A DNA stretch of 64,000 nt. Source: an uncultured bacterium. GTDB taxonomy: Bacteria > Cyanobacteriota > Vampirovibrionia > Gastranaerophilales > Gastranaerophilaceae. The DNA lies in assembly GCA_949300485.1 (NCBI GenBank), contig CASGEL010000004.1, positions 1 to 64,000 on the forward strand, in the 5' to 3' direction. The position numbers and the translations under genes were made by a program. Position 1 is the first letter of the stretch. Each line of letters begins with the position of its first letter. The notes below the pieces were generated by a model. It ran no database searches. It was given only the letters and a program-made list of their open reading frames with translations, and was not told the DNA's origin. Shown here in pieces: positions 1 to 64,000 of the stretch.

Positions 1-27
1 AAGACGATTAAGCTCCGCAAGGAGTAA
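1..27 (+). CDS. possible 3' end of an upstream gene (partial)
   Basis: The first 24 bases read as eight codons (KTIKLRKE) and then TAA. A rho-independent terminator follows about 45 bp later on the same strand, which is what the end of a plus-strand gene would look like. Too little is visible to name a product, and the reading could be chance. Confidence 0.3.
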   Translation, partial: KTIKLRKE

Positions 28-70
28 GATATATATAATTTTTCCTTTCCCTTTTTCCTATTGATTTTCC

Positions 71-99
71 AACGACTTATTTACAAGTCGTTTTTTTTT
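71..99 (+). terminator. rho-independent terminator
   Basis: An 8-bp perfect stem (AACGACTT / AAGTCGTT) with a 6-nt loop runs directly into a T tract. It separates glgC from whatever lies upstream. Confidence 0.8.
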
Positions 100-234
100 A
101 TTCTGTAAGGATAATTTTATTGAGGTAGTACTAGGTTTGTATTTTTTTATATAATATTAAAATTTAGTTATTTAGTATTAATGACCTTTGAAAAGGTTTA
201 TTATATAATTCGTATATAGTAAAGAGGATTTTAT

Positions 235-1470
235 ATGTCAATAGATGATGCATTAGTTATGATTTTAGCAGGTGGTGAAGGTAAAAGACTTTATCCTTTA
301 ACAAAGGATAGGGCTAAGCCTGCGGTACCTTTTGGTGGTCGGTATAGAATTATTGATTTTGTACTTAATAATTTTATTAATTCAGGGTTCTACAAAATAA
401 AAGTTTTGACCCAGTATAAATCAGATTCATTAAATAAACATATTACAAGAGGGTGGGCTTTATCACCTTTTTTAAACCAGTATGTAGACCTTGCTCCAGC
501 TCAGATGAGAACAGGTAGTGATTGGTATAGAGGTACAGCCGATGCAATTTATCAGAATATTTTCCATATATTAGATGAAGATCCTCAGTATGTTTGTATT
601 TTTGGAGGGGATCATATCTACAAAATGCAAGTGGGTCAAATGCTAGATTTTCATAAGAATAATCATGCAGATTTGTCTATTTCTGCAATTCCTATTCCTA
701 TTGAAGAAGCATCAGAATTTGGCATTATGGAAGTAGATGACGATTGGCGACTTATTAATTTTGTAGAAAAACCTCAAACTCCTCCAAGGACTATTCCTGG
801 TAATCCTGGTATGTGTTTGGCATCTATGGGTAATTATATTTTTAATAAAGATGTATTATTGTCTGCTTTGAACGAAGATTATGATATTCAAACTTCAAGT
901 CATGATTTCGGTAAAAATGTTATTCCAATGCTTTTGGAAGAAGGAAAGAATATTTTTGTTTATAATTTTGCAAATAATACTTTTCCTGGAATGTCTGACA
1001 GCGAGAGGGGTTATTGGCGAGATGTAGGAAGTATTGATGCCTATTGGCAAGCTAATATGGATTTGTTAAATTATACACCCGAATTGAATTTATACTCTAA
1101 AGAATGGCCTTTAAGAACATTTAACTATAATTATCCTCCGGCAAAATTTATTTGGGAGGAAGGTGATAGAGTAGGTATGGCAACAAATTCAATGGTATCA
1201 GAAGGCTGTATTATTTCAGGAGGTGGTTTATCTCATTGTGTATTATCTCCTAAGGTTAAAATTAATAGTTATTCAAGTGTAACGGATAGTATTTTAATGG
1301 AAAATGTTGAAATCGGTAGATATTGCCAAATACGAAAAGCTATCATAGATAAAAATGTAACAGTTCCTCCTCACACAAAAATAGGATTTGATAGAGAAGA
1401 AGATCTTAAGCGCGGATTTCATGTTTCAGAAGGAGGGGTCACTGTAGTTCCCAAAGGTTCAATTTTATAA
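235..1470 (+). CDS. glgC: glucose-1-phosphate adenylyltransferase (ADP-glucose pyrophosphorylase)
   Basis: This enzyme makes ADP-glucose from glucose-1-phosphate and ATP, the committed step of glycogen synthesis in the cytoplasm. At residues 11-36 it has the nucleotidyltransferase signature LAGGEGKRLYPLT followed by KPAVPFGG. Further in are GTADAIYQN, GGDHIYKM, a sugar-phosphate site EFGIMEV...VEKPQ, and GYWRDVGSIDAYW, followed by a C-terminal left-handed beta-helix domain. The length of 411 aa is normal. The start is set by AGAGGA at 223-228, 6 nt before the ATG; a TATAAT hexamer lies at 204-209. It is a single-gene unit closed by a terminator. malQ and pgi in this window act in the same carbon-storage pathway. 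Confidence 0.95.
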   Translation: MSIDDALVMILAGGEGKRLYPLTKDRAKPAVPFGGRYRIIDFVLNNFINSGFYKIKVLTQYKSDSLNKHITRGWALSPFLNQYVDLAPAQMRTGSDWYRGTADAIYQNIFHILDEDPQYVCIFGGDHIYKMQVGQMLDFHKNNHADLSISAIPIPIEEASEFGIMEVDDDWRLINFVEKPQTPPRTIPGNPGMCLASMGNYIFNKDVLLSALNEDYDIQTSSHDFGKNVIPMLLEEGKNIFVYNFANNTFPGMSDSERGYWRDVGSIDAYWQANMDLLNYTPELNLYSKEWPLRTFNYNYPPAKFIWEEGDRVGMATNSMVSEGCIISGGGLSHCVLSPKVKINSYSSVTDSILMENVEIGRYCQIRKAIIDKNVTVPPHTKIGFDREEDLKRGFHVSEGGVTVVPKGSIL

Positions 1471-1503
1471 ATTATTTTTTAGTGTTTTTATTTTGGTGTT
1501 TTT

Positions 1504-1534
1504 GGGGTACATTTATATAGTACCCCATTTTTTG
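1504..1534 (+). terminator. rho-independent terminator after glgC
   Basis: A 7-bp stem GGGGTAC / GTACCCC with a 9-nt loop is followed by a T-rich run. Confidence 0.8.
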
Positions 1535-1616
1535 TTGTGTAAATTTTTGTGAAAATTATAGCAAATTGGGGCAATTAATAACCTTTATAGTCTTTATACT
1601 TGTGGGTAGGAATGTT

Positions 1617-2210
1617 ATGTCTATATCATCAATTTCTAATAGAATATCTAATGTTTCAGCTTCTGTAACGCAGGGTATAGCTAATGTTGTGCCCAAAATG
1701 ACAGTAAAGAGTGATAGGGCTAATAGAGTTATTGGTTGGATTGGGGATAAGATTTCTTCTCCTCAAAATCGTTTAATATTAGGGGTAAGTGCCCTTATGA
1801 GTCAACCATTTATCGATTTGTATAACAGAAAAGTTGATGAAGATACAAGAAAAGTTTCTGCTGCCCGTACAGTGGCGAAAATTATTGCAGGAACAGCTAC
1901 CGGTGTTCTTATTCGCTCCGGTTGTATTCATGCGATTGATGCATTTACGAAATATCCAAGTCAAATTACTCCGGATATGAAATTTAAAAAACTTCGTTCC
2001 TTGTTCGCCCCATCTGAAGGCATACTAGATAGTTTAACTCAATATAAAAAATCATTAGGAACTATAATATCATTAGTAGTAATGGTATTTACTAACTTTT
2101 TGATAGATGCCCCTTTGACCAAATTTTTAACAAATAAATTTGTAGATAGAATAAATGAGAAAAAACAACAGGCAAATTCTGTGAAAACAAAGGAGGCAGC
2201 TAATGAGTAA
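1617..2210 (+). CDS. unknown membrane-associated protein, first of an overlapping pair
   Basis: I do not recognise a characterised family. The ATG at 1617 is preferred over an upstream TTG because GGTAGGA precedes it. The 197-aa product has a Ser/Val-rich N-terminus (MSISSISNRISNVSASV), two or three moderately hydrophobic helices (about residues 55-70, 85-110, 145-165) and a basic C-terminus (DRINEKKQQ). It overlaps the next gene by 8 nt, and that gene's AGGAGG lies inside this one, so the two are translationally coupled. The downstream protein has a similar layout: a 'P..LI..GV' segment, then a K/D-rich linker, then a hydrophobic stretch, then a charged tail. The two may be distant paralogues acting together. 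Confidence 0.6.
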   Translation: MSISSISNRISNVSASVTQGIANVVPKMTVKSDRANRVIGWIGDKISSPQNRLILGVSALMSQPFIDLYNRKVDEDTRKVSAARTVAKIIAGTATGVLIRSGCIHAIDAFTKYPSQITPDMKFKKLRSLFAPSEGILDSLTQYKKSLGTIISLVVMVFTNFLIDAPLTKFLTNKFVDRINEKKQQANSVKTKEAANE

Positions 2211-2871
2211 TGCTTCTTTGTTTATGAGCTTTAAGAATTCTGTAGCTAAGCATTATGGTGATAATCCTGGAAAAATGCTTATTCATACAGGTGTTATAGG
2301 TTGGATATTATCAGCTGCTGCTCAGGTTGTTGCAATCGTAATAAATGATAAAATTCCAAAAGAACAAAAAATGTTTCTGATTCCTCAGGAAATGGCTGAT
2401 GCTGCTGTTAATATTGTATCTTTTTATGTGGTAACTCAGTCATTTGCATCTGTAGCAGCGAAGCTTGTTAAAACTGGTAAATGGCTTTCAAAACCAGTTA
2501 GAGATTTTTTAGAAAAAGGTGGGTATGGTGCAAAGCTCGGTAAAAAAGGCTTTGATGTTAAAGCTGATGGAAACTTAACTGATGAAATTGCTAAAAAGTA
2601 TGATAAATTCGAGAAAGGCATAGATGTAATTGCTACTACTGTAGGTTCTATTTTATCTTGTAATATTATTACTCCTCTTATTCGTAATGAAATAGCTGCT
2701 GACAGACAGAAAAAGAGTATCTCTAAAATGAATGCTAATAAAAATGTTCAAGCAACTATAGAAGCACCTAATTCAACCTCTTCATATTCTGTTAGGAAAC
2801 CTACTTTGAAAGAGTTTCAGAATCTTAGTTATTCCAACCTCTATAGTGCAAATTCGTCATTAAAAATATAG
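2203..2871 (+). CDS. unknown membrane-associated protein, second of an overlapping pair
   Basis: The 222-aa product is of unknown function. Its start is fixed by AGGAGG at 2191-2196, 6 nt upstream and inside the preceding gene. The N-terminus reads NPGKMLIHTGVIGWILS and is followed by hydrophobic segments near residues 27-50, 65-85 and 145-165. A Gly/Lys-rich loop (GGYGAKLGKKGFDVKADG) separates the helices, and a hydrophilic Asn/Ser-rich tail ends the protein. The layout resembles the upstream partner, so a two-subunit membrane complex is possible. Its last 12 nt overlap the convergent anti-sigma gene, and no terminator separates them. Confidence 0.6.
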   Translation: MSNASLFMSFKNSVAKHYGDNPGKMLIHTGVIGWILSAAAQVVAIVINDKIPKEQKMFLIPQEMADAAVNIVSFYVVTQSFASVAAKLVKTGKWLSKPVRDFLEKGGYGAKLGKKGFDVKADGNLTDEIAKKYDKFEKGIDVIATTVGSILSCNIITPLIRNEIAADRQKKSISKMNANKNVQATIEAPNSTSSYSVRKPTLKEFQNLSYSNLYSANSSLKI

Positions 2872-3384
2872 ATATATAAAACCTCCTATTATTGCAGTAA
2901 TAAGAATTGCAAACAAAGCGGCAAGTTTATAAAAGTAATTTGTTGTATATTCTTCTCCATTTTGTATTTGTTTTAGTATATTTTTTGAATAATCATATTT
3001 TGAGTCATTTTTTGTTTTTTCATATGCTGAATGTAGAATTTTTTGAAATTTATACATTGTTTCGAGTTCTTTTCTTGCTGTAGGATTTGATATTGTCAAT
3101 TTTTTTATTTTGATATTATCGTTCGAGTTTAGTTCATTATCTATATAAGCTGACAAATTTTTTATAAATTCAGGTTTTATATTTACATTTGCATTTATTG
3201 TTTCAGTTAGTTGTTTCTTGTTAAATTTTTTGAGTATTTTTTGCAGATCTTCTATTTTTTTTCTGCATGACGGGCATTTTGCAATATGTAGATTGATATA
3301 TTCTCGTAATCTTGGATTTAATTTCCCTTCTATATAAAAATTTATTAATGCAGATACCTGATTACAGGTTAGGTCTTTATTCAT
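2860..3384 (-). CDS. zinc-finger transmembrane anti-sigma factor
   Basis: The N-terminus carries a ZAS-type zinc motif: H33-x3-C37-x2-C40, with C7 as the likely fourth ligand (NLHIAKCPSC). A charged helical linker follows, and one transmembrane helix fills the last ~22 residues (KLAALFAILITAIIGGFIYL), placing the zinc domain in the cytoplasm. This is the normal architecture of a membrane anti-sigma factor that holds its partner until an envelope signal frees it. It lies 17 nt downstream of an ECF sigma gene on the same strand, with a GAGGAGAT ribosome-binding site. The inducing signal cannot be read from the sequence. Confidence 0.82.
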   Translation of the reverse strand: MNKDLTCNQVSALINFYIEGKLNPRLREYINLHIAKCPSCRKKIEDLQKILKKFNKKQLTETINANVNIKPEFIKNLSAYIDNELNSNDNIKIKKLTISNPTARKELETMYKFQKILHSAYEKTKNDSKYDYSKNILKQIQNGEEYTTNYFYKLAALFAILITAIIGGFIYLYF

Positions 3385-3401
3385 TTTTGTATCTCCTCTA
3401 T

Positions 3402-3998
3402 TTAAATATAGTTTTTTAGAGCTTCTTGAAGTCTTATTCTGGCTCTTGATATTCTTGATTTAACTGTTCCTACATTTGAATTTGTAGTTTGAGCTATTTC
3501 TTCATAGCTTAACCCTTGAAATTCTCTTAATATAATTGCAATCCTAAAGACTTCAGGCAGTTCTCTAATTGCAGATTTTATAAGTCGTTCGCATTCTGCA
3601 GTTATACATTTTTCAATAGGTTTATTTTTTTTATCAGGAATTTCTATTTTTACGGCAAAATTTAATGGGTCACAGTTGCAGTCAATAGATATTGTTTCAG
3701 GAACTTTTTTCTTTTTTCTGATATCATCATAGTATGTGTTTGTTATTATTTGATTTAGCCAGCTTTTAAAACATTTTGGATTTTTGAGATTTTGAATATT
3801 TTTTGCAATTTTTAACAGAACTTCTTGTGTAAGGTCAGAAATATTATCATTATTTTTCAATAAATAGCTGAGTGTAGCATAAACTTCACTTTGAATTTTC
3901 TTTATGAGTTCTTCTATTGCTTTATAGTCATCTTTTTGTGCTAAAACAACAAGTTCCTCAATAGGCATTTTTTTGTAGAGTAACTTGTGTTCTGACAT
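3402..3998 (-). CDS. ECF-family RNA polymerase sigma factor
   Basis: The 198-aa protein has only regions 2 and 4, as in extracytoplasmic-function sigma factors. Region 2 (about residues 20-95) contains DLTQEVLLKIAKNI and CFKSWLNQIITNTYYDDIRKK. Region 4 (about 138-195) contains LPEVFRIAIILREFQGLSYEEIA and VGTVKSRISRARIRL, the -35-binding helix-turn-helix. A strong AAGGAGG precedes the ATG. It is followed by its cognate anti-sigma gene, so autoregulation is likely. The upstream TPR/NHL gene is on the same strand 109 bp away and may be co-transcribed or a target. Confidence 0.9.
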   Translation of the reverse strand: MSEHKLLYKKMPIEELVVLAQKDDYKAIEELIKKIQSEVYATLSYLLKNNDNISDLTQEVLLKIAKNIQNLKNPKCFKSWLNQIITNTYYDDIRKKKKVPETISIDCNCDPLNFAVKIEIPDKKNKPIEKCITAECERLIKSAIRELPEVFRIAIILREFQGLSYEEIAQTTNSNVGTVKSRISRARIRLQEALKNYI

Positions 3999-4107
3999 AA
4001 AAATATTCCTCCTTAATTAAGATATTAAAGAGAAATATTTCTAATTAGTATCAGCATATTATTAAGTAAACTGGATAATTTTTTTTATCCTGTAATAGTA
4101 ATTAAAA

Positions 4108-4971
4108 TTATTTGGATAATTTATATCTGATTACGGAATTACTTCCCTGTGATGATATAAACAGTAAATCATCTGTTATATGCATACAGTATGGTTTTTG
4201 AATATTTGATATTAGCTCTGTAATCAATCCATTTCTGTCTACTTTTAAAATATTATCTTTATTATAGTTTGCTATATATATATTTCCATTTTTGTCTATA
4301 GCAAGTCCAATCGGTCCATCAATTTTTTCACTTTTAATATATACAATTTTTTTATTGTCAGATCCTATTTTATAGATTGTATTATCAGAAAATCCTGCTA
4401 TATAAAGATTCCCGCTATTATCTGTAACTACTCCGGTTGGGCTTGTTATATCACTGTAAACTCCATCTGAATTATTCTTAGGGTTAGCATCAGAGAACGT
4501 TTTAGGTTGAGATTGTTCTGCTTTTGCAGTTGGTATATCTGTATTCATTGAGTCTGCAAGCTGTTTTGCTCGTTGTCCTATCATAGTGTTTGTCGGTATG
4601 AGTGTTAAATACATTTTAGCTTTATCATACTCACCTACTTTTTTACTCAATAATGCAGCTTTATAAACAGCTTCATAATCATCAGGTTTTCTTAGTATAA
4701 TCTGTTTAAAAACGGCTAATGCTGCTTCATCCTGTTTTAGGTATTCTAATATTGATCCGAGATTATAATAAGCATCAATATAATTCGGATCAAGTTCTAT
4801 AGCTTTTTTAAAGCAGGATGCGGATTCTTCAAATTGACCGAGTTGGTAGTAGTCAATTCCTTTGTTGTATTGCAGTTTTGCATCTGTAGCGATTGCAGCA
4901 TAGCTTGCTGTGCAAGTTCCAACTAATACTAAAACAGTTAATATTGTTTTTAATAGTTTATTGTATTTCAT
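4108..4971 (-). CDS. exported TPR and NHL-repeat protein
   Basis: An N-terminal signal peptide (about residues 1-25, ending ASYAA) predicts export. Residues ~30-140 form at least three tetratricopeptide repeats (for example YYQLGQFEESASCFKKAIEL and YYNLGSILEYLKQDEAALAVF). After a Ser/Asn-rich linker, residues ~175-287 hold NHL/beta-propeller-like repeats (SPTGVVTDNSGNLYIAGF, GPIGLAIDKNGNIYIANY). Both repeat types bind proteins or ligands, so a periplasmic scaffold or sensor role is reasonable, but no substrate is visible. The start overlaps the end of malQ by 14 nt and has GAGGAAT as ribosome-binding site, indicating translational coupling. Its position before the ECF sigma pair hints at an envelope role. 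Confidence 0.75.
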   Translation of the reverse strand: MKYNKLLKTILTVLVLVGTCTASYAAIATDAKLQYNKGIDYYQLGQFEESASCFKKAIELDPNYIDAYYNLGSILEYLKQDEAALAVFKQIILRKPDDYEAVYKAALLSKKVGEYDKAKMYLTLIPTNTMIGQRAKQLADSMNTDIPTAKAEQSQPKTFSDANPKNNSDGVYSDITSPTGVVTDNSGNLYIAGFSDNTIYKIGSDNKKIVYIKSEKIDGPIGLAIDKNGNIYIANYNKDNILKVDRNGLITELISNIQKPYCMHITDDLLFISSQGSNSVIRYKLSK

Positions 4972-6823
4972 CTAATTCCTCAATAATTTTTTTGTTATCG
5001 TTTGCAAATTTTGAACCTCGTGCAATAATTGCTTTTTTTAGCAATCTAGGCAGATCTATTGTTTGCATCTGTTCAAAATTGTTTGGAAGTCTAAGACTCC
5101 AGTTTTTGTCTCCTGATGTTCCCGGAACATTGTATGTTTCTGTCATATTAAAATAATCAGTAAAGAAAATTTGAATGTTTTCAGCTTGACAAGCAAATAA
5201 TTCAACAAGTTTTGTCTCTTTTAGAAAATCTGCATCGTTAGTCATTTTAACAATAAGAGCATCTTTATCGTCAGCTTCTTTAAATAAGTCTTCTACAAGG
5301 TTTTTTACATGCAAATACCCTTCATGCGTATGAACCATATTATTAGCCCAAACGGTTACCGGTTGATTGTCATGTGTTCCTATCATTGCCCAGCATTTTT
5401 CTGTAATATTTTTACATCTATATGGATCGTCAGGTTCAGTAGGTACTGTAAATTGGGTTAATCTCATGCCTAACAGTTCGTATTCTTTCATAACTGCTGC
5501 AACAGGATTTGTTAGAGTGCCTAAATCTTCACAAACTATTGAATCTTTGGTTAAACCTTCTTCGGTAGCTGCAGCGATAACAATTTTTTCAATAAGTCTA
5601 CCATATAATTTTATTTGCTCATGGGATAATGATTTGACTCTTTTTTCATTATCTGGGCTTAATGTTTCATCCAAATCTTCTAGTTTTGCAATTGAGTATT
5701 TCTTTAATTCAGGATGTTCAGGAGATGAATATAATCTTCCAGCACCTTGCTCTGGCATAGGTTTTTTCCCGACTTTATATACCCATGGGTCTATAAGTCC
5801 TACTATATGATCAATTCTGACCCCTCCAGGGTTTTCTCTAAACATTTTTTTATATAGGTTTTTCATTAAAATTCCTGCTTCACCTAATGAACCGTCTTCA
5901 TTAAACATTTTGTCAGGATCAATTACCGGAAATCCCCATGCTTGTCCGTCTTTAGAAAAATAATCCGGCGGACAGCCCAAATACCATCCTTCTAAAAATA
6001 GTGATTGATATGCCCAAGTATCTCTGTCTGAAAATGCAACTTGTCTGTCTGCAATCATTTTGATACCTTTTGAGTCAGCATATTTTTTTGTTTCTAGATT
6101 TTGTTTATAAAGTACAAATTGAATAAATTTATATTTATCAATTTCTTTTGTATATTTTTTTGAGATTTCATCTATTCTCTTACCGTATTCTATTTTTTCT
6201 TCAATAGATTTTGGATTGAATAAATTTTTATCAGCTTTGTTTTTCCAATTTGGCCAAAAATCAGTTCCATGCTCAATTGATAACGCTTCGTATAAACTAT
6301 CTTTATCAAGCCAAGAATCATTTTCAATTTTATAAACTTCAAATTCTTTGTTCAGATTGTGGTTATTCAATTTGATAAAGTTGTCATACGCTTCAGATAG
6401 AGCCTGAGCCTGGCGTTTTGTTATATATGAATAGCTTGTTTTATTTTTATCTTTGTTAGGATTATTTGCGACGATATCGTTAAAAGTTTCAATAGATAAA
6501 ATTTTAAACCATTTGTCTGTCGTAAGCTGTTTTAGGTCAATAAATAAAGGATTGTTTGAAAAAATAGTTCCAGTATAAGGCGAAGAATCAGACATTTTAG
6601 TTTTTCCTGCCGGACCCATTTGAATTGCGTCAAAAAGTCCTGCTGCGTAATTTATGAAATTTTTGCCTGCAGTAGAATTACTTGTTCCAAATCCTGTATT
6701 TTCACTATCTAAAGAAGGGAAGCTCCCATTATGCATAATAAATACAAAATTTTTCTTTCCAAGGATTTTCAACGCTTTTCTAATAGTGCTTATTTTGCTA
6801 GTGTTATCCAATGTACAAACCAT
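4958..6823 (-). CDS. malQ: 4-alpha-glucanotransferase (amylomaltase, GH77)
   Basis: This enzyme transfers alpha-1,4-glucan segments between maltodextrins in glycogen and maltose metabolism. The GH77 catalytic residues are visible: nucleophile D338 in GVRIDHIVG, acid/base E432 in CEDLG, and transition-state stabiliser D485 in GTHDN. The substrate region around residues 258-280 (FSDRDTWAYQSLFLEG) and 295-303 (AWGFPVIDP) is also family-typical. The length of 621 aa lies within the family range. AAGGGG precedes the ATG. The gene begins 47 nt after tRNA-Lys with no clear promoter between, so it may be co-transcribed with it. The TPR/NHL gene overlaps its 3' end. Confidence 0.93.
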   Translation of the reverse strand: MVCTLDNTSKISTIRKALKILGKKNFVFIMHNGSFPSLDSENTGFGTSNSTAGKNFINYAAGLFDAIQMGPAGKTKMSDSSPYTGTIFSNNPLFIDLKQLTTDKWFKILSIETFNDIVANNPNKDKNKTSYSYITKRQAQALSEAYDNFIKLNNHNLNKEFEVYKIENDSWLDKDSLYEALSIEHGTDFWPNWKNKADKNLFNPKSIEEKIEYGKRIDEISKKYTKEIDKYKFIQFVLYKQNLETKKYADSKGIKMIADRQVAFSDRDTWAYQSLFLEGWYLGCPPDYFSKDGQAWGFPVIDPDKMFNEDGSLGEAGILMKNLYKKMFRENPGGVRIDHIVGLIDPWVYKVGKKPMPEQGAGRLYSSPEHPELKKYSIAKLEDLDETLSPDNEKRVKSLSHEQIKLYGRLIEKIVIAAATEEGLTKDSIVCEDLGTLTNPVAAVMKEYELLGMRLTQFTVPTEPDDPYRCKNITEKCWAMIGTHDNQPVTVWANNMVHTHEGYLHVKNLVEDLFKEADDKDALIVKMTNDADFLKETKLVELFACQAENIQIFFTDYFNMTETYNVPGTSGDKNWSLRLPNNFEQMQTIDLPRLLKKAIIARGSKFANDNKKIIEELDEIQ

Positions 6824-6870
6824 TTTTACCCCTTCTTATTTTGACTATAACCCTAAATTCTTATAAAAAA

Positions 6871-6943
<73 letters not shown>

Positions 6944-6960
6944 ATTTATAAGACAAATTT

Positions 6961-6990
6961 ATTTTATCATAAAAGATATTTATAAGTAAA
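6961..6990 (-). promoter_or_regulatory. putative promoter for tRNA-Lys (and possibly malQ)
   Basis: Read on the minus strand, TTTACT (6990-6985), an 18-nt spacer and TAAAAT (6966-6961) preceded by TGA give a TGN-extended -10 element, 17 nt before the tRNA 5' end. Confidence 0.5.
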
Positions 6991-7000
6991 TAGTAAATAT

Positions 7001-7030
7001 AAAAAAAGACCTCAATGGAGGTCTTTTTTG
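7001..7030 (-). terminator. terminator of glnA (bidirectional sequence)
   Basis: A long perfect stem (AAAAAGACCTC / GAGGTCTTTTT) with a 4-nt loop lies 23 nt past the glnA stop. The flanking A and T tracts allow it to work on either strand. Confidence 0.85.
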
Positions 7031-7052
7031 TATTAATATTTGAAGAAAAATT

Positions 7053-8417
7053 TTAATATCTTTCAAGGTATCTATCCAATTCCCATTGGGAAACGTAAGT
7101 TCTAAACGCATCCCATTCTTTTTTCTTAGAAGTCATAAATTCTTTATAAATATGATCTCCTAGTGCAGCTTGAGCAACAAGTGATTTATCAAGGTTTTCA
7201 AGAGCTTCCGCAAGGCTGCCAGGTAAGGAATCTATTCTTTGTTTTTTGCGTTCTTTAGATGTTAATTTATATATATTACTTTCCACAGGAGCCGGTGGAT
7301 CTATTTTGTTTCTGATACCATCAAGACAAGTTTCAAGTATTGCTGCAAATGCTAAATATGGATTGCATGCAGGATCAGGTGATCTAAGTTCGACTCTTGT
7401 AGAAACCCCTCTTTTGGCAGGAACTCTTAATAATGCGCTTCTGTTTGCTAATGACCAAGCCAGATAAACCGGAGCTTCATATCCTGGAACCAATCTTTTA
7501 TAACTGTTTACAATCGGATTAGTAATTGCAGTTATGCTTTTTACATGTTTTAGTAAGCCACCGATTGCATACTTAGCGGTTTCTGATAATTGGTATTCTG
7601 ATTTTTCGTCATAAAATGCATTTTTTCCATCTTTGAATAGTGAAATATTACAATGCATGCCTGAACCATTAATCCCAAAAATAGGTTTTGGCATAAAGGT
7701 AGCGTGCAGATTATGTTTTGCAGCAATTGCTTTTACTGCAATTCTAAATGTTGTAACATTATCTGCTGCTGTCAAAATATCTGCGTATCTAAAATCAATT
7801 TCATGCTGTCCGTCAGCGACTTCATGATGAGATGCTTCAATATCAAAGCCCATTTCTTTTAGAGTTAGTACTATATCCGATCTAACATCTTCTCCAAGAT
7901 CTTCTGGTCCGACATCATAGTAACCTGCGTGATCTTGAGTTTTGGTTGTGACATTTCCGTCTTTGTCTTTTGCAAAGAGGAAAAATTCAGCTTCAGGACC
8001 AATATTCATTGAAAATCCCATCTTCTCTGCAGCTTCCATAACTCTTTTTAAATTGCATCTTGGACATCCTTCAAATGGGGTTCCATCAGCATTATAAATA
8101 TCACAAATTAATCTAGCAGCATTTATTCCATTGTGTTCTCTCCAAGGCAGAATTTGAAAACTGTTTATGTCAGGGTGGAAAAACATATCGGAAGTTTCAA
8201 TGCTTCTAAAACCTTTGATAGACGATCCGTCAAGCATAATTTCATTATTTAACGCTTTTTCTATATGCTCAGATGGTATTGACATATTTTTTACTTGGCC
8301 GTTTATATCCACAAATTGCAGTTTTATAAATTTAATATTGTACTGCTTAATTAAATCCTTAACTTCTTCCGGGGTAAATTTTTTTCCGTCTAACCTTGTG
8401 TGTGTAAATTTTGTCAT
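7053..8417 (-). CDS. glnA: glutamine synthetase type I (GSI-alpha)
   Basis: This enzyme makes glutamine from glutamate, ammonia and ATP. Family motifs include LDGSSIKGF, DIYNADGTPFEGCPR, the metal/glutamate site GPEAEFFLF, ASHHEVADGQHEIDF, and NSYKRLVPGYEAP. The end region NIYKLTSKERKKQRIDSLPGS is of the GSI-alpha (Bacillus/Thermotoga) form. There is no NLYDLP-type adenylylation tyrosine. The start at 8417 (454 aa) is chosen because GAAAGAGG sits 5 nt before that ATG, whereas an in-frame ATG 27 nt upstream lacks a site. Aligned with B. subtilis GlnA from memory, the residue matching feedback-control Arg62 appears to be Ser (GFRSIETSD against GFVRIEESD). A good promoter precedes the gene and a strong terminator follows it. 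Confidence 0.96.
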   Translation of the reverse strand: MTKFTHTRLDGKKFTPEEVKDLIKQYNIKFIKLQFVDINGQVKNMSIPSEHIEKALNNEIMLDGSSIKGFRSIETSDMFFHPDINSFQILPWREHNGINAARLICDIYNADGTPFEGCPRCNLKRVMEAAEKMGFSMNIGPEAEFFLFAKDKDGNVTTKTQDHAGYYDVGPEDLGEDVRSDIVLTLKEMGFDIEASHHEVADGQHEIDFRYADILTAADNVTTFRIAVKAIAAKHNLHATFMPKPIFGINGSGMHCNISLFKDGKNAFYDEKSEYQLSETAKYAIGGLLKHVKSITAITNPIVNSYKRLVPGYEAPVYLAWSLANRSALLRVPAKRGVSTRVELRSPDPACNPYLAFAAILETCLDGIRNKIDPPAPVESNIYKLTSKERKKQRIDSLPGSLAEALENLDKSLVAQAALGDHIYKEFMTSKKKEWDAFRTYVSQWELDRYLERY

Positions 8418-8468
8418 ACTAACCTCTTTCCTGAATCCTGTCATTTATTTTTTTAAGATTACTTTACT

Positions 8469-8497
8469 AGAATAAGAATTTTATTTCTAAAGGTCAA
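8469..8497 (-). promoter_or_regulatory. promoter of glnA
   Basis: On the minus strand TTGACC (8497-8492), a 17-nt spacer and TATTCT (8474-8469) form a near-consensus housekeeping promoter. It predicts a leader of about 45 nt before the glnA start. Confidence 0.7.
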
Positions 8498-8603
8498 GTT
8501 CTTTCTTATAAAGAATATATAAAGGTATTTTATGTATTTTGTTTTTTGAAAGAAATTTTATATTTTTTTTTCTAAATATAAAAATATTTTTGTATTTTGC
8601 AAT

Positions 8604-8654
8604 AAAAAAAGACCCGATTTAAATTTTTTTGATTTTAAAATCAGGTCTTTTTTT
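8604..8654 (-). terminator. terminator of panD (bidirectional sequence)
   Basis: AAAAAAAGACC...GATTT pairs with AAATC-AGGTCTTTTTTT around an AT-rich loop of about 16 nt. It lies just past the panD stop at 8688 on the minus strand. Confidence 0.75.
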
Positions 8655-8687
8655 AAATTTTGAATTTTAAAAAAAGTTAACAATTGT

Positions 8688-9041
8688 CTACTGTTTGATA
8701 ATTTTATTATTGTCATCAACTATAACAATTGTTGGTTTGTGATCAGCAATTGCTGTTTCTTCGAAATATCCATAAGCAACAATAATAACTTTATCTCCTG
8801 GCTGAGCTTTTCTAGCTGCAGCTCCGTTAAGACATATTTGTCCAGATCCAGGTTCTCCTTTAATTACATAGGTTTGAAATCTTTCGCCGTTGTTTACATT
8901 TAGAATTTCAACTTTTTGCCATTCACGTATATTGGCAGCTTTCAAAAGGGATTCATCAATAGTGATAGAACCTACATAATTAAGGTTTGCATCTGTAACC
9001 GCTGCTCTGTGTATTTTTGAGTATAAAAATTCTAATAACAT
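8688..9041 (-). CDS. panD: aspartate 1-decarboxylase proenzyme
   Basis: This pyruvoyl enzyme makes beta-alanine from aspartate for pantothenate and coenzyme A. The self-cleavage site Gly24-Ser25 is intact in YVGSITID, and Ser25 becomes the pyruvoyl group. Residues K9, Y22 and R54-region motifs, NGAAARK and [11 protein letters not shown] are family-typical. The length of 117 aa is normal. GAGGT precedes the ATG. It is monocistronic with its own terminator; no other pantothenate gene is present in the window. Confidence 0.95.
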
Positions 9042-9113
9042 TTTTCTTACCTCGCTTAAATATTATATAACAAACAATAATAATTAACAGAGGTAATATT
9101 TCATTGCAAATAT

Positions 9114-9149
9114 TATAGAAGCCCCCGATTATAACCGGAGGCTTCTATA
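9114..9149 (-). terminator. strong hairpin between the CopG-type gene and panD
   Basis: A 14-bp stem TATAGAAGCCTCCG / CGGGGGCTTCTATA with a 7-nt loop contains one G-U pair. There is no T tract on either side, so it may be a weak terminator, an mRNA-stabilising structure or an attenuator before panD. Confidence 0.5.
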
Positions 9150-9189
9150 ATGTTTCCCAAATCTTTCGCCTTATCCCTTACCAGCTTGA

Positions 9190-9378
9190 TTATTGCAACA
9201 ACGACTCCAGTAAATTTGCATTTTGGAGTGCACCTGTTGATTCTTTAATCTTTTGTTTGTAAATGTAAGTTCTGAGTGCCTCTCTGATAAGTTCACTTCT
9301 TGAACGATTTTCACCTTCTGCAACTTGGTCAATTCTGTTCAAAAAATCCTCAGGCATTGAAATTAATACTCTAGCCAT
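9190..9378 (-). CDS. ribbon-helix-helix (CopG-type) DNA-binding protein
   Basis: The 62-aa protein has the beta-alpha-alpha layout of the CopG/MetJ fold. The strand is ARVLISMPEDFLNRID, helix A is QVAEGENRSRSE, and helix B is LIREALRTYIYKQK. Such proteins dimerise and bind DNA with the N-terminal strand. AAGGAGA precedes the ATG. Many relatives are antitoxins, but no toxin-like ORF adjoins: the next element downstream is a hairpin and then panD. It is therefore more likely a stand-alone regulator, with an unknown target. Confidence 0.8.
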   Translation of the reverse strand: MARVLISMPEDFLNRIDQVAEGENRSRSELIREALRTYIYKQKIKESTGALQNANLLESLLQ

Positions 9379-9552
9379 ATATTCTCCTTTTTACTTTATG
9401 TGGTCGCTGATTGCTTATATTATTATAAAAAATTTTATATTGAAAAAAGTGCTAAAAAGTATGTAAAAAATATATATTAAATTTTAAAAGTCTTGTTATT
9501 ATTGAGTTTATCGGTATTTATTTTATTTAATATTTCTTAATAATTGAGAAAA

Positions 9553-10530
9553 TCAGCCCAAAATTATAGCAATACATGCTAAAAGCATGAATAAGGTTAC
9601 AATGTTTCTTGAATAAAAAAATCTAAAATAAAAACTTGCTTCTGGAGTATCTTTAATTTGCTTCCAATTATCAAGCGGATAGTGCCAGATATATACATTC
9701 GGGAGTTGATTTTTATTTTTATTGTATAGTCTTAGGGAGTTATAAAGGTCTAAAATTAGCGGAATTGTCAGATATGTAAGATAAAACCAATGGTTATGCA
9801 ATGATTGTGCGATTAGACCTATAAGAATATAGCTGGAAACATAGAATATGAGTATAAAATTTAGTGCATTAGTCTTAGTTTTTAATTTTCGGCAGAGAGT
9901 AATTTTATGCGAGCATTCATCTCCGTCAAAATCCATAAGCATATGTGCATATAATATTGTATTTGTAAATAATGCGCAGGCTAGTGAAAGTATAAATATT
10001 TCTTTAGAAAAGCTTTTTGTCATGACATAATATACACCTTCAAACATCAATGGGCCATATGCTATTATGACTGCAATTTCTCCTAATCCGATAATTGATA
10101 ATTTTGGGTAGATTATCGCTATTATAAGAGCAATAATTGCCAATAGTAAAACATAAGGACCTGATATAAAAAATAATAGAGCTCCTATTATAGATGCTAG
10201 TGCTAAAAAGATTATAATTGCCGTTTTTAACTCTTTAACTGTTGTTTGATTATTTTTTAGGTATGCACATTTGCAGTGTTGAGCAGAATTCATGTATTTT
10301 TCATCCTTAAGTAAAATTTTATAATCAAAATAGTCATCAATTAGGTTTGTAGCCATATGAACAAGGCTTATTCCAATAAGAGCAATCAATCCTGCAAGTA
10401 TACATCCATTATATTTAGTAGAATATATGAAAGCTACAAGCCAGCTTAAAATTGTAATCGGCAGAGAATATACCCTTGCACAATTCAGCCAAAATTTTAT
10501 ACTTTTAATAATATTTCTTATATTATTCAT
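9553..10530 (-). CDS. UbiA-family polyprenyl (MenA-like) transferase
   Basis: This is a polytopic membrane protein with about eight or nine hydrophobic helices over 325 aa. The first Asp-rich motif of the UbiA family is visible as NLIDDYFDY (about residues 62-70), close to the NLxNDYxD of MenA. The second is DFDGDE (about residues 200-205). These residues bind Mg2+-prenyl diphosphate. The family attaches prenyl chains to aromatic acceptors in quinone and related lipid synthesis; the acceptor here is unknown. It follows a 74-aa ORF by 4 nt in the nanE operon, an unusual partnership because no menaquinone genes are nearby. A Cys cluster (AQHCKCAY) lies in the loop after motif 1. Confidence 0.75.
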   Translation of the reverse strand: MNNIRNIIKSIKFWLNCARVYSLPITILSWLVAFIYSTKYNGCILAGLIALIGISLVHMATNLIDDYFDYKILLKDEKYMNSAQHCKCAYLKNNQTTVKELKTAIIIFLALASIIGALLFFISGPYVLLLAIIALIIAIIYPKLSIIGLGEIAVIIAYGPLMFEGVYYVMTKSFSKEIFILSLACALFTNTILYAHMLMDFDGDECSHKITLCRKLKTKTNALNFILIFYVSSYILIGLIAQSLHNHWFYLTYLTIPLILDLYNSLRLYNKNKNQLPNVYIWHYPLDNWKQIKDTPEASFYFRFFYSRNIVTLFMLLACIAIILG

Positions 10531-10534
10531 AATA

Positions 10535-10759
10535 TTATTTTTTAAAGATATTCTTAATAGCTACAACCGATTCATAACTTGCACCAGCTTCAAGTAACTC
10601 TTCAGCATCCAGGCCAAACATTGTGATTATATCTTTAGCTTCATTTTGGATATTGGCATTTAGTAATTTAGCTGCATTTTTTGTAGCATCTTCTCTTGTA
10701 ACTTTTGTTATTTGGTCATTTATTCCTTTTCTGAAAATTCTGGATTTTGATTTACCCAT
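10535..10759 (-). CDS. small unknown protein in the nanE operon
   Basis: The 74-aa protein has a basic N-terminus (MGKSKSRIFRKG) and a helical C-terminal half (AKDIITMFGLDAEELLEAGASYESVVAIKNIF). It belongs to no family I recognise. The start overlaps the end of the ROK kinase by 8 nt and the stop lies 4 nt before the UbiA-type gene, so it is translated within a tightly packed operon. The C-terminal half could form a small three-helix bundle. The coupling on both sides argues that it is a real gene. Confidence 0.6.
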   Translation of the reverse strand: MGKSKSRIFRKGINDQITKVTREDATKNAAKLLNANIQNEAKDIITMFGLDAEELLEAGASYESVVAIKNIFKK

Positions 10760-11636
10760 TTAAATCTCCTTTTCCAAAGGCAAGCAGAGCCGCTCCTATC
10801 ATCCCTGAATAGTTTCCTGCTGTGGCTTTGTAAATTTTGGTTGGAGATGTCACAATTTCTTTATTAACTTTTTGTTCTACAAGTTGAGTATCAACAAATT
10901 GAGCCAATGAACCTGATAACACAATGCATTCTGGATCAAAAAGATTTGCCAGTCCGATAAATCCTGCAATAATATCACTATGCCATCTGTTGTATATTTC
11001 AATCATTTGAGCATCCTTTTTATTTACCCCATCAAATATATCGTAGGTTGTAATATCCGGATTTTTTGTTATTTCTATGGCCGTTTTTGTTAATCCAGGG
11101 CCAGATGTATATATTTCAAAACAGTCCCAACCTCCGCATGTACATTGTCTTCTTTGATCGGGATACATTTTGAAATGCATAGCTCCTGCAGCTCCGCTTT
11201 TACCCTTGAATAAATGCTTGTTGATAATTATACCGCCACCAACACCTGTTCCAAAGGTTACCATAACAGAGGTTGCTGTTCCTTTTGATGCTCCGATTTT
11301 ATATTCAGCCCATGCTGCGCAGTTGGCATCATTTTCTACAAATACTGGTTTTGTAGACAGGCTAGAGAAAGCCATTGTCGGATATTCTTTTGCAATATTG
11401 CCAGTAGAGCCTACAATTTTTGTATTTTCATTATTTACTTCACCGCAAGTGGAGAAAGCAATTATATCGACATCGTTCTCGTGTTTGTTTATAATTTCTT
11501 TGAACTGTTGTTCAATTTCAGTAAATGTCTTTGGAGTGTGATGCTTTTCTATTTCCCCGATAATTTCTCCGTTTTCGTTTATAATTGCGTTATATATTTT
11601 GGTTCCGCCAACATCAATTGCAAGAGCTTTTTTCAT
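10752..11636 (-). CDS. ROK-family sugar kinase, probable N-acetylmannosamine kinase or glucokinase
   Basis: ROK kinases phosphorylate hexoses or N-acetylhexosamines with ATP. The phosphate loop DVGGTK is at residues 8-13, the catalytic region is ENDANCAAWAE, and the nucleotide site is GTGVGGGI. The ROK zinc site is present as H...CTCGGWDC (one His, three Cys). The length of 294 aa is typical. The GEIGH signature reads GAMHF here. Two genes upstream in the same operon is nanE, which argues for NanK (ManNAc to ManNAc-6-P). Glucokinase is the alternative, since glycogen genes are also near. Its ATG overlaps the preceding stop in an ATGA junction. Confidence 0.88.
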   Translation of the reverse strand: MKKALAIDVGGTKIYNAIINENGEIIGEIEKHHTPKTFTEIEQQFKEIINKHENDVDIIAFSTCGEVNNENTKIVGSTGNIAKEYPTMAFSSLSTKPVFVENDANCAAWAEYKIGASKGTATSVMVTFGTGVGGGIIINKHLFKGKSGAAGAMHFKMYPDQRRQCTCGGWDCFEIYTSGPGLTKTAIEITKNPDITTYDIFDGVNKKDAQMIEIYNRWHSDIIAGFIGLANLFDPECIVLSGSLAQFVDTQLVEQKVNKEIVTSPTKIYKATAGNYSGMIGAALLAFGKGDLNG

Positions 11637-11851
11637 ATGTTACCCCTTTTGTTTTCAAATTTATCTTGATGTAACATTTTTATTGCATTTTTATATTCTG
11701 AACGAAGTTCACTTTTTGTAAATTCAGCATTTATCAGTGATACTTTATCATTTAGAGATTTTTCTGTTATTGGAGGATACTCTTTCATTATAAACATTAG
11801 ATTTTTTAATTTATCTATTGGTGCAAGTGGTCTTAATGGAAATATTTTCAT
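11633..11851 (-). CDS. small unknown protein between nanE and the ROK kinase
   Basis: The 72-aa product (begins MKIFPLRPLAPIDKL) is charged and probably helical, with no recognisable domain, signal peptide or membrane segment. AAGGAT precedes the ATG, 18 nt after nanE, and its TGA overlaps the ROK start by 4 nt. The position inside a tight operon supports it as real. The role is unknown. Confidence 0.55.
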   Translation of the reverse strand: MKIFPLRPLAPIDKLKNLMFIMKEYPPITEKSLNDKVSLINAEFTKSELRSEYKNAIKMLHQDKFENKRGNI

Positions 11852-11869
11852 AAAATTATCCTTATATTA

Positions 11870-12565
11870 TTATTTTTCTTTTCTAAAAACAAATCTTTTT
11901 GTAATAAGTTGTGGTCTGGTAATAGCAGAGCCTATAACAACGCAATGGGCTCCCAATTCAAATGCTTTATCAACCTGATATGGCTCCCAGATTCTTCCTT
12001 CTAAAACTACCGGAAGGTTAGTTGTATTTACTAATTCTTTTAACAGGTCAAAATCGGGTTCGTTAGCTGGGGATGAAGAAGATTCTAAAGTGTAACCTGC
12101 AAGAGTTGTTGATAGAATGTCTGCACCTGCCTCTTGTGCTTTTATTCCTTCTTCTACTGTTGAAATGTCTGCCATAGCCATTCTTTTATTTATATGAATG
12201 TATTTTATAAGGTCAGATAGTTTTTCATTGTCAGGACGCTTTCTTTGGGTTCCATCTGTGGCAATAATATCAGCGCCTGCATCTACAAGTTCAATAACAT
12301 CTTTTACAGTCGGTGTTATGTAGACAATTTCTTTCCAATTTTTAGGTATAATGTTAGGTTTTGTAAGTCCAATTATAGGTACATGAAATAATCTTTTTGC
12401 ATTTTTTACATCCCTGGCACCTGCCACTCTTAAGGCTCCGGCTCCGCCAGTTACAACGGATTTCATCATCGCTACCATACATTTTTCTAAATATAGAGGC
12501 TCTGATGGCATTGCTTGGACAGATACAATAACTGTTCCCTTAATTTTATCAATTACATTATTCAT
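11870..12565 (-). CDS. nanE: N-acylglucosamine-6-phosphate 2-epimerase
   Basis: NanE converts ManNAc-6-P to GlcNAc-6-P in sialic-acid and ManNAc catabolism. The TIM-barrel sequence is strongly family-like: VSVQAMPSEPL at the N-terminus, GALRVAGARDV, PIIGLTKP, ADIIATDGTQRKRP, MADISTVEEGIKAQEAGAD, STTLAGYT and VVIGSAITRPQLITKRF. The length of 231 aa is normal. No Shine-Dalgarno is visible. A TATAAT (12577-12572 on the minus strand) lies only 6 nt before the ATG, so the mRNA may be leaderless. It heads a five-gene operon with a ROK kinase and a UbiA-type enzyme. No sialate lyase is in the window. Confidence 0.93.
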   Translation of the reverse strand: MNNVIDKIKGTVIVSVQAMPSEPLYLEKCMVAMMKSVVTGGAGALRVAGARDVKNAKRLFHVPIIGLTKPNIIPKNWKEIVYITPTVKDVIELVDAGADIIATDGTQRKRPDNEKLSDLIKYIHINKRMAMADISTVEEGIKAQEAGADILSTTLAGYTLESSSSPANEPDFDLLKELVNTTNLPVVLEGRIWEPYQVDKAFELGAHCVVIGSAITRPQLITKRFVFRKEK

Positions 12566-12601
12566 ACATGAATTATATATTAAACAAAACTTTTTGCATT
12601 A

Positions 12602-12610
12602 TGTTATAAT
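12602..12610 (+). promoter_or_regulatory. extended -10 promoter of the M16 peptidase gene
   Basis: TGT followed by TATAAT forms a TGN-extended -10 element, 25 nt before the ATG at 12636. No good -35 is seen. It is divergent from the nanE start, within a 70-bp intergenic region. Confidence 0.5.
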
Positions 12611-12635
12611 GAATATTGTAAATGAGGGAATTTTT

Positions 12636-13964
12636 ATGAAAAAAGAATTAGTAAAATATCCTTTTTTGACAGAGGATGTTGAAATATATGAAAGAGATAA
12701 TGGTCATAAAGTTGTATTGGCTCATAAAAAGGGCGATATGGTTCAGGTATCTTCATGGGTTAAGACAGGTTCTATAAATGAAGATGATAATAATAATGGA
12801 ATTTCGCATTTTTTGGAACACTTAATGTTTAAGGGCACTCATACATATAAAGTCGGAGAATTTGACAGAATGCTTGAATCAAAAGGCGCTATTGTCAATG
12901 CCGCTACTTGGAAAGATTATACATTTTATTATGTAACCCTGCCAAAAGGAGTAGACAATAAGGATTTTTATCTTGCTTTGGATTTGCATGCTGATATGAT
13001 GATGGATCCTGTTTTCCCTTCAGAGGAATTAGGGGCACCGTTTGATATAAATGATAATTCAGTTAAAGATAAACGTGAGCGGCATGTTGTTATTGAAGAA
13101 ATTAGAATGCGTAAAGATCAACCTTGGACAAAAGTTTATAATAACTGTAATTTCAATATGTATACTTCACACCCTTATAAAAGAGATGTTATAGGAACTC
13201 CTGAGATAATTTCAAGACTTACAAGAGAGGATATTGATAATTATTACAGAAAATTCTATACCCCTGAAAATGTAACCACAATTGTAGTCGGAGATTTTGA
13301 TCATGACAAAGTTTTAAATATGATCTGTGACAAGTTTACTTTCCCGGGCAGGATTAAATCAGAGAAGAGGGTAAATTCTATAGATAAACCAGTTACATCT
13401 ACCAAATATGTAGAGGAGTATGCAAATATTCAAACATCTTATTTGATGTTTGGGTGGCTTGGGCCTAAGGCTGATGAATTAAAAGCTACTATATGTCTTG
13501 ATTTAATAAGTATTATTTTTGGAGATGGCGCAAGTTCACGATTACAACAAAATCTAATTGAAAAACTCCCGGAAAAGATCTTTAATTTTGTTGATTCTGA
13601 GCATTATCAATTCAAGGACGGAAATAATTTCTTTATACACGCTAATTTTAATAATGGTTATAAAGATAAAGCAGTTGAATTGATAAAAGAAGAATTGTCT
13701 AAATTACTCAGTGTTAAAATTTCAGAAGAAGAACTTTTGAAAGCTAAGAAGTGTACTAAATCAAAATTTGCATATTCTGCAGAGACCGTATCTGAGATAG
13801 GTGATACAATAGGTTATTATATGACAGTCTGTGATAATTTAAAACTTGTAGAAGAGTATTTAGCAGATTTAGACAGTATTACTGTTGAAGATTTAGAAAT
13901 GACAATAAAGAAATATTTATCAATTGATAATGCTGTTATTTCGGTTTTGTTACCAGAGGCATAA
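12636..13964 (+). CDS. M16-family zinc metallopeptidase
   Basis: The inverted zinc motif HxxEH is present as H58-F-L-E-H62, with the third ligand expected in the helix around HVVIEEIRMRKD. Family landmarks also include GSINEDDNNNGISHFLEHLMFKGT, SHPYKRDVIGTPE and YTPENVTTIVVGDF. The 442-aa length matches single-subunit bacterial PqqL/YmxG-type processing peptidases, which degrade or trim peptides. There is no signal peptide, so it is cytoplasmic. The start at 12636 is set by GAGGGA 6 nt upstream. The uracil-DNA glycosylase gene begins 2 nt after its stop, suggesting one transcript. Confidence 0.93.
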   Translation: MKKELVKYPFLTEDVEIYERDNGHKVVLAHKKGDMVQVSSWVKTGSINEDDNNNGISHFLEHLMFKGTHTYKVGEFDRMLESKGAIVNAATWKDYTFYYVTLPKGVDNKDFYLALDLHADMMMDPVFPSEELGAPFDINDNSVKDKRERHVVIEEIRMRKDQPWTKVYNNCNFNMYTSHPYKRDVIGTPEIISRLTREDIDNYYRKFYTPENVTTIVVGDFDHDKVLNMICDKFTFPGRIKSEKRVNSIDKPVTSTKYVEEYANIQTSYLMFGWLGPKADELKATICLDLISIIFGDGASSRLQQNLIEKLPEKIFNFVDSEHYQFKDGNNFFIHANFNNGYKDKAVELIKEELSKLLSVKISEEELLKAKKCTKSKFAYSAETVSEIGDTIGYYMTVCDNLKLVEEYLADLDSITVEDLEMTIKKYLSIDNAVISVLLPEA

Positions 13965-13966
13965 AT

Positions 13967-14557
13967 ATGCAAGATGCTTTTTCTGAAAAATTAGAGCAAG
14001 TGCGTCAAGAGTGTTTACGTTGTGATAGATGTTCTCTTTGTAAAACTCGGACTAATATAGTTTTTTCAGGTGGGGTTCCTAATCAAAAGCTGATGTTAAT
14101 AGGAGAAGCTCCTGGATATTATGAAGATCAAAGGGGAATTCCTTTTGTTGGAAAAGCTGGTCAATTATTGGATAAAATTCTAGATTGTGTTGGCTTTTCT
14201 CGTGATCGAGATATTTATATTTGTAATACATTAAAGTGTCGACCGCCTGAAAACAGAGATCCATTGCCTGAAGAAAAAGCGGCTTGTAGAGAATATTTAG
14301 ATGCTCAAGTCGAGATATTAAAACCAAGAATTATTTTATTGTGCGGACGAGTTGCTGTAAATTCTTTTATTGATACGAAACTGGGTATAACAAAGTTACG
14401 TGGAAAGTGGTTTGAAGGCCCTTATTATTCTAAAATGATGCCAATATTTCATCCTTCGTATTTGTTGCGTAATGATAGCAGGGAAAAAGGCTCTCCTAAA
14501 TGGCTAATGTGGCAGGATATAAAAGAAGTCCGCAGAGTATATGATCAAATGGACTAG
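13967..14557 (+). CDS. family 4 uracil-DNA glycosylase (Fe-S)
   Basis: This enzyme removes uracil from DNA in base-excision repair. Family-4 features are visible: an N-terminal cysteine cluster (CLRCDRCSLCKTR) giving two 4Fe-4S ligands, motif A GEAPGYYEDQRGIPFVGKAG, the second cysteine region NTLKCRPPENRDP...C, and motif B HPSYLLR. The length of 196 aa is normal. It starts 2 nt after the M16 peptidase stop, with GAGG in the end of that gene as ribosome-binding site. Confidence 0.93.
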   Translation: MQDAFSEKLEQVRQECLRCDRCSLCKTRTNIVFSGGVPNQKLMLIGEAPGYYEDQRGIPFVGKAGQLLDKILDCVGFSRDRDIYICNTLKCRPPENRDPLPEEKAACREYLDAQVEILKPRIILLCGRVAVNSFIDTKLGITKLRGKWFEGPYYSKMMPIFHPSYLLRNDSREKGSPKWLMWQDIKEVRRVYDQMD

Positions 14558-14647
14558 TTTATATTGTAAAAGTTTGTGAATTTATATCAAATTTTTTTAT
14601 TTTTGTTTATTATAACTACAAAACCATTTTAGGAGGTATATAATATT

Positions 14648-15067
14648 ATGATACATCCTGTTAACTACTATAATAAGCCATTCTATATCTATAATTCTTA
14701 TTTTCATTATTCTTTAAAGGCATATGAAACTCGAGAAGAAATGGAAAGTAGGTTAAGAGAAGAACGTGCTCAAATTCAAAATGTTATTGATCAAAATAAT
14801 AGTAAGCAAAGTGATTGTAATAGTAAAATATCATCTTTGGAAGGTAAAATTAGTGAAGACAAATCTGATATTGATTCAGATAGATCAAGATTGTCATCCA
14901 ATAGGCAAGAGTATGAAAATAGACGCTCAAGATTGCAAGATGAATTAAATTCGGATGAGCAAAAATTGCAAAGAGACAGGGATCAATTGGATAAAGCTCG
15001 CTCTGAGTTATCTGATCTGAAAACTAAGCATGATAGTCTGGAAAGTAAGTTAAATAACGTAAAATAA
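14648..15067 (+). CDS. unknown coiled-coil protein
   Basis: The 139-aa product has a Tyr/Phe-rich N-terminus (residues 1-25) and then an almost continuous charged coiled coil from about residue 28 to the end, with repeated E/R/D/S heptads (SRLREERAQIQNV, QDELNSDEQKLQRDRDQLDK). AGGAGG precedes the ATG. There is no signal peptide, membrane helix or recognised domain. It stands alone between the repair gene and a strong terminator. The coil suggests a structural or oligomerising role. Confidence 0.7.
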   Translation: MIHPVNYYNKPFYIYNSYFHYSLKAYETREEMESRLREERAQIQNVIDQNNSKQSDCNSKISSLEGKISEDKSDIDSDRSRLSSNRQEYENRRSRLQDELNSDEQKLQRDRDQLDKARSELSDLKTKHDSLESKLNNVK

Positions 15068-15070
15068 ATA

Positions 15071-15120
15071 ATAATTAAAAGACGTGATTTCAATTTAGAA
15101 ATCACGTCTTTTATAATTAT
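15071..15120. terminator. bidirectional terminator between convergent genes
   Basis: A near-perfect inverted repeat of about 20 bp per arm (core AAAAGACGTGATTTC / GAAATCACGTCTTTT) with a 6-nt loop and A/T tracts on both sides. It serves both the coiled-coil gene (+) and nifJ (-). Confidence 0.9.
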
Positions 15121-15133
15121 GATGATTTTATTA

Positions 15134-18100
15134 TTATTTCATCAATTCTCCAACAGCTTTGTATACAGCCATACGTTTTGCTGCATCTTCTTCTGCTTGA
15201 GCATATAATTCATCAGCGTGTTCAGGGTTAGTCTTCATAAGTGATTTATAACGACCTTCTGATTTGATGAATTCCTGATAGCTGCCTTTTGGATCTTTAG
15301 CATCCCAAGTAAATGGAGCTTCAGGGTTAGCAGGATTGTATCTGTATAATGGGAAGTATCCTGCTTCAACTGCACGTTTTTGTTCTGTTTGAGTTTTACT
15401 CATATCGATACCATGTGCAATACATGGTGCATATGCAAATATGATAGATGGTCCGTTGTAAGCTTCAGCTTCTTGGAATGCTTTAAGAGTTTGAGCTCTG
15501 TCTGCACCAAGAGCAACTGATGCTACATATACATAGCCATATGACATACTCATTAAGCCCATGTTCTTTTTGTAAGTTTTCTTACCACCTGTAGCAAACT
15601 TCGCAACAGCACCTGTCGGTGTAGATTTAGAAGCTTGACCACCGGTGTTAGAGTAAACTTCGGTATCAAGAACAAGAATGTTAACGTTTTGATTTTGTGC
15701 CAATACGTGATCAATTCCGCCGTATCCGATATCGTTAGCCCATCCATCACCACCGATAATCCAGATAGATTTATCAGTAAAGTAGTCTTGAAGTTCTCTT
15801 ACTTTTGCTAAATCAGGACATTCAACATCAGCATATTTAGCAAGAACTTCTTTTGCTTTATTTTGAGCAGCGATTGCTTCTTCTGTTTTTGAATTTTCCC
15901 AGTGTGACATAGCTTCTGTTAAAGCTTCTTTTAAGTCAGCCGGAGATTTTTCATTTTCAAGAACTTTTTCAACATAAGTTTTTAACGTTTCTCTGTTTTG
16001 GTCAACTGCCAATCTCATACCATAACCAAATTCAGCATTATCTTCAAATAAAGAGTTAGCCCAAGCTGGACCTCTGCCTTCTTTAGTTGTTGTATAAGGG
16101 ATTGTTGGGAAAGTTCCTGAGTAAATTGATGAACATCCAGTTGCGTTTGCAATTATCATGTTTTCACCAAATAATTGAGAAACCAATTTAACATAAGGAG
16201 TTTCACCACAACCAGCACAAGCTCCTGAGAATTCAAATAATGGTTTTCTCAGCATAGCACCTTTAATTGTTTTGGTTGTATTTTTACCCATTACGTTATC
16301 CGGTAATGCATCGAAGAATTCTTCGTTAGTCATTTCACCTGCAGCTTCTTCTTTTTCTATTGAAGACCAAGTAAGAGCTGCTTTTTCAGGGTTTTTAGAC
16401 ATTGGACATTGATCGATACAAACACCGCATCCTGTACAATCTTTGCAATATACCTGAACTTTGAATTTTTCACCATGGTCATTTGGTTTTGCATCAACTG
16501 TATTAAATGTTGAAGGTGCATCTTTTAAATCATCCTGTTCCATCAATTTAGTTCTAATTGCAGCATGAGGACAAGCAGAAGCACAGATACCGCATTGAAT
16601 ACAATTTTCGGCATTCCAGTGAGGAACTCTTGGAGCAATTCCACGTTTTTCTAAACAAGCTGTTCCTGTTGGAATAACACCATCAATTGACATTGCAGAA
16701 ACTGGAATGTCGTCACCTTTTTGTCTCATTGATGGTTCAATGATTTTCTTAGCAAAGTCATCTGCATTATCAGGAATTAATTTAACATCATCAGCATGAG
16801 CAACACCATCTAATGAAGCTGGAACCGGAACTTCTTCACAAGCATCAACAGCGGCATCAATCAATGCTAAGTTCATATTAACAACATCGTCGCCTTTTTT
16901 CTTAAAGGTTTTCTTAGTCATTTCTCTCATACCTTCTAAAGCTTGTTCAAAAGGAATGATTCCAGAAACCTTAAAGTAAGCTACCATCATTACAGTGTTG
17001 GCTCCTTTACCTCTTAGGCCTGGTTGTTTTTCAATAAGAGATTCAGCATCTATATTATAGAATTTGATTTTCTTATTAACGATAGTTTCTTGCATTTCAC
17101 GAGTCAAATGAGAGAAAGCTTCTTCTTTTGACCAAGGGCTGTTAAGTAGGAATGTTCCGCCTTCTTTTATCCCTTTTAATAAATCATATCTTCCGATATA
17201 AGCGTGTGCTGAACAAGATACAAAATCAGGTGCAGTAATCAAATATGTTGATTTGATAGGTTTGTCACCAAATCTTAGGTGAGAAACTGTTACACCAAAT
17301 GATTTTTTAGAGTCATAAGCAAAGTATGCCTGAGCATCTTTGTTTGTATATTGACCGATAATTTTAATTGAGTTTTTATTAGCACCGACAGTACCATCTG
17401 AACCCAAGCCCCAGAACATACAATTTGTAGTGCCTTCAGGTTCTGTAACAATGTGTTCTGTAACTTTTAATGATCTGTTTGTTACATCATCTTCAATACC
17501 AACTGTAAATCCATGGAAACCGTTAGCTTCAGCGTGTTTGTATACAGCAAGAACCATAGACGGAGTGAATTCTTTTGAAGATAAACCGTAACGTCCGCCG
17601 ATAATTCTTATATCTTTTCCTTCTAAAGCGGCAACAACGTCTAAGTATAAAGGTTCTCCGATAGAACCAGGTTCTTTTGTTCTGTCTAGAACTGTTACAC
17701 GTTTAACTGTTGAAGGAAGAGCTTCCTTGAATCTTTTAACATCAAACGGTCTGTATAATCTTACTTTAACTAAACCGTATTTAGTACCACGTTTAGCATT
17801 TAAGTATTCAATAGTTTCTTCTATTGTTTCACAGCCGGAACCCATAGCAACGATAACATCTGTAGCATCAGAAGCCCCAACATAATCAAATGGATGATAT
17901 TGTCTGCCTGTTAAAGCTGCAACTTTATCCATATATTCTTGAACAATATCAGGAACTGCATCATAGTATTTGTTAACAGTTTCACGACCTTGGAAGTATA
18001 CGTCAGTGTTTTGAGCACCAACTTTGCAAATAGGCGCTTCCGGTCTCATTGCTCTGTTTCTGAATTCTTCAATATATTTTGGTTCAACTAATTTAGCAAT

Positions 18101-18670
18101 ATCTTCATAAGAGATTTCTTCAATTTTGTGAACTTCATGAGATGTTCTGAAACCGTCAAAGAATTGTAAGAATGGAACTTTAGCTTTATATGTTGATAAG
18201 TGTGCAACTAAAGCTAAATCCATTTCTTCTTGAACTGAATTTGCGGCTAACATAGCAAAACCAGTATTACGACAGCCCATAACATCAGAATGGTCTCCAA
18301 AAATTGCTAAGGATTGAGCTGCTAATGCACGTGCTGCTACGTGAAATACTGTAGGGAGCATTTCACCTGCTATTTTGTGCATAACAGGAATCATAAGTAA
18401 TAAACCTTGTGAAGCTGTATATGTAGAAGTTAAAGAACCTGCAGCCAAAGCTCCATGAACAGCTCCTGCTGCACCTGCTTCAGATTGCATTTCTGCAACT
18501 CTTACTTCTTTGCCCCAGATGTTTTTTTTGTGTTGTGATGCCCATTCATCAATCCATTCACCCATTGTAGATGAAGGAGTGATTGGGTAGATAGCTGAAA
18601 CTTCGCTCATCGCATACGCAACGTGAGCGGCAGCGTAATTGCCATCAACTGTAATTGTTTTTCCTGGCAT
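15134..18670 (-). CDS. nifJ: pyruvate:ferredoxin (flavodoxin) oxidoreductase
   Basis: The homodimeric PFOR converts pyruvate and CoA to acetyl-CoA, CO2 and reduced ferredoxin, the core of anaerobic fermentation. All domains are fused in 1178 aa, the usual length. The N-terminal domains include YPITPSSTMGEW. Two ferredoxin-type 4Fe-4S motifs follow (CIQCGICASACP and CKDCTGCGVCIDQCP, about residues 680-760). The C-terminal TPP domain has the proximal-cluster cysteines (SGACAGCGE, NATGCSSIY) and the TPP/Mg motif GGDGWANDIGYGG. AAGGAGGG precedes the ATG at 10-nt spacing. It is monocistronic, and its codon use is richer in C-ending codons than that of its neighbours, consistent with high expression. 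Confidence 0.97.
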   Translation of the reverse strand: MPGKTITVDGNYAAAHVAYAMSEVSAIYPITPSSTMGEWIDEWASQHKKNIWGKEVRVAEMQSEAGAAGAVHGALAAGSLTSTYTASQGLLLMIPVMHKIAGEMLPTVFHVAARALAAQSLAIFGDHSDVMGCRNTGFAMLAANSVQEEMDLALVAHLSTYKAKVPFLQFFDGFRTSHEVHKIEEISYEDIAKLVEPKYIEEFRNRAMRPEAPICKVGAQNTDVYFQGRETVNKYYDAVPDIVQEYMDKVAALTGRQYHPFDYVGASDATDVIVAMGSGCETIEETIEYLNAKRGTKYGLVKVRLYRPFDVKRFKEALPSTVKRVTVLDRTKEPGSIGEPLYLDVVAALEGKDIRIIGGRYGLSSKEFTPSMVLAVYKHAEANGFHGFTVGIEDDVTNRSLKVTEHIVTEPEGTTNCMFWGLGSDGTVGANKNSIKIIGQYTNKDAQAYFAYDSKKSFGVTVSHLRFGDKPIKSTYLITAPDFVSCSAHAYIGRYDLLKGIKEGGTFLLNSPWSKEEAFSHLTREMQETIVNKKIKFYNIDAESLIEKQPGLRGKGANTVMMVAYFKVSGIIPFEQALEGMREMTKKTFKKKGDDVVNMNLALIDAAVDACEEVPVPASLDGVAHADDVKLIPDNADDFAKKIIEPSMRQKGDDIPVSAMSIDGVIPTGTACLEKRGIAPRVPHWNAENCIQCGICASACPHAAIRTKLMEQDDLKDAPSTFNTVDAKPNDHGEKFKVQVYCKDCTGCGVCIDQCPMSKNPEKAALTWSSIEKEEAAGEMTNEEFFDALPDNVMGKNTTKTIKGAMLRKPLFEFSGACAGCGETPYVKLVSQLFGENMIIANATGCSSIYSGTFPTIPYTTTKEGRGPAWANSLFEDNAEFGYGMRLAVDQNRETLKTYVEKVLENEKSPADLKEALTEAMSHWENSKTEEAIAAQNKAKEVLAKYADVECPDLAKVRELQDYFTDKSIWIIGGDGWANDIGYGGIDHVLAQNQNVNILVLDTEVYSNTGGQASKSTPTGAVAKFATGGKKTYKKNMGLMSMSYGYVYVASVALGADRAQTLKAFQEAEAYNGPSIIFAYAPCIAHGIDMSKTQTEQKRAVEAGYFPLYRYNPANPEAPFTWDAKDPKGSYQEFIKSEGRYKSLMKTNPEHADELYAQAEEDAAKRMAVYKAVGELMK

Positions 18671-18872
18671 AATTAATAAACCCTCCTTATTTATATGCGC
18701 TATTTCTTAAAGTAACTGTACCTTTACATGATAATACAAACATATATTTTGACAAAATTTTGAACTTGTAAATTTATGTTAAGAGTATTTTATTTTATAT
18801 TATTTATGTAGTAAAATTTTTTCTTGTTTGGTTTTATTATTTTTGTATTTAATTTGTGTAGAAAGGTGTTTT

Positions 18873-20075
18873 ATGAATATACAAGCAATTACTCCGTTAA
18901 ACTTTATAAATAATAATGTTAGGGGTGCTAAATTTTCGAATAACAGTACTGTTATTCAACCAAAGTATAAAAATACTTTGGCTGCAGATACGGTTTCTTT
19001 TGGCAGTGGAGTTTCAACTATGTCAAAGGTTTCTGATTTTGTTGAAGCTCAGGTAAGCGCGGATTCAGGCAGGCTTAATCGTATCGCAACAACATATTTA
19101 GATGTATTAGAATCAGTTGCTTTAAAATTAAAAGAAAAAGGTTTTTCTTTTGACAGGGTTTATTGCGAGCAAAGTCCTGTCAAATCTCCTAAGTCTTATA
19201 CAAGTAAAATTGTCAGATCCGGGAAATTTAAGGTTCCTGATACAATAAGGGCTACACTATATTGTAACGATCCTTATAACCTATCTTTATTAAATGATGT
19301 ACTTCTTCCTGAGATGAAAAAACGAGGTTATGTATTAGCCGATACGGAAATGTCTGTAAAAGATTTAATCAAGCGAGGTTACATTCCAACCGAAGAAGAA
19401 TTAAAGAATACATCTATAGAAAAAATTGTGCCTGATTTAGATATAAGATTAGATGATGTATCAGACCAAGTTTTAAAGCTGGATCCTCATTTAAGATATA
19501 GTATAAGCAAACCTCAAAAATCCGGATATGAAGATATCCAGATGAGATTTATCAGAGATTTTGATAAAAAGAAAAATCCAGTCCAACATGAATTGATTAT
19601 TCTTTTCGGACCGCATACTGCGATTGCTAAACATGAAGAATCTGAAAGGGTTTATACTCATCTTCGTAATTTAGATGAATTAAGGGTTGATTTGGCGAAT
19701 AAAAAGGAAATAGGTTCTCATGCATATAGAGCAGGCAGATATATTGATTTAATTAAGCAAATGTTCAGAGGAAAAATTTCAGAAAAGCTTTATTTAAATG
19801 CAAAGAATAAAGATTTATACGATATATCAGATGAAGTTCCTGTTATGTTTTCAGATACTGATGTTTCAATGTTTGAAAATTACTTTTCCGGCTTGAGAGA
19901 CAGGATAAATTCTGTATACAGTGAAATGAGAAAAGGTGCCGAAATAAGTGATTCAGCAAAGAAACAGCTAGCAAAAGATGTTCGTTATGACAGATCTCTA
20001 TTAACAAAAATCCATGATAGTTTAAGGGAAACTATAGAGTATTATAATTATAAGCATGATTTGAAAAACGGTTAA
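18873..20075 (+). CDS. unknown protein with a diverged RelA/SpoT-like nucleotidyltransferase core
   Basis: The 400-aa start at 18873 is chosen for AAAGGTG upstream. Residues 1-50 are an Asn-rich leader ending TLAADTVSFGSG, a motif I associate with Gastranaerophilales proteins. The core, residues ~65-265, follows the order of landmarks in (p)ppGpp synthetase domains. KSPKSYTSKI is followed by D123-x-I-R (where RelA has DLxGIR), then KPQKSGYEDIQM (for the K.NGY.S.H substrate loop), then QHELIILFGPHTAIAKHEES with E240 (for the E-x-Q-I-R-T...H..AE..H catalytic strand). This match is by eye. A helical C-terminus follows. The 3' end overlaps convergent rlmD by 4 nt. Confidence 0.55.
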   Translation: MNIQAITPLNFINNNVRGAKFSNNSTVIQPKYKNTLAADTVSFGSGVSTMSKVSDFVEAQVSADSGRLNRIATTYLDVLESVALKLKEKGFSFDRVYCEQSPVKSPKSYTSKIVRSGKFKVPDTIRATLYCNDPYNLSLLNDVLLPEMKKRGYVLADTEMSVKDLIKRGYIPTEEELKNTSIEKIVPDLDIRLDDVSDQVLKLDPHLRYSISKPQKSGYEDIQMRFIRDFDKKKNPVQHELIILFGPHTAIAKHEESERVYTHLRNLDELRVDLANKKEIGSHAYRAGRYIDLIKQMFRGKISEKLYLNAKNKDLYDISDEVPVMFSDTDVSMFENYFSGLRDRINSVYSEMRKGAEISDSAKKQLAKDVRYDRSLLTKIHDSLRETIEYYNYKHDLKNG

Positions 20076-21424
20076 ATTTTTATTATTGCAACATTTTCTA
20101 TATGATAAGTGTGGCAAAACATATCGAAAGGCTGTATGGATTGAATTCTGCAGCCTTTTACTTCTGTCAGGTATTTTAGATCTCTTGCAAGGGTTGCAGG
20201 ATTACAGCTCACATATATTATAGTATCTTTTGCAAGTTTATAGGCATAGTCAAGACTTTCTTTTGTACATCCTTTTCTTGGCGGATCAAGTATTATTGCA
20301 TCAAATTTGCGGGTTTCCTGTTCAAAGAACTTTGCGGCATCCATGTTATGGACTTCAACATTAGTAATATTATTTTCTAGAAGAACTTCATTGGCAAGAA
20401 TGCAAGAATCCTTGTTTTCTTCAACACTTACCACTTGTTTACAAACGTCTGATATTACTATTCCAAATGATGTAATTCCTGCATAGGCATCAAGTACAAT
20501 CGGACTTTTTAAGTTTGCTTTTATATAGTCTTTTACATATTTAAAAATATTCTCTGCACTTACAGGGTTAATCTGGAAAAAGGTATTCACACCTATTTTG
20601 AAAATTTTATCCAGAATTTTTTCTTCAATATAGTCGCTGCCAAATAAACATTTTGTGTCTTTTCCTAAAATAACATTAGTTTGCTTGTTATTAAAGTTTA
20701 CACATACTCCTGACACTTCATCAAATTCGTCAAAAATACTTTTGGCAAGTTTTTTTATATTATCCGAAGCTTTAGTATTATTAATCACTAATGCAACAAG
20801 ATTTTTATTGCTATATGCAGAATTTCTTATTACAACATGTCTAAGGTCTCCGGAGTGTGTTTTTTCTATATATCCTGTTATACCAAACTCATTAGCTTTA
20901 TTTCTTATAAACTCTATAATCTTGTCGCAAATTTCAGGTTGAATAGGACAATATTTTATATTAACTATTTCATGTGTTTTTTGCTGGTAGTATCCTGCAA
21001 GTATTCTTCCTGAATTTTTAGTTTGGGATATCGGATATTGAATTTTCCTTCTGTAATTTTTTATTTCAGGGCTCGGAATAGTTTTAGGTATTTCAATGTC
21101 AATGTTCCCTAAATTTTTAATTGCATCCTGTACTATTTTTTGCTTTAATTCAAGCTGATATTCATAGTCTATAAATTGCAGCTGGCATGCTCCGCACACT
21201 TTTTGCATAGGGCAAAAAGGTTTGACTCTATGCGGTGACTCTTCAAGTATTTCTAAAATATCAGCATAGGCATAGCTTTTTGTTACTTTTGTTAATTTGA
21301 TTTTAGCAACATCCTTTGGACATGAATTTTTAACAAATATAACAAATCCATCAACTTTGGCTATTCCAAATCCTAGGTTTGAAAATCCTTCTATTTTTAC
21401 TGTTAGTTCATCTGCGGTTCGCAT
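20072..21424 (-). CDS. rlmD: 23S rRNA (uracil-5-)-methyltransferase, RlmD/TrmA family
   Basis: This enzyme adds a C5-methyl group to a uridine of 23S rRNA with SAM. An N-terminal TRAM domain (about residues 1-55) is followed by the 4Fe-4S cysteines (CPMQKVCGACQLQF and a later C in YCPIQPE). The Rossmann methyltransferase domain has LDAYAGITSFG, the catalytic-Cys strand VSCNPATLARDL and the motif LDPPRKGC. The start at 21424 (450 aa) fits the family N-terminus. No ribosome-binding site is visible, but TGC-TATTAT on the minus strand (-10 at 21436-21431) is 6 nt before it, so the mRNA may be leaderless. RlmD versus RlmCD or TrmA specificity cannot be settled here. Confidence 0.88.
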   Translation of the reverse strand: MRTADELTVKIEGFSNLGFGIAKVDGFVIFVKNSCPKDVAKIKLTKVTKSYAYADILEILEESPHRVKPFCPMQKVCGACQLQFIDYEYQLELKQKIVQDAIKNLGNIDIEIPKTIPSPEIKNYRRKIQYPISQTKNSGRILAGYYQQKTHEIVNIKYCPIQPEICDKIIEFIRNKANEFGITGYIEKTHSGDLRHVVIRNSAYSNKNLVALVINNTKASDNIKKLAKSIFDEFDEVSGVCVNFNNKQTNVILGKDTKCLFGSDYIEEKILDKIFKIGVNTFFQINPVSAENIFKYVKDYIKANLKSPIVLDAYAGITSFGIVISDVCKQVVSVEENKDSCILANEVLLENNITNVEVHNMDAAKFFEQETRKFDAIILDPPRKGCTKESLDYAYKLAKDTIIYVSCNPATLARDLKYLTEVKGCRIQSIQPFDMFCHTYHIENVAIIKI

Positions 21425-21528
21425 AAAAGAATAATAGCATAAAATAAACATTACATAATTGTTATAATTTAACATACAGATAAAAGTATGCTATTATATT
21501 TTAAGAAATATAATAGGGAGAGTATTGC

Positions 21529-22428
21529 ATGAAAAAGATTCTAATATCGTTATTATTGTTAGCTCCGTTATTAACAGGCTGTGCTAACGTTGATACAAGA
21601 ATTAATATTAATAAAGATTATTCAGCTTCGGTTGTTACTTCTCTTACTTACCAAGGTGATTTATCAAATTCTTCTGATGTAATTGCTGATAATATATTGT
21701 CTAACTATAGATCTTTTATCGATCCTTTATATAATGTTGAAAATGCATATGGTGCAAAATTGTCAACTATTACGGCTGAGAAGAGTGTTAAAAATTTAAA
21801 ATATGAAGATTTAGATTTATCAACTTTAGGCTTTGTTTCTAACCTTAAAAGTAAAAAATTTATTGAAGTAAAAAAGAATTTTTTAGTGACTTCAATTAAT
21901 ATTAATGCAACTTATAATATGCCTGCGCAGGTAGAAAAGTTTAATTCATTTGTTAAACAAACTGAAGAAAAGAAAATGACTCAATCGTCTACAGGAATGC
22001 AGCCGGAATATTTCCAAAAATATGCAGATCCTTCAGAATTTAATTCTGATACTAATTCTGAATTCGATATGGCAGCAAATCTTGATGATTCTGCGAAACA
22101 GTTGGTTCAGGATACAATTGAAGAAAGCACTGCACAGAATGATAGTAATCAAACTCAAAAAGAACCTTCTGAGTTTTCTACTTCATTCAGTATTAAAGTT
22201 CCGGGATTAGCTTCTTATAATAATGCAGATTCAGTGGATGGTAATGTATATATTTGGAATGTCAAAAAGGACGGAGAAACCGTTATCAAACTTCAATATG
22301 TAAAATACAGCGGTTGGGCTATTGGAGGTGTGTTACTTGCCGGGATGCTTCTTTTAGGTCTGCTGGCCAGAAAGATTATAAAAAGAGATTCTCAAAAACG
22401 AATTGATAATATTGAAAATATTGTATAA
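21529..22428 (+). CDS. membrane-anchored lipoprotein, LppM/DUF3153-like
   Basis: A type II signal peptide with lipobox LLTGC (Cys18) begins the protein. The N-terminal domain opens CANVDTRININKDYSASVV, which resembles the LppM/DUF3153 proteins common in cyanobacteria. A Ser/Gln-rich middle follows, and the C-terminus has one transmembrane helix (about residues 264-283, GVLLAGMLLLGLLARK) with a short basic tail. It would be anchored at both ends with the domain outside the cytoplasm. GGGAG precedes the ATG. The function of the family is not established. Confidence 0.7.
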   Translation: MKKILISLLLLAPLLTGCANVDTRININKDYSASVVTSLTYQGDLSNSSDVIADNILSNYRSFIDPLYNVENAYGAKLSTITAEKSVKNLKYEDLDLSTLGFVSNLKSKKFIEVKKNFLVTSININATYNMPAQVEKFNSFVKQTEEKKMTQSSTGMQPEYFQKYADPSEFNSDTNSEFDMAANLDDSAKQLVQDTIEESTAQNDSNQTQKEPSEFSTSFSIKVPGLASYNNADSVDGNVYIWNVKKDGETVIKLQYVKYSGWAIGGVLLAGMLLLGLLARKIIKRDSQKRIDNIENIV

Positions 22429-22449
22429 TTCTATTGAAAAAGGAACTAT

Positions 22450-22486
22450 AAAAAGAGCTATAAATGTAATTTATAGCTCTTTTTAT
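22450..22486. terminator. bidirectional terminator
   Basis: AAAAAGAGCTATAAA pairs with TTTATAGCTCTTTTT around a 5-nt loop, between the lipoprotein gene (+) and the pseudopilin gene (-). Confidence 0.88.
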
Positions 22487-22488
22487 TA

Positions 22489-23391
22489 TTATTTTTGAGT
22501 TGGAGGACTATCGCATCTTGTGGCTTTCGTCCAACTAATTCTTGTTCCCGCCTGACATTTCCTGTATTCCATGTTTCTATTTTTTATAGCCCAGGCGGTG
22601 CAACCTAATCCATTAGTATTTCTGGCTCTTGGTGTTTCTCTAAGACAATTATAGTCAAATGAAAAATCATCTCCGTAAAAACCCATAGGAATAATACTGT
22701 TATTAGACAGATAAAATCCAAATACATCAACTCCAAGCATATTTGGTATGGATTGTCCATTAACGTCCACATATATTATCCCACATAAAGGCCTTTCCAA
22801 CGTATCTGTAGATAATAATAATCTGTCGCATTTAGTTGAATTTGTTTTTAGAACAACTGATCCTCCATCTAATAATGATATATATGTTGAAGAAAATTCA
22901 GGTAAAGCCTCTGTATATTCCATCTGCGGCAGTGGATTTACTTCACCCCACCCTGATTCATCTTGATTATAAAAATCGGATTCGGTGAATTCATCTTGAT
23001 TGATAGTCTGATTGTTCGGCTCCATATCATCAACAATTATTGATGTGTTTTTACCATTTAGGGTTCTATAATTATTTTGAGAAAAACAACCCTTTGACGA
23101 ACTGCCACAATATGACATAATTTGTAAATGTTTTGCAAGCTCTTTCATTATGGCATCTGATTTATTTGTGCTTGTTCTAACACTTGGCCAGTCATGCGGA
23201 GGTAAATTATTGTTGTCCTTAGCTGTCATATCTAAGGCTGTTTGTAATTTATCCTGAGCTGTTTTTAATGATTCAATATACTTTGTAGAACTCTGTTTTT
23301 GAACTAATGTTGGAAGCATTAATGTAAATAGAAAGCCTATAAGAGCCATTACAATTAAAACTTCTGCTAAAGTAAAAGCATTCTTCTTCAT
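22489..23391 (-). CDS. type IV pilin-like / pseudopilin protein
   Basis: The N-terminus is a class III (prepilin) signal: a short basic leader (MKKN) and then AFTLAEVLIVMALIGFLFTLMLP, with the conserved Glu at mature position 5. Prepilin peptidase would cut before the hydrophobic helix. The 300-aa length is long for a major pilin and fits a minor pilin or type II secretion pseudopilin with a large globular domain. That domain contains several cysteines (YCGSSSKGCF, CRETPRARN, RKCQAG) that may form disulfides. No pilus assembly genes are adjacent, so it is a scattered member of the machinery. GAGGT precedes the ATG. Confidence 0.85.
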   Translation of the reverse strand: MKKNAFTLAEVLIVMALIGFLFTLMLPTLVQKQSSTKYIESLKTAQDKLQTALDMTAKDNNNLPPHDWPSVRTSTNKSDAIMKELAKHLQIMSYCGSSSKGCFSQNNYRTLNGKNTSIIVDDMEPNNQTINQDEFTESDFYNQDESGWGEVNPLPQMEYTEALPEFSSTYISLLDGGSVVLKTNSTKCDRLLLSTDTLERPLCGIIYVDVNGQSIPNMLGVDVFGFYLSNNSIIPMGFYGDDFSFDYNCLRETPRARNTNGLGCTAWAIKNRNMEYRKCQAGTRISWTKATRCDSPPTQK

Positions 23392-23543
23392 ATTACCTCA
23401 TTGTTGTGTACTTTTTTATTTTAACATTTTTTTTTTTATAATTCATCATATTATTAAACTTATTAATTTTTGTAATATCATTTATAAATATGATTTAAGT
23501 AATTTTGAATAAATTATATAATATTATATTATTTGGAGGTTTT

Positions 23544-23951
23544 ATGAAAATTGTTAAATCAGTCGTTATTTCTGCATATATATTACTTTCTTTAAATACT
23601 GCAGTTCAAGCAGCCGGAACCTGTCCATCTCTTACTGAATTACAAAATAAAAATAATTATTACCAAACGCAGGCTTTATCTATGATGTCAGGTTCATCTT
23701 CTGTTGATAAAGCTACGGCTCTTTTAGAAGAGCAGACTAATTATTATAATTCGTTATTTCCTAATTGCTTAAACTATTTTAAAGCAACTGCGAAACCTGA
23801 TTGCTCCAGAGTTACCGTAATGACAACAGGCTATACGATGGCCGATGACAATAAAAAATCAATTTACAAATCTCAACTTTCGGCTATTAAGCCTCAATTG
23901 TTAAAGCTTTGTCCTATTGAATCCAGTGCGATAGACTATTTTGTTAAATAA
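23544..23951 (+). CDS. small secreted cysteine-containing protein, unknown
   Basis: The start at 23544 (135 aa) is set by GGAGG 6 nt upstream. A type I signal peptide spans about residues 1-24 (MKIVKSVVISAYILLSLNTAVQA). The mature part has four cysteines (GTCPSL, FPNCLNYF, KPDCSRV, KLCPIE), probably as two disulfides, and a helical layout. No family is recognised. It stands alone with its own terminator. Confidence 0.65.
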   Translation: MKIVKSVVISAYILLSLNTAVQAAGTCPSLTELQNKNNYYQTQALSMMSGSSSVDKATALLEEQTNYYNSLFPNCLNYFKATAKPDCSRVTVMTTGYTMADDNKKSIYKSQLSAIKPQLLKLCPIESSAIDYFVK

Positions 23952-23963
23952 GATTGCAATAAA

Positions 23964-24023
23964 GCATAAAAATGAAACGCACCACTATGAAGTTTGATTC
24001 TAGTGGTGAGTTTCATTTTTATG
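23964..24023 (+). terminator. rho-independent terminator
   Basis: A long imperfect stem (CATAAAAATGAAAC..ACCACTA / TAGTGGT..GTTTCATTTTTATG) with a 13-nt loop lies just past the small secreted protein. It could also act on the minus strand for tRNA-Val. Confidence 0.75.
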
Positions 24024-24104
24024 TATTCTGAAAAAATAAATTCTAAAACTAAAAATCGAACATTTTACAATTTTGTAAAAAGTCCGATATAACTGTCTTT
24101 TAAG

Positions 24105-24180
24105 TGGTGGGTGTTGAGGGACTTGAACCCCCGACCCTCTCCTTGTAAGGGAGACGCTCTACCAACTGAGCTAAACACCC
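24105..24180 (-). tRNA. tRNA-Val (anticodon TAC)
   Basis: The minus strand gives acceptor GGGTGTT / AACACCC, D-arm AGCTCAGTTGGTAGAGC, anticodon loop CTTACAA (TAC), T-arm GGGGGTTCAAGTCCC, discriminator A and an encoded CCA. It is 73 nt plus CCA. Confidence 0.97.
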
Positions 24181-24262
24181 GAAATACTATTTAATTTTGA
24201 CTAGTGCATAGTGTGAAATGATTGTCTCATTCATTTTTAGGCTTTTGCCCTTTGCAAAAATT

Positions 24263-24291
24263 ATATTATCAAGAACATATTTTATTGTCAA
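24263..24291 (-). promoter_or_regulatory. putative promoter for tRNA-Val
   Basis: On the minus strand, consensus TTGACA (24291-24286), a 17-nt spacer and TAATAT (24268-24263) preceded by TGA. It would give a leader of about 75 nt before the tRNA. Confidence 0.55.
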
Positions 24292-24363
24292 GTTATCAGA
24301 TGAAACTTTTTTTTTTATGTATCGTCATGTATTTTGGTAGGATTTATTTGACTGGAGGTTATT

Positions 24364-25290
24364 GTGAGTTTAAATTTGGAAGTTTTTGAAGATTTTAAAT
24401 TGAATACACCTATCGTAGAAGATTTGGAAGAAGATATAAAAACATTTAGCGCAGTTGCTCACGAAGATGATATTTTACAGACATATCTTAAAGAAATCGG
24501 AAAAATTAAGCTTTTGCGCTCTGCCGAGGAAAAAGATCTTGGCAGGCAGATTAAAGAAAATAAATGTGATATAGCAAAACGTAAATTAATTCAAGCAAAT
24601 TTGCGTCTTGTTGTTAGTATTGCAAAAAGATATGTAGGTCAAGGTGTGCTGTTTATGGATTTAGTGCAGGAAGGTTCAATAGGTTTGATAAAAGCAGCCG
24701 AAAAGTTTGACTATTCAAAAAATTTTAAATTTTCTACGTATGCCACCTGGTGGATAAAGCAGTCAATTATAAGGGCGATTGCTAATAACTCTAAATCAAT
24801 AAGAATTCCTGTTCATATGGCTGATAAAATCAGAAAATATAAAAAGGTTTTTGCGCAGCTTTCTTCTGAATTGGATCGAGAGCCTACTGATCAGGAGATG
24901 GCAGAATATTTAGATATATCAATTAATAAACTTAGAAGAATTAAGCAATCTATTATATTAGAACCTATTAGTTTAGAAACTGCAGTAACTGATGATTTAT
25001 GCCTCGGAGATTATATTGAGGATAAATCCTGTAATTCTCCTGAGGAACAGGCAAAAGATGATTTTTTAAAAGAAGGGTTGCCTCAGTTGTTTGATAATTT
25101 GACTGAACGAGAAAAGAAAGTTATAACCTCAAGGTTTGGCATTAATTCTACAGAGCCTAAGACACTGGCTGAATTAGGAACTATTATGGGTTATTCAAAA
25201 GAGCGTATTAGGCAGATAGAAGAAGGTGCAATAAAAAAACTCAGAAGAATTGAGAATATTTCACATTTTAAAGACTATATTGACAATTAA
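24364..25290 (+). CDS. RpoD/SigA-family (group 2-like) RNA polymerase sigma factor
   Basis: The 308-aa factor lacks the long region 1.1 of a primary sigma but has regions 1.2 ([13 protein letters not shown]), 2 ([49 protein letters not shown]), 3 ([14 protein letters not shown]) and 4 ([35 protein letters not shown]). This is the layout of cyanobacterial group 2 sigma factors used under stress or nutrient change. The start is GTG, with GGAGG 6 nt upstream. It could instead be the sole vegetative sigma in a reduced genome. Confidence 0.9.
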
Positions 25291-25330
25291 TCATATCTCA
25301 TAGTTGTAATTAATTCATCATCTTTCATAG

Positions 25331-25357
25331 CTGACATCATGTTTGATGTCGGTTTTT
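25331..25357 (+). terminator. rho-independent terminator after the sigma factor gene
   Basis: A 9-bp stem CTGACATCA / TGATGTCGG (one mismatch or wobble at the base) with a 4-nt loop, then five T. Confidence 0.8.
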
Positions 25358-25364
25358 ATTATTT

Positions 25365-25560
25365 AAAGACGCTATTTCATCAGTCTGGATAGTTTCTAGA
25401 AGCTTCTTTTAGTTTAATTAGGCATTTTTGTAGGATTGAAATCTGACTTTTAGCTATTTTGAGGTGGTTGGAAGCTCAGCCACCTCGCTTTACAATTTTT
25501 GCAGTAGTGGATTTGCAGCCCCTTAATATCAATTATTTTAATTTAATTCCTATATTTTAA
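25365..25560. other. unexplained intergenic stretch with a GC-rich hairpin
   Basis: Between the sigma-gene terminator and recN there is about 200 bp without a convincing ORF. It is less AT-rich than other spacers and contains a 7-bp GC-rich stem GAGGTGG / CCACCTC (25461-25486) lacking a T tract. On the minus strand short open stretches broken by stops are seen. It could be a small structured RNA or a decayed gene. I cannot tell which. Confidence 0.3.
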
Positions 25561-25576
25561 TAAGTAATAATTCTAT

Positions 25577-27226
25577 TTACGAAATAAGAGATTTAGCAAA
25601 TTCTATAGATTGTTCATTAATTGTTCCGCCAGCAAGTTCTGCTATGGCTTTTATTCTGTTGTCGCCTGTAAGAACATACACTTCAACTTTAGTTTGGTCT
25701 TGTTGGGATTTTCTTACATAGAAATGCTTATCTGCTTTTGATGCAATAATGGCTTGGTGTGTAATTACAAAAATTTGGTGGGATTTGCTTAGTTCGACCA
25801 TTTCGTCCGCAACACTTTGTGTTGCTTTTCCGGAAATACCTGTATCAATTTCATCGAAAATTACAGTATCAATTTCGTCATTTTGTGCAAAAATGGATTT
25901 TATTGCCAGCATGACTCTTGATATCTCACCGCCGGAGGCTACTTTTGCCAATGGTTTTAGGTCTTCTGAAATATTGGTAGATATTAGAAACTCTACATTG
26001 TCAATTCCGTTTGATGATAAGTCTTTATTTTTTATTTGTATCTCAAATCTTGCTTTTGGAAGCTCCAGTACTGCCAGTTTATCCTGAATTAATACGGATA
26101 AAACTTGTGCGTAATTTTTTCTGTGTTCGCTTATTTCTCCTGCTATTTTCAATAGATTGTCTCTTTGCTGAGAAATTTTATTTTCTAGATTTTCAATGTT
26201 TTGAGTTGAAAACTCGATTTGTGAAAGTTCTTCTCTAAAGTTTTCGTAACTTTTTAAGACATTTTCAAGTGTTCCTCCGTATTTTCGTTTTAGTTTGTCA
26301 ATGAGGAATAGTCTTTCTTGTATATCATTGAGCCTTTGGGTATCATTGTCTAGATTTTGGCTGTAATCTCTCAAAGATGAAGATACATCTTTCAGGTTTT
26401 CAACGGCATCAATAAATTGGCTGTTCAAATCTTCTAATTTTGGATCAAAACTTTCTGCCTTTGAAAGATCTGTTTTAATCTTAGCCAGAGCTTCAAGTAT
26501 AGATCCGTCATCTCCGTTTATTGCCCAGTAGGCTCCTCCTGTAAGTTCTTTTAATTTCTCGGCATTTTCCAAAACTTCAAGTTCCTTAGTAAGTTCTTCA
26601 TCTTCAGTTTCGCTTTGTATATTTGCTTCTTCTATCTCATTTATTTGAAATTTTAAAAAGTCAATTTGGGACTCGGTTGCTGTTGCCACATTTTTTGCTT
26701 CATTTAGGAGTTTTATGTAGTCTTCATATTCTTTAAATTTTTCTTTATATAATATGAGCTGTTGACCGTAAACGTCTTTAGCGTAAGAATCTAACAGGTT
26801 TATATGGTATAACGGCTGAAGAAAAGTATAAGTTTGATGTTGGGAGTGAATATCAACAAACAGTGCTCTTAAATTTTTAAGCAGTTCCTGATTTACAAGT
26901 GTTCCATTAATTCTTGAACGTACAGCATTTTGGGTAATTTCTTTTGTGATTATTATTTCTTGGCCTAGATCGTCTATACCGTTAGCTTCAAAGAGGCCTG
27001 ATAAGTCATGTTTAGTATTTTCTAGTGTAATTTCAATAGAAGCTTTGTCACATCCTGTTTTAATTACATCTTTTGATACTCTTGATGAAAATACCAAGTC
27101 TATTGCATTTATGATAATACTTTTCCCGGCTCCTGTTTCACCGGTTATTATGTTCAAACCTTTATCAAAATTTGCGCATAATTCATCTATTAAAATGTAA
27201 TCTTTCAGCTTTAGTTGTTTTATCAT
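25577..27226 (-). CDS. recN: DNA repair protein RecN (SMC-like ATPase)
   Basis: RecN is a cytoplasmic SMC-family ATPase acting at double-strand breaks. The N-terminal Walker A is GETGAGKS. Long coiled-coil arms follow (about residues 150-370). The C-terminal half has the ABC signature ASGGEISRVMLAIKSIF and Walker B VIFDEIDTGISG. The start at 27226 (549 aa) matches the usual N-terminus MIKQLKLKDYILID; longer starts would overlap the upstream gene. The ribosome-binding site is weak. It follows the SEC-C gene by 23 nt on the same strand, suggesting co-transcription. Confidence 0.94.
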   Translation of the reverse strand: MIKQLKLKDYILIDELCANFDKGLNIITGETGAGKSIIINAIDLVFSSRVSKDVIKTGCDKASIEITLENTKHDLSGLFEANGIDDLGQEIIITKEITQNAVRSRINGTLVNQELLKNLRALFVDIHSQHQTYTFLQPLYHINLLDSYAKDVYGQQLILYKEKFKEYEDYIKLLNEAKNVATATESQIDFLKFQINEIEEANIQSETEDEELTKELEVLENAEKLKELTGGAYWAINGDDGSILEALAKIKTDLSKAESFDPKLEDLNSQFIDAVENLKDVSSSLRDYSQNLDNDTQRLNDIQERLFLIDKLKRKYGGTLENVLKSYENFREELSQIEFSTQNIENLENKISQQRDNLLKIAGEISEHRKNYAQVLSVLIQDKLAVLELPKARFEIQIKNKDLSSNGIDNVEFLISTNISEDLKPLAKVASGGEISRVMLAIKSIFAQNDEIDTVIFDEIDTGISGKATQSVADEMVELSKSHQIFVITHQAIIASKADKHFYVRKSQQDQTKVEVYVLTGDNRIKAIAELAGGTINEQSIEFAKSLIS

Positions 27227-27249
27227 AATTCTATTTTTGTATCGGTTTC

Positions 27250-28542
27250 TTATAGGGCGGCACCGCAGCATTTTTTATATTTTTTACCGCTGCCGCAAGG
27301 ACAAGGATCATTTCTTCCTACTTTTTTTGTTGTGTCAATTTGTGGTTTGTTTTCGTTGTCTTCTATTATTCCGAGCGTGTTTGAAAACGCATTTGATCTG
27401 TATAATACGGTGGTTGATGATATAATTTTATTATCAAGATATCTTTTTTTGTATTTTTTTAACAGTTCTTCAAGTGTATAATTTTTTGCAAGTACAGCAT
27501 TAACTATTTCCATAAAGTTTTTGTGTTTATTTGCTACCATTCTAATTAAATTTGCTGAATACTTATCATTTTCGAGAAAATATTTTATACAGGCATCATA
27601 ATTAACAACTTTTGTATAATCTTTAACTTCAAAAATTTTATTGAATGTTCCGTAAAACGGTATTGCATATAAACCTAATTCTTCGTCGTATATAATGCCT
27701 ACATCATAGGTTTCTTTGTGAGAAGAAAACCCTCCAAGTGAGTTTTCAAGAAAATTATCATAAGAATTGTTAAATTCGCTTACATTAAAGTATTTATACT
27801 CTTCAGGTTCTACTATCAGATTTGCAAAATCTGATTTTATGCCCTCTTCTGCGTAGTCGTTGAAAACCCCGATCAAATCATCTGCGTACTTGTTAGTCGT
27901 AATAATTTCTGTTTTTCCGAAAAATTCCAAGAATTTTTTATAGATATCAGCAACATCTTCTTCTATTTCTTTCTGTTTTTCCGGATTATCAAGGTAAACT
28001 AATTCAGGATTTTGTATTATCTTAGCTACTGCAAATCTGTAAGCATCATCTTTTCTAGTACCAGGCAGTACTCCGGATATTTCAAGCAGATAATAATCGC
28101 CGTTAAGGTTGAATATTCGTGCAATAATATAATCTCCTGAGCCAATGCCTCTGAAGGCTGTCATTTTCATAAGCGAAGTAATCATATATCTTCGTTCATT
28201 AACTATATTCAGTAAATCAAAACCTGTTTTTGTTACTTTTTTAATTTCAAATACTGAAGAAATAGATTCATCAATAGCTTTTACTATTTTTTTTGTTTCA
28301 GTGTCCAGGTCTTTTGTATTTTCCAGATATAATTGAGGAATACTTTTTAGGTCTTCGCCAAGATTTCGTTCAAGAATATAACTGAAGCAAGCGGTTTGTA
28401 AAGGTATTCCTGATTTAGAACTTGCACCGATAGTTTGTAAGTATTCGTTAAAATCTGCTTTAATTTCAGCATGATTTTGTATGAATTCTGCGATATTTTT
28501 GATTACACCGTTTATGCTATCCATGCGTTCTTGAATATTCAT
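27250..28542 (-). CDS. SEC-C motif protein of unknown function
   Basis: The last 25 residues form a SEC-C zinc motif ([19 protein letters not shown], Cys-x-Cys...Cys-Cys), as found at the end of SecA, where it binds SecB and ribosomes. The preceding ~400 residues are charged and probably helical, with no SecA motor motifs and no recognised domain. Proteins of this type are often stand-alone adaptors. GGGAG precedes the ATG. It lies directly upstream of recN and downstream of leuD on the minus strand. Confidence 0.75.
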
Positions 28543-28648
28543 GATTTCTCCCTTTTATTGTCTGTTTTATACTATTTTAGAATATATAATAATTTTATTT
28601 TAAACTCAAATATATTAAGATTTTTATTTGTTTTGTCAGATTTTTCAA

Positions 28649-29146
28649 CTAGTCAGTAAGTTTAAAATCCCCGTTTTTCTTTATATGCTCAACTAATCCT
28701 CCATCATTAAGTAATTTTATCATAACTGGTGGCAGAGGCTCGATTTGTATTATAGTTCCGTTTGTAAGATTAGTTATAATTCCTTTTTCTATATCAAGTT
28801 CCAGTTCATCTCCATCGTCTATTGAATCAGTATCACATTCAATTGCTAATAAACCTATATTGATGGCATTTCTGTAGAAAATTCTAGCAAAAGATTTAGC
28901 TAAAACAGCTCCAACTCCTGCTATTTTCATGATTAATGGTGCGTGTTCTCTTGACGAACCAAGTCCAAAGTTGCTCCCTGCAACAACAAAATCCCCTTTT
29001 TTCATTCTTGAGGCAAAAGTTTCATCGGCATCTTCTAGTACATGTTTTGCGAATTCAGGTAAGTTAGACCTTAGGTGATATAGTCTTCCGGGTGCAATAT
29101 GGTCTGTAGATATGTTATCTCCGAATTTAAAAGCTTTTCCTCTCAT
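28649..29146 (-). CDS. leuD: 3-isopropylmalate dehydratase small subunit (LeuD/aconitase swivel domain)
   Basis: The small subunit forms the swivelling lid on the Fe-S-containing LeuC in leucine synthesis. Landmarks are GDNISTDHIAPGR, the substrate-specificity loop GSNFGLGSSREHAP and AKSFARIFYRNAINIGL. The length of 165 aa matches the compact LeuD form shared by clostridia and archaea, in which homoaconitase and citraconate hydratase subunits also fall. LeuC and other leu genes are not in the window, so specificity is inferred. AAGGAGA precedes the ATG. Confidence 0.85.
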   Translation of the reverse strand: MRGKAFKFGDNISTDHIAPGRLYHLRSNLPEFAKHVLEDADETFASRMKKGDFVVAGSNFGLGSSREHAPLIMKIAGVGAVLAKSFARIFYRNAINIGLLAIECDTDSIDDGDELELDIEKGIITNLTNGTIIQIEPLPPVMIKLLNDGGLVEHIKKNGDFKLTD

Positions 29147-29192
29147 ATTTATCTCCTTTTTCTATTTTATACTACCGCAAAAATAAAAAGTG

Positions 29193-29201
29193 TGCTATAA
29201 T
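29193..29201 (+). promoter_or_regulatory. extended -10 promoter of the histidine phosphatase gene
   Basis: TGC followed by TATAAT (29196-29201) is a TGN-extended -10; a second TATAAT overlaps at 29201-29206. AAAGGTGA and the ATG at 29220 follow. Confidence 0.5.
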
Positions 29202-29219
29202 ATAATAAAAGGTGAATTT

Positions 29220-29843
29220 ATGTATTTTAATAGAAAATGTAAAATAACGTTTTTATGTCATGGCGCAACAATTTATTCAGAAGAGGGACGTTTTTCCGAT
29301 GCAGAAAATTATCCGCCGCTGTCTGAGTTAGGGGTTGAAGAAATGCAAAATCTTGCAACCTATTTAAAGGCTCGTGCAGTTAAAAATGATGTTATATATA
29401 CTTCCCCGTCTGTACGGACTATTCAATCTGCAATGATGGTTGCAAAGATTTTCAAGAAAGACTATGTTGTTGTTGAAGATTTAAAACCCCGTCAGTGCGG
29501 AAAATGGAATGGTTTAACCTTTACACAGATACAAGAGCGCTATCCTGGTGCCTTAGAAAGTATATTAGAACATCCGGATGAGCATACGGTTGCAGATGCC
29601 GAAAGTTCAAATGAGTTTATTGCAAGAATAAAAAAGGTAATTGATGGTTTAGTTGCAAAGAATATTGGTAACAGAATTATTATTGTAACTCACCCTGAAG
29701 TTATTCAAGCTGCAATTTGTGCAGCATTGAATATTCCTGCTAATAATTTACCTAAAGTTTTTATCAGGACAGGGAGTGCTACACAAATCAGCTATTACGA
29801 TGAATGGGCAAGTTTGGTTTATTCTGGATACGTGCCGCTTTAA
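29220..29843 (+). CDS. histidine phosphatase (phosphoglycerate mutase-like) with altered catalytic motif
   Basis: The fold of the histidine phosphatase superfamily is clear: an N-terminal strand, then GRFSDAENYPPLSELGVEEMQNL, YTSPSVRTIQSAM, the acid region PRQCGKWNGLTFTQI and the second His in IIVTHPEVIQA. The catalytic motif, normally RHG, reads Cys13-His14-Gly15, so the phosphate-binding Arg is replaced while the phosphorylated His remains. Activity may therefore be changed or lost. The start at 29220 (207 aa) is set by AAAGGTGA. It overlaps the convergent radical SAM gene by 4 nt. Substrate unknown. Confidence 0.8.
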   Translation: MYFNRKCKITFLCHGATIYSEEGRFSDAENYPPLSELGVEEMQNLATYLKARAVKNDVIYTSPSVRTIQSAMMVAKIFKKDYVVVEDLKPRQCGKWNGLTFTQIQERYPGALESILEHPDEHTVADAESSNEFIARIKKVIDGLVAKNIGNRIIIVTHPEVIQAAICAALNIPANNLPKVFIRTGSATQISYYDEWASLVYSGYVPL

Positions 29844-31423
29844 TCAGAAATTGATATGAGCCGTTTGCTTTCTCTAATTAGAAAATCTTTACCGGGTTTT
29901 GTTTCTATAAAGTCCCAAGGTAAAACTTTATCGTAGGTATATGTTTCATTGGCATAGTAGTCCGTATTAATGCCTGTCTTTTTGGCCGCATTTTTAAAAG
30001 CGCCTATTTTCCCTCCAAGTTTATGAACTTCTATTAGGTATTCAGTAAGTTTACTGTCACCTCTTGATAAAAGAGCTTGGTAGTAATCCCATTTTGCGCT
30101 TGATATATTGGTTTGAATTCCAAGTTTATGCAGTTCTTTTTTTAGATACTTAGATTTTATATCAAGTGCTTTTTCATTTTCCCTGCCAAACCATTGAAAT
30201 GGAGTATTTGCTTTAGGAACAAATGTAGAAAATCCAAATGATATATCAAAATTTTTATAGTCTTTTTTTAGTCTTTTTGCAAGGTTTACTATTTCTTCGA
30301 TATCTGTTTGTGTTTCTGTTGGCAGCCCGATCATACCGTAGAACTTTATTCCATGTAATCCGCAGCTTTTTGCTACTTCTATTGCTTGGTAGATTTGTTC
30401 TTCTTTTAGATTTTTATTTATAACTTTTCTAAGACGTTCGCTTCCAGCTTCAATTGCCAAAGTAAGACTTTTTTGACCGGCTTTGACTAAAGTATTTACT
30501 ATTTCAGGAGTAAAAGCATCAACCCTGAGCGATGATACACTCATTTCTATATTTTCGCCACTGTTGAGTCTGTTGTCTATATATTCGCAAATATTTTTAA
30601 ACTGTGGGTGTGCGGTGATTTGAGCTCCAAGAAGTGCAATTTTATTTGTATATTTAAGGCCAAAATCAATTGTTTCTATAATTTTTTCAAATTCAACAAA
30701 TCTTATGGGAAGATTTAAATATGATGCGAGACAAAAACCACATCTGTTTGCGCATCCTCTCTCTACCTCCAGTATAAAAGTATTTGGGAAAAATGCTTTT
30801 TCACTTATAATTGGAGTGTATATACATTCAGAGAGTTTTTTTGTTCTCTTTTTTACTACCTGAGGATGCAGTGACGGAACATAAATTCCCTCAATATTTG
30901 CAAGTTCTTCCAATACTGTTTCTTTAGCTGAATTTTTTAGTTCTTGACATTTTTGTACTATTGTTTCATTAACCTCTTCTCCATCACCTATTATTAAGAA
31001 ATCAAATATTTCTTTATAAGGTTCTGGATTTGCGCTGACAACAGGGCCGCCAGCAAATATTAATGGATCTGTCTTGTGTCTGTCTTTGGCTTTCAGACTG
31101 AAATTGTTTTTTTCAAGAAATTTAAAAATTTCAAGGAAATCCATATCAAATGTAAATGAAATCCCAATCAGGTCAATTTTTTCTCTCATTAGACGAGTTG
31201 TTTGTGTATCAGAATAAATTCTTTCGATGTCTATTCCCGGAATTAGTTCAATAGCTCTGAAAAGCCATAGATATCCAAGAGAAGACATAGCAAATGACTC
31301 TGGGCCTGGAAAAACAAACCACATATTAAAGTCGCAATGTTTTTCTATTGTTTTTGAGTATAGAAATGTTTCAGATGTATTAGTTTTGTACTTCTTCAAT
31401 AGTTTTTCCTGTATCTTTTGCAT
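29840..31423 (-). CDS. B12-binding-domain radical SAM protein
   Basis: Residues ~30-165 look like a cobalamin-binding domain (GPESFAMSSLGYLWL, DLIGISFTF, FAGGPVVSANPEP, FLIIGDGEE). Residues ~215-440 are a radical SAM barrel with the 4Fe-4S motif C-ANR-C-GF-C (VERGCANRCGFCLAS) and SSLRVDAF, EAGSERLRKVINK and GMIGLPTET. The layout resembles the YgiQ/Elp3-like methylthiotransferase-type B12 radical SAM group. The exact reaction is unknown. The ATG at 31423 overlaps the upstream permease gene by 44 nt and lacks a good ribosome-binding site; an internal ATG at 31324 would trim 33 residues. Confidence 0.8.
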   Translation of the reverse strand: MQKIQEKLLKKYKTNTSETFLYSKTIEKHCDFNMWFVFPGPESFAMSSLGYLWLFRAIELIPGIDIERIYSDTQTTRLMREKIDLIGISFTFDMDFLEIFKFLEKNNFSLKAKDRHKTDPLIFAGGPVVSANPEPYKEIFDFLIIGDGEEVNETIVQKCQELKNSAKETVLEELANIEGIYVPSLHPQVVKKRTKKLSECIYTPIISEKAFFPNTFILEVERGCANRCGFCLASYLNLPIRFVEFEKIIETIDFGLKYTNKIALLGAQITAHPQFKNICEYIDNRLNSGENIEMSVSSLRVDAFTPEIVNTLVKAGQKSLTLAIEAGSERLRKVINKNLKEEQIYQAIEVAKSCGLHGIKFYGMIGLPTETQTDIEEIVNLAKRLKKDYKNFDISFGFSTFVPKANTPFQWFGRENEKALDIKSKYLKKELHKLGIQTNISSAKWDYYQALLSRGDSKLTEYLIEVHKLGGKIGAFKNAAKKTGINTDYYANETYTYDKVLPWDFIETKPGKDFLIRESKRLISISD

Positions 31424-32432
31424 TCATTGGGTTTAGGTATAATTCGTCAACTAAAACACATAACGTAGCAGCAATTGCCGGGGAAAGTATAACTCCCCAT
31501 ACCCCCAAGAATTCTTCTGCAATAAATAAAGCAACCAAAATTGTTATCGGGTGGAGTTTCATAAACTTACCGAATAAAAATGGTCTTATCATGTAATTTG
31601 AAATTTGTTGAACAGCAAGGAATAAAATAACTGCAAGTATAATTTTTACTATTCCTAAAGGAAGAGCTATTACGATAATAACAGCTATTGATATTGCAGG
31701 CCCAAGTATTGGAATAATATCCAAGATTCCTGAAATTAATCCAAGTAAGATTGGATATTCTACACCTAATATGGCAACTGCAAATGTAACCATTAATCCA
31801 ACAGTTATCATTGATAAAACTTGGGCTCTAACGTAGTTGCCGACTCGAGATGTTATATTATATAAAATATCACTTGCTTTTTCTTTTAGATCTGGAGGAA
31901 AGAATTCTATAAACTTGTCCTTTAAGTACTGTTTATCAACTAATATATAGTAAATAAACATTGTAAGTGCCAGTGTTACAAATATCATTTGAGCTGCAGC
32001 CATTGTAATATTTAAGGATTGATTTAATACATTTTGAGCAATATGCGTTGATGCATTCATGATGTTATCCATAGGAATAAGATCAGCTATCGTATGTCCG
32101 TATAGTTTTGAGTGCAGAATAAATTTATATAATGACATAGCTTTTTGTGGCATTATAGAAATGAATAGTTCTATTTCTTTATAACACATAACAAATATTG
32201 GCAATATTAGTGCAAATACTGCAACTATTGATGTCAGAACCACTATGGTAGATGATAGCGATCTGTTTTTGAGTTTGTTGTCAATTTTATTAACAAATGG
32301 ATTGAGCGCTGCAGCAAGTACAAATGATGCAAACAAGATCATTAGTAATCCTGTAATTTTAGGGGTAAAAAATAACAATAAAATTATAAGTACAGTAAAT
32401 ATAATGGTTTTTGGATTAAAGTATTTTTTCAT
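31380..32432 (-). CDS. AI-2E family transporter (PerM/YdiK-like permease)
   Basis: The 350-aa membrane protein has paired N-terminal helices (IIFTVLIILLLFF, LLMILFASFVLAAALNP), a central soluble segment, and a C-terminal cluster of helices with the family pattern GVEYPILLGLISGILDIIPILGP. AI-2E family members export small molecules or act as Na+/H+ antiporters; AI-2 transport is only one proposed role. The start at 32432 is preferred, with GGAG 9 nt upstream; a TTG further up lacks support. The downstream radical SAM gene overlaps its 3' end, so the two are likely co-transcribed. Confidence 0.85.
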   Translation of the reverse strand: MKKYFNPKTIIFTVLIILLLFFTPKITGLLMILFASFVLAAALNPFVNKIDNKLKNRSLSSTIVVLTSIVAVFALILPIFVMCYKEIELFISIMPQKAMSLYKFILHSKLYGHTIADLIPMDNIMNASTHIAQNVLNQSLNITMAAAQMIFVTLALTMFIYYILVDKQYLKDKFIEFFPPDLKEKASDILYNITSRVGNYVRAQVLSMITVGLMVTFAVAILGVEYPILLGLISGILDIIPILGPAISIAVIIVIALPLGIVKIILAVILFLAVQQISNYMIRPFLFGKFMKLHPITILVALFIAEEFLGVWGVILSPAIAATLCVLVDELYLNPMNAKDTGKTIEEVQN

Positions 32433-32617
32433 AAATTTGCTCTCCAAATCAGTTAATTTAATTAATTTACCTTTGCATAATACATAAAATTATAAATTTT
32501 TTCAACTTATATAAATAGGTTAAATACTTTGTTGTATAAGGTTTTATATAAAAAGTATATACTATTTTATTTAATTGGATCGTAATATTTCTTAACATGA
32601 TTTGTATAAAAAGGCAA

Positions 32618-32646
32618 TTATCAATAAAACAAATACTTTATATAAT
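32618..32646 (+). promoter_or_regulatory. promoter upstream of the unknown structural-type protein
   Basis: TTATCA (32618-32623), a 17-nt spacer and TATAAT (32641-32646), with the ATG 33 nt downstream of the -10. Confidence 0.6.
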
Positions 32647-32678
32647 TACGAGGACACTAACACAAGGATACTAGAACA

Positions 32679-33260
32679 ATGGGTTTCTTATTAGGCGCAT
32701 TTGGAAAATTGGCTGCTGGCCGGAGGTATAGACAACTCCAGTCCCAGATGATGCGCGTCCAATCCAGATTGAGACGTGCGACTCGTCAAGCTGCCGATAT
32801 GGAAAAAGCCCTTCAACGTCAAGAAAAAGCGATGTTGAATAGTATATCCTTGACTTCTACGGCTGGTATGATGCAGGCTAAGAATTCTCTTATGTCCTCA
32901 ATATTTGGTACTGGTGCTGCTGCAGAACTTATGAAGAAAATGCAGGGAGGAGAGCAGTTAACGACTGAAGAAAATAACAATTATTCTACTTATATGGCTC
33001 AGTACAATCAACAAATTTCTAATATGTCAGCTATGAATGAAATGAATGTTTCAATGCAAAAGCAACAGATAGAAGATTACTTTGAATATATGAGAGAATC
33101 CTTGTTGCAACCATTGAAAGATGAAGAAGATATGTTACAAACAGAAAAAGACTCTCTTGAATCTCAGGTACAAATTGCTCAAGCAGATTACGAAGCCTGC
33201 AAGAAGATGGAACAAACAGATGCCAAGAACTTGGCTCCAAGCTACACAGGTGCTGCATAA
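32679..33260 (+). CDS. unknown helical structural-type protein (Met/Gln-rich)
   Basis: The 193-aa protein begins MGFLLGAFGKLAAGRR and continues as long amphipathic helices rich in Met, Gln and Ala (QSQMMRVQSRLRRATRQAADMEKAL; a second coil near residues 135-175), ending SYTGAA. There is no signal peptide. The composition resembles subunits of needle, filament or hook-type assemblies more than enzymes, but no family is recognised. Its translation start context (AAGGATA..CTA..ACAATGGG) closely matches that of the 703-aa protein at 42675. It has its own promoter and a strong terminator, implying high expression. Confidence 0.6.
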   Translation: MGFLLGAFGKLAAGRRYRQLQSQMMRVQSRLRRATRQAADMEKALQRQEKAMLNSISLTSTAGMMQAKNSLMSSIFGTGAAAELMKKMQGGEQLTTEENNNYSTYMAQYNQQISNMSAMNEMNVSMQKQQIEDYFEYMRESLLQPLKDEEDMLQTEKDSLESQVQIAQADYEACKKMEQTDAKNLAPSYTGAA

Positions 33261-33281
33261 TAATTATAATTTATATAAATC

Positions 33282-33312
33282 AAAGCTCTCGGGGTCCTCC
33301 GAGAGCTTTTTT
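33282..33312 (+). terminator. rho-independent terminator
   Basis: An 11-bp GC-rich stem AAAGCTCTCGG / CCGAGAGCTTT with a 6-nt loop, ending in a T run. Confidence 0.92.
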
Positions 33313-33354
33313 AATGTATGATTTTCTGACTTCTTTATTAGTTTTGTAAACTAA

Positions 33355-33383
33355 TTTACAAAATGAACTTTATAAGCTAAAAT
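33355..33383 (+). promoter_or_regulatory. promoter of the TPR gene, leaderless arrangement
   Basis: TTTACA (33355-33360), exactly 17 nt, then TAAAAT (33378-33383), then 6 nt to the ATG at 33390. A start site 7 nt after the -10 would fall on the A of ATG. Confidence 0.6.
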
Positions 33384-33389
33384 AAAGAC

Positions 33390-34445
33390 ATGGAAAATAT
33401 GAGTTTAAATGAGAAGATTAACGACCTTGTCGTTAAAATGGCTAAAGAACCAAATAATATTGAAAATTACCATGAGTTATCTGAGCTTTATCTGCAACAA
33501 AAAGATTATGATAAAGTAATGTCTGTTTTAGACAGTCTTTTGGCTATAAAACCGGATGATGTTCAGGCTCTTGTAGGTATGGGGACTATGTGGTTTTATG
33601 AGAGGGATTTTAGAAAGTCTTTGTCATATTACAATAAGGCCTTAGAGGTTAATCCTAAAAATTTCCTAATTTATTACAATATTGGCAATGTTTTTGCGGA
33701 ATGGAAAAATTTTTCTAAAGCATTGTTCTATTATAATCGGGCTATTGATTTAAATTCTCAAAATCCTGAAATTTATAATGCAATCGCTTTGTTATACCAA
33801 GATATTGAAGATTATGTTGAGGCAAAAGCCTACTATGAAAAGGCACTTTCTCTTGATCCTGAAAATGTTAATGCCCTGATTGATTTGGGTAATGTTTGTT
33901 TCAAGCTGTTTGACTATGAAACTGCTTTAAAATTATTTAAGAAAGTTTTTGTTCTCAATCCTGATAATGAGCTTATTGCGGTATGTATTGCAAATGCTCT
34001 GACTTTGATGAAGGATAAAAAGCAGGCTTATTCATATTATGAAAAAGCGCTTTCTATGACTGATGACAAATATAGAATTTACATTTGTTATGCTATTTCT
34101 CTAACTGAATTTGGAGAGTATCTTGTTGCAGAAGAAATGTATAAAAAGGCCATAGATAAAGAACCTGATTTGTCAAATGCGTATGTATTATTAGCAAATT
34201 TATATTCAAGTTCTGGACGTATCAAGGAAGCTATAGATTTATATAAAAAGGCCTTGAGGGTTGAACCTAACAATCCAGAAACATATATGCTTCTGGGTAA
34301 TGCTCATTATTTGGATAATGATGTTGAACAAGCTATTTCTTCTTATCGAGCTTCCATAAGTATTGCTCCTGATAATGATGAATATAAACTTATTTACAGT
34401 CAGATTGTAGATGATTATCTTAAATCTGTCCATGGAGAAAAATAA
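33390..34445 (+). CDS. tetratricopeptide-repeat protein
   Basis: The 351-aa protein consists of about nine TPR units of 34 residues from near residue 20 to 340 (for example YYNIGNVFAEWKNFSKALFYY and AYYEKALSLDPENVNALIDLG). It has no signal peptide or membrane segment, so it is a cytoplasmic protein-interaction scaffold. No Shine-Dalgarno is seen. A promoter placed 6 nt upstream of the ATG suggests a leaderless mRNA; a second ATG at 33399 is possible. Its stop overlaps the start of the next gene by 1 nt (TAATG), linking it to a membrane protein. Confidence 0.85.
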   Translation: MENMSLNEKINDLVVKMAKEPNNIENYHELSELYLQQKDYDKVMSVLDSLLAIKPDDVQALVGMGTMWFYERDFRKSLSYYNKALEVNPKNFLIYYNIGNVFAEWKNFSKALFYYNRAIDLNSQNPEIYNAIALLYQDIEDYVEAKAYYEKALSLDPENVNALIDLGNVCFKLFDYETALKLFKKVFVLNPDNELIAVCIANALTLMKDKKQAYSYYEKALSMTDDKYRIYICYAISLTEFGEYLVAEEMYKKAIDKEPDLSNAYVLLANLYSSSGRIKEAIDLYKKALRVEPNNPETYMLLGNAHYLDNDVEQAISSYRASISIAPDNDEYKLIYSQIVDDYLKSVHGEK

Positions 34446-34849
34446 TGGTAAGAAAGTCTGTAGGATGGTTCGATAGATTTGTATCATGTCTATCGTATTT
34501 GACTGCAGGATGGGCAGGATTAATTTTTTGTGTAATTATGTACTTTAGAAAAAAAAATTTGTCTTTTTTTCTAAGGTATAATGTTTTTCAGTCTATATTT
34601 ATTTCCTTATTATACTTTATTATTGCAGGATTATTAGGACTTATTTGTGAGTTTTTGGCGCATATTCCTATTGTGAAAATTGTTGTTTCGTTTATTTCAT
34701 ATATATTGAACAGTCCTTTGTTTTTTGAATATTCAATTCTTCAAATTGTTGTATCTTTATTTATTTTGTATTTGTCCTTATTTTCATTGTTGGGAAAGTG
34801 CCCTAGAATTTATTGGATTTCCAAGATTATTGACAGTGCAGCTTCTTAA
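34445..34849 (+). CDS. small polytopic membrane protein, possibly Tic20-like
   Basis: The 134-aa protein has about four transmembrane helices (near residues 12-32, 43-68, 72-92, 95-116). The segment FFLRYNVFQSIFISLLYF after the first helix resembles the FIRFNxMQAxLLD region of cyanobacterial Tic20/Ycf60 proteins, a component of the chloroplast import channel whose bacterial role is unclear. The match is short and by eye, so the family call is tentative. It overlaps the TPR gene by 1 nt and is translationally coupled to it. Confidence 0.5.
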   Translation: MVRKSVGWFDRFVSCLSYLTAGWAGLIFCVIMYFRKKNLSFFLRYNVFQSIFISLLYFIIAGLLGLICEFLAHIPIVKIVVSFISYILNSPLFFEYSILQIVVSLFILYLSLFSLLGKCPRIYWISKIIDSAAS

Positions 34850-34981
34850 TTGTACAAATATAGTTACTTTTCTAGGTAAATAATTTTAAAATATTGTTGA
34901 CAATTATCTTTGCTTGAGGTTTGATTAATTATGTACTAGTCGAAATTTTCGTGCTGGATTTGACGGTTAGTATGGATGTAA

Positions 34982-35018
34982 AAGCCGAGGTGCGACGCCC
35001 AAGCTCTCAAGAAGGCTT
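34982..35018 (+). promoter_or_regulatory. structured 5' leader of rpsL-rpsG (candidate autoregulatory element)
   Basis: The 204-bp gap before rpsL has a TTGACA at 34897-34902 but no convincing -10. It then contains a notably GC-richer segment. AAGCC (34982-34986) can pair with GGCTT (35014-35018), enclosing GAG/CTC pairs. Ribosomal protein operons are commonly controlled by such leaders, but this one matches no element I can name. Confidence 0.4.
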
Positions 35019-35053
35019 ATGTAGGGCAAATTGGTAAATTAAAAGGAGAAATT

Positions 35054-35440
35054 ATGCCAACCATTAATCAGCTAGTACGTTCTGAACGTAAAAAGCTTAA
35101 GGACAAAACTAAATCTCCTGCTTTGATGAATTGTCCTCAAAGACGTGGAGTATGTACAAGGGTTTATACTACAACCCCTAAAAAACCAAACTCAGCACTT
35201 AGAAAAGTTGCCAGAGTCAGATTAACTAACGGATTTGAAGTTACTTCATACATCCCTGGTATTGGACATAACCTGCAAGAACACAGTGTTGTTCTTATCA
35301 GGGGTGGTCGTGTAAAAGATTTACCTGGTGTTCGTTATCACATCGTACGTGGTACTTTAGATACTGCAGGTGTAGCTAACAGAACTCAAAGCAGATCTAA
35401 ATATGGTGCTAAAAAAGATTCAAAGGGAGGTAAGAAGTAA
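35054..35440 (+). CDS. rpsL: 30S ribosomal protein S12
   Basis: S12 lies at the decoding centre of the 30S subunit. The 128-aa sequence has the conserved streptomycin-region motifs [18 protein letters not shown] and [30 protein letters not shown], with the sensitive-type Lys in KKPNS. AAAAGGAG lies 5 nt before the ATG. Its TAA overlaps the rpsG ATG (TAATG). As in most bacteria it is followed by rpsG, but fusA and tuf do not follow. Confidence 0.98.
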
Positions 35441-35910
35441 TGTCAAGACGTTCTAAACCTGCAAGAAGAATACCTTTAGCAGATCCGGTTTATAATAGCG
35501 TTGATATTTCTAAATTTATTAACAGAATTATGAGACGCGGTAAAAAATCTTTAGCTGAAAAGATTTTCTATGCTACTATGGAAAAAATTAAGGAAAGAAC
35601 AAATCAAGATCCTATTGAAATTTTCCAAAAAGCTATGACTAATGCTACTCCGTTATTGGAAGTTAAGGCTCGCCGTATTGGTGGTTCAACTTACCAAGTT
35701 CCTATCGAAGTTAAAGCAGACAGAGGTTTTGCATTATCTTCATCTTGGTTGATTGAATCTGCTAAGAAAAGAGGCGGCAAATCATTTATTGAAAAATTAA
35801 CAAATGAGTTAATTGATGCTTCTAACGGTCAAGGTTCAGCTTGCAAAAAACGTGAAGATACTCACAAAATGGCAGAAGCTAACAAAGCATTTGCTCATTA
35901 CAGATACTAA
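35440..35910 (+). CDS. rpsG: 30S ribosomal protein S7
   Basis: S7 nucleates assembly of the 30S head. The 156-aa protein is of standard length with the motifs INRIMRRGKKSLAEKI, NATPLLEVKARRIGGSTYQVP and HKMAEANKAFAHYRY. AGGGAGG in the end of rpsL serves as its ribosome-binding site, and the two genes overlap by 1 nt. A strong terminator ends the operon, so fusA/tuf must be elsewhere. Confidence 0.98.
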   Translation: MSRRSKPARRIPLADPVYNSVDISKFINRIMRRGKKSLAEKIFYATMEKIKERTNQDPIEIFQKAMTNATPLLEVKARRIGGSTYQVPIEVKADRGFALSSSWLIESAKKRGGKSFIEKLTNELIDASNGQGSACKKREDTHKMAEANKAFAHYRY

Positions 35911-35933
35911 TCAAGTATTTACAAATATATTGT

Positions 35934-35971
35934 CAGCATAGATTGTTTTTAACATTCTATGCTGCTTTTTT
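35934..35971 (+). terminator. terminator of the rpsL-rpsG operon
   Basis: A 9-bp stem CAGCATAGA / TCTATGCTG with a 13-nt loop, followed by a T run. Confidence 0.88.
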
Positions 35972-36028
35972 GTTGACTTTATTATTAAAACCTCATATAT
36001 TTAATATTGTGATTATCAGGAGATTTAC

Positions 36029-38068
36029 ATGCAATTAGATTCAGCAAATGAAGAAGAGATATCTGTGCAGAATAATTATGCTTCTTTGGCTGACTTATGC
36101 AGGGCTCTGTCTATATCAACCGCGACAGGAAAAAATTGGGTAAGGTTAGGAAAACTTCTTCCGTCCGTTATGATTGGCAATTCTCCGTTTTTTACGTATG
36201 AGTATATTGGTAAATTAAAGGAAAATATACAAAGCGGTGTAATTTCTGTATTAAAAAATCGTCGAAATAAGAAATTTGTTTCAGGCGAGAGCAGGGTTTA
36301 TCAATCGTATCTTTCTAGAGAGTCTGATAATATCTTTGTTATTCAATCTATTATTGATATTATTCATGATAGGAATATTGAGGTTACAGAACCTTTATTA
36401 TTGGCATTAGTTGCAGATTGCGCAGTCTGGCTGATTCTCTCTAAAACAAATCCTATGCTTTCTTGTGGTGGTTTAGCTGCATTTTTGAAAGGCGCTTATT
36501 CAGACGTTTCTTATATGTATTTAGTTGAGGATTTACTTTCTGATGATTTATTGATTAAGAAGTATATAGAATCCTATCCTGAGTTGTTTGAAAATCATTA
36601 TGTTTATGAAGAAGGCGAAGATATAATTGGTTTGTTATATATTTCATTAAAAAATATTGCAGCAAGAAAGTCTGCAGGAGCATATTATACTCCTGCAAAT
36701 ATTGTTAAACGTCTGTGCAGCAGGCTGTTTAGTTTAAATGATTTTGCGGGAAAGACTGTTCTTGATCCTTGCTGCGGTACCGGTAATTTTATCCTTCAGC
36801 TTCCTGCATGTATAAGTTATGAAAATGTATATGGTAATGATATTGATCCAATAAGTGTAGCTATTTCAAGAATAAATTACGCATTGAAGTATAGTATTTG
36901 TGATAGAAATATTATATATTCGCATATTACACAGAGTAATTATCTTCTGTCTGAAAATAATATCAAATATGATTTTATAATAGGTAATCCTCCTTGGGGA
37001 TATGATTTTTCTCAAAAAGATAAGAGGATTTTTAAAAACAAGTATTTTTCTGTCAAAGGGTCTAATATTGAATCCTATGATTTATTTGTGGAGCAGTCTT
37101 TAAAGTACTTACAAGAAGGTGGAGTGTTATCATTTGTTCTACCAGAGGCTTTTTTGAATGTTAAGGCTCATATGCCTGTCAGAACTTTACTCTTAGAAGT
37201 TTCTTCTGTTCAATATATAGAGTATTTAGGGGAAGTTTTTGATAGAGTTCAGTGCCCGAGTATAATATTACAATTGAAGTATAATAATAAACCATTTTGC
37301 ACTTCTGGAACTATTGTTAATGATGGAATAAGAGATTTTATTATTAGTAGTGATAGAGATTGTAATGCTGAATGTCTTCAGTTTCGCATTACAGATGAAG
37401 AGTATACTTTGTTGAGAAAGCTTGATTCGATAGAGAATAAAACGACTTTAAAAAATAATTCAATTTTTGCTCTTGGAATAGTTACCGGTAATAATAAAAA
37501 ATATATTTCCTCTGAATATACTGATGGTAAGGAAATGATATTGAAAGGTTCTGATATTTATAAATTTAAATTTAAAAAATCTAATAATTATATCAAATTT
37601 AATCCTGAAGTTTTTCAACAGGTCGCTCCTATTGAGTATTATAGAGCAGATGAAAAACTGTTTTATCGTTTTATATCAGAGAAGTTAGTTTTTGCTTATG
37701 ATGGGGAAAAATCCCTTTCTCTTAATAGTTGTAATATTTTGATCCCAAAATTTAATGATTTGAATATTAAGTATATTATGGCTATTTTGAATTCACGACT
37801 CGCTCAGTTTTATTTTAATAAAAAGTTTAATTCCGTCAAAGTTTTGCGCTCTCATTTGGAACAAATACCTATTCCTCATATTCCTTCTTCTTTTCAAAAT
37901 TCAATAGTAAAAATTGTTGATTTAATTTTGAAAGCAGATGAGAATAATGAACTTTTGAAAATGTATGACTATTTGGATCGTCAAATTTCGATTTTATATA
38001 ATTTGTCTGAAAAAGAGTATTTATTGATAAAAGCATCATTAGACAATAGAGATTTGTTATTGCTTTAA
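36029..38068 (+). CDS. N6-adenine DNA methyltransferase, Eco57I/TaqI type, orphan
   Basis: The 679-aa protein has an N-terminal helix-turn-helix-like segment (residues ~18-50, LADLCRALSISTATGKNWVRLGK) and a helical region. The methyltransferase core has PANIVKRLC, SAM motif I DPCCGTGNF and catalytic motif IV GNPPW. A C-terminal TaqI-type target-recognition domain follows (ILKGSDIYKFKF, KLVFAYDGEKSLSLNSCNILIPK, ILNSRLAQFYF). It would methylate adenine in a specific DNA site. I see no nuclease motif in the protein and no restriction gene beside it. It is therefore an orphan methylase or a type IIG enzyme with an unrecognised nuclease. It is convergent with the next gene with only 1 bp between stops. 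Confidence 0.88.
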   Translation: MQLDSANEEEISVQNNYASLADLCRALSISTATGKNWVRLGKLLPSVMIGNSPFFTYEYIGKLKENIQSGVISVLKNRRNKKFVSGESRVYQSYLSRESDNIFVIQSIIDIIHDRNIEVTEPLLLALVADCAVWLILSKTNPMLSCGGLAAFLKGAYSDVSYMYLVEDLLSDDLLIKKYIESYPELFENHYVYEEGEDIIGLLYISLKNIAARKSAGAYYTPANIVKRLCSRLFSLNDFAGKTVLDPCCGTGNFILQLPACISYENVYGNDIDPISVAISRINYALKYSICDRNIIYSHITQSNYLLSENNIKYDFIIGNPPWGYDFSQKDKRIFKNKYFSVKGSNIESYDLFVEQSLKYLQEGGVLSFVLPEAFLNVKAHMPVRTLLLEVSSVQYIEYLGEVFDRVQCPSIILQLKYNNKPFCTSGTIVNDGIRDFIISSDRDCNAECLQFRITDEEYTLLRKLDSIENKTTLKNNSIFALGIVTGNNKKYISSEYTDGKEMILKGSDIYKFKFKKSNNYIKFNPEVFQQVAPIEYYRADEKLFYRFISEKLVFAYDGEKSLSLNSCNILIPKFNDLNIKYIMAILNSRLAQFYFNKKFNSVKVLRSHLEQIPIPHIPSSFQNSIVKIVDLILKADENNELLKMYDYLDRQISILYNLSEKEYLLIKASLDNRDLLLL

Positions 38069-38069
38069 G

Positions 38070-39683
38070 TTAGAGTTTACTTCTTATATTTTTTAGATCT
38101 GCTTCAGCATCAGTAAGCAATGTAACATTGTATTTTTTTCTGAATGTATCAAGTACTGAAGGATTGATAATTGTTGGAGAACATTGATCCATATAGATGT
38201 TTTTAGCATTTGAATTTGTTAATGTGATTATATTTGATATAGACATAACATCACAAGTTGTAAAGAAAAATACCAATTTATTACTAGTTATCGGATATTT
38301 ACGGAAAATTTGGCTAAGAATATTTGTTGCAAGCGGTATATAGTTGCCTATAGGTATTGTTAAAACATTATTTCGTTCGCTTGCATATGAAAAACTTATT
38401 ACATATTCACTATCATTTAAATTTGAAAATAATTTATTAAAATATTCTTTTTGAAGTTCTAAATGAGCATCAATTCCTACAATATATAATTTTTCAAGTT
38501 CATTATTATTCAATTTCTCAATAATTTTATTAATTTTCTCTTTTATTTCAACTTCATTATAACCTAGTATTGTATCTTCTTTTATTTTACCCTTTGAAAA
38601 TCCTTTTGCGTTTTCTGCAGAGTCTATGAGTTCCGAATAATCATCATTTTCTATTTTTATAACTCCGTTAGGAACTATATAGTCATTTGAAAATAGTCTG
38701 CCTCTATATAAGTATTCGGAGGTATTTTTTGAATTTTTTGTAATAAGAATTGAGCCTGGAAATGTTGCAAAATCAAGTATGCAGTTTTCGGTAAGATTGC
38801 CGAAATGTCCGCGTAAATGTTCAAATTCGCTGAATCGTTTAAGTGCATGTGTAATAAGTAAATTAGAATGTGTATAGACATCTATCTCTTTGTCTTTAGT
38901 GCATTCTAACACTTTTAATAAATCAAAAAAATTGTTTCCTGATACAAGAATGGCTTTCCCTTTTCTTGTTGAGTGTGAAACTTTTACTTTTGAGATGCCT
39001 CCAAATGTGTCAAGAAGTAATTGGCTTATTTTTAGCTGTAGTGCACTGTCAAGTTTTGCAAGTTCATCTATTGTTTCTTGAATTTTTCTATTAGAAACTC
39101 TATGATGGTTAAATAAATCAAGTGTGGTAAGTATTTTGTGATAAATGTTTTCGTCAAAACTATTGTAATCGCATAGTTTTATCATGTTTAGGCTTATACT
39201 TTTTATCACAATTAATAGTATTGTTATTAAATTCTTTTGTTCTGTCGTTAATCTTTTATATTTATCAAGAAAGATCTTCTCACCCATTGCTATTGCCTGG
39301 GAAAGTGTTGTTTCTTTTTTTAATTTAGTGATTCTTCTCAGTTCTTTTGGTGGAATATTTTTTTTTGTGCATATTTCATTATATGTTTTCTGAGCATCAG
39401 TAAGCAGGTAATATTCTTTTTGAATGATATCAAATAGCTGTTTATCATTAAATTCGTTTATTGAAATCAAACTGGCAAGAAATGTTATTATTTCGTATTT
39501 TATATTTTCATTATTTGCACCAAGTTCTTCTAGCTCAAGTATGTAATGTGCAAGATTTTGCAAAAGTGCGATTGCAAGTTCTTGCAGTGCCGAAATCGTT
39601 GGAGAAATTGAACATGCTCCCCTTGAAGTACATTCGTTTATGTCTATATATGTATTTTTATATTCATTATTATTGTATGGCAT
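38070..39683 (-). CDS. hybrid-cluster-protein (hydroxylamine reductase) homologue lacking most metal ligands
   Basis: The 537-aa sequence follows Hcp. CTSRGACSISPTISALQEL matches the GCTxKGxCGKxPExAALQDL region, and KAILVSGNNFFDLLK, DVYTHSNLL and FATFPGSILITKNS match the central domain. Canonical ligands are missing: the N-terminal CxxC pair is gone (only C18 and C24 remain), the GHD His is Asn (SGNN), the THSE Glu is Asn (THSN), and the TNC Cys is Ser (TKNS). One later Cys-Asp (TTCD) is kept. A normal 4Fe-2S-3O cluster therefore seems impossible, and hydroxylamine/NO reductase activity should not be assumed. A glutaredoxin gene lies 2 nt upstream in the same operon. Confidence 0.75.
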   Translation of the reverse strand: MPYNNNEYKNTYIDINECTSRGACSISPTISALQELAIALLQNLAHYILELEELGANNENIKYEIITFLASLISINEFNDKQLFDIIQKEYYLLTDAQKTYNEICTKKNIPPKELRRITKLKKETTLSQAIAMGEKIFLDKYKRLTTEQKNLITILLIVIKSISLNMIKLCDYNSFDENIYHKILTTLDLFNHHRVSNRKIQETIDELAKLDSALQLKISQLLLDTFGGISKVKVSHSTRKGKAILVSGNNFFDLLKVLECTKDKEIDVYTHSNLLITHALKRFSEFEHLRGHFGNLTENCILDFATFPGSILITKNSKNTSEYLYRGRLFSNDYIVPNGVIKIENDDYSELIDSAENAKGFSKGKIKEDTILGYNEVEIKEKINKIIEKLNNNELEKLYIVGIDAHLELQKEYFNKLFSNLNDSEYVISFSYASERNNVLTIPIGNYIPLATNILSQIFRKYPITSNKLVFFFTTCDVMSISNIITLTNSNAKNIYMDQCSPTIINPSVLDTFRKKYNVTLLTDAEADLKNIRSKL

Positions 39684-39685
39684 AG

Positions 39686-39922
39686 TTAGTCCTTTTTGTA
39701 ATTTTTTAGATAATTTATTATGTCTTCAGATTCATATATTTTTTCATTTGTATTTTCATTGTATAAGAATGGTACTTGATCTTTTCCTCCTATTGAAAGT
39801 AACCGTAGTACATTATCATTATCGTTTGTGTCAAAAATATTACAGCTTATCTTGTTTTGATCCATGTATTTAATAACTTTTTGACAATATGGGCAGGTAG
39901 GAATAATAAATAGATCAATCAT
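39686..39922 (-). CDS. glutaredoxin-like thiol oxidoreductase
   Basis: The 78-aa protein has the glutaredoxin active site C-P-Y-C at residues 10-13 (IPTCPYCQKVI) and the cis-Pro region QVPFLY of the thioredoxin fold. It likely reduces disulfides or handles thiols of a partner. AAGGAGA precedes the ATG. Its stop is 2 nt before the hybrid-cluster-like gene, implying a functional pair. Confidence 0.88.
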   Translation of the reverse strand: MIDLFIIPTCPYCQKVIKYMDQNKISCNIFDTNDNDNVLRLLSIGGKDQVPFLYNENTNEKIYESEDIINYLKNYKKD

Positions 39923-40048
39923 GTTATTTTCTCCTTTGTTGTTATGCCTATTATAAAAAATAATAAGTTAATTAAATTAGCTGGTTGAATATTTTTTTAG
40001 GACTTATTTATAATTGCAAATTTTTAATTTTTATACTAAACTCTGGTT

Positions 40049-41173
40049 ATGAATAAGAAGAATATATTATTTGTTTTTGGGACAAGACCAGAAGTTATAA
40101 AACTGGCTCCTATAATATTAGAAATGAAAAAATATCCTGAGAGATATAGGGTTATATTATGTAATACAGAACAACAAAAAGAGCTGTCAAATCAAACACT
40201 TTCATATTTTGGATTGCAGGCTGATATAAATTTGAATTGTATGAAAGATAATCAAACCTTGATAGAAATACAAACAAGAATTTTGTCAGCATTAGATAAA
40301 GTTTATACAGATAATCCTGTTGATGCTACTATTGTTCAAGGGGATACAATGACTGTGCTGTGCGGTGCATTGGCAAGTTTTTACAGAAAAATACCGGTTT
40401 TCCATGTTGAAGCAGGTCTGCGTTCTTATGATATATATGAACCGTTTCCGGAAGAAATTATGCGCCAAATGACTTCAAGGGTTGCAGAACTTCATTTTGC
40501 ACCTACTGAAAAAAATAAGAAGGCTTTGTTAAAAGAGGATATTTCAGATAATAAAATTTATGTTACAGGAAATACTGTAATTGATGCTTTATTCTGTCTG
40601 TCTGAAGCTACTATGGATAAAGCTAAGGCATTTTATGAAGAGCAGCAAATAAATATTGACGATAAAGTTATATTGATTACTGTTCACAGACGTGAAAATC
40701 ATGGTGAGCGTCTTGACAGAATATTAAATGCTATTGAGTTTTTGGTAAAGAATTACAGTGATCATAAATTTATTATACCTGTACATCCAAATCCTAATGT
40801 AAGGTGTAAGATATATGAACGATTGGGTGACTTTGATAATGTATACTTATTAAAGCCTTTGGATTATCCTTATCTTGTTTATTTAATGAAAAATGCAAAG
40901 CTTATATTGACAGATTCTGGAGGAATTCAGGAAGAGGCACCCTCTTTTGGTTGTCCAACGTTAGTTATGCGTTATGAAACAGAACGACAAGAAGGGATTG
41001 ATGCTGGGGTGTCTGTTTTGGTGGGTGCAGAGTACGATAAAATAACCTCATTTGCCTCAGAAATTCTATCAAGATCTAGAGAAGATTCTAGATTAAAAGC
41101 TCAAAATCCATATGGAAACGGAGAATCAGCTTCTTTAATTGAACATATTATATACAACCATTTTAATAAATAA
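40049..41173 (+). CDS. wecB: UDP-N-acetylglucosamine 2-epimerase (non-hydrolysing)
   Basis: This enzyme interconverts UDP-GlcNAc and UDP-ManNAc for surface polysaccharides. The motifs are FGTRPEVIKLAPI at the N-terminus, QGDTMTVLCGALAS, HVEAGLRSYDIYEPFPEE, TVHRRENHGE, PVHPNP and LTDSGGIQEEAPSFG. The 374-aa length is normal. There is no Shine-Dalgarno; a TATACT (40032-40037) lies 11 nt before the ATG, so the leader would be very short. It stands outside the polysaccharide locus at 50-64 kb but probably feeds it. Confidence 0.95.
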   Translation: MNKKNILFVFGTRPEVIKLAPIILEMKKYPERYRVILCNTEQQKELSNQTLSYFGLQADINLNCMKDNQTLIEIQTRILSALDKVYTDNPVDATIVQGDTMTVLCGALASFYRKIPVFHVEAGLRSYDIYEPFPEEIMRQMTSRVAELHFAPTEKNKKALLKEDISDNKIYVTGNTVIDALFCLSEATMDKAKAFYEEQQINIDDKVILITVHRRENHGERLDRILNAIEFLVKNYSDHKFIIPVHPNPNVRCKIYERLGDFDNVYLLKPLDYPYLVYLMKNAKLILTDSGGIQEEAPSFGCPTLVMRYETERQEGIDAGVSVLVGAEYDKITSFASEILSRSREDSRLKAQNPYGNGESASLIEHIIYNHFNK

Positions 41174-41181
41174 TTTTTAAA

Positions 41182-41209
41182 AATAAAAAAGCAAGTTTAT
41201 AAACTTGCT
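41182..41209 (-). terminator. terminator of the minus-strand signal-peptide protein
   Basis: A perfect 20-bp palindrome AGCAAGTTTA/TAAACTTGCT is followed on the minus strand by a T run. No T tract follows on the plus strand, so it primarily ends the gene at 41262-41906. Confidence 0.8.
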
Positions 41210-41261
41210 AGACATAAAATGTTTTAGGGATATATTTAAGTTTTTTCTTGAGGTTTAATTC

Positions 41262-41906
41262 TTATTTTATGCTTGAAGTCAGGCGTTCATCAATTTTTCT
41301 GTCAATTTTTTTCATGACTTTTTGCATTTTTAGATCTTGAGCATTTATTTCTTGATGAGCAAGCACTTCATTTCTGTATTTTTTATAAAGTTCTATTTCT
41401 CTATCTTTAATATCTTTTTTGATAAGGAATTTATCATCTTCTTCTGAGATATCTTTTGAAATTTTAAATATAACTGCAAAGAGTGTTAATACAAAGACTG
41501 TCCATAAAATTTTATCTATAGGTACTGTCTCTCCAACAATTGCAGTTTCTCCTGTGATAGGTTCTAATATTAAAGTTGAGTTTTTGATATTATCTGCAGT
41601 TATATGGATTTTTAATTTATGCGGATCTGCATTTTCTATTACAAGTCCGTTTATATCATTTGTTCCTTTATATATGGCATTGACGGTATCTGTTGAAGTT
41701 ATTCCCAGTAGAGTCAATTCTAGTTCATTTTCTGACGGAGATTTTTTTATAACTTTTGCTGTTCTGTCAGTCCCTAATATAATATTGTATCCAGAGTCGT
41801 TTTTTTCTAACGTAATTGTATGCAGATGATTGCTTTGAGCAAAAGCTGCCAATGCTGTGAATCCAAATGCAATTAAGAATGTGAATATTAAAAATAACTT
41901 TTTCAA
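41262..41906 (-). CDS. exported single-pass membrane protein of unknown function
   Basis: An N-terminal signal peptide (about residues 1-24, ...LAAFAQ) is followed by a ~100-residue beta-rich domain (HTITLEKNDSGYNIILG, HKLKIHITADN). A transmembrane helix follows at about residues 135-150 (ILWTVFVLTLFAVIF), then a charged, helical cytoplasmic tail of ~60 residues. The outside domain is a little like AMIN-type domains, but I would not assign it. It is monocistronic, with its own terminator. Confidence 0.6.
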   Translation of the reverse strand: MKKLFLIFTFLIAFGFTALAAFAQSNHLHTITLEKNDSGYNIILGTDRTAKVIKKSPSENELELTLLGITSTDTVNAIYKGTNDINGLVIENADPHKLKIHITADNIKNSTLILEPITGETAIVGETVPIDKILWTVFVLTLFAVIFKISKDISEEDDKFLIKKDIKDREIELYKKYRNEVLAHQEINAQDLKMQKVMKKIDRKIDERLTSSIK

Positions 41907-42101
41907 TTATCTTCCTCCCTAATCTACATATCAATACTACAACTCTTTTTTTGTTTGTACATCAATCTAAGGGTTTAGATGTATAGTTCAAAAGTTTCAT
42001 GTTTTCATTAAGAAATGTAACGAAATAAATCCATGCTGAAATCTGTTTAATTTTTAAAACTTTATATAAGTGTAAAGAATAAATGATATTAGGAGCGAGA
42101 A

Positions 42102-42488
42102 ATGATATTATTATTTGGAGAACAAGCATCAAAATCAACTAAATCATCTAAGTCTAACAAAAATACAAATGTTAGAAATAATCCTGTGGAAAACTCCGGT
42201 ATTTTAGCAATGGGGCTTAGCGAAGCTAAAAGTTTATTAACAGTTGGAGAATATGATACATATATCTCATCAAATCCAGCTGCAGTTGATTATTCAATGT
42301 ATGCAAACAGTGATTTTGATTCTTCTTCAGATATAGGCTTTATGAGTGGATTTTCTTCTGCTCTTGCAACATTGAGTACTGATGGTGGATATTCATCAGC
42401 AGCTTCATTTGGTTTTGCAGGAGGCGGATTCTCATCTGGGGCATCTTTTTCTTCAGGATCTTGCTCATCTTTCTCCTCTGTAGGATAA
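42102..42488 (+). CDS. small Ser/Gly-rich protein of unknown function
   Basis: The 128-aa product opens MILLFGEQASKSTKSSKSNK. A middle part (SGILAMGLSEAKSLLTVGEYD) is followed by a low-complexity tail of Ser, Gly, Phe and Ala (SFGFAGGGFSSGASF...). AGGAG precedes the ATG. It has no classical signal peptide. The tail resembles surface or adhesive low-complexity proteins. It sits immediately upstream of, and on the same strand as, the large 703-aa structural-type protein, with a terminator between. Confidence 0.55.
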   Translation: MILLFGEQASKSTKSSKSNKNTNVRNNPVENSGILAMGLSEAKSLLTVGEYDTYISSNPAAVDYSMYANSDFDSSSDIGFMSGFSSALATLSTDGGYSSAASFGFAGGGFSSGASFSSGSCSSFSSVG

Positions 42489-42524
42489 ATAAAAATTTCT
42501 ATTTATTGATGGATGATAAATATT

Positions 42525-42554
42525 AAGGAACAGAAAGTTATCTGTTCCTTTTTT
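42525..42554 (+). terminator. rho-independent terminator
   Basis: A 10-bp stem AAGGAACAGA / TCTGTTCCTT with a 6-nt loop, ending in T residues. Confidence 0.9.
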
Positions 42555-42674
42555 GTTAGTTTTAATTTGTAACAATATCTTAACAATAAGGTTCAAATTA
42601 TTAAAGATTCAAGAAAATATGCCGATTTATACGATAAGAAAAGTTACAAGGAAATTGAAAGGATAAAGCTAACA

Positions 42675-44786
42675 ATGGGAATGGCAGCATCACAAGCTAG
42701 ATTATTAACAATCACTGCTCGTTTGGCTGATAATGAGTTGAGATCTCAAACCATTAATAATGCTAAAATGCGTTTGGCTTCTCAGAGTTCTCAAGTTAGT
42801 GAAAATTATATTAATGCATTAAATGATGCAACTATGAAGTTCTCAAATTATGATGCATCAGGTAATGAACAAGTTCAAAATTTAACATATAATGCTTTGA
42901 CTGCATATAGTTCATATAATACTCAATATGGACTTGTAAATTCTTCAGGACAAATTTTAGTAAGTGAAACAGAAGCTGATTTGTTCCAAAAATCAAATGG
43001 TAATTTGAATGCATATTTAAAATCTCACGGTCTTGAATATACAACAACATATTTTGATGAATTAGGCGATTTGACAAATGATGCTTACCCTGCACCATTT
43101 AATAATATTGCAGCTGATGATATGAAAATTTACTATGAAGAATACAATTCTTATGAAAATTCTATCGAAGTAGAAAATTATGAAAATAATTATTCTACAT
43201 ATATGAATGCACATGAAAAATTAGCTAATGCTGCTAAAGATACATTAAAAAGCTATTTAACATACTCTGGTAATAGTCCTAAATTGTCAATTGATGCTAC
43301 AACTAAGGAAGCATCACTTCAAATGAATAGTTCTACTCCACAATCTTTATTAACAGAGTTGAAAAATGCATTTATGGGAACAAATAATAACACCTATAAT
43401 ATTAATAATTTAAAGAATTTTAATGGCTCAAGTATTATTTCAGATACTATGTATGATGAAATTGTTAATGAATTGAACAGCTATTCTAATTGGAGTGGTA
43501 TTTTACCTGGTTCTGGTAATATTTACCCTTCAACAGGTATTATTTACAATTCTAAATCTGATTTAGAGGTAAGTTCAGATTCTTTAACATATACTGTTGA
43601 TGGTCTTACTATTACAGTTAATGAAGAAGGTAAAGTTACTGGTATAACCGGAGCTGAAACTGTTACAGAAGATGGTACAACTTATACTTATACAGTACCT
43701 GCTGCGGATGGTACTTTGACTTTCGAACAATTTATTAACGGCTTATCATACAAAGCAACTAATGATGATTCTTCTGCAAGATATTTCCAATATTCAGTAT
43801 CAAAAGATGCAAGTGGAGCTATTGACGGAGTAAATGTTGGTGCTATTTTAACCACTGCAGAGGATGTTAAAGAAGAATTTAATAATTTCGCTGATGATAT
43901 AATTAATTTTATACAAACAGGTGCTAATTACGAAGTCTTTGCTGATTGGGTTATCGACCAAGCAAGTATAGGCGCAGATTTAAGCAAATATGGTATCAAT
44001 CCTAATGCAGAAGTTGGTACAACCGGTGATACTTTACAAGATTATCTTGATGAATATATGGATGCAAAAGATAGTTTCTTAGAAAATATCGTATCAAAAA
44101 ATGATGTTGTATTATCAACAGGTTTGTCTTCAAAAGATACAGTAGATGAAGATCTTCGTTCTAGTTATACATTTACAAATGATCTTGGAGAAACTGTTGT
44201 TGTTACTGCTGAAAATTTGACAGATATTGACTTTGTATTGCAGTATATAAAACATAGAGGTCTTACTCAATCAGAAAGTTTTAATACTGTTATTAAAGAA
44301 TTTTTGGTTGATAAAATGATTGAAATATATGGAGAACCAAAATATGCTTGGGTTGATGAAAATGATACTTCAAACACAGATAATGCTGATGCAAAGGCTC
44401 AATGGTATACAAACCTGTTTAACAGGATGTTAAAGGGTTATAAAGTTTTAGAAAACGGCTTGGCTTCTTCTTCAGAATGGATCGAATATGCATTAGAAAA
44501 TGGTATTGTATCATTGGAACAGGTTGATAAGTCTTACAATTGGGATGGACTTGACTATAAAACCTGTACTAAAATTACCGAGGAAACTAGCAATGATGCA
44601 GTAACAAAGGCTGAGGCTGAGTATAATAGAGCAATGAATGATATTGAAGCTAAGGATAATATCTATGATGTTGAGTTAAAAAATATAGATACCGAACATT
44701 CATCATTGCAGACTGAATACGAATCTATAAAAAGTGTAATAAGTAAAAATATAGAAAGAACCTTTAAGTTCAATCAAAGTGCTTAA
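42675..44786 (+). CDS. large unknown protein with flagellin/hook-like layout
   Basis: The 703-aa protein begins MGMAASQARLLTITARLADNEL and continues as a helical N-terminal domain (to ~residue 90). A long Asn/Thr/Ser/Tyr-rich, beta-prone middle follows (to ~620), and then a C-terminal coiled coil (AEAEYNRAMNDIEAKDNIYD...NIERTFKFNQSA). Helical ends around a variable middle is the plan of flagellin, hook and needle-type axial proteins, though no known signature is seen and there is no signal peptide. In my experience this N-terminus recurs in Gastranaerophilales, with no known function. AAGGATAAAGCTAACAATGGG at the start resembles the context at 32679. Confidence 0.65.
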   Translation: MGMAASQARLLTITARLADNELRSQTINNAKMRLASQSSQVSENYINALNDATMKFSNYDASGNEQVQNLTYNALTAYSSYNTQYGLVNSSGQILVSETEADLFQKSNGNLNAYLKSHGLEYTTTYFDELGDLTNDAYPAPFNNIAADDMKIYYEEYNSYENSIEVENYENNYSTYMNAHEKLANAAKDTLKSYLTYSGNSPKLSIDATTKEASLQMNSSTPQSLLTELKNAFMGTNNNTYNINNLKNFNGSSIISDTMYDEIVNELNSYSNWSGILPGSGNIYPSTGIIYNSKSDLEVSSDSLTYTVDGLTITVNEEGKVTGITGAETVTEDGTTYTYTVPAADGTLTFEQFINGLSYKATNDDSSARYFQYSVSKDASGAIDGVNVGAILTTAEDVKEEFNNFADDIINFIQTGANYEVFADWVIDQASIGADLSKYGINPNAEVGTTGDTLQDYLDEYMDAKDSFLENIVSKNDVVLSTGLSSKDTVDEDLRSSYTFTNDLGETVVVTAENLTDIDFVLQYIKHRGLTQSESFNTVIKEFLVDKMIEIYGEPKYAWVDENDTSNTDNADAKAQWYTNLFNRMLKGYKVLENGLASSSEWIEYALENGIVSLEQVDKSYNWDGLDYKTCTKITEETSNDAVTKAEAEYNRAMNDIEAKDNIYDVELKNIDTEHSSLQTEYESIKSVISKNIERTFKFNQSA

Positions 44787-44915
44787 TAGGGCATAAGCTA
44801 GGTAAATAAATATTAATCCTGCCTGAGTAGTTCCTTGTAATTTATATTTGATTATATACAATAATCTTAAGAGCACTATCGAATATAAATTATTAGGAAG
44901 GGGTATAAGGGATCA

Positions 44916-46307
44916 ATGATTCAATTTGATTATAGAAATTCAGATGTTTCGGTTGTTGGTCAAGAGCATGGACTTAATATTGCACAAGAATTTGAACAAT
45001 ACAAGGATCGTATTGCTTCTATTATCGGAGATTTAAATAAAAGAAAAGACAAACCAGAGCAGTGGCTTCAGTGGATGAATTTAGGATACAATGAAGAAAC
45101 TGTTTGGTATGTAAAAGAATATGCATCATTAGTAAGAGGTCGTTTTGATAATATACTTGTTCTTGGTATAGGTGGTTCAGCACTTGGCGGAATTGCAGTT
45201 ACTGAAGCTTTGTTAAAACCTTATTGGAATTTGTTGACTCCTGAACAAAGAAATAATTACCCACGAATATTTTTTCTGGATAATATTGATCCTGATACTA
45301 TGTCTGCATTGCTTGATATTCTTGATTTGAAAAGAACTTTAGTTAATGTTATTACAAAATCAGGTTCGACTGCTGAAACAATGTCTCAGTTTATGATCGT
45401 TAAAGACAGATTAGAAAAGGAACTTGGCGAAGACGAATATAGAAAAAATGTTGTTGCGACTACTGACAGGCAAACAGGTGTATTAAGACAGATTGCGGAA
45501 CAAGAAGGTTATAAAACCTTTGTCGTTCCGGATGATGTCGGAGGCAGATTTTCAGTATTTTCGGCAGTTGGCTTGCTGCCTATAGCTCTTGTAGGTCTTG
45601 ATATTGATGAAATTATGAATGGTATAAAAGATATGGATCTTGCCCTGAAAAATACTGATATTAATGAAAACATTGCGGCTCAAGGTGCTTTGATTCAGTA
45701 CCTTATGGATGTGAAAAAAGGTAAGGATTTATCTGTCATGATGCCATATTCAAGCAGATTAAAGTATGTTTCTGATTGGTATGTTCAATTATGGGCAGAA
45801 TCATTAGGCAAAGATACTGACAAAGACGGCAATCATATACATGTTGGTCCGACACCTATTAAAGCGTTGGGAGCTACAGATCAACATTCTCAAATTCAAC
45901 TTTATAATGAAGGCCCAAATAATAAGATTATTACATTTATTAGAGTTGGTGAGTTTGATACTGTTTTGGAAATTCCTAGAATTTTTGAATATACAGGTAT
46001 CGGATATTTGGGCGGTAAATCTATTAACGATTTAATTAATGCGGAAGCTGATTCTACCAGAGTTTCTCTTTCTGACTATGCTCGTCCTACAGTAACTATT
46101 ACAATGCCAAAAGTTGATGGGTATAATGTTGCTCAGCTTTTGTATATGTTAGAAGTCCAAACTGCTATTGCAGGTGAGTTATATAATATTGACACATTCA
46201 GTCAGCCAGGTGTAGAACAGGCTAAAAATTATACTTATGCTCTAATGGGCAGAGCCGGGTATGAAGATTCTGCCAGAGTGTTACAAACCAAGATTGCATC
46301 TCATTAA
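44916..46307 (+). CDS. pgi: glucose-6-phosphate isomerase
   Basis: This enzyme interconverts glucose-6-P and fructose-6-P, linking glycogen and glycolysis. Motifs are LGIGGSALGGIAVTEAL, the SIS-type sugar-phosphate loop ITKSGSTAETMSQF, PDDVGGRFSVFSAVGLLP and DQHSQIQLYNEGP with the catalytic His region. The 463-aa length matches the compact Bacillus/Thermotoga-type enzyme. AAGGG lies 5 nt before the ATG. Confidence 0.96.
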   Translation: MIQFDYRNSDVSVVGQEHGLNIAQEFEQYKDRIASIIGDLNKRKDKPEQWLQWMNLGYNEETVWYVKEYASLVRGRFDNILVLGIGGSALGGIAVTEALLKPYWNLLTPEQRNNYPRIFFLDNIDPDTMSALLDILDLKRTLVNVITKSGSTAETMSQFMIVKDRLEKELGEDEYRKNVVATTDRQTGVLRQIAEQEGYKTFVVPDDVGGRFSVFSAVGLLPIALVGLDIDEIMNGIKDMDLALKNTDINENIAAQGALIQYLMDVKKGKDLSVMMPYSSRLKYVSDWYVQLWAESLGKDTDKDGNHIHVGPTPIKALGATDQHSQIQLYNEGPNNKIITFIRVGEFDTVLEIPRIFEYTGIGYLGGKSINDLINAEADSTRVSLSDYARPTVTITMPKVDGYNVAQLLYMLEVQTAIAGELYNIDTFSQPGVEQAKNYTYALMGRAGYEDSARVLQTKIASH

Positions 46308-46310
46308 TAT

Positions 46311-46338
46311 TTGACATTGTAAGAAGAAGAATTAAACT
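46311..46338 (+). promoter_or_regulatory. promoter with leaderless spacing
   Basis: TTGACA (46311-46316), a 16-nt spacer and TAAACT (46333-46338), with 7 nt to the ATG at 46346. The start would lack a 5' leader. Confidence 0.5.
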
Positions 46339-46345
46339 TGTAGTA

Positions 46346-46834
46346 ATGAAAATATTTAAATACATCTTTACTGTTATAATTGCTATACTGACTATTTCTA
46401 CAGGATACGCAAAAGTATTAAAGTCAGGTATATCTATGGTTCCGAATTCTTTGTATGGCTCTTGGCGTGTAGTTTCACAAAGAGTAGAAACCGATTCACC
46501 TGTTACTTTTAAAGAAAAGGGTATAGATTTATGGAACTTATCAAGAGAAAATGACGTCATTACATTAAATAATCCGTTTTCCGGTGCGACAGCACAAATT
46601 CAAGTTAGCAGTGCAGATAATAATCATGTCGTTTTCAGCAAAAACGGGAATTATGGCAATAAAGTTCTTACTGATACAGTTAGTATAACAATTAAAGGAG
46701 ATGTTTTTGCCGGTACAGATGAATTGAAATTGGATACAGTTTCAGATGTTGATGGTAAAATAATAAAATCAGAAACGGCAAAATATTCAATAAGAGGAGA
46801 AAAAATTGCCGGGCAAAGTGTGATAGGTAACTGA
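46346..46834 (+). CDS. small secreted protein of unknown function
   Basis: The 162-aa protein has a signal peptide (about residues 1-22, ...ILTISTGYA) and a beta-rich mature domain (LYGSWRVVSQRVETD, ENDVITLNNPFSGATAQIQVS). The composition suggests a small beta-barrel or lipocalin-like fold ('GSWRV' start), but the family is not recognised. It lies between pgi and trxB. No Shine-Dalgarno is clear and a promoter is placed for a leaderless start. The stop is TGA. Confidence 0.6.
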   Translation: MKIFKYIFTVIIAILTISTGYAKVLKSGISMVPNSLYGSWRVVSQRVETDSPVTFKEKGIDLWNLSRENDVITLNNPFSGATAQIQVSSADNNHVVFSKNGNYGNKVLTDTVSITIKGDVFAGTDELKLDTVSDVDGKIIKSETAKYSIRGEKIAGQSVIGN

Positions 46835-46847
46835 GGATATATGTATT

Positions 46848-47786
46848 ATGCAAAATTACGAATTTGATACTATTATTTTAGGCGGTGGACCTGGAGGTTT
46901 TGCTGCAGGAATTTATGCTGCAAGAGGTGCTGCATCTACTGCGATTATTGATATTAGTATGCTTGGCGGACAGCCTTCAAATTATTTGGAATTAGAAAAT
47001 TATCCAGGATTTTCTAATATTGGTGGTTATGAACTTATGGAAAAGTTTGAAGAACATGCGGATAAATTTGGAGTTAATAAATTCCCTATGCAGGAAATTG
47101 TTTCTGTGGATTTATTATCTAACCCAAAGGTTATTATAACAAAAGATTCTGAATTCAAAGCTAAAACAGTTATTATTGCAACCGGAGCAAAACCTATGAG
47201 GTTAGGTGTTCCGGGAGAAGAAGAGTTTATTGGCAGAGGTGTCAGCTTTTGTGCAGTTTGTGATGGCGCTTTTTATAAAGATAAAACTGTTGCTGTTGTT
47301 GGCGGTGGAAATTCTGCAGTAGAAGAGGCAATGTATCTTACAAAATTTGCATCTAAAGTTTATTTAATTCATAGAAGAAATGAGTTAAGGGCTGATAAAA
47401 TCGTTCAAGAAAGAGCCTTTAAAAATGATAAACTGGAATTCGTCTGGGATACGATAGTTAAGGAAATTAAAGGTAAAGAACTTGTAAACTCTCTTATTAT
47501 TGAAAATGTTAAATCTGGTGAGGTTTCCGAATTATCAGTTAATGGAATTTTCCCATATATAGGGATTTTGCCTAATGTTGATAATTTTTCAGGACAAATT
47601 GCACAAGATCAGAAAGGTTTTATAATAACAGATGAAACAATGAAAACCTCTGTAGATGGTGTATATGCAGTCGGAGATGTTAGGGTAACTCCATTGAGAC
47701 AGGTTATTACTGCTGCCTCTGATGGTGCTGTAGGGGCAGTTTATGCGGTTAAATATGTAGAAGCTATAAAAGAGGTTACCGTATAA
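46848..47786 (+). CDS. trxB: thioredoxin reductase (NADPH)
   Basis: This flavoenzyme reduces thioredoxin or related thiol partners with NADPH. The FAD site is GGGPGGFAAGIYAARG (residues ~12-27). The redox-active cysteines are C135-A-V-C138. The NADPH domain has GGGNSAVEEAMYL and HRRNELRADK, the latter typical of NADPH preference, and the C-terminal FAD motif is GVYAVGDVR. The 312-aa length is normal. It starts 13 nt after the secreted-protein gene. Thioredoxin is not adjacent; the glutaredoxin at 39686 is another thiol protein in the window. Confidence 0.95.
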   Translation: MQNYEFDTIILGGGPGGFAAGIYAARGAASTAIIDISMLGGQPSNYLELENYPGFSNIGGYELMEKFEEHADKFGVNKFPMQEIVSVDLLSNPKVIITKDSEFKAKTVIIATGAKPMRLGVPGEEEFIGRGVSFCAVCDGAFYKDKTVAVVGGGNSAVEEAMYLTKFASKVYLIHRRNELRADKIVQERAFKNDKLEFVWDTIVKEIKGKELVNSLIIENVKSGEVSELSVNGIFPYIGILPNVDNFSGQIAQDQKGFIITDETMKTSVDGVYAVGDVRVTPLRQVITAASDGAVGAVYAVKYVEAIKEVTV

Positions 47787-47812
47787 ATTTTTATAGCATA
47801 TTAATTTGATAT

Positions 47813-47857
47813 AAAGATCGCATAAGCCTTTATTTATGCGGTCTTTCCTTTTTTTTA
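47813..47857 (+). terminator. rho-independent terminator after trxB
   Basis: AAAGA-CGCATAA pairs with TTATGCG-TCTTT around a 7-nt loop and is followed by a long T run. Confidence 0.88.
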
Positions 47858-47983
47858 TAAATTCTATTTATATCAATATTAATATTTTTATTACAGATAT
47901 AAAGATTATGTAAGGAAATCGGACTTTGGTTATTTTTTAATTTATAATAATAATGTAAAGTTAATGAATATGGAGAAAAGGAA

Positions 47984-48265
47984 ATGCAATCAGTTAATGA
48001 AATTCTTTCTGAATTAGAAAATGCAGATAATACTACAAAAAATAAAATCGAAAATGAATTAGTAAGTATTGGTACTTCAGTTGTTCCTCAATTAGTTGAT
48101 CAGCTTCAAGTTGTCAGAGGGATAAAAAGAGGTGTTGTTGCTATGACTTTGATCCGTTTAGGCGATGTTTCTGTTAAATATTTAGAAAAAGCTGCACATG
48201 AAAATAAAGATTTTGAATGGGTTGCTGAATATTTAATCAGAGAAATCAAAGGTTTGGCTGCATAA
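47984..48265 (+). CDS. small HEAT-repeat-like protein
   Basis: The 93-aa, all-helical protein has the pattern of two HEAT-type repeats (VSIGTSVVPQLVDQLQVVRG, RGVVAMTLIRLGDVSVKYLEKAA). AAAAGGAA precedes the ATG. Such modules bind proteins; no partner is apparent. It is monocistronic with its own terminator. Confidence 0.65.
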   Translation: MQSVNEILSELENADNTTKNKIENELVSIGTSVVPQLVDQLQVVRGIKRGVVAMTLIRLGDVSVKYLEKAAHENKDFEWVAEYLIREIKGLAA

Positions 48266-48287
48266 GTACAAGTTTAATAAATAGAAG

Positions 48288-48318
48288 AAGGATTGGCTAA
48301 TGTGCCGATCCTTTTTTT
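48288..48318 (+). terminator. rho-independent terminator
   Basis: AAGGATTGGC pairs with GCCGATCCTT (one mismatch) around a 6-nt loop and runs into a T tract. Confidence 0.87.
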
Positions 48319-48335
48319 ATGATATTATTTACCTT

Positions 48336-49538
48336 ATGAGAGAGCATAATAATTTTAAATATACGTGTTTATTTGGAGGTGGAGCGATTAGAGGAGCTGC
48401 ACATGTCGGGGTATTAAGAGCCTTGGAACGTTTGGGTATTGAAATTACGACACTTGCCGGATCTTCTGTTGGCGCTTTAGTAGCAGCTTTGTGTGCTGTT
48501 GGTTACACTCATTCTGAACTTGCAGATGTCTTTTTATCCGTTAATTTTGAATTATTTCGGGATATTTCACTTGGCTTTAATAATAAATTTGCATTAAGTA
48601 AAGGAGAAGTCTTTTTAGATTGGCTAAGAGATCTTATAGAAAAGAAATATTATGGTGAGGCATATTTAAAAGGACAGTGTAGACCTGTTACTTTTAAAGA
48701 TTTGGATCGTGATCTTATAGTTATTACAACTAATATGAAAGATTTTACTTGTAAAGAGTTTTCTAATTTTGAAACTCCGGATTTTGAGGTTGCTATGGCT
48801 GTTAGAATTTCATGCTGCATGCCGGGACTTATGAGGGCTGTAACACTTAAAGATGAGTTGCTTGTTGATGGAGATTTGATGAAGGGAAAACCGATGTGGT
48901 CACTTTCAAAAAATATACAGCATGTTAATGACAGAATTTTAGAGATTAGACTTGAAGGCACCTTTTCTGGCTCAGATCAGAGTCCTATTGAATATGTCAA
49001 TGGAATGTATACCTGCATGACATCTTCTGAAACTTGTTTTATAAAGTCTATTTATGGTAATAAGGATCGTTTCGATTATCTTGTAATAAATACAGGAAAT
49101 GTAGTTGTAGTAGATTTCAATTATCCACCTGAAAAGCGTCAGGCTATTATAGATGATGGATATAGGCAAACTATGGATTATTTTAAAAATTATTTGATTC
49201 TGAAAAAACATAGTATTGTTGATATTTATGCTGAAATTTTAGATAAGTTAAGGCAAGTCCAGACTTTTATACTCATGAAAAAATATGTTGCAGCAAAAAA
49301 TTCTATTTCAGAAATGTTTATTTATTTATCAAAAACTTCTGGTATCATTGATAAAGAATTATATGAGACATTATGTTTATTTCAAAAATTAGTATTTGCA
49401 AATATTAAATCAGGTTTGTTAGGCCGTTCAAGTTGCGATAATCTTGAAACTGTTACAAATTCATTAAGTGGTATTATTTCTGATATTACATTAAGGATTG
49501 AAGAACTCGATAAATATATAGACAAATTTTCTGTTTGA
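48336..49538 (+). CDS. patatin-like phospholipase
   Basis: The patatin fold is shown by the oxyanion loop GGGAIRG (residues 14-20), the nucleophile elbow G-S-S44-V-G and the dyad Asp in LLVDGDL. It predicts a serine acyl-hydrolase acting on lipids. After about residue 290 there is a helical C-terminal extension of ~110 aa of unknown role. The start at 48336 (400 aa) matches the expected N-terminus. There is no Shine-Dalgarno, but TGA-TATTAT lies 7 nt before the ATG, a leaderless arrangement. There is no signal peptide, so it is cytoplasmic or injected. The TGA stop overlaps the tRNA-Leu promoter. Confidence 0.85.
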   Translation: MREHNNFKYTCLFGGGAIRGAAHVGVLRALERLGIEITTLAGSSVGALVAALCAVGYTHSELADVFLSVNFELFRDISLGFNNKFALSKGEVFLDWLRDLIEKKYYGEAYLKGQCRPVTFKDLDRDLIVITTNMKDFTCKEFSNFETPDFEVAMAVRISCCMPGLMRAVTLKDELLVDGDLMKGKPMWSLSKNIQHVNDRILEIRLEGTFSGSDQSPIEYVNGMYTCMTSSETCFIKSIYGNKDRFDYLVINTGNVVVVDFNYPPEKRQAIIDDGYRQTMDYFKNYLILKKHSIVDIYAEILDKLRQVQTFILMKKYVAAKNSISEMFIYLSKTSGIIDKELYETLCLFQKLVFANIKSGLLGRSSCDNLETVTNSLSGIISDITLRIEELDKYIDKFSV

Positions 49539-49561
49539 CAATGGGATGTTTTTGTTATACT
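49535..49561 (+). promoter_or_regulatory. promoter of tRNA-Leu
   Basis: Consensus TTGACA (49535-49540) and TATACT (49556-49561) with a short 15-nt spacer; TACTAT at 49558-49563 would give 17. It lies about 38 nt before the tRNA. Confidence 0.55.
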
Positions 49562-49598
49562 ATTTCATTACAGCCGAAAGGTTTTGACAACTGAATGT

Positions 49599-49685
49599 GC
49601 TCCAGTGGCGGAATCGGTAGACGCGTTGGACTTAAAATCCAATTGGGCGTATAACCCAGTGCCAGTTCAAGTCTGGCCTGGAGCA
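49599..49685 (+). tRNA. tRNA-Leu (anticodon TAA)
   Basis: A class II cloverleaf of 87 nt with acceptor GCTCCAG / CTGGAGC, D-arm GGCGGAATCGGTAGACGC, anticodon loop CTTAAAA (TAA), a long variable arm and a T-arm with GTTCAAGTC. CCA is not encoded. Confidence 0.97.
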
Positions 49686-49690
49686 ATTAT

Positions 49691-49717
49691 AAAGACTCAC
49701 TATTGTGAGTCTTTTTT
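49691..49717 (+). terminator. terminator after tRNA-Leu
   Basis: A perfect 10-bp stem AAAGACTCAC / GTGAGTCTTT with a 4-nt loop and a following T run. Confidence 0.9.
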
Positions 49718-49753
49718 ATTTTGCATTTATATTGATTGACACGTGCAGGCTGC

Positions 49754-49773
49754 TATTTATTTATTTATTTATT
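49754..49773. repeat. tetranucleotide microsatellite (TATT)5
   Basis: Five perfect TATT units cover the stop codon and last codons of the flavoprotein gene read on the minus strand. Slippage would change its C-terminus by a few residues. Confidence 0.7.
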
Positions 49774-50336
49774 TTTTCTAAAAGCCAAACAATATTTTCA
49801 CCAAGATTAATCATATTTTGTTTTGCTTCTTCATCAGATTGGATATCTCCTTTATCTTTGCCAATCCCAAAATTCCAGTATAGTGAGCCTGGTATTATCA
49901 TTTCTCTCATTAAAAACATATGATGAATAGTTGCTTGTATTGCAGGACCCCCGCCTCTTCTTTGAGCTATAACTGCGGCACCAACTTTATGCCTAAATGG
50001 ATTTCCAATGCTTCCTGCAACAACCCCAGCTCTGTCAATAAAAGCCTTCAATTCTGGTGTCATATCCGAGAAATATGATGGAGTGCCTAAAATTATGGCA
50101 TCCGCAGAAAATACTTCATCCAGCAAGCTATTTAAAATATCATCATCAAATACACATTTGCCGTTTTTTAATTTTGTGCATGCCCAGCATCCTCTGCAGC
50201 CATGAATATTAGTACCTCCTACCTGTATTAATTTTGTTTCAATTCCTGCAAGTTTTATAGTATCGAGTACAATATTCAACATTTGTTCGGTGTTTCCGCC
50301 TTTTCTCGGGCTTCCATTAATTGCAATAGCTTTCAT
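49761..50336 (-). CDS. flavodoxin-fold NAD(P)H-dependent / iron-sulfur flavoprotein
   Basis: The 191-aa protein begins with the FMN-phosphate loop INGSPRKGGNTEQML. A cysteine cluster GCRGCWACTKLKNGKC follows (about residues 46-62), as in archaeal and clostridial iron-sulfur flavoproteins, and then the FMN loop GTPSYFSDM. It likely moves electrons from ferredoxin or NAD(P)H to an unknown acceptor. It lies 16 nt after the GT2 gene at the end of the polysaccharide operon, but may just share the transcript. Confidence 0.85.
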   Translation of the reverse strand: MKAIAINGSPRKGGNTEQMLNIVLDTIKLAGIETKLIQVGGTNIHGCRGCWACTKLKNGKCVFDDDILNSLLDEVFSADAIILGTPSYFSDMTPELKAFIDRAGVVAGSIGNPFRHKVGAAVIAQRRGGGPAIQATIHHMFLMREMIIPGSLYWNFGIGKDKGDIQSDEEAKQNMINLGENIVWLLEKINK

Positions 50337-50352
50337 TTTTCTAACCTTTCTT

Positions 50353-51408
50353 TCAACTTAAACTGTACCTTTTGCCCAATACGTAAATTGCTTTTTCGTT
50401 TTTATTAAATTTGATACTGATAATTTTCTTTTTATACCTTTTCAAAAGAACAATCGGCATAAAATGTGTACACCAGTAATATAATTTTTTATTTTGATTT
50501 CGTATAATATTTGACGTATAAACCAGGTTTGGCTGCATTCTGGAACAGCTCTTTTTTATTCTGTTTATACAATCTTTCATATCGGGAATATCTTTGACCC
50601 GCATTATTATATTTATATACGAGAGTTCTTTTTCATATATGGATGCCATAATATTATTATCAGTAATATTGTTCTTTTTAAGCCAGTCATGAATTTCGTC
50701 GCAGCGTTTAAATGGAATTGTGTAATCTTTTATTTCTTCTGCATCATCAATTGACTTACATCTCCAGTGGTAGTAAGCCTTATCTGTGTAGATAATTTTA
50801 GAAGCTTTGCACATCGTTTCAATTTGAAATGGATTATCTGTCCAACCTGCACCGGGAGCTTCTACAAACTTGATATTATTATTTATTATAAACTCTTTTT
50901 TATATATGGCACTCCAAATACTCGGATGAAGTGCTAAAAATTGCGGACATTCCTGAATTTTAAAAACTTTTTGCGGAAGTTCAAATCTATTAGACCAGTC
51001 TATTTTTATTGTTTGTCTCTTTTCAGAAGTTTCTAATTCTTTATAATACCCTGATTTAACTATATCGGCATCAGATTCTTTTGCAATTTGATAAAGCGTA
51101 TTATACATTTCAGTATCAATATAGTCATCTGGTTCAAGTATTGCTATATATTCACCACGAGCTTTTTCTATACCTAAATTGCAAGTCTTGCCGTATCCTC
51201 CGTTTTCGTTGTGGACAGCAATTATACGATTGTCTTTTGAGGCATATTCATCAATTATTTGCGGGCAGTTATCTTTTCCTCCGTCATCAATTACTATTAT
51301 TTCTAATTCGCATAGAGTCTGTTTTAGAACGCTGTCTAAGCACTGCCTAAGATAGTTTTCAACGTTATATACGGGAATTATTACTGAGAGTTTGGGTGTA
51401 TTTTGCAT
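50353..51408 (-). CDS. glycosyltransferase family 2
   Basis: The GT-A fold opens KLSVIIPVYNVENYLRQCLDSVLKQ, with IDDGGKDNC and the metal-binding DxD-like motif LEPDDYID (about residue 93). The 351-aa length and the C-terminal tail KIISIKFNKNEKAIYVLGKRY (a membrane-associating basic tail) are usual for enzymes adding a sugar to a lipid-linked or surface glycan. Donor and acceptor cannot be read. It starts 11 nt after the preceding membrane protein gene. Confidence 0.9.
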   Translation of the reverse strand: MQNTPKLSVIIPVYNVENYLRQCLDSVLKQTLCELEIIVIDDGGKDNCPQIIDEYASKDNRIIAVHNENGGYGKTCNLGIEKARGEYIAILEPDDYIDTEMYNTLYQIAKESDADIVKSGYYKELETSEKRQTIKIDWSNRFELPQKVFKIQECPQFLALHPSIWSAIYKKEFIINNNIKFVEAPGAGWTDNPFQIETMCKASKIIYTDKAYYHWRCKSIDDAEEIKDYTIPFKRCDEIHDWLKKNNITDNNIMASIYEKELSYINIIMRVKDIPDMKDCINRIKKSCSRMQPNLVYTSNIIRNQNKKLYYWCTHFMPIVLLKRYKKKIISIKFNKNEKAIYVLGKRYSLS

Positions 51409-51419
51409 CGGTAAATCCT

Positions 51420-52205
51420 TTACAGGTATTTTAGTATATTAAACCCTTTATCTATGGCTTTTTTAGTTCTATCATCGGGTTTTATGTCCGCTCTGTTATC
51501 AAAATAAAATATACAGTCTTCTGTGCCAATAATATTGTATTCCTTCACTGCGTAAGATGATGTAATTATACAATTTTTGAGGTTCATGCTGCAGGGTTGC
51601 GAACTGTCTATTTTTGTAAACATTATATTATATAATTCTAAATTGTTTTTGCCGTCTTTTATTGAAAATATAACAGAATTTCCATCTTGTCTTGCGTTTT
51701 TAAACCTTGCGGCAAATTGTTCTGCCATATTTATCGGGGTTGTATTTGCTGATAGGCGAATATTTGGAAGCTCCTGTTTTATCTTTTTATAAGAAATTGA
51801 GCATTGGGCATTTTCAACCAATTCTAAAGGATTGTCCGGAGATTTTTGGATAAATCTTGCAACTAATAACAGTACTGCAAACGGAATAAGTATACTAAGT
51901 GCAACAGCTGAGGCAGCCCATTTTATTTGAGTATTATGGAAATCTTTTGATGTTTTCCACCATTCAACCTGATAAGCCCACTCATTTCCTTTTAAACCAC
52001 AGTAAACTTGTAATATCGTAAACAATATCCAGTTTAGTCCTAATGGCATTTGAAACCAAATAAGAGGAATTGCAAGAAGGGTAATCCATGCTTTATATCG
52101 AATTCCCCAAATAAAGGTTAAAAGGAAGGCTCCCCAGTTGAAACCTTTAAATTCATTAGGAAGCTCTTTCCCTTTATTACCTGTAATAAATTCCTTGATA
52201 TCCAT
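51420..52205 (-). CDS. membrane protein with DUF2628-like N-terminus
   Basis: The N-terminal part reads FKGFNWGAFLLTFIWGIRYKAWITLL...GLKGNEWAY, the pattern of DUF2628-like small membrane proteins. Two or three helices fall within residues 25-75 and a further helix at ~98-116 (VALSILIPFAVLLLVARF). A C-terminal ~140-residue soluble domain with Cys residues follows. The function is unknown. It sits between two transferase genes in the polysaccharide operon, with weak ribosome-binding signal. Confidence 0.65.
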   Translation of the reverse strand: MDIKEFITGNKGKELPNEFKGFNWGAFLLTFIWGIRYKAWITLLAIPLIWFQMPLGLNWILFTILQVYCGLKGNEWAYQVEWWKTSKDFHNTQIKWAASAVALSILIPFAVLLLVARFIQKSPDNPLELVENAQCSISYKKIKQELPNIRLSANTTPINMAEQFAARFKNARQDGNSVIFSIKDGKNNLELYNIMFTKIDSSQPCSMNLKNCIITSSYAVKEYNIIGTEDCIFYFDNRADIKPDDRTKKAIDKGFNILKYL

Positions 52206-52220
52206 TCTTTAATTGTAAGA

Positions 52221-53300
52221 TTATAATTTACACTTGTCAATTGATAAATATTTAATTATTTCATTTACAGCCTTTTGTTCATTATGTACCGTTAGTTCAA
52301 GAAAATTTTTTTTATACATATTATTTATTGATGTAAATGTATACATATTTTCACTCAGAGATTTTGTATTATCATAGTTAAAACACTTATTCATTTCTTT
52401 GTACTGTTCTTCTTCTGTTACTGTAATGAATCTTCCTGAATTTGGATATAGTATTATTTGATTTTCTGCACCAAATACGGTTATTAAGTCTGTATAACCA
52501 GAACGTAAGCTAATATTTGCATAACAGATTGTTGATAAATATACTTGTTCCAATATTGGAAGGTATACTTGTGTATATTCGTTGTATGTGTTGTTGTTTG
52601 AATTAAAGATGATCTTATAGCCCTGATTAGAAAGTTTATGTGCTATATTTAACCAAAACTCATTGCTTATTTCTGTTTTATCATACGATTTAGCTTCCGG
52701 AGATATCATTATTACTTTTTGATTTTTTGTAATTTGTTTATAATAGCAATCTACTTTGTTTTTGATTTTTTCACTTATATGTGGTTTTTCTAATTTTTGA
52801 GTGATAATGTTTAATTGTTTCGAATAAACTTCAACAAAATTAAATGATTTATTATTTTGAGCTTCATTGAATACAATATGACTCATTTCATATAATTTCC
52901 CTTTACTTAGTCTATATTTATTATGTATGGGTAGATAAGGATTTTGATATCCTAGTGCATAATATAATTCCGGACTTATTTTTTCTGTTTTGTCAGCAAA
53001 GTTGAAGCTTTTTATCATCTCGAGCTGGTTATGATTTGTATAAAAAATTACGATTTCTCCACCATTTTCATCTTTGTACTGTTTTAGTAGTGAACAACAT
53101 ATTATAAAATCACCCCAAGGCCAAAATGGCACAAATAACCAACTATTTTTGTATTTTGTTTCTATTTTATTTATATAGTTTTTTAATCCCAACGGAATAA
53201 ATATATCGTCTGATTTTTTTCGTAAACTTATTCTAAGCTTTTTCGATGGTACCAAAATATTTATTATTTTTTTTATAAAAATATTTATTTCAATAATCAT
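52221..53300 (-). CDS. GT-B-like transferase, paralogue A of three
   Basis: The 359-aa protein has a heptosyltransferase (GT9)-like plan: WLFVPFWPWGDFIICCSLLKQY near residue 55, ISPEAKSYDKTEISNEFW, GYKIIFNSNNNTY, and the donor-region motif ISLRSGYTDLITVFGAENQIILYP. The same motif set occurs in the proteins at 55639 and 61274 (PEA...FW..., GY..I.NS, S.RSG..D). The activated donor is unknown. Its ATG overlaps the stop of the fusion gene upstream by 1 nt (TAATG). Confidence 0.65.
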   Translation of the reverse strand: MIIEINIFIKKIINILVPSKKLRISLRKKSDDIFIPLGLKNYINKIETKYKNSWLFVPFWPWGDFIICCSLLKQYKDENGGEIVIFYTNHNQLEMIKSFNFADKTEKISPELYYALGYQNPYLPIHNKYRLSKGKLYEMSHIVFNEAQNNKSFNFVEVYSKQLNIITQKLEKPHISEKIKNKVDCYYKQITKNQKVIMISPEAKSYDKTEISNEFWLNIAHKLSNQGYKIIFNSNNNTYNEYTQVYLPILEQVYLSTICYANISLRSGYTDLITVFGAENQIILYPNSGRFITVTEEEQYKEMNKCFNYDNTKSLSENMYTFTSINNMYKKNFLELTVHNEQKAVNEIIKYLSIDKCKL

Positions 53301-55651
53301 TATATATTTCCCTTCAACTCTCTGAGTTTTCTTATCATAGGTTTATATCTATTTTTTTGATTTTGTAAGTTCTTTTTTACAGAACCAAAGGTAATGTTAT
53401 AAAATATTCTTGCAAAATAATATTTAAAATATATTTTATGTTTATTGTTAATAATTTTAATCCTTGAATTTATATTATTTTGTATAATTTGGTCTTTATT
53501 TAGAAGGTAATCCGCAAATCTTTGTTCTTCCGTTAGTTCTTTTCTCGGTTTGTTTAGAGCTTCTCTTAACCAGTTTTTACCTCTAATAATTTCTTTTTCT
53601 AGATTTTTATTAGCTTCTGTCCAGTCAATATCCTCAAATAGATATTCTTTGTTTTCTATTTCGGCAGGTGTATATAAAAATCTATCCATCATATTTGTTA
53701 TTTTTAGTATAGTTTCAAATCTTGTTGGCTTTTCTTTAACCGGGTTAACAGCTATAAATTTTTTATTAAATATTGTCGCAAAACATGTTCCATGGAAACT
53801 ATCGGTTATCAGTATTTCACAATTTTTGATGTAATATAACCAATCTTCAACATTATTGTTTCCTGCAATATTTATAACTTTTAGTTTTAAATTTTTGGCT
53901 GTTATTTTTATTAGATTTTCTTTGTCCTTATTATTAAATAAAATGTAGTAAGCAATATACTTTTTATCAGTTTTTGTTGAATTTTCAATAAGATTATCAT
54001 ATTTTTCTTTACTAATTAGGAATACCGGATCTATAACTTGTGTCCCCTCAATATTAAAATCTTCTTTTAATATTTTTACTGCTTGATCCTCTCGTACTGA
54101 TATTGCGTCAAATTTGCTCAGATAATGCCTCATATATGTTCTAGCAGATTCCGGACCATCATACTTTTCTGTTCCAAAACTTGTTGAATAACTTATCATT
54201 TTATTATTTTTGTTTACAAAGTTTAAGAACATATGACCAAAAGGTTCTTTCCTGAATAGATATCTCCATATTTGATCCGAGCCACATATAAAAGTTCCTA
54301 TATCTTTGTTTAGTTTTGTTAATTCATTTGGATTTCGTATTTCTCTTGTTAGGCTTAGATATTTCGTTGCAAATGATTCAGCTATACTTCCTTTGTACTT
54401 TTGAAGAAGATTGTCTGGTATATAGTTAATTGTTTTGCACTTATACCCTAATTCATTGATTGCTTCATTTAACGCATAATTTGTGAGAATTGCTCCTCTA
54501 TTAGGTGCATACCAAAAATCGACTACTCCTACTGTATACTTATTACTTAAACAATCTATTGTATTTTCGTTAAAATTTTTAGTGTCAATGTTTTTATTAA
54601 AAATATCTATGTTTGGATGCGGTTTGAATGGTATTTTCAATACACAATTACTTTTTATTGCATCTTTAAGGGTTCTTTTTTCTATTAATTTAAATTTAGA
54701 CTTAATTTTGTTAAAAATTTGTTTTCCTTTTTCAGAATTTATTAAAACACATGACGTTCCTTTTCTATCATCAAGATGAGGGGCTCTTTTCCCTATTCCC
54801 CAATAATCGCCTATTGTTATGTCTCCTTGTCTGGATGTTGTTGTGTATTTACAATTTTTACAGCATTCGTTCATCATTAAATGAGGAACAAAAGCTCTCA
54901 TGAAATTAGGTGTTATTTCTTCATTTATATGCTTATTTGTTGTAACTACGGTGTTAGAATCCCACCCTAATAGTTTGCTTCTGAAATTTATATTTTTTAT
55001 TTCTTCGCCGGGATAATTATCTGCTAAAAATTTTCTATAGGCTTTTGGTGATGCCGAGTGTGCACAGAGTAAATCAACAATGTATAATTTATCATAGTTT
55101 TTTCCTAAGTAACTTCTTAATCCGGCAGCTTGGCATGGACATCCTGAAAATAATACATAATTATCATTTTTAAGTAATTTTTCTATCTCTTTATAGAAAT
55201 CTTCTCTTATATATGATTGTACATATTTTGATCTGCGTAATTTATCAAGTTTTTCTATACTGTTAATTATCATATGGTGTACTTTCCAATTTTCATCAAA
55301 TCCTACTCCTGCAACATACCCCCCTTTTGCTAGGATTTCTTCTGCCAGTAAAGTGAAAACTCCGCCTGAAGAGCTTACGTACCTGATATCATCATTAGCT
55401 TGGCAGGCGTAAACTTCAGGTTTTGTTGTGTTACCTTTTATTGGATTAATTTCAGGACAGACTTTTTCACATTTGCCGCAGTGTACACATTTTTCTTCAT
55501 CAATTATTAGTTGGTAATAGCCTATTTCATTCTCTTCTAATCTTATTGCATTAACCTGACATATATTTGCACAGGCTGAACATCCGGTGCAAGTTGTTAC
55601 TCTAAATATTCCATTCTCTATTTTGTTTTTATTCACTGTCATATTTTGCAT
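53300..55651 (-). CDS. fusion: ferredoxin + FrhB-type flavoprotein + polysaccharide pyruvyltransferase
   Basis: Residues ~15-70 hold two 4Fe-4S motifs (C21-x2-C24-x2-C27-x3-C31 and CVHCGKCEKVCP). Residues ~80-345 form the F420 hydrogenase/dehydrogenase beta-subunit (FrhB) domain with SSSGGVFTLLAEEIL, FSGCPCQAAGLRSYL, CKNCKYTTTSRQGDITIGDYWG. Residues ~370-690 form a polysaccharide pyruvyltransferase domain (YAPNRGAILTNYALNEAINELG, CGSDQIWR, DSFHGTCFATIF). A basic tail follows. In glycan clusters these two activities usually lie in neighbouring genes, and here they are one 783-aa chain, suggesting redox and pyruvyl-type modification of the same sugar. AGAGGAG precedes the ATG. Confidence 0.85.
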   Translation of the reverse strand: MQNMTVNKNKIENGIFRVTTCTGCSACANICQVNAIRLEENEIGYYQLIIDEEKCVHCGKCEKVCPEINPIKGNTTKPEVYACQANDDIRYVSSSGGVFTLLAEEILAKGGYVAGVGFDENWKVHHMIINSIEKLDKLRRSKYVQSYIREDFYKEIEKLLKNDNYVLFSGCPCQAAGLRSYLGKNYDKLYIVDLLCAHSASPKAYRKFLADNYPGEEIKNINFRSKLLGWDSNTVVTTNKHINEEITPNFMRAFVPHLMMNECCKNCKYTTTSRQGDITIGDYWGIGKRAPHLDDRKGTSCVLINSEKGKQIFNKIKSKFKLIEKRTLKDAIKSNCVLKIPFKPHPNIDIFNKNIDTKNFNENTIDCLSNKYTVGVVDFWYAPNRGAILTNYALNEAINELGYKCKTINYIPDNLLQKYKGSIAESFATKYLSLTREIRNPNELTKLNKDIGTFICGSDQIWRYLFRKEPFGHMFLNFVNKNNKMISYSTSFGTEKYDGPESARTYMRHYLSKFDAISVREDQAVKILKEDFNIEGTQVIDPVFLISKEKYDNLIENSTKTDKKYIAYYILFNNKDKENLIKITAKNLKLKVINIAGNNNVEDWLYYIKNCEILITDSFHGTCFATIFNKKFIAVNPVKEKPTRFETILKITNMMDRFLYTPAEIENKEYLFEDIDWTEANKNLEKEIIRGKNWLREALNKPRKELTEEQRFADYLLNKDQIIQNNINSRIKIINNKHKIYFKYYFARIFYNITFGSVKKNLQNQKNRYKPMIRKLRELKGNI

Positions 55652-56772
55652 AAGTTTTTCTCCTCTTCTGATAATTCTAAATTGTTATGTGTATATTCTG
55701 TTTTGTTATAAGTATGTTTTATTCTTTTTGCTTTGTATCTGAATAATCTTGATTTTCTTTTGTTAGATTTAAATAACAATTGGCATTTCCGGTAATTTGT
55801 ATATTTTATTTTTTGTGCCTGCAGATACTTATTTAATTGCTCTTCAAGGGATTTATCTGCAAAGGTAAAATTGTAAAGTCTGTAATTTTTTATTAAGATT
55901 TCATTAACGGCTTCGTGTGGTTCAAATAATTTATTTAGTCCCATATATTCTCTTTCAAAATTTGCACTGTAGAATGCAAACATGTTTTTGCCTTTGCCAA
56001 TTAGTACATCATTTAATCCGCTTCTTATTGAAAAAACGTATTTGCAATTCATACCGAGAGCAACCACTTCTTCAAGTGTCAGTCCTAAATCATAAGTTGA
56101 AATTGTATTTAGGCGTTTATAATAAGAGTCTTTGCTGTTTACAATAACGGTATATCCTTTTCTTTGAAAATAATTTATTATAATTCCCCAGAATTCATAA
56201 TCGAAACGACAGGCAGTGAGTGCTTCCGGGGCAATTAAAACACAATTTTCAATATTAATTATTTTTTCATTACTGATATTAGGATAGCTTGCTGGAAGTT
56301 TATTTGCTTTAAATTCATCCATTCCTAAATTATTTCGCCAGCGTCTTCCCCAATAGTATTTATATTGGAAAAAATTATTTATAATCCCATCACATATAAT
56401 AGGAATTCCTTTTATAGGCAGCCCTTGAAAATATGATATAAAAGCACTTCCTTCCAGAATGTCTATATTTCCCCGTTTAAAGTTTTCTCGTTTGATTTTT
56501 TCTTTTATTAATTCTTCATTGTTTCTTATGAAATCATCCCAGTCAATCACAGTATAGTTTGTTATTCCATACATTTTGAGTAAAAACTCGTGTTTTGGTT
56601 TTACAAAGTAATGTAGAGGTACCCCATAATATTTTTCAAAATCATCATGAAGAGCTATTGTATACATTAAATCTCCAAGATGTTTAAATAAAATCAAATT
56701 GTATTCATCTTTTTTGCAAAAAGATAGAAATTTATTATATGTATTTATTGCGTAGTCAAGTTCTTTTTTCAT
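55639..56772 (-). CDS. GT-B-like transferase, paralogue B of three
   Basis: The 377-aa protein shares with its two paralogues LILFKHLGDLMYTIAL near the N-terminus, then IAPEALTACRFDYEFW, GYTVIVNSKDSYY and the donor motif FSIRSGLNDVLIGKGKNMFAFYS. A basic C-terminal tail (KSNKRKSRLFRYKAKRIKH) may bind the membrane. AAGGAT precedes the ATG. It overlaps the downstream fusion gene by 13 nt. Substrates unknown; a GT9-like glycosyltransferase is the best guess. Confidence 0.65.
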   Translation of the reverse strand: MKKELDYAINTYNKFLSFCKKDEYNLILFKHLGDLMYTIALHDDFEKYYGVPLHYFVKPKHEFLLKMYGITNYTVIDWDDFIRNNEELIKEKIKRENFKRGNIDILEGSAFISYFQGLPIKGIPIICDGIINNFFQYKYYWGRRWRNNLGMDEFKANKLPASYPNISNEKIINIENCVLIAPEALTACRFDYEFWGIIINYFQRKGYTVIVNSKDSYYKRLNTISTYDLGLTLEEVVALGMNCKYVFSIRSGLNDVLIGKGKNMFAFYSANFEREYMGLNKLFEPHEAVNEILIKNYRLYNFTFADKSLEEQLNKYLQAQKIKYTNYRKCQLLFKSNKRKSRLFRYKAKRIKHTYNKTEYTHNNLELSEEEKNLCKI

Positions 56773-56814
56773 TTATATCCTTCTATAATTCTCTTTTATC
56801 TGCATTACAAAGGT

Positions 56815-57798
56815 CTATTTATCAACAAACCATGCATATTTGTCTTTTGTGCTGCCTGCCCACTCTACCCATTTGGTTTTATCTTTCGGCAGACAGTGTG
56901 CGCATGTTGGAATTGGTGCTCTTAAGTATTCCATAATTTCCTGTGCTGAGTGGGTATAAATATCTATGCCCTCTTCCTCAGGTAAATTTTCATTAAAATA
57001 TTTATTATAATTCTTCATATATCCTGCTGTCGGACAATGTGTAAGTTTTCCGTTTATTAAATTTACACATCTTTTATATGGGCATTTGTCAAAGGTTTCC
57101 TGAATATTATTTACAGGTTCGAATGTCATACTCTTACTGAATTTTGATGCTATCCATATCCAGCCAAGCTGATGGTTTGTATTTTTGCCTATTGCATCCA
57201 GTGCCTCTCCAAATTTTTTGTCTACCCCAGGGTATTTGCTCATATCAATTTTTATATTTGTATCTCTCACTGCTTTCCAAAATTCCTCGCTTGCCTCTGC
57301 TAATAGTATCCCGTTTGTTACAAGCATAATTTCAGAATTAGGAAAGTATTCTTTTGTTATATAAATAAATTTGTGTACCTCAGGATGAAGTAAAGGTTCC
57401 CCACCCATAAGGCGTATGAGTTTTATATCAAATTTTCTGGATAGTTCTTTTATATCCCTGCGAAAATCTTCTACATTTATAAATTTTTTTTCGGTTACAT
57501 TACAGTAGTGACAGCAATATGTGCAATTTAGATTGCAGTGGTCGGTAATATGTGTTTCAAGATATTTAATATAACCCTTAGCAGGATCTCTAGATTGTTC
57601 AAATTTTGATATTTTGCCTTCTGAATATAATTTATTTATTATTCGCTCTGTATTGAGATTGTATTTATTTAATTTAGATGAGATGGATTTTAATTGAGTA
57701 TTTATTTCTTTAGCGCTGTCTCTGATTTTTATTTTTATCCCCAATATAGATATAACTTTATGATAATCTTTATTTGTTACGTTAAAAAGGCGGTTCAT
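56815..57798 (-). CDS. radical SAM enzyme of the polysaccharide locus
   Basis: The radical SAM 4Fe-4S motif is C-NLN-C-TY-C (HITDHCNLNCTYCCHYC), with LMGGEPLLHPEV and VTNGILL typical of the barrel. C-terminal cysteines (KCPYKRCVNL, THCPTAG, PTCAHCLPK) may form a SPASM-like auxiliary cluster. An N-terminal ~40-residue part (VISILGIKIKIRD) matches the hydrophobic-basic tails common on glycan enzymes. It probably oxidises or rearranges a sugar or sugar nucleotide. The ATG immediately follows the TAA of the epimerase gene. Confidence 0.85.
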   Translation of the reverse strand: MNRLFNVTNKDYHKVISILGIKIKIRDSAKEINTQLKSISSKLNKYNLNTERIINKLYSEGKISKFEQSRDPAKGYIKYLETHITDHCNLNCTYCCHYCNVTEKKFINVEDFRRDIKELSRKFDIKLIRLMGGEPLLHPEVHKFIYITKEYFPNSEIMLVTNGILLAEASEEFWKAVRDTNIKIDMSKYPGVDKKFGEALDAIGKNTNHQLGWIWIASKFSKSMTFEPVNNIQETFDKCPYKRCVNLINGKLTHCPTAGYMKNYNKYFNENLPEEEGIDIYTHSAQEIMEYLRAPIPTCAHCLPKDKTKWVEWAGSTKDKYAWFVDK

Positions 57799-58461
57799 TT
57801 ATGCTACTCCTATTCTGTTTTTAATTTTGTCTATTGAAGTTTTATAGGAGGTGCTGTCTTTAAATAGGGTAGCGGTTCCGAGAATAAATCCTTTTACCCC
57901 TTTATTTGACCATTTTTCTATTCGTTCCGGCGTTACCGCACCGTCTAAGAAAATTTCATAGTTGTACTTTTGTTTTAGGCTAATGAGGGTTTCTATTTTA
58001 TTATCTACATAATCCTGATATTTTCTTCCTGCATGCCCCGGGTTTACTCCTAAGACAAGGATTCTGTCTGTTGTGTTTAACAGTTCACAGATACTTGCAA
58101 TAGAGGTTCCTGGGTTAATTGCGATACCTGCAATGGCTCCTGCATTGTGTATTTTTTCTATTGTTGTTGCAGGGTCAGGATCAACTTCAGGGTGAATATA
58201 AATTATATCAATTCCCAGTCTAAATAGTATGTCCAGATAATTGTACGGCTTTTTCACCATAAGGTGTGCATCAACGGTTTTAGTTGTTGTTTTTTTGATA
58301 AATGCCATATCCTGATAACCCATTCCAAAGTTATCTACAAAACTCCCATCCATTATATCTATATGAAAGGAGTCTATTCCTGCTGTTTCAAGTTCCTTTA
58401 CTTCTTTTTCCAGATTAGCAAAATTTGCACACATCATTGATGCTGATAGTTCTATATTCAT
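57799..58461 (-). CDS. ribulose-phosphate 3-epimerase family protein
   Basis: The TIM-barrel has the Rpe landmarks: LSASMMCANFANLEKEV, HIDIMDGSFVDNFGMG (Asp base and metal His), VDAHLMVKKPYNYL, AIAGIAINPGTSI, VNPGHAGRKYQ and FLDGAVTPER. It interconverts ketopentose (or ketohexose) phosphates at C3. The placement among sugar-activation genes suggests a dedicated copy, possibly acting on another sugar phosphate such as allulose-6-phosphate, rather than the pentose-pathway enzyme. GAGGT precedes the ATG. It is followed directly by the radical SAM gene. Confidence 0.85.
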   Translation of the reverse strand: MNIELSASMMCANFANLEKEVKELETAGIDSFHIDIMDGSFVDNFGMGYQDMAFIKKTTTKTVDAHLMVKKPYNYLDILFRLGIDIIYIHPEVDPDPATTIEKIHNAGAIAGIAINPGTSIASICELLNTTDRILVLGVNPGHAGRKYQDYVDNKIETLISLKQKYNYEIFLDGAVTPERIEKWSNKGVKGFILGTATLFKDSTSYKTSIDKIKNRIGVA

Positions 58462-58475
58462 TCGGTTACCTCATT

Positions 58476-59372
58476 TTATTTTGTGTTAGGTCTTGCTATG
58501 ATAAATGTCGATTTATTCAAATAGATTTGTTCATCAGGTTCAAGCACAATAGTCATTCCTGTGTGGATTTTTATGTTATCGATTTGACTTTCTCCATCTA
58601 ATATAGTCAGACATTCAAGTGTTTGAGAATTGTTTTTGTATTCACATTTATTTTCATAGAGTCTTGTTGAGTAAAATCTTTCTTTTATCTCGCCATCATT
58701 ATACTTTTGAGTTTTTGATTTCAATTCCGGTTTTATTGCATGAAGAGCCTTTTCTATATGCAATTCTCTTGTGTTGCCGTTTTTATCCTTTCTGTTAAAA
58801 TCATAAAATCTGTATGTTAGATTGCAATTTTCTTCGATTTCATAAAAAAGAGCACCATGTGTTGCAGCATGAATTGTTCCGGCTTTTACAAATACATAAT
58901 CCCCTTTCTCAATTTTTAGACGGTCAATTATTTCTTCTTCCACTTTATTTTGAGAGATTTTATTTTGAATTGCATTCTTACTTTGGAGTTTACATCCATT
59001 GAAAAGCCAGCCGTTTTCTGGCGGTTCTATAAAATACCATGATTCATTTTTTCCGAAGCTTTTGTTCTCATATTTCCTTGCAAACTCATCATCCGGATGC
59101 ACCTGAATACTCAAATCATCTGCCGGATCTACAAGTGCTATAACAAACGGAAATTCATTAAAGCATTGCAAATTGTATTTACTCTTATTTTCATTGAAAT
59201 AATCTTTAAGCAGCTTATTTTTGTATTTTCCGTTTAGTATTTTGCTTTCAAATTCTCCGTTTGAAACAATCGAATACAAATGCCCGAGATGACTGTGTTT
59301 TACCGGACAAAACGGCAGTAATTTTTTACCGCCCCAGATTGTTTCATGTGCGATAGGTTTTAGTATAAGCAT
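58476..59372 (-). CDS. manA: mannose-6-phosphate isomerase, class I (cupin)
   Basis: The zinc-cupin landmarks are KPIAHETIWGG, FPFVIALVDPADDLSIQVHPDDEFA (Gln and His ligands), ESWYFIEP, and the second ligand set GTIHAATHGALFYEIEENCNLTYRFYDF. The 298-aa length matches the short Bacillus-type enzyme. It interconverts mannose-6-P and fructose-6-P, the entry to GDP-mannose and related sugars. AGGAGAG precedes the ATG. It lies 14 nt upstream of the Rpe homologue and 8 nt after the HAD gene. Confidence 0.87.
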   Translation of the reverse strand: MLILKPIAHETIWGGKKLLPFCPVKHSHLGHLYSIVSNGEFESKILNGKYKNKLLKDYFNENKSKYNLQCFNEFPFVIALVDPADDLSIQVHPDDEFARKYENKSFGKNESWYFIEPPENGWLFNGCKLQSKNAIQNKISQNKVEEEIIDRLKIEKGDYVFVKAGTIHAATHGALFYEIEENCNLTYRFYDFNRKDKNGNTRELHIEKALHAIKPELKSKTQKYNDGEIKERFYSTRLYENKCEYKNNSQTLECLTILDGESQIDNIKIHTGMTIVLEPDEQIYLNKSTFIIARPNTK

Positions 59373-59380
59373 TTTCTCTC

Positions 59381-59767
59381 CTATAAATTTTCATCAATTA
59401 TTATATTTATATTTTCCAAGCCTTCATTTCTTTTTGGTGTAACAGCATAGGCACATTGTAGTCCTGAAGGCTTGTTATCATTGAATAGAATGCGTTCTCC
59501 CATTGGCATTTCAAAAAGTATCAGATTATATCTGATATTGTTTTCATTTAAAAATTTTTCTGTTTTCTCTTTCGCTTCTTTTTCTCTTGCTGTCATAATA
59601 AGAATGTAATCATCATCAGGAATAGATTGTAAAAACTCTTTAGCTCCAGGAAGAAATTTATCATTTCCTGTTTTATATCCGTTATGCACAACAAGTGTTC
59701 CGTCAAAATCAAGTATCCATGTTTTATTAAGCGTTGATAGCCTCAAAATATTCTCTTTTAAAAGCAT
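59381..59767 (-). CDS. HAD-superfamily phosphatase
   Basis: The 128-aa protein has HAD motif I LDFDGTLVVH (nucleophile Asp), motif II LIMTAREKEA and a C-terminal acidic IIIDEN motif. It lacks a large cap, as in small sugar-phosphate phosphatases or polynucleotide-kinase-type HADs. The start at 59767 is chosen because AAGGAG lies 7 nt upstream; the site is inside the preceding gene, which it overlaps by 41 nt. It likely removes a phosphate from an intermediate of the adjacent activation pathway. Confidence 0.8.
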   Translation of the reverse strand: MLLKENILRLSTLNKTWILDFDGTLVVHNGYKTGNDKFLPGAKEFLQSIPDDDYILIMTAREKEAKEKTEKFLNENNIRYNLILFEMPMGERILFNDNKPSGLQCAYAVTPKRNEGLENINIIIDENL

Positions 59768-61277
59768 AATTTTCTCCTTCAATACACTCATTCAGCAAGT
59801 ATAGACCGTTGTAAAACGCAAGGCACATAGAATCATAGTCTTCCCAAGCGTGACTAGCCAATGACAACCAAATTATTGCGTGAATGAGTTTAAGTTCATT
59901 TACATTTATGGCAGGAAGTTTTGATAGAAAATATTCGGTTAAATCATTCCAGCCATCAGAATTTATTTGATATTTAACCTCGAAATCAGTTATATGAAGA
60001 TTGAAGTTCTTAATGTTGAATTGGTCAAAGTTTCCTTCTATAGAATAATACAATTTTGCCCAATCATATCTTATATCCCCGATTACTTTTTGGGATCCGA
60101 AGTATCCTCTTGCATCAATAAAATATATTTTCCCATTTTTGTCAATCATTGTATTTGTTAATGTACAATCGCCATGAATAGGGCAGTATATTGTTTTCAT
60201 TAATTGCTTTTCAACAAGCTTTTTTAGTAGTGTTGCATCAGAAAGTATATTTTTGCACTTTTTACCGTTTATGGTTATGTATTCATTATCTGAAAATGGT
60301 ATTGCATTTCTTATACTTTGTATTCTTTTAATTGTTTTTGTGTAATATTCCTCTTCAATGTCCCAGCTGTTGCACTCTTTAGTTTCGTACCGATGCATTT
60401 TTTCTACTGAAGTTATTAATTGGTCAAGAACTTCCTTTTTTTCAATAGGAGTCAAATTTGTATTGAATATATTTGAACCATTAATTTTTTCCATTGTTAG
60501 TGGAGTATATGAGTATAGTTTTGGGATGGCATCAAATCCATATGCTTCCATTTGTTTGTACCATTGTATTTCTCGTTCAATAAGTTTGTTCCCTTCTTCT
60601 GTAAGACCGGTTTTTATAACTTTATCTTGTGTGAATTCCATTTTGTTATAAGGTCTGCATCGGTTTTCAACAGGTGATATTCGCTTAATCGCATCAATTG
60701 TTCCTGTTTCCTTGGAATGCTTTAGAGAAAGAGGTTCAAATTTTATTTCTTTATTTACTAAATATTTAGTGAAAGAGCCGGTATCAGGTATATTGACTAA
60801 TTGTGCTTTATTCTTGAATATATAGCATCCTGCAACTCCAAATTTTTTTGATGGTTGATGTATAAGTTTTCCGTTTTGGAAACTCCAACTGCATTCAAAA
60901 TCTTCCGATAATCCAATGTAGTTTTTATTTTTATCAATATTTTCAATCGAGAATTCATTGCTTAATATTATATCAGACCAAATTATCATTATTTGCTCAT
61001 TTTCTGGTATAAATTTTAGAGCTTCTTTTATTCCGCAGATGTTTCCTTCACCGCTAGCTTTTATCAGTATATATTTTGCATTTGCAAAAGTTTCTAAATA
61101 TTTTTCAAGCGTATTGTATTTATAATCTCCAATTATTACAAATTCCATATCTGGATATTTTTTGAATAAATGAAATATTATTGGTAAATTGTTTACAGGT
61201 ACAAGGCATTTGGGTTTGTTTAGTGTTAAATTTTTAAGTCTTGTACCTTTACCTCCTGCTTGTATTATGATTTTCAT
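59727..61277 (-). CDS. fusion: sugar nucleotidyltransferase + APH/choline-kinase-type kinase
   Basis: Residues ~1-215 form a nucleotidyltransferase with MKIIIQAGGKGTRLKNLTLNKPKC at the start, IIWSDIILS (metal Asp) and EFTK-like elements later. Residues ~225-510 form an aminoglycoside/choline-kinase-like domain with CPIHGDCTLTNTMID (Brenner-type HGDxxxxN) and FIDARGYFGSQKVIGDIRYDWAKL (DxG-like metal site). One 516-aa chain could therefore phosphorylate an alcohol and then attach a nucleotide. The donor base and the substrate (sugar, polyol or amino-alcohol) are unknown. The start overlaps the previous gene's stop by 4 nt (ATGA). Confidence 0.85.
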   Translation of the reverse strand: MKIIIQAGGKGTRLKNLTLNKPKCLVPVNNLPIIFHLFKKYPDMEFVIIGDYKYNTLEKYLETFANAKYILIKASGEGNICGIKEALKFIPENEQIMIIWSDIILSNEFSIENIDKNKNYIGLSEDFECSWSFQNGKLIHQPSKKFGVAGCYIFKNKAQLVNIPDTGSFTKYLVNKEIKFEPLSLKHSKETGTIDAIKRISPVENRCRPYNKMEFTQDKVIKTGLTEEGNKLIEREIQWYKQMEAYGFDAIPKLYSYTPLTMEKINGSNIFNTNLTPIEKKEVLDQLITSVEKMHRYETKECNSWDIEEEYYTKTIKRIQSIRNAIPFSDNEYITINGKKCKNILSDATLLKKLVEKQLMKTIYCPIHGDCTLTNTMIDKNGKIYFIDARGYFGSQKVIGDIRYDWAKLYYSIEGNFDQFNIKNFNLHITDFEVKYQINSDGWNDLTEYFLSKLPAINVNELKLIHAIIWLSLASHAWEDYDSMCLAFYNGLYLLNECIEGENYAFKREYFEAINA

Positions 61278-62398
61278 CTTACCCCTTCTCTCTTTTTTAT
61301 TATATTTATTATGTTTTCAATTGTTTTCCCTGGGGTATATGCAATTTCAAAAATGTTATTTCGGTTTATTTCAGTATCTTTAATTGAATACGCATTTATA
61401 ATATATTTTGCTTCAAGAGGTTTAAATTTATACCTATTTTTAAAGTTCGTATATAGGATTATATGCGTATTTTTCCCCTCGGATAATATTTCTGATAATC
61501 CACTGCGTAAACTTATTATTGCGGATGCTTTTTGAGAAAGGTAGTATGATTCCTCAATGTTTAAGTTCATACTGTTGTATATTGTTTTTATACAAAGCTT
61601 TTCTTCAAGTTCTTTCCAAAAGGCTTCAGGTATAGATTCAGAAGTTGTTGCCTCTTTTACTATAAATATAAATTTACTAATATTATTTCTTTTTAAGTAA
61701 TCATTAATTTCTTGTTTAACAGTGTTTGTTATTCTGATTTTGTTGAAATTGTGTTTATTTCCTTTTGAAATTCTAAAATAATTATACATTTCATTGAGAT
61801 AATGAGTTTTTGAGGTTGCTATTTTAGCTTCCGCATCAATATAAAATTTAAGTGGGTAAGCTATATATACGATTTGCTCTCCTATCTTGAAAATTTTGTT
61901 GTTAACTTCATACTTCAATGATTTTATAAATTGGTATTTAATATTTGGGACAAGAATTTTTATTAGCGATAAATGAGCTTTTTTCGTTGCGATAATTATC
62001 GGTACGTCTTCACTTGTTATGAGCTCATTGATTACATATTTTAAAAATAAATAAGCTTCGCCAAGATTTGATTTAATAATAAAGACTTTGTTATATTTGC
62101 TATTAACTATCTTTTTTAATTGCTTTTTTAATTCTGTTACTTTTGATATCCGTTTTATTGCTATATTAAATAATGATATTTCTATATTATCAAGTGTTTC
62201 AACTCTTTTGTATAAGGTATAGTTCAATATTTTTATTTTTTTTGTTTCAATGTAGTCTTTAAATATTTTTTCCTTTACTATAAATTTTAATAATTCCTTT
62301 ATCTTATAATTATAATCCTTGGTTATTTTACATACTTGAATTCCAAATATGCTGTAAATTTCTTCTTTGTTATTAGTTTTCTTATCTAGTATTTTCAT
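61274..62398 (-). CDS. GT-B-like transferase, paralogue C of three
   Basis: The start at 62398 (374 aa) is preferred for the GGGG site 8 nt upstream; an ATG 30 nt earlier is possible. An N-terminal ~90 residues hold two copies of the short 'F(G/N)I' element of glycan enzymes (IYSIFGIQV, ISLFNIAIKR). The conserved core has KVFIIKSNLGEAYLFLKYV, IVKEATTSESIPEAFW, TIYNSMNLN and the donor motif ISLRSGLSEILSEGKNTHIILYT, matching the proteins at 52221 and 55639. Function is inferred as a glycosyltransferase. It overlaps the kinase fusion gene by 4 nt. Confidence 0.6.
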   Translation of the reverse strand: MKILDKKTNNKEEIYSIFGIQVCKITKDYNYKIKELLKFIVKEKIFKDYIETKKIKILNYTLYKRVETLDNIEISLFNIAIKRISKVTELKKQLKKIVNSKYNKVFIIKSNLGEAYLFLKYVINELITSEDVPIIIATKKAHLSLIKILVPNIKYQFIKSLKYEVNNKIFKIGEQIVYIAYPLKFYIDAEAKIATSKTHYLNEMYNYFRISKGNKHNFNKIRITNTVKQEINDYLKRNNISKFIFIVKEATTSESIPEAFWKELEEKLCIKTIYNSMNLNIEESYYLSQKASAIISLRSGLSEILSEGKNTHIILYTNFKNRYKFKPLEAKYIINAYSIKDTEINRNNIFEIAYTPGKTIENIINIIKKREGVR

Positions 62399-62572
62399 GT
62401 GATTAACCCCGAATTTGTGAGAACTCATTAATTCGAAAGTTTTTATATCCCAATCTTAATCTGTCCCAAAAATTCTTCTAAGACATTCTAATATGCTCAA
62501 ATTAAAAATAATTCGTTTGCAGCACAAAAATTGCCCGGATGGCTAATATTTTGTTAATATAAATTAATATAA

Positions 62573-63592
62573 TTATTCGTTTATAACCTTTTCAAAACCT
62601 CGCCAGTCGAACTTTTTAGTTTGAACAGCTGCGGCCAGTTTATAAGTATCTATATCTTTTAACTCTTTAAATTGGTTTTGGAATTCTGATTTTAAGTCTA
62701 TAATGGGTAATTCAAATTCTGTGGCTATTTTTTCGATCTTAATGTCATAGTTTATTGCAAGAGTTTTTGTTGCAGAAAGTAAAGCCACAATGATTGCATG
62801 AAATCTCATTGCTATTAAATACTTGGCTCTGGTTATTCCTGCAATAATCTCTTCATCAGTTAAATTAGAATATATTGTTGTTTTAATTTTATCATTTAGT
62901 AAATTTAATGCTTTTTCAAATTTTTTACAGACTTCAATGTCAATTTCGTCTTGGAAGGAATAAATTTCAATATTTTTGTCAGAAAATTCTTTAGCTATTT
63001 TTTGCGCAAGTCTGTCGATAAAATCTTCATTCATATATTTACAGTTTCTTAGTTGTACTGCTACAATGTCTTCTTTTTCAATGTCAGGAATATCTGAAGA
63101 AAAAATCGGGTCGCATAATAAGTCTGCATTAATTCCCCAATTTTTTAGCAGTTCATAACTTTTTATATCTCTTACGCTTATGTAGTGACAGTGTCGTAAT
63201 AAAGTTTTTGTTAAAATTTTTCCTATCGGATTGTTTATAGGCCCTATGCCTTGAGCAAAGATTATAACCTTTTTATGTAATATCAATCCCAAGAAGATTA
63301 TAAATAAATAATAGATTAGGCTCTTGAAGCTTGTTGTATCCTGGAGCAAGCTTCCTCCACCAGAGATAAGACAGTCGGATTTTGATATTGCCCCTATGAT
63401 ATCCATTATATTAAAAGTATAAACACTTCTTATGTGTTTGAATTTGTTCATAGTATATTTGGGATTGGATGAAATAACGGTGATTCTATGGTTGTACTGT
63501 TTTAATTTCTGTACAATCACAGAAAGTATTGCTTCATCTCCAAAATTTTTAAATCCAAAATATCCGGATAATACAAATCTTTTTTTATTCAT
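62573..63592 (-). CDS. csaB: polysaccharide pyruvyltransferase, CsaB type
   Basis: CsaB adds ketal pyruvate to secondary cell-wall polysaccharide, creating the ligand for SLH domains. The 339-aa protein has the N-terminal signature LSGYFGFKNFGDEAIL, the central CLISGGGSLLQD, the helix pair FAQGIGPI and SVRDIKSYELL, and the C-terminal MRFHAIIVALLSATKTLAINYD. SLH-anchored outer layers are widespread in cyanobacteria-like bacteria, which fits. It starts 3 nt after the stop of the PfkB kinase gene. A 174-bp gap separates it from the downstream transferase operon. Confidence 0.88.
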   Translation of the reverse strand: MNKKRFVLSGYFGFKNFGDEAILSVIVQKLKQYNHRITVISSNPKYTMNKFKHIRSVYTFNIMDIIGAISKSDCLISGGGSLLQDTTSFKSLIYYLFIIFLGLILHKKVIIFAQGIGPINNPIGKILTKTLLRHCHYISVRDIKSYELLKNWGINADLLCDPIFSSDIPDIEKEDIVAVQLRNCKYMNEDFIDRLAQKIAKEFSDKNIEIYSFQDEIDIEVCKKFEKALNLLNDKIKTTIYSNLTDEEIIAGITRAKYLIAMRFHAIIVALLSATKTLAINYDIKIEKIATEFELPIIDLKSEFQNQFKELKDIDTYKLAAAVQTKKFDWRGFEKVINE

Positions 63593-63595
63593 AAT

Positions 63596-64000
63596 TTATT
63601 CCTCGGATTTATAAATTTTATAAACCTCATCATAATAAGGGATAGATTTAACTGCGCCTATGCCTTGCGCTTGTAATCCAGCTGCTATGGATGCTATTTT
63701 TGCCGATTCCGCAGCTGAATAGGAGTTTGCAATTGCATGTAAAAATGCTCCATTAAAAGCATCTCCGGAAGATGTTGTATCAACTACATTTTCGGTATAG
63801 AAAGGAACAAATATTGTGTTTCTCTGGTTATTGTTAATGAAATAGCCTTTATCCGCGCTTGATTTAATAACTACAACCTGAACTCCAAAGTCTGTAATTC
63901 TTTTCATTATATTTTCTAGAGATTCTATTTCAAAGATGCTCTTTGTATCATATTTAGAACTCATGAAAAGGATATCTGTTAGTTCAATAATTTCATCAAA
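63596..64000 (-). CDS. PfkB-family carbohydrate kinase, C-terminal part (cut by the window edge)
   Basis: The frame stays open to the window edge, so the N-terminus is missing. About 134 codons are visible. The PfkB signature 2 is present as DTTSSGDAFNGAFLHAI (normally DTxGAGD, with the catalytic Asp in the GD). The preceding VVVIKSSADKGYFI strand and the C-terminal ASIAAGLQAQGIGAVKSIP are also typical. It would phosphorylate a sugar such as ribose, fructose or a nucleoside. It lies just upstream of csaB in the same direction. Confidence 0.88.
   Translation of the reverse strand, partial: FDEIIELTDILFMSSKYDTKSIFEIESLENIMKRITDFGVQVVVIKSSADKGYFINNNQRNTIFVPFYTENVVDTTSSGDAFNGAFLHAIANSYSAAESAKIASIAAGLQAQGIGAVKSIPYYDEVYKIYKSEE

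Follow-up and report, generated by a model that had tools for sequence, protein, structure and literature searches.

The locus described here raises the question of what function a hybrid-cluster protein (Hcp) homolog can have once the ligands of its metal clusters are gone, and whether the glutaredoxin gene at its side has a part in it. Two open reading frames on the minus strand of the analyzed stretch of 64,000 nucleotides (the window) are concerned. A preliminary description had presented them as a glutaredoxin paired with an Hcp homolog that has lost its cluster ligands, and both are present as described, with 78 and 537 amino acids and a distance of 2 nt between the stop of the glutaredoxin gene and the start of the hcp-like gene. 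The product of the latter is given the working name HcpL. The features of the locus are as follows:

35054-35910, plus strand: rpsL and rpsG, the opposite flank, identified from the sequence (synteny families f2 and f3)
38070-39683, minus strand: hcpL, encoding a 537-aa Hcp-fold protein without hybrid-cluster ligands, assigned by open reading frame, profile and predicted fold
38181-38183, minus strand: codon of C501, a new cysteine at the Thr of GPTLP in Hcp, present in 86/92 relatives
38253-38255, minus strand: codon of C477, a new cysteine at the Tyr of WYEQ in Hcp, present in 86/92 relatives
39612-39632, minus strand: C18-x5-C24 (codons 39630-39632 and 39612-39614), the distal pair of the ancestral cubane motif, placed by alignment
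39686-39922, minus strand: grx, encoding a 78-aa CPYC glutaredoxin (GST-N-like), the first gene of the two-gene operon, assigned by profile and adjacency
40049-41173, plus strand: wecB-like UDP-GlcNAc 2-epimerase gene, the divergent flank, named from the sequence (synteny family f4)

The Hcp backbone that had been recognized by eye is borne out by profile, sequence, and structure comparisons. HcpL matches the Pfam family PF03063 (Prismane) with 80.6 bits (cut-off 27, E = 1.3e-22) and E. coli Hcp (7de4) with an E-value of 4.4e-28 in a phmmer search, and it is the sole Prismane protein encoded in the window's genome. The AlphaFold2 model (pLDDT 88.3, pTM 0.88) displays the Hcp fold: the best Foldseek matches are all solved Hcps (8cnr, E = 3.6e-25) and VIA-align scores against solved Hcps lie at Z 31-36 (1e1d, Z 32.2 over 509 residues). 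Residues 1-23 of the model, which make up most of the former cubane segment, have a pLDDT <50; in a class III Hcp, mutation of one cubane cysteine left the same domain disordered (PMC10502027).

HcpL thus shares its fold with the Hcps (hydroxylamine reductase; PF03063, TIGR01703; class I/II) over nearly the full length, in a like domain order and with many non-ligand motifs in common (SG, YTH and FPG). It differs from them in the loss of all seven hybrid-cluster ligands and of the cubane CxxC, a shorter C-terminal ligand loop, the gain of C477 and C501, and a score of 180.5 bits against TIGR01703 (the NCBIfam hydroxylamine-reductase equivalog), far under the cut-off of 360.8. The Ni,Fe-CODHs belong to the same superfamily fold (Z about 20), but HcpL is nearer to Hcp in sequence and structure and lacks the C-cluster set of Cys and His ligands, the equivalent columns being N, N, S, D, Y, and G. 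The name hydroxylamine reductase should therefore not be applied to HcpL, which does not pass the tests on ligands, cysteine motif, and equivalog score, and annotations of this kind in Gastranaerophilales genomes are not reliable at face value.

The ligand columns were read from an alignment of the window protein and 92 ligand-poor relatives with 38 canonical Hcps, using Desulfovibrio-type numbering (H244, E268, C312, C406, C434, C459, and E494). These seven ligands of the hybrid cluster are common to all Hcp classes (PMC10502027), and in HcpL their columns contain Asn, Asn, Ser, Asp, Tyr, Gly, and Asp, that is, none of the seven, with the C459 column the least certain because it sits in a shortened loop. 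The alignment bears out the changes from His to Asn, Glu to Asn, and Cys to Ser that had been named before; the loss is real but its extent was understated, as Cys406, Cys434, Cys459, and Glu494 are also gone. Among the 92 relatives, the ligand identity is kept at C312 in none, at C406 in one, at C434 and E494 in two each, at H244 in three, and at E268 in 13, and the C459 column is without any cysteine. The first two cysteines of the cubane motif (CxxC), already reported as missing from HcpL, are absent from all 92 relatives as well, leaving the N-terminal four-cysteine motif incomplete, and the last two persist as C18 (80/92) and C24 (82/92). The cysteine columns filled in >60% of the 92 relatives are 18, 24, 105, 477, and 501, and no others. 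The possibility that the ligands are preserved at shifted positions is ruled out by these cysteine columns together with the ligand columns.

In the phylogenetic tree the ligand-poor proteins form one clade (100/100 support), and homologs were identified in 279 out of 289 good-quality genomes of the Gastranaerophilales family (356 out of 383 of all genomes) and in 39 out of 41 genera, counts that may include the canonical paralog among the weaker matches. The proposal of a distinct subfamily is supported by this clade and its distribution. The closest named relative comes from a Candidatus Gastranaerophilales MAG, which places the window in this lineage. Relatives were sampled within the Cyanobacteriota and the subfamily may extend beyond this phylum; a plasmid collection returned, among the matches listed, only Hcps with ~22% identity. 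The HcpL clade is joined by two proteins of a neighboring family (f3), in which E268 and C312 are the only ligands left, and clade and f3 proteins together fall among the phylum's canonical Hcps (100/99 support). The two f3 proteins (L131, 6021-7676; L157, 2645-4300) are partly degenerate Hcps without C477 and C501 and represent an apparent evolutionary intermediate; a genome that contains such an intermediate (G481) also encodes a canonical Hcp. No close homolog with a full ligand set was found. About a third of the family genomes that were sampled (66 genomes with a best E <1e-100) encode, in a gene of its own, a canonical full-ligand Hcp (~511 aa), and this paralog shares the fold family with HcpL but is distant from it, with a full ligand set, a separate clade, and ~20% sequence identity.

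Complete loss of the ligands is what would be expected if hcpL were a decaying, non-functional copy of hcp. However, homologs are nearly universal across the 39 genera, the reading frames are open in most genomes, the new residues are invariant, and dN/dS values between close pairs are 0.04-0.15, making decay an extremely improbable explanation. Purifying selection acts on hcpL, and distribution and dN/dS rule out a pseudogene at the level of the whole family.

The thiol-based role that the preliminary description had proposed receives indirect support from two pairs of cysteines; C477/C501, the more informative pair, had gone unnoticed. Both residues are absent from canonical Hcp, and C477 immediately precedes the position of the former Glu494 ligand. 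Both cysteines are found in 86 of the 92 relatives, neither in the remaining six, and one alone in none; they behave as an obligate pair. On the tree the two columns change four times each and all four changes coincide (sign test, p = 0.125, a test that cannot reach significance with only four events). The relatives without the pair carry G/F, S/F, I/W, or F/R in its place and still keep hcpL, and no other conserved column differs alongside in these six proteins. A thiol pair fits this better than a new metal site, because no other conserved position changes together with C477 and C501. In the model each of the two cysteines lies three residues past the end of a strand in a beta-alpha-beta unit (strands 470-474 and 495-498), and judging from this placement they are likely to be close in space.

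The glutaredoxin gene upstream of hcpL is equally as described: its product carries the CPYC motif and matches PF00462 (Glutaredoxin) with 30.5 bits (cut-off 22.9), the best Pfam match being GST_N_3 (46 bits). It shares the CPYC, QVPF, and YESDDII motifs with the N-terminal domain of Glutaredoxin 2 and the GST_N-type glutaredoxins; unlike Glutaredoxin 2, it is a stand-alone protein (75-80 aa) that scores under the GrxB equivalog cut-off. Homologs of both enzymes of glutathione synthesis are encoded in the window's genome (GCS2, 123 bits; GSH-S_ATP, 153 bits). A glutaredoxin gene is located directly upstream of hcpL in at least 15 genera (median gap 3 nt), and in many of these the grx-hcpL site is fixed between wecB and rpsG-rpsL (the wecB-like flank and the rpsL/rpsG flank are each kept in 23 out of 41 loci compared). 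The same place is occupied in genera g8, g18, g32, and g41 by a Grx3-type glutaredoxin that differs from that of the window, and the presence of two glutaredoxin types at one site in different branches makes a chance adjacency unlikely. The pairing therefore extends to much of the family but not to all of it, as about half of the genera have no glutaredoxin beside hcpL. Several genera without the adjacency contain the same glutaredoxin elsewhere in the genome without shared neighbors, and no close homolog of the window's glutaredoxin was found in genera g22, g33, g6, and g12, all of which keep C477 and C501. A strict dependence of HcpL on an adjacent glutaredoxin is out, given that the glutaredoxin is encoded elsewhere or was not found in several genera. 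The active site reads CPYC in most relatives and is the monothiol CPYS in some (genera g8, g14, g17, and one g35 genome). Adjacent CPYS glutaredoxins were observed in L081, L159, L111, L112, L115, and L117, and in L081 and L159 they coincide with the loss of C477/C501 and C18.

Ligand loss, the retained fold, constraint on the gene, the paired cysteines, and the frequent glutaredoxin operon favor a reading in which HcpL would be a metal-free thiol/disulfide protein built on the Hcp scaffold and reduced by glutaredoxin. We give an even chance to this reading taken jointly with the loss of both metal centers, that is, that HcpL, judged by its residues, would carry neither the hybrid cluster nor the cubane any longer. 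C477 and C501, predicted to lie just past two consecutive strands of the C-terminal Rossmann-like domain, on the edge of the former hybrid-cluster site, would form a reversible disulfide or dithiol, and C18/C24 would possibly form a second pair at the former cubane site. The co-transcribed glutaredoxin, fed by glutathione, would pass electrons to HcpL and reduce its disulfides, and HcpL would act as a metal-free thiol/disulfide oxidoreductase or as a redox-controlled binding protein. The data suggest the conversion of a metalloenzyme into a thiol protein free of metal. A more specific version, which we put forward tentatively and consider rather unlikely, is that both Hcp metal centers were swapped in place for cysteine pairs (C18/C24 for the cubane and C477/C501 for the hybrid cluster) to give a two-site thiol relay that obtains its electrons from a dedicated glutaredoxin and not from the Hcr reductase. 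Counted against the thiol/disulfide reading are the missing adjacency in about half of the genera, the CPYS active site of some partners, and the six relatives that retain the gene without C477 and C501.

In one alternative, HcpL would be a pseudoenzyme or scaffold whose Hcp fold binds a ligand or a partner, with C477 and C501 in a structural role (packing or a static disulfide) and an incidental glutaredoxin linkage. The gene outlasts the loss of both cysteines, their replacements resemble packing substitutions, and the glutaredoxin adjacency is limited to some lineages, all of which this alternative would accommodate. Against it stand the two unrelated glutaredoxin types in the same operon position and the fact that static disulfides are unusual in the cytosol; we see it as possible, with a probability clearly short of even. 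A remodeled metal site, where C477 and C501 together with H272, H279, H293, and D304 bind another metal or a small Fe-S cluster that the glutaredoxin donates, would agree with the location of C477 directly beside the former Glu494 ligand, and with the CPYS partners in some operons, as monothiol glutaredoxins often carry Fe-S clusters. However, C477 and C501 co-vary with no further residue, several members with both cysteines have Gln, Asn, or Asp in place of H293, and neither H293 nor D304 is new, both being found in canonical cyanobacterial Hcps (L148, L149). The presence of H293 and D304 in canonical Hcps and the co-variation of C477 and C501 alone reduce the metal site to an improbable rival, and the smaller cluster considered in the preliminary description finds no support, as no group of at least three conserved candidate ligands is kept or lost together.

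That description had also raised a role in (de)nitrosylation, whereby HcpL would keep the nitrosylation function of Hcp by means of its thiols and glutaredoxin or glutathione would remove the nitroso group. A role of E. coli Hcp in protein transnitrosylation has been reported and is debated (PMC10210160), and thiols and glutaredoxin are both available at this locus. Nevertheless, the NO chemistry proposed for Hcp needs the hybrid cluster (PMC10210160), for which HcpL has no ligands, and no nitrosylation-specific signature was found for HcpL, leaving this a very unlikely explanation.

The literature searched contained no description of HcpL, nor of Hcp in the Gastranaerophilales or Melainabacteria, an abundant and poorly characterized gut lineage related to the cyanobacteria in the case of the former. 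That a ligand-free subfamily is nearly universal in the Gastranaerophilales means that the scaffold of Hcp serves some purpose even when the cluster is gone, and HcpL can help to sort the roles reported for Hcp into those that need the cluster and those for which the fold and thiols alone are enough.

Three further observations concern the organization of the gene and its surroundings. In the window, a gene encoding a 679-aa N6 DNA methylase with Eco57I and TaqI-like C-terminal domains (36029-38068, plus strand) is located between hcpL and rpsG; in most relatives hcpL directly adjoins rpsG with no methylase between, and the methylase gene looks like a recent insertion. Shorter HcpL proteins of 474-511 aa, in which the loop at ~426-434 is deleted and C477 and C501 are kept, are encoded in L083-L088 and L091 (genera g3, g21, g26, g36, g37, and g39). 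Finally, one locus (L132 in genome G011, 6020-10885) contains three tandem divergent copies of hcpL, two of which are without one or both of C18 and C24.
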